Part shown: piece after piece, positions 1 to 5,285 of the stretch
Layout of the letters: the number at the start of each line of letters is the position of its first letter
How positions within the stretch are numbered: position 1 is the first letter of the stretch
From: SAR202 cluster bacterium
GTDB taxonomy: Bacteria > Chloroflexota > Dehalococcoidia > UBA3495
Reading direction: 5' to 3'
DNA: 5,285 bases
Assembly (NCBI GenBank): GCA_009392075.1
Contig: VFHG01000202.1
Span: 1 to 5,285 of the forward strand
Program-made: the position numbers and the translations under genes
The notes under the pieces: model-generated
Database searches by the model: none
What the model was told of the DNA's origin: nothing
Seen by the model: the letters and a program-made list of their open reading frames with translations, nothing else

Positions 1-2
1 AC

Positions 3-569
3 AACGAAACATTGATCGCCCGCCACATCTTGTACCGTCAAAAATCCAGACCAGAGTTGACGTCGCCCGGAGACATAGCAGCCGGCCTTGGCGCCGGACC
101 GGACGAGACAGACAACGGAATTCTAATGCTAGCCCGGCTGGGCTTCTTAACTCTCGCCGACGGCCAACCAGTGAACACCTGCTCTTTGGCCGCAGACCAC
201 GGTAGGTTTCTTGACGGCTTGGGATTCTCCTTCCATACGGTAACGTTGGACGGCGAACAGCAGTTTGGCATACCTTGAGCCATCGACTTCCTCCTGTTGG
301 TGAACGGCCAATACCGCGGCAACAGCATCAAGCTGGACGACGCCTGCGCCCACTGCGCCGAACGCATCCATCTGGAGGCGAATAATGGGATCGTCACTCA
401 GGTAACCCCAGAAGACGTTGTTGTGCACCGGGGCGGCACTTGAGGCCAGAACAACTTCTTCCGGTCGGAAGAGCACCTCGTTGCATGGTCTGCGCCAGAG
501 CCTCTGGACCCCAGCTCGTGGATACTCGCTAAGGAAGATGTTCAGACGATTAGGGGAAGGTATTCATAG
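3..569 (+). CDS. merB: Alkylmercury lyase (MerB)-like protein, probable selenoprotein with two in-frame UGA (Sec) codons; 5' end outside window
   Basis: MerB cleaves the carbon-mercury bond of organomercurials using two cysteines and an aspartate (Cys96, Asp99, Cys159 in the enteric enzyme). Here one frame runs from the window edge to TAG at 567-569, broken only by TGA at 276-278 and 441-443. Counting from a possible TTG at 12, the product has 185 residues with the TGAs at 89 and 144. MerB has about 212, so the true start is probably upstream of the window. Around the first TGA the frame reads LDGEQQFGIP-U-AIDF, matching the MerB stretch WCALD, so U replaces Cys96 and the Asp is kept. Around the second it reads U-GQNNFFRSEEHL; the enteric CCHVHFF aligns without gaps and puts U at Cys159. 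A CxxC pair lies at residues 112-115, near MerB Cys117. The N-terminal part (residues 1-60) would be the winged-helix region. Seen: frame, TGAs, motifs. Inferred: Sec insertion. The alternative is a pseudogene with two nonsense mutations. The substrate may not be mercury, because the family has uncharacterised branches. Confidence 0.78.
295..313 (+). promoter_or_regulatory. Possible SECIS hairpin after the first UGA
   Basis: Bacterial SECIS elements are stem-loops within the coding sequence just downstream of the UGA, usually with a G at the start of a small apical loop that SelB recognises. After TGA 276-278, bases 295-300 can pair with 308-313 (six pairs, one G-U). The loop is UGAACGG, or GAACG if U301-G307 also pairs. 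The loop begins about 22-23 bases after the UGA, within the usual range. A competing fold pairs 294-299 with 320-325 perfectly around a 20-base loop, so this element is weaker than the second one. Confidence 0.42.
456..473 (+). promoter_or_regulatory. SECIS-like hairpin with GGUC loop after the second UGA
   Basis: Bases 456-462 pair with 467-473: six Watson-Crick pairs and a terminal U-G, closing a four-base GGUC loop at 463-466. There are 19 bases between the UGA (441-443) and the loop. The E. coli fdhF SECIS, as I recall it, also carries a GGUC-containing apical loop about 18 bases after its UGA, so both loop sequence and spacing fit a SelB-binding site. The stem codes for the conserved FFRSEE segment, so some of the pairing could be a by-product of protein conservation. 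Confidence 0.68.
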
Positions 570-831
570 GATTGCGAAAGCGGAGACTATATCGGACCTC
601 GCATACGATACGATGTCGTTTTTCCCGGTACTCCGCCGATTGGTCAGCGTCTCTAGTCTGTGGGTCGAACATGCCGGCGCCGCTGGGAAATTCGATCTCC
701 AACACGTCCGTGTCATCGTCCAGAGTCACGTATCCCAGCTCCATCGGCGAGTTCGCGTCGTTGACCGCCTCGCCGTTTAACGCAACGACTGTCTTGGTGC
801 CGGGTCCACAGCCAAAGGCTCCGTCGGCCAA
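550..831 (-). CDS. Hypothetical acidic protein, 93 aa, third gene of the leftward operon
   Basis: I do not recognise this protein. The reading frame starts at a TTG seven bases after the phosphoesterase stop, with AGGG (840-837) five bases ahead as a ribosome-binding site; no ATG or GTG is available upstream in the open frame. The first two thirds has mostly G or C at the third codon position and a normal residue mix, with an acidic run (LDDDTDVLEIE, around residues 37-47), unlike the Arg/Ser-rich opposite frames. The last third is more basic (REKRHRIVCEV). It has no signal peptide or membrane segment. Close spacing suggests translation coupled to the phosphoesterase. Its last 20 bases overlap the end of the merB-like gene on the opposite strand. 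It could be a real small protein or a decayed remnant of a longer one. Confidence 0.5.
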   Translation of the reverse strand: MADGAFGCGPGTKTVVALNGEAVNDANSPMELGYVTLDDDTDVLEIEFPSGAGMFDPQTRDADQSAEYREKRHRIVCEVRYSLRFRNPMNTFP

Positions 832-838
832 GTCTGCC

Positions 839-1558
839 CTAGTTGATCGTTACTTGGCGGAATGAGACTCCTGTCTGAGGGTCTAGGTCCACCAACGTTA
901 CTTCTCCGGCGCCGGGGCTTCCGATGGGGCCTAGAGGGCAGCCCGAGTAGACCGCAGTCACACTACCCTGGGAGACGTCCACATGGCGGTCCCAATGGCC
1001 TAACGCCAGGTAGTGGCAACCGGCATCAGCGACTTCCTGAGGGTAGATCGGAGAGGAACGTTGGTCCCGGTCTTCAGCGTAATGGAAATGACCGTGGGCC
1101 AAGGCCACCAGCCAGTTGTTTTCCGCAGGCGACGGCATCCCATGAAGGGGTTTGAAGTCCGGAGTGTGCATGGGCATGGCTCTCCCCCAGAGGTCGATTC
1201 CCATCTTGGGGAACGAAAGCGTCTCACCCTCAGTTCCCTTGAGCACAAAGAGGTTTTCCGGCGCGTGGTTGAATGGTTCGCGGCGGTAGACCGAGGTCTC
1301 ATGGATCAGGTCATGGTTGCCAGGCAAGACCACCGCCGGCTCCTTCAACCGCTCCATCTCTCCCAGGAACCAACTCAGCACATCATCCGAGACACGCTCG
1401 TTGTCAAAAATGTCGCCCACCAGCAGCAGCATGTCGCCACCGTTATCGGCCACCGAGTCCACCACAGCCGTCAGCGCATCCGCCGACTGGGGATGACCGG
1501 TGATGTCGCCCAGGTGGGTGTCCGAGGTATGTATGAGACGCAGTTTGTTTGCAGGCAT
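839..1558 (-). CDS. SbcD/Mre11-like calcineurin-type metallophosphoesterase
   Basis: This is a dinuclear-metal phosphoesterase of the DNA repair exonuclease (SbcD/YhaO/Mre11) type; by family it would cleave phosphodiester bonds in DNA or nucleotides in the cytoplasm. The metal motifs appear in order: SDTHLGD (D13, H15), GDIFDNE (D49), GNHD (N81, H82), AHGHFH (H155, H157) and ALGHWDRH (H188). The stretch YSGCPLGPIG near residue 205 followed by GEVTLVDLD is the usual end of the SbcD catalytic core. At 239 residues it is only the nuclease core, without the SbcD C-terminal capping domain, and no SbcC ATPase is nearby. In the last motif, D190 stands where Mre11 has the second His of GHxH. It starts at ATG 60 bases after the CoA-transferase, with only a weak AAGA ahead, and is probably co-transcribed with it. 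The exact substrate is unknown. Confidence 0.88.
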   Translation of the reverse strand: MPANKLRLIHTSDTHLGDITGHPQSADALTAVVDSVADNGGDMLLLVGDIFDNERVSDDVLSWFLGEMERLKEPAVVLPGNHDLIHETSVYRREPFNHAPENLFVLKGTEGETLSFPKMGIDLWGRAMPMHTPDFKPLHGMPSPAENNWLVALAHGHFHYAEDRDQRSSPIYPQEVADAGCHYLALGHWDRHVDVSQGSVTAVYSGCPLGPIGSPGAGEVTLVDLDPQTGVSFRQVTIN

Positions 1559-1618
1559 ATTCTTAGCTGAGGATTAGGGTCACCGGAGACATGAAACAAG
1601 GTCAGGTCTTTAGTTCCC

Positions 1619-2809
1619 CTAGCCTCCGATAACTCCTCGTTCTTTCAGGCCGGCAATCTCTTCCTCAGAGTAGCCAGACTCGCTCAATATCTCTTCGCTA
1701 TGCTGGCCCAGCAGCGGTGGTACCCGGCGTATGGTGGCCGGGGAGTCGGTCAGCTTCAATGGGGAGTTAGGGAATTTCAGGTTGGGGACATTGGGATGGT
1801 CCACTTCCGCGATCATGTTGCGGGCCAAAACTTGGGGGTTGGAGACCACTTCGGAGACGGTGTTGATGGGGCCGCAAGGCACGCCAGCCGCAACGATCAG
1901 GTCAACCCAGTGATCGGTGGTGTTGGTGGCGAATACAGTGTTCAGTTCTCCCACGCACTCAGCCCGGTGGTCCACCCGGTCGGTATTGGTCGTGTAACGG
2001 GAATCGTCCAGCATGCCTTCTTGGCCGATGGCGCGGGCCATGCGCTCCCATAATCCCTGGTTGGCGCAACCGATGATAAATTGGCCGTTGCTGGAATTGA
2101 AGCTCTGATATGGGACCAGGCTCGGGTGGCCTGAACCCATCCGCTTGGGCTCGACTCCGGTGCCCATGAAGCCGGTTGCATGATAGCTGAGGGCGGCTAC
2201 TTGGCCGTCCAGCAGAGCCGATTCAACCCATTGTCCCTTTCCGGTTTGGTCGCGCTGCCGGAGGGCCGTAAGAATCGTTCCGTAGGCCATCATACCCGTG
2301 AACAGGTCCACCAACGAGAATCCGATCCGGAGGGGCGATCCGTCCGGGTCTCCAGTCAAACTCATCAGGCCACTGTAGGCCTGGATCAACAGGTCATAAC
2401 CGGGCATGTCAGACATCGGTCCGGTGCGTCCATACCCGGAGATTGAGCAATAGACCACGCCCGGGTTTATCTTCTTGATCTCTTCGTACCCAAGACCCAA
2501 CCGCTCGAGAGTTCCAGCGCGGAAACTTTCGATCATCACATCAGCGTCGGCCGCCAAGTCTTTAACGATCTTGAGGCCATCGGGCTCTTTCAGATTGACT
2601 GCCAGGCTGCGTTTGTTGCGATTGAAGGTGAGGAACTGGGTGCTTTCACCATTCACAAATGGGGTCCAATGACGGGTTTCGTCACCGCCGGTCGGCTCTT
2701 CGATCTTGATAACCTCAGCCCCCATGTCGCCCATCAGCATGGTACAGAAGGGTCCGGCCAAAGTGCGGGTCAGGTCGACGACCTTAATCTTGTCCAACGC
2801 CGCAACCAT
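1619..2809 (-). CDS. CaiB/BaiF family (class III) CoA-transferase
   Basis: Class III CoA-transferases move CoA between an acyl-CoA donor and a carboxylic acid through an aspartyl-CoA thioester, as an interlocked-ring dimer in the cytoplasm. The 396 residues match the family's usual length. Typical blocks are visible: VVDLTRTLAGPFCTMLMGDMGAEVIKIE (10-37), the nucleotide-contacting FNRNKRSLAVNLK (62-74), ESFRAGTLERLGLGYE (94-109), CSISGYGRTGP (121-131), and LVDLFTGMMA, whose D168 matches the catalytic Asp169 of formyl-CoA transferase. The C-terminus has the family's LGQHSEEILSESGYSEEEI pattern. The start is supported by AGGAG at 2817-2821, seven bases before ATG. It heads the leftward operon. 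The substrate cannot be read from sequence; candidates are formyl-, succinyl-, carnitine- or aromatic-acid CoA-transferases. Confidence 0.95.
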   Translation of the reverse strand: MVAALDKIKVVDLTRTLAGPFCTMLMGDMGAEVIKIEEPTGGDETRHWTPFVNGESTQFLTFNRNKRSLAVNLKEPDGLKIVKDLAADADVMIESFRAGTLERLGLGYEEIKKINPGVVYCSISGYGRTGPMSDMPGYDLLIQAYSGLMSLTGDPDGSPLRIGFSLVDLFTGMMAYGTILTALRQRDQTGKGQWVESALLDGQVAALSYHATGFMGTGVEPKRMGSGHPSLVPYQSFNSSNGQFIIGCANQGLWERMARAIGQEGMLDDSRYTTNTDRVDHRAECVGELNTVFATNTTDHWVDLIVAAGVPCGPINTVSEVVSNPQVLARNMIAEVDHPNVPNLKFPNSPLKLTDSPATIRRVPPLLGQHSEEILSESGYSEEEIAGLKERGVIGG

Positions 2810-2848
2810 ATTAATTCTCCTGGATTATCTGTTTAGCTCGGGTGACCA

Positions 2849-2864
2849 GGCGTGTAACCACGCC
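2849..2864. repeat. Short perfect inverted repeat at the operon transcription start
   Basis: GGCGTG (2849-2854) and CACGCC (2859-2864) form a perfect six-base inverted repeat around TAAC. It sits at the start of the predicted leftward transcript and could be a 5' stabilising hairpin or an operator half-site pair. Function is unknown. Confidence 0.35.
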
Positions 2865-2870
2865 GGGGCG

Positions 2871-2879
2871 ATTATAGCA
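2871..2879 (-). promoter_or_regulatory. Extended -10 promoter for the CoA-transferase operon
   Basis: On the minus strand the sequence reads TGC-TATAAT: a perfect -10 box (2876-2871) with the TG dinucleotide of an extended -10 element. No good -35 box lies 16-18 bases upstream, as is common for extended -10 promoters. Transcription would start near 2864, giving a leader of about 55 bases before the ATG at 2809. Confidence 0.55.
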
Positions 2880-2900
2880 TGGGCAGATCGGACATCCAGA

Positions 2901-2927
2901 CCGCCCATCGTTGACCCTTCTGGGCGG
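2901..2927. promoter_or_regulatory. CCGCCCA-N13-TGGGCGG inverted repeat, candidate operator
   Basis: A perfect 7+7 inverted repeat (2901-2907 and 2921-2927) has centres 20 bases apart, about two helical turns, as expected for a dimeric regulator. A related TGGGCAG lies at 2880-2886 beside the leftward -10 box, giving three similar sites spaced about 20 bases. The repeat sits between the two divergent genes and overlaps the likely kinase promoter region. No regulator gene is in the window, so binding is an inference. Confidence 0.35.
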
Positions 2928-2949
2928 CTGATGCTAGCGTGAACGCGAT

Positions 2950-3885
2950 ATGACTCAACAAGCGCCGAAGATAATAGTCCTGGGCGGGATCAACATGGAC
3001 CTGGTGACCTTTGCACCACGGTTCCCCCGGCCCGGCGAGACCGTGGTTGGCAGCCGGTTTCTAACCTATGCCGGGGGCAAGGGCGCCAACCAGGCCGTCG
3101 CCGCAGCCCGCATGGGGGCCAGGTCTGCCATGGTCGGGCGGGTCGGATGCGACATCTTTGGCCCGCAGTTGCTGGAGGGGTTGGCAGCGGCGGGCGTCGA
3201 CATCTCCGGCATCGGCGTTAACCCGGAGGAAAGCTCAGGAATCGCTGTTATAGGCGTCGATGAGACAGCCCAAAACTGCATAACCCAGGTCCTGGGGGCC
3301 AACGACAGCTGCGGCCCGGAGCAAGGCCAGGCGGTGAAACGTCTGCTGTCGGGCGCGGCGGCTTTGTTGCTGCAACTAGAAACTTCCATCGAGTTATCGT
3401 TGGAGGTCGCTTGGGAAGCCGGCTCCTTGGGGGTGGCTGTCATACTGGACCCAGGCCCGGTCAGGCCGGTGCCCGACGAACTCTTGGGTCTCTGTAACGT
3501 AATCACCCCCAACGAGACCGAAGCCCAGGCGTTGGTCGGGTTCCCAGTGACAGGACCGGAGTCCGCTGCCAAAGCCGCGGCCGCGCTTCTGCGAAGGGGC
3601 GTGGGCACGGCGGTGATCAAACTGGGAGCCCAAGGGGCCTATTTCGCCAATAACGAGGTTCATGGCATGGTTTCGCCCTTCGATGTGGCTGCCGTGGACT
3701 CGGTTGCGGCAGGGGACGCTTTCAACGGAGCGCTGGCGGTCTCATTGGCCGAGGGCAAGGACCTAGAAAAATCGGTAACGATCGCCTGTGCCGCCGGGGC
3801 GCTGGCTGTGACCCAAACCGGAGCTCAGGACTCCATGCCTGAACGCAGCATGGTCGAAGAACTGGTGCGCGCTCAGCGTCCCTGA
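2950..3885 (+). CDS. rbsK: Ribokinase-like PfkB family sugar kinase
   Basis: It phosphorylates a sugar, most likely ribose to ribose 5-phosphate, using ATP in the cytoplasm. At 311 residues it matches ribokinase length (about 309), with landmarks nearly in E. coli RbsK register: GGINMD (N15, D17) and AGGKGANQA (41-49) for sugar binding, LQLE (141-144), TPNETEA (187-192), LGAQGA (225-230), VDSVAAGDAFNGAL (249-262) with the anion hole and catalytic base D256, and AAGALAVTQTGAQDSMP (281-297). The ATG is the first start after an in-frame TAG at 2935, but no clear Shine-Dalgarno sequence precedes it, so it may be translated from a very short leader. A TTGACC at 2911 could be its -35 box, with a poor -10 (TAGCGT). 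Related PfkB kinases of nucleosides or other sugars cannot be excluded. Its last 13 bases overlap the opposing membrane-protein gene. Confidence 0.9.
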   Translation: MTQQAPKIIVLGGINMDLVTFAPRFPRPGETVVGSRFLTYAGGKGANQAVAAARMGARSAMVGRVGCDIFGPQLLEGLAAAGVDISGIGVNPEESSGIAVIGVDETAQNCITQVLGANDSCGPEQGQAVKRLLSGAAALLLQLETSIELSLEVAWEAGSLGVAVILDPGPVRPVPDELLGLCNVITPNETEAQALVGFPVTGPESAAKAAAALLRRGVGTAVIKLGAQGAYFANNEVHGMVSPFDVAAVDSVAAGDAFNGALAVSLAEGKDLEKSVTIACAAGALAVTQTGAQDSMPERSMVEELVRAQRP

Positions 3886-4445
3886 AACCGTTTTCTGATA
3901 CGTCTGCCAAGATACTTTGCTGGCTGGACCAAAACTGCGCCAGCCCAGACCAAGAACGCCAGTGTGAAAACCCACCAGTAGGGCGGCCAATTTATCCCGC
4001 CGGCTATGCCGATGCAGGCTATTCCGGCTGCAAGCGAAACGGCCTTCACTTGGAAGCTGCCGGCTAGCCTTCCAGGCTCAACGTCCACTACGGCTAAATA
4101 AGCCAGGGTCACCGCCAATATCGTAACAATCGCCGCGCTCTTCCAGAACGCGTCGGAGTTAGGTGTGCCCCAGATACCGATTAACAGCAGTGCCAAGGCA
4201 ACAACTGCCGCGACTAATGCCGCCTGCGACAGCTGGGATTCAGACCTACGCTCCGCCACCCATGCCGGTCCCAGGCTGCAGAAGAAATATCCTTCCAGCA
4301 CCAGGGCAGTAAGGAGGAATCGCCCTCTGGTCTTGGTGTATTCACCCAGAACCACCATTGCGATTACGATCAACACAGCTACAACCGAGGCTATTATGAA
4401 ACCGAACCCGAATGACCTCGCCGTTAGGAACCGCCTGGAATTCAA
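3873..4445 (-). CDS. Six-span integral membrane protein of unknown function
   Basis: I do not recognise the family. The 190-residue product is mostly hydrophobic, with likely membrane helices near residues 12-34, 43-63, 73-92, 101-120, 133-151 and 156-174. Basic residues at both ends (RR at 4-5; RRIRKRFQGR at the C-terminus) place both ends in the cytoplasm by the positive-inside rule. There are charged loops at 64-70 (ERRSESQ) and 121-127 (DVEPGRL), and an aromatic, proline-containing INWPPYWWVF at 151-160. No catalytic motif is evident. The start is uncertain: TTG at 4445 is used because no ATG or GTG lies upstream before an in-frame TAA, and no good ribosome-binding site precedes it. An ATT start slightly upstream is possible. 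It is transcribed against the kinase gene and overlaps its 3' end. Confidence 0.72.
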   Translation of the reverse strand: MNSRRFLTARSFGFGFIIASVVAVLIVIAMVVLGEYTKTRGRFLLTALVLEGYFFCSLGPAWVAERRSESQLSQAALVAAVVALALLLIGIWGTPNSDAFWKSAAIVTILAVTLAYLAVVDVEPGRLAGSFQVKAVSLAAGIACIGIAGGINWPPYWWVFTLAFLVWAGAVLVQPAKYLGRRIRKRFQGR

Positions 4446-4521
4446 CTTGAATGCTTGAATAGTCTGACTTTACTCCCCAGCCGCCAGCCGACCAATCCAC
4501 AAGATCACGCGGCCATGGCAT

Positions 4522-4529
4522 ATTATAAT
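4522..4529. promoter_or_regulatory. AT-rich -10 candidate shared by divergent genes
   Basis: ATTATAAT contains TATAAT on the plus strand (4524-4529, facing the Nudix gene) and on the minus strand (4527-4522, facing the membrane-protein gene). Convincing -35 boxes are absent on both sides; TTGGGG lies 16 bases upstream on the minus strand. It is the only clear -10-like site in the 133-base gap. Confidence 0.35.
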
Positions 4530-4578
4530 CAACGGCGTTATAACCCCAAGCTGCAACAATGTTACAAGGGGACGTTTC

Positions 4579-5082
4579 GTGACCAAAGAAGATAAATTCT
4601 GCCCGTCCTGCGCCACCGCCCTTGAGAACAACGATGTCTTTGGACAAGAGCGGCCTGTGTGCCCCAACTGCGGCCGCGTTATCTTCTACGATCCTAAGGT
4701 GGCGGTGGTATGCATCGTGCCCAGAGATGGCAAGGTGTTGATGATTCGCCGGGCCACCGATTTGGGGTATGGTCTTTGGGGTCTGCCGGGCGGATATGTC
4801 GATATGGGCGAGGTGGTGGAGCGTGCCGCCGCTAGGGAAGTCTGGGAAGAAACCGGACTGAGGGTTGAGCCTGGAGAGCTGATTGGCCTATATTCAGTGT
4901 CTGGCGATCCCGTGATGGTGGCGGTATACGCCGCCACGGAAACCGGAGGGGAGTTGGCGGCGGGACCGGAAGCTTTAGAGGTCGGTTTCTTTGAGATCGA
5001 CGCGCTTCCGGTGCTGGCCTTTCCCCGGGACCGGGATGTTTTGGCCAAATGGCGAAACGGTGTGGAAGGGGGTGGTTTCTGA
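4579..5082 (+). CDS. Nudix hydrolase with N-terminal zinc ribbon
   Basis: Nudix enzymes hydrolyse nucleoside diphosphates linked to another group, such as ADP-ribose, NADH or oxidised nucleotides, with Mg2+ held by the Nudix box. Residues 8-31 form a four-cysteine zinc ribbon (CPSC at 8-11, CPNC at 28-31). Residues 72-94 form a complete Nudix box, G-x5-E-x7-REV-x-EE-x-GL, with R86, E87, E90 and E91. It follows the common WGLPGG. The layout matches the ADP-ribose pyrophosphatase/NudC-like group, but the protein is 167 residues against about 257 for NudC. The SQPWPFPxS motif that marks NADH and NAD-capped RNA pyrophosphatases is missing, so NudC activity is not supported. The GTG start is chosen because AAGGGGA (4566-4572) lies six bases ahead. 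No rightward terminator with a U-tract follows the stop. Confidence 0.93.
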   Translation: MTKEDKFCPSCATALENNDVFGQERPVCPNCGRVIFYDPKVAVVCIVPRDGKVLMIRRATDLGYGLWGLPGGYVDMGEVVERAAAREVWEETGLRVEPGELIGLYSVSGDPVMVAVYAATETGGELAAGPEALEVGFFEIDALPVLAFPRDRDVLAKWRNGVEGGGF

Positions 5083-5088
5083 GGCACG

Positions 5089-5122
5089 AAAAACGCCGCC
5101 CGGCAGGATCAACCGGGCGGCG
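5089..5122 (-). terminator. Intrinsic terminator hairpin (leftward)
   Basis: Bases 5094-5103 pair perfectly with 5113-5122 (10 GC-only pairs) around a nine-base loop. On the minus strand the stem is followed by five Ts (5093-5089), giving a standard leftward terminator. On the plus strand no T-run follows, so it is a poor terminator for the Nudix gene although it starts only 12 bases after its stop. It may instead protect that mRNA's 3' end. Confidence 0.65.
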
Positions 5123-5155
5123 CGCTGGAGAAAGGAGCCATAATCTCTACATGTT

Positions 5156-5184
5156 ATGTTAAGCAACATTGTCCATCTGGTCAA
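5156..5184 (-). promoter_or_regulatory. Sigma70-type promoter, leftward
   Basis: On the minus strand TTGACC (5184-5179, five of six consensus bases) is followed by a 17-base spacer and TAACAT (5161-5156, four of six). Transcription would start near 5149 and run into the hairpin ending at 5089, giving an RNA of about 60 bases. That RNA holds one tiny reading frame (ATG at 5141, stop TGA at 5111-5109; MAPFSSAPPG) whose stop lies in the hairpin loop. Confidence 0.4.
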
Positions 5185-5204
5185 GTTTGCCATTCTGTAA
5201 AATC

Positions 5205-5240
5205 AAAAAGCTCCACTCGGGAGGATCCCCCGGGTGGAGC
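5205..5240 (-). terminator. Second intrinsic terminator hairpin (leftward)
   Basis: Bases 5210-5221 pair with 5229-5240 (12 pairs, one G-U) around the loop AGGATCC. On the minus strand the stem is followed by TTTTTGATTTT, a good terminator tail, so it probably ends a leftward transcript entering from beyond the window. It shares its A5 tract and AGGATC loop with the hairpin at 5094-5122. Confidence 0.6.
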
Positions 5241-5248
5241 AGTTAGAG

Positions 5249-5278
5249 ATAGCAGGGTCGCACGTTCAACCCTACTAT
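5249..5278. repeat. Third hairpin at the window end
   Basis: Bases 5249-5258 pair with 5269-5278 (nine of ten, one C-A mismatch) around a ten-base loop. No T-run of terminator quality follows on either strand. It may be part of a structured 3' region of a leftward gene or a leader of a rightward gene, both outside the window. Confidence 0.3.
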
Positions 5279-5285
5279 TATTATG

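What the first reader, a model, noticed from the sequence alone, without database searches (positions are those of the whole stretch)
3..569. MerB-like enzyme with UGA at both catalytic cysteine positions (double selenocysteine organomercurial lyase?)
The only two stops in a coherent 189-codon frame are TGAs. In a comparison with enteric MerB recalled from memory, they fall at Cys96 (WCALD versus P-U-AID) and Cys159 (CCHVHFF versus U-GQNNFF), while catalytic Asp99 is kept. Random decay would not be expected to hit just the two active-site cysteines, leave the rest of the frame intact, and use only TGA. A selenolate pair in place of the thiol pair would be a striking version of carbon-mercury cleavage, given how strongly selenium binds mercury. 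Standard annotation would split the gene into a truncated 88-residue ORF plus antisense shadow ORFs. I cannot say whether such selenoproteins have already been reported.
Basis: partly seen in the sequence, partly recalled or inferred. Interest (0 to 1): 0.94.

Follow-up and report, generated by a model that had tools for sequence, protein, structure and literature searches.

The report
Double-selenocysteine MerB-like organomercury enzyme
In SAR202 and other Chloroflexota bacteria, a relative of the methylmercury-breaking enzyme MerB carries UGA codons at both positions of its catalytic cysteines, most of them followed by a hairpin like those that direct selenocysteine insertion, so it is likely a selenoenzyme predicted to cleave carbon-mercury bonds with two selenium atoms, one that ordinary gene annotation cuts short; the copy in this particular window may already be decaying.

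Summary
Window 3-566 (stop TAG 567-569) is one frame whose only two stops, TGA 276-278 and 441-443, fall on the two catalytic-cysteine columns of MerB; Asp99 is kept. The pattern is conserved: L001-L005 and eight more loci of the class search have both TGAs. Over 73 aligned MerB domains all 66 TGAs in 7,548 core codons lie on the two columns (23 Sec/Sec, 20 Cys/Sec, 30 Cys/Cys, 0 Sec/Cys). A stem of six or more pairs follows 39 of 40 UGAs at site 2 against 7 of 29 Cys codons, usually with loop GGUC and biased codons. Most relatives' genomes carry tRNA-Sec, SelA, SelB and a TGA-bearing SelD; G005 does not. Neighbours are mercury-related: a Cys MerB plus GDCCVxC protein, or an ArsR regulator. 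The known Sec MerB-like SaoL has one Sec and is another family. Caveat: the window copy and its sister show relaxed selection (omega 1.21) and the sister is broken. Sec insertion and mercury activity are inferred.

The parts
3..569 (+). 3' part (about two thirds) of a MerB-like gene, read through two TGA codons; stop TAG 567-569
   Evidence: translation; PF03243 E 1.2e-9; homologues
276..278 (+). TGA at the first catalytic-Cys column (MerB Cys96 equivalent), predicted Sec
285..287 (+). GAC, Asp at the MerB Asp99 column
294..307 (+). SECIS-like hairpin after site 1, apical loop GGUG (GGUC in L001-L004), 5 pairs, sixth position mismatched; an overlapping alternative stem also exists
345..347 (+). 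Cys at the MerB Cys117 column (CxxC with 354-356)
441..443 (+). TGA at the second catalytic-Cys column (MerB Cys159 equivalent), predicted Sec
456..473 (+). SECIS-like hairpin after site 2, 7 pairs with GGUC loop at 463-466
839..1558 (-). metallophosphoesterase; first gene of the synteny shared with L003
1619..2809 (-). CoA-transferase family III; synteny shared with L003 (L003 copy matched by DNA)
2950..3885 (+). ribokinase-like PfkB kinase ending in a normal TGA stop; synteny shared with L003

Best explanation
Window 3-569 is the 3' part of a MerB-family gene whose two in-frame UGA codons, at the two catalytic-cysteine columns, are likely read as selenocysteine, so that the full protein would be an organomercurial lyase with a Sec-Asp-Sec active site. 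Predicted working: SelB with tRNA-Sec inserts Sec at each UGA, each directed by its own hairpin whose loop starts 22-23 bases after the UGA's first base; the first selenolate would take up R-Hg+, the second would complete the chelate, Asp would assist proton transfer to carbon, and Hg(II) would stay bound to the selenolate pair until handed on. Shown: positions, conservation, Cys/Sec exchange, hairpins, Sec machinery in most relatives examined, mercury-related neighbours in some. Inferred: Sec insertion itself, mercury as substrate, product release. The copy in this window belongs to a lineage in which selection on the gene has relaxed, so it may be an early-stage decaying member of a working family.
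For: Both TGAs on catalytic columns. Conserved in L001-L005 and 8 further loci; across 73 domains 66 of 66 core TGAs on the two columns. Cys at the same columns in homologues. Purifying selection over the longer distances: omega 0.21-0.32 in the five comparisons among window, L001, L003 and L004 other than window-L001. Stems of six or more pairs: site 1 18 of 21 UGA against 11 of 48 Cys codons, p 1.7e-7; site 2 39 of 40 against 7 of 29, p 3.3e-7; at site 2 the best stem has a four-base loop at +22 in 38 of 40 UGA rows and, with six or more pairs, in 2 of 29 Cys rows. Codon +7 Arg is CGG in 28 of 28 (background 0.27), codon +9 Glu is GAA in 35 of 39 (0.34); closing pair C-G 29, T-A 7, A-T 2, G-T 1, A-C 1. 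tRNA-Sec(tca) in 4 of 5 source genomes; SelA over cut-off in 4 of 5 and 10 of 10; SelB over cut-off in 3 of 5 and 9 of 10; SelD over cut-off in 19 of 20, 17 of these with an in-frame TGA. Neighbours: Cys MerB plus GDCCVxC protein in L002 and L003; ArsR/SmtB regulator in L025, L026, L034, whose relatives lie in L075 (a MerA locus) and in L045 with a Cys MerB and a MerA of 502 bits against 454.
Against: No protein, 75Se or activity data. No whole genome is held for the window. G005 (L005, both TGAs) has no SelA match and no tRNA-Sec, SelB or SelD over cut-off. Window against L001: 6 synonymous and 22 non-synonymous differences, omega 1.21; 12 N and 3 S fall on the window branch; the window departs from 2 of 24 family-invariant columns in its part (K103T, L252F) and its site-1 loop is GGUG. 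Synonymous-codon tests on the window alone are not significant (p 0.34 and 0.29; 0.27 and 0.11). At site 1 the hairpin evidence is mixed: L080, L084 and L085 have only 4-5 pairs, Cys rows related to L031 (L032, L033, L095) keep a six- or seven-pair stem, and in L001-L004 and the window the longest stem is an overlapping alternative with its loop at +26. NCBIfam MerB and SaoL cut-offs are not met. MerA over its cut-off is found in 2 of 15 family genomes, and a Cys MerB already sits beside the Sec protein in L002 and L003, so the Sec protein may do another job.
Confidence: 0.74

Rival explanations
1. The window copy is a pseudogene or near-pseudogene of a real double-Sec family: the TGAs are inherited Sec codons but the protein is no longer needed in this lineage. 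(This can be true together with the best explanation.)
For: omega 1.21 between window and L001, 12 N and 3 S on the window branch; L001 has 2 TAA, 2 TAG and an extra TGA before site 1; L007, a second fragment in the same assembly, is frameshifted; P0003, a close relative, has an altered N-terminus.
Against: 188 codons free of other stops, both TGAs and the site-2 hairpin kept; P0005, 89% identical over the shared part, has an N-terminal half like that of the intact relatives; the upstream third of the window gene is not visible.
Confidence: 0.55
2. A real double-Sec protein of the MerB family that is not an organomercurial lyase: it binds Hg(II) or another soft metal or organometal (tin, arsenic, lead) as a scavenger or sensor.
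For: Score below NCBIfam MerB cut-offs; a Cys MerB is already next to it in L002 and L003; MerA over cut-off in only 2 of 15 genomes; a selenolate pair would hold Hg very tightly (general chemistry).
Against: The Asp column and both chalcogen positions are invariant among the 12 members of the window's clade aligned (Sec entered as Cys); mercury-related neighbours.
Confidence: 0.3
3. The TGAs are stops, sequencing errors, or a reassigned codon (Trp, Gly or Cys), not Sec.
For: P0002, a close relative, has Gly at the first site (DNA not seen); database proteins of the family end at the first TGA; G005 shows no Sec machinery.
Against: TGA ends two ordinary genes in the window; many separate genomes carry both TGAs; hairpins; Cys occupies the sites in other homologues; Sec machinery in the other genomes examined, and SelD itself has an in-frame TGA in 17 of 20.
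Confidence: 0.05

Closest known systems
MerB, organomercurial (alkylmercury) lyase, PF03243 / NF033555 / NF009710; MerB2 5c17
   Same: Same Pfam domain over its cut-off; Cys96, Asp99, Cys159 columns occupied by Sec, Asp, Sec; Cys117 column kept
   Different: Sec predicted at both catalytic columns; longer N-terminal part; 24.7 bits against 200 and 23.6 against 193 in NCBIfam
SaoL, MerB-like organometallic lyase selenoprotein, NF040728 (Haft and Gwadz 2023, not held; listed in PMC13188914)
   Same: MerB-like, selenocysteine in the protein
   Different: Listed with one Sec in a CU motif (passages). Sec/Sec proteins scanned here score 20.7-51.9 bits against a cut-off of 140, and L024 has no match. 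The other SAO-system genes were not searched for.
Single-Sec (Cys/Sec) MerB-like proteins of Chloroflexota (L060, L070-L072 and others)
   Same: Second-site UGA with, in most, the same GGUC hairpin
   Different: First catalytic position is still Cys
UxxU metal-binding (seleno)protein NF041115
   Same: Two Sec residues in a protein linked to soft metals (PMC13188914 table)
   Different: The two Sec are three positions apart in one motif, here 55 apart in a MerB domain

Membership tests
MerB (PF03243) | Pfam gathering score | tested here: met
   38.7 bits against 27 for the window; 35.1, 38.2, 31.2, 31.3 for L004, L005, L024, L025; the distant P0028 is not matched
MerB (PF03243) | Cys96, Asp99, Cys159 triad | tested here: inconclusive
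   Columns are Sec-Asp-Sec, not Cys-Asp-Cys; Cys itself is present in L028; met only if Sec counts as Cys
MerB equivalog (NF033555, NF009710) | NCBIfam curated score | tested here: not met
   24.7 against 200 and 23.6 against 193
MerB (PF03243) | Protonolysis of organomercurials | not testable with these tools
   needs purified protein
SaoL (NF040728) | NCBIfam curated score | tested here: not met
   24.8 against 140; L004 21.7, L005 34.3
Bacterial selenoprotein | In-frame UGA aligned with Cys in homologues | tested here: met
Bacterial selenoprotein | Hairpin with G-containing loop just downstream of UGA | tested here: met
   As a group; site 1 is weaker, above all in L080, L084, L085 and the window itself
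Bacterial selenoprotein | SelA, SelB, tRNA-Sec, SelD in the genome | tested here: inconclusive
   Window genome not held. All four in G002 and G003; G004 with SelD in two pieces; G001 without SelB over cut-off; G005 with none
Bacterial selenoprotein | Sec found in the protein | not testable with these tools
   needs 75Se or mass spectrometry

The most novel reading that the evidence does not exclude
An abundant ocean lineage (SAR202) and several other Chloroflexota make organomercurial lyases in which both catalytic thiols have been replaced by selenols, reached through a Cys/Sec intermediate (second site first) and in three sequence groups, and these hidden enzymes demethylate methylmercury in nature, probably leaving Hg bound to selenium.
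Probability: 0.5. Interest if true: 0.9.

Novelty: new variant of a known kind. Interest (0 to 1): 0.78.

Why it matters
Selenium binds mercury more tightly than sulfur does (general chemistry), yet the known carbon-mercury-cleaving enzyme uses two thiols. A natural diselenolate version makes the question 'does selenium help or trap the reaction?' directly testable. It also bears on the ocean methylmercury budget: a recent survey of open-ocean metagenomes called genes with Prodigal and discarded merB sequences lacking Cys-96, Asp-99, Cys-117 or Cys-159 (PMC12874090, passages seen); Sec forms would be cut at the UGA and lost by such a filter.

Tried and rejected
Genome-wide recoding of TGA was rejected (TGA stops in the window). 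SaoL membership was rejected. Hairpin energy against synonymous shuffles gave z below 0 at every UGA site but single-sequence significance at only some; the grouped comparison is stronger, though its rows are related. SelA presence separates weakly because it is common: 21 of 21 genomes with a TGA in a MerB match against 31 of 38 without, p 0.043; 11 of 11 family genomes against 254 of 393 in the class sample, p 0.0095. The tree is a quick one of 68 rows with 124 columns, 24 of 65 inner branches open and a long-branch warning; it needs 5 changes at site 1 and 4 at site 2 but cannot tell gain from loss. The plasmid collection gave one weak match, to an annotated merB2 (E 6e-3). Two papers on SaoL and on new selenoprotein neighbourhoods (Haft and Gwadz 2023; Haft and Tolstoy 2025) are not held, so their text was not seen.

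Rows dropped: 4 rows without both sites were left out (L006, two of L007, the N-terminal piece of L001); identical rows were merged (69 rows left); five rows of four loci (L067 twice, L030, L097, L098) were left out of the tree as duplicates or near-duplicates. Loci L079-L098 were picked by me, mostly because their matches bore TGA, and L045-L074 were the best-scoring matches, so the 23/20/30 split is not a frequency.

Full report
Observation. Frame 3-569 of the window reads 188 residues with two TGAs (276-278, 441-443) and ends at TAG 567-569. Read through, it is a MerB-domain protein by Pfam (E 1.2e-9). Against MerB2 of the PDB both TGA positions align with two cysteines; the residue three after the first is Asp, as in classical MerB (essential Cys96, Asp99, Cys159 named in PMC8261052, passages). 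The window begins at the equivalent of residue 101 of L004's 288.

Relatives. A scan of genome contigs gave 7 loci, all MAGs whose titles name SAR202, Chloroflexi or Dehalococcoidia. L001-L005 have TGA at both sites; L006 and L007 are fragments with TGA at site 2. The window's gene order downstream (phosphoesterase, CoA-transferase, ribokinase, a protein without Pfam match, NUDIX) recurs in L003 (75-79% identical DNA), so the window is from this lineage. A protein search returned 31 proteins; 28 cover 48% of the query, and the 11 of these that I fetched end just before the first TGA position. In a sample of 393 genomes of G002's class, 11 have a match, with 12 loci. Apart from L023 (the L002 gene again), 8 loci have both TGAs (L024-L027, L029-L031, L034), L028 has Cys at both, and L032 and L033 have Cys then TGA. 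L031-L033 are more distant (E 3.8e-5 to 5.6e-4).

The phylum. With the Pfam model, 59 of 400 genomes of G002's phylum match and 21 of them have a TGA inside a match. I aligned 77 domain rows from the loci in hand; in the 73 with both sites the pattern is 23 Sec/Sec, 20 Cys/Sec, 30 Cys/Cys and no Sec/Cys, and all 66 TGAs in 7,548 codons from 20 before site 1 to 20 after site 2 lie on the two columns. Some rows are duplicates and many loci were chosen for bearing TGA, so these are not frequencies, but decay would scatter stops. Outside that core, L001 has one more TGA. Sec/Sec occurs in three sequence groups: the window's (UA[IV]D[FY] ... GG[TG]UGxNN), one with Glu or Asp at i+3 (L031, L079, L081-L083) and one with UA[IV]DA (L080, L084, L085). 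A quick tree puts the window with L001 and needs 5 changes at site 1 and 4 at site 2; it has few columns and open forks.

Hairpins. Site 2: a stem of up to nine pairs with a four-base loop starting 22 bases after the U of UGA, in 38 of 40 UGA rows; the bases there read GGUC in 35, GUUC in 3, AGUC in 1, CCUC in 1. Stems of six or more pairs, loop anywhere from +17 to +27: 39 of 40 UGA rows against 7 of 29 Cys rows (p 3.3e-7); site 1, 18 of 21 against 11 of 48 (p 1.7e-7). Rows are related, so the p-values are optimistic. The protein sequence does not explain site 2: at codon +7 all 28 arginines are CGG (27% elsewhere in these genes), at +9 35 of 39 glutamates are GAA (34%), and in the 7 rows where codon +7 is TGG the closing pair is T-A instead of C-G, through a serine codon TCA in place of TCG. 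Site 1 is less uniform: eight UGA rows have the best stem with a four-base loop at +23, L001-L004 and the window can form it with 5-6 pairs but also a longer overlapping stem with loop at +26, L080, L084 and L085 reach only 4-5 pairs, and Cys relatives of L031 (L032, L033, L095) keep a stem. In the Cys/Cys relative L028 both hairpins are gone (3 of 6, 3 of 7 pairs). In the window itself site 2 is complete, site 1 has 5 of 6 pairs and loop GGUG; taken alone neither is significant. The likeness to the SECIS of E. coli fdhF, with a GGUC-type loop at similar distance, is recalled, not tested.

Machinery. ARAGORN finds tRNA-Sec (tca) in G001-G004, 4 of 5; SelA is over cut-off in the same four, SelB in G002-G004. 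Of ten further family genomes SelA is over cut-off in 10, SelB in 9, and a tRNA-Sec Rfam match of 65 bits or more stands in 9. SelD is over cut-off in 19 of 20 genomes and in 17 of these the best match contains one TGA: these genomes seem to read UGA through in SelD, a known selenoprotein (recalled). G005 has none of the four; whether that assembly is incomplete was not established. The Cys/Cys genome G192 also has the machinery.

Function. In L002 and L003 a Cys MerB lies upstream on the same strand (L002 copy: Pfam 94.8 bits against 27, NF009710 160.8 against 193, so below that cut-off; the L003 copy is 67.5% identical), and between the two genes is a 66-residue GDCCVxC protein (NF041374, 95.4 and 92.4 bits against 40). 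GDCCVxC relatives also occur in the Cys MerB loci L054, L055, L061 and L063. In L001 and L004 the gene upstream is a different one (GMC oxidoreductase in L004). L025, L026 and L034 have an ArsR/SmtB regulator (NF033788 84-87 bits against 55) beside and divergent from the gene; its relatives lie in the MerA locus L075 (64% identical) and in L045 (57%) with a Cys MerB and a MerA of 502.4 bits against 454.45. These contexts make mercury the best guess. Against: MerA over its cut-off in 2 of 15 family genomes, and no such neighbours seen in the short flanks of L024, L027 and L029.

Decay in the window's own lineage. Window against L003 and L004 gives omega 0.225 and 0.212, but window against L001 gives 6 synonymous and 22 non-synonymous differences, omega 1.21. 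Polarised base by base with L002-L004: window 12 N, 3 S; L001 12 N, 1 S; 1 S open. Of 24 family-invariant columns in this part the window departs from two. L001 has five extra stops before site 1. I therefore think it about even that the window's copy no longer works, while the family does.

Novelty. NCBIfam of June 2026 holds one Sec MerB-like family that these scans met, SaoL; no protein scanned here reaches its cut-off. The 2026 review PMC13188914 lists SaoL with one Sec in a CU motif (passages); PMC9312934 lists an alkylmercury lyase MerB-like selenoprotein (passages). PMC2398784, PMC5029168 and PMC12013277, searched by term, do not mention MerB. In the listings of the full-text searches I saw no title or abstract reporting a double-Sec MerB; the two papers that hold both 'selenocysteine' and 'SAR202' were not opened, the primary SaoL paper is not held, and supplements could not be read. 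So: a known kind (MerB; Sec MerB-like) in a variant that I did not find described.

Noticed in passing
L060, L064, L066, L070, L071, L072, L086-L092, L094-L096: A broad Chloroflexota set of MerB-like proteins with Cys at site 1 and UGA at site 2, most with the same GGUC hairpin; far below the SaoL cut-off where scanned (L060, L070, L072, L088, L094).
   Followed up: partly
L093:1935-2399: A classical-looking MerB (105 bits to NF009710) with UGA at the second catalytic position followed by Cys.
   Followed up: partly
L080, L084, L085 and L031, L079, L081-L083: Two further groups with UGA at both sites, one with Glu in place of Asp99 in 4 of 5 members.
   Followed up: partly
L002:5463-5660, L003:5463-5660: GDCCVxC protein gene between the Cys MerB and the double-UGA gene.
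   Followed up: yes
L025:2239-2592, L034:892-1245, L026:932-1276: ArsR/SmtB regulators divergent from the double-UGA gene, related to regulators in MerA loci.
   Followed up: partly
L005:8576-9355: HMA plus CopZ-type zinc-binding protein (NF047645, 115 bits against 100) two kilobases downstream of the double-UGA gene.
   Followed up: no
L001, L007: The SAR202 assembly OSU_TB47 holds two damaged copies of the gene.
   Followed up: yes
P0002, P0007: P0002 has Gly at site 1; P0007 has Cys at site 1 and ends where site 2 would be; their DNA was not seen.
   Followed up: no
L028:1318-2193: Cys/Cys member nested among Sec/Sec relatives in the tree, without the hairpins, in a genome that has Sec machinery.
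   Followed up: partly
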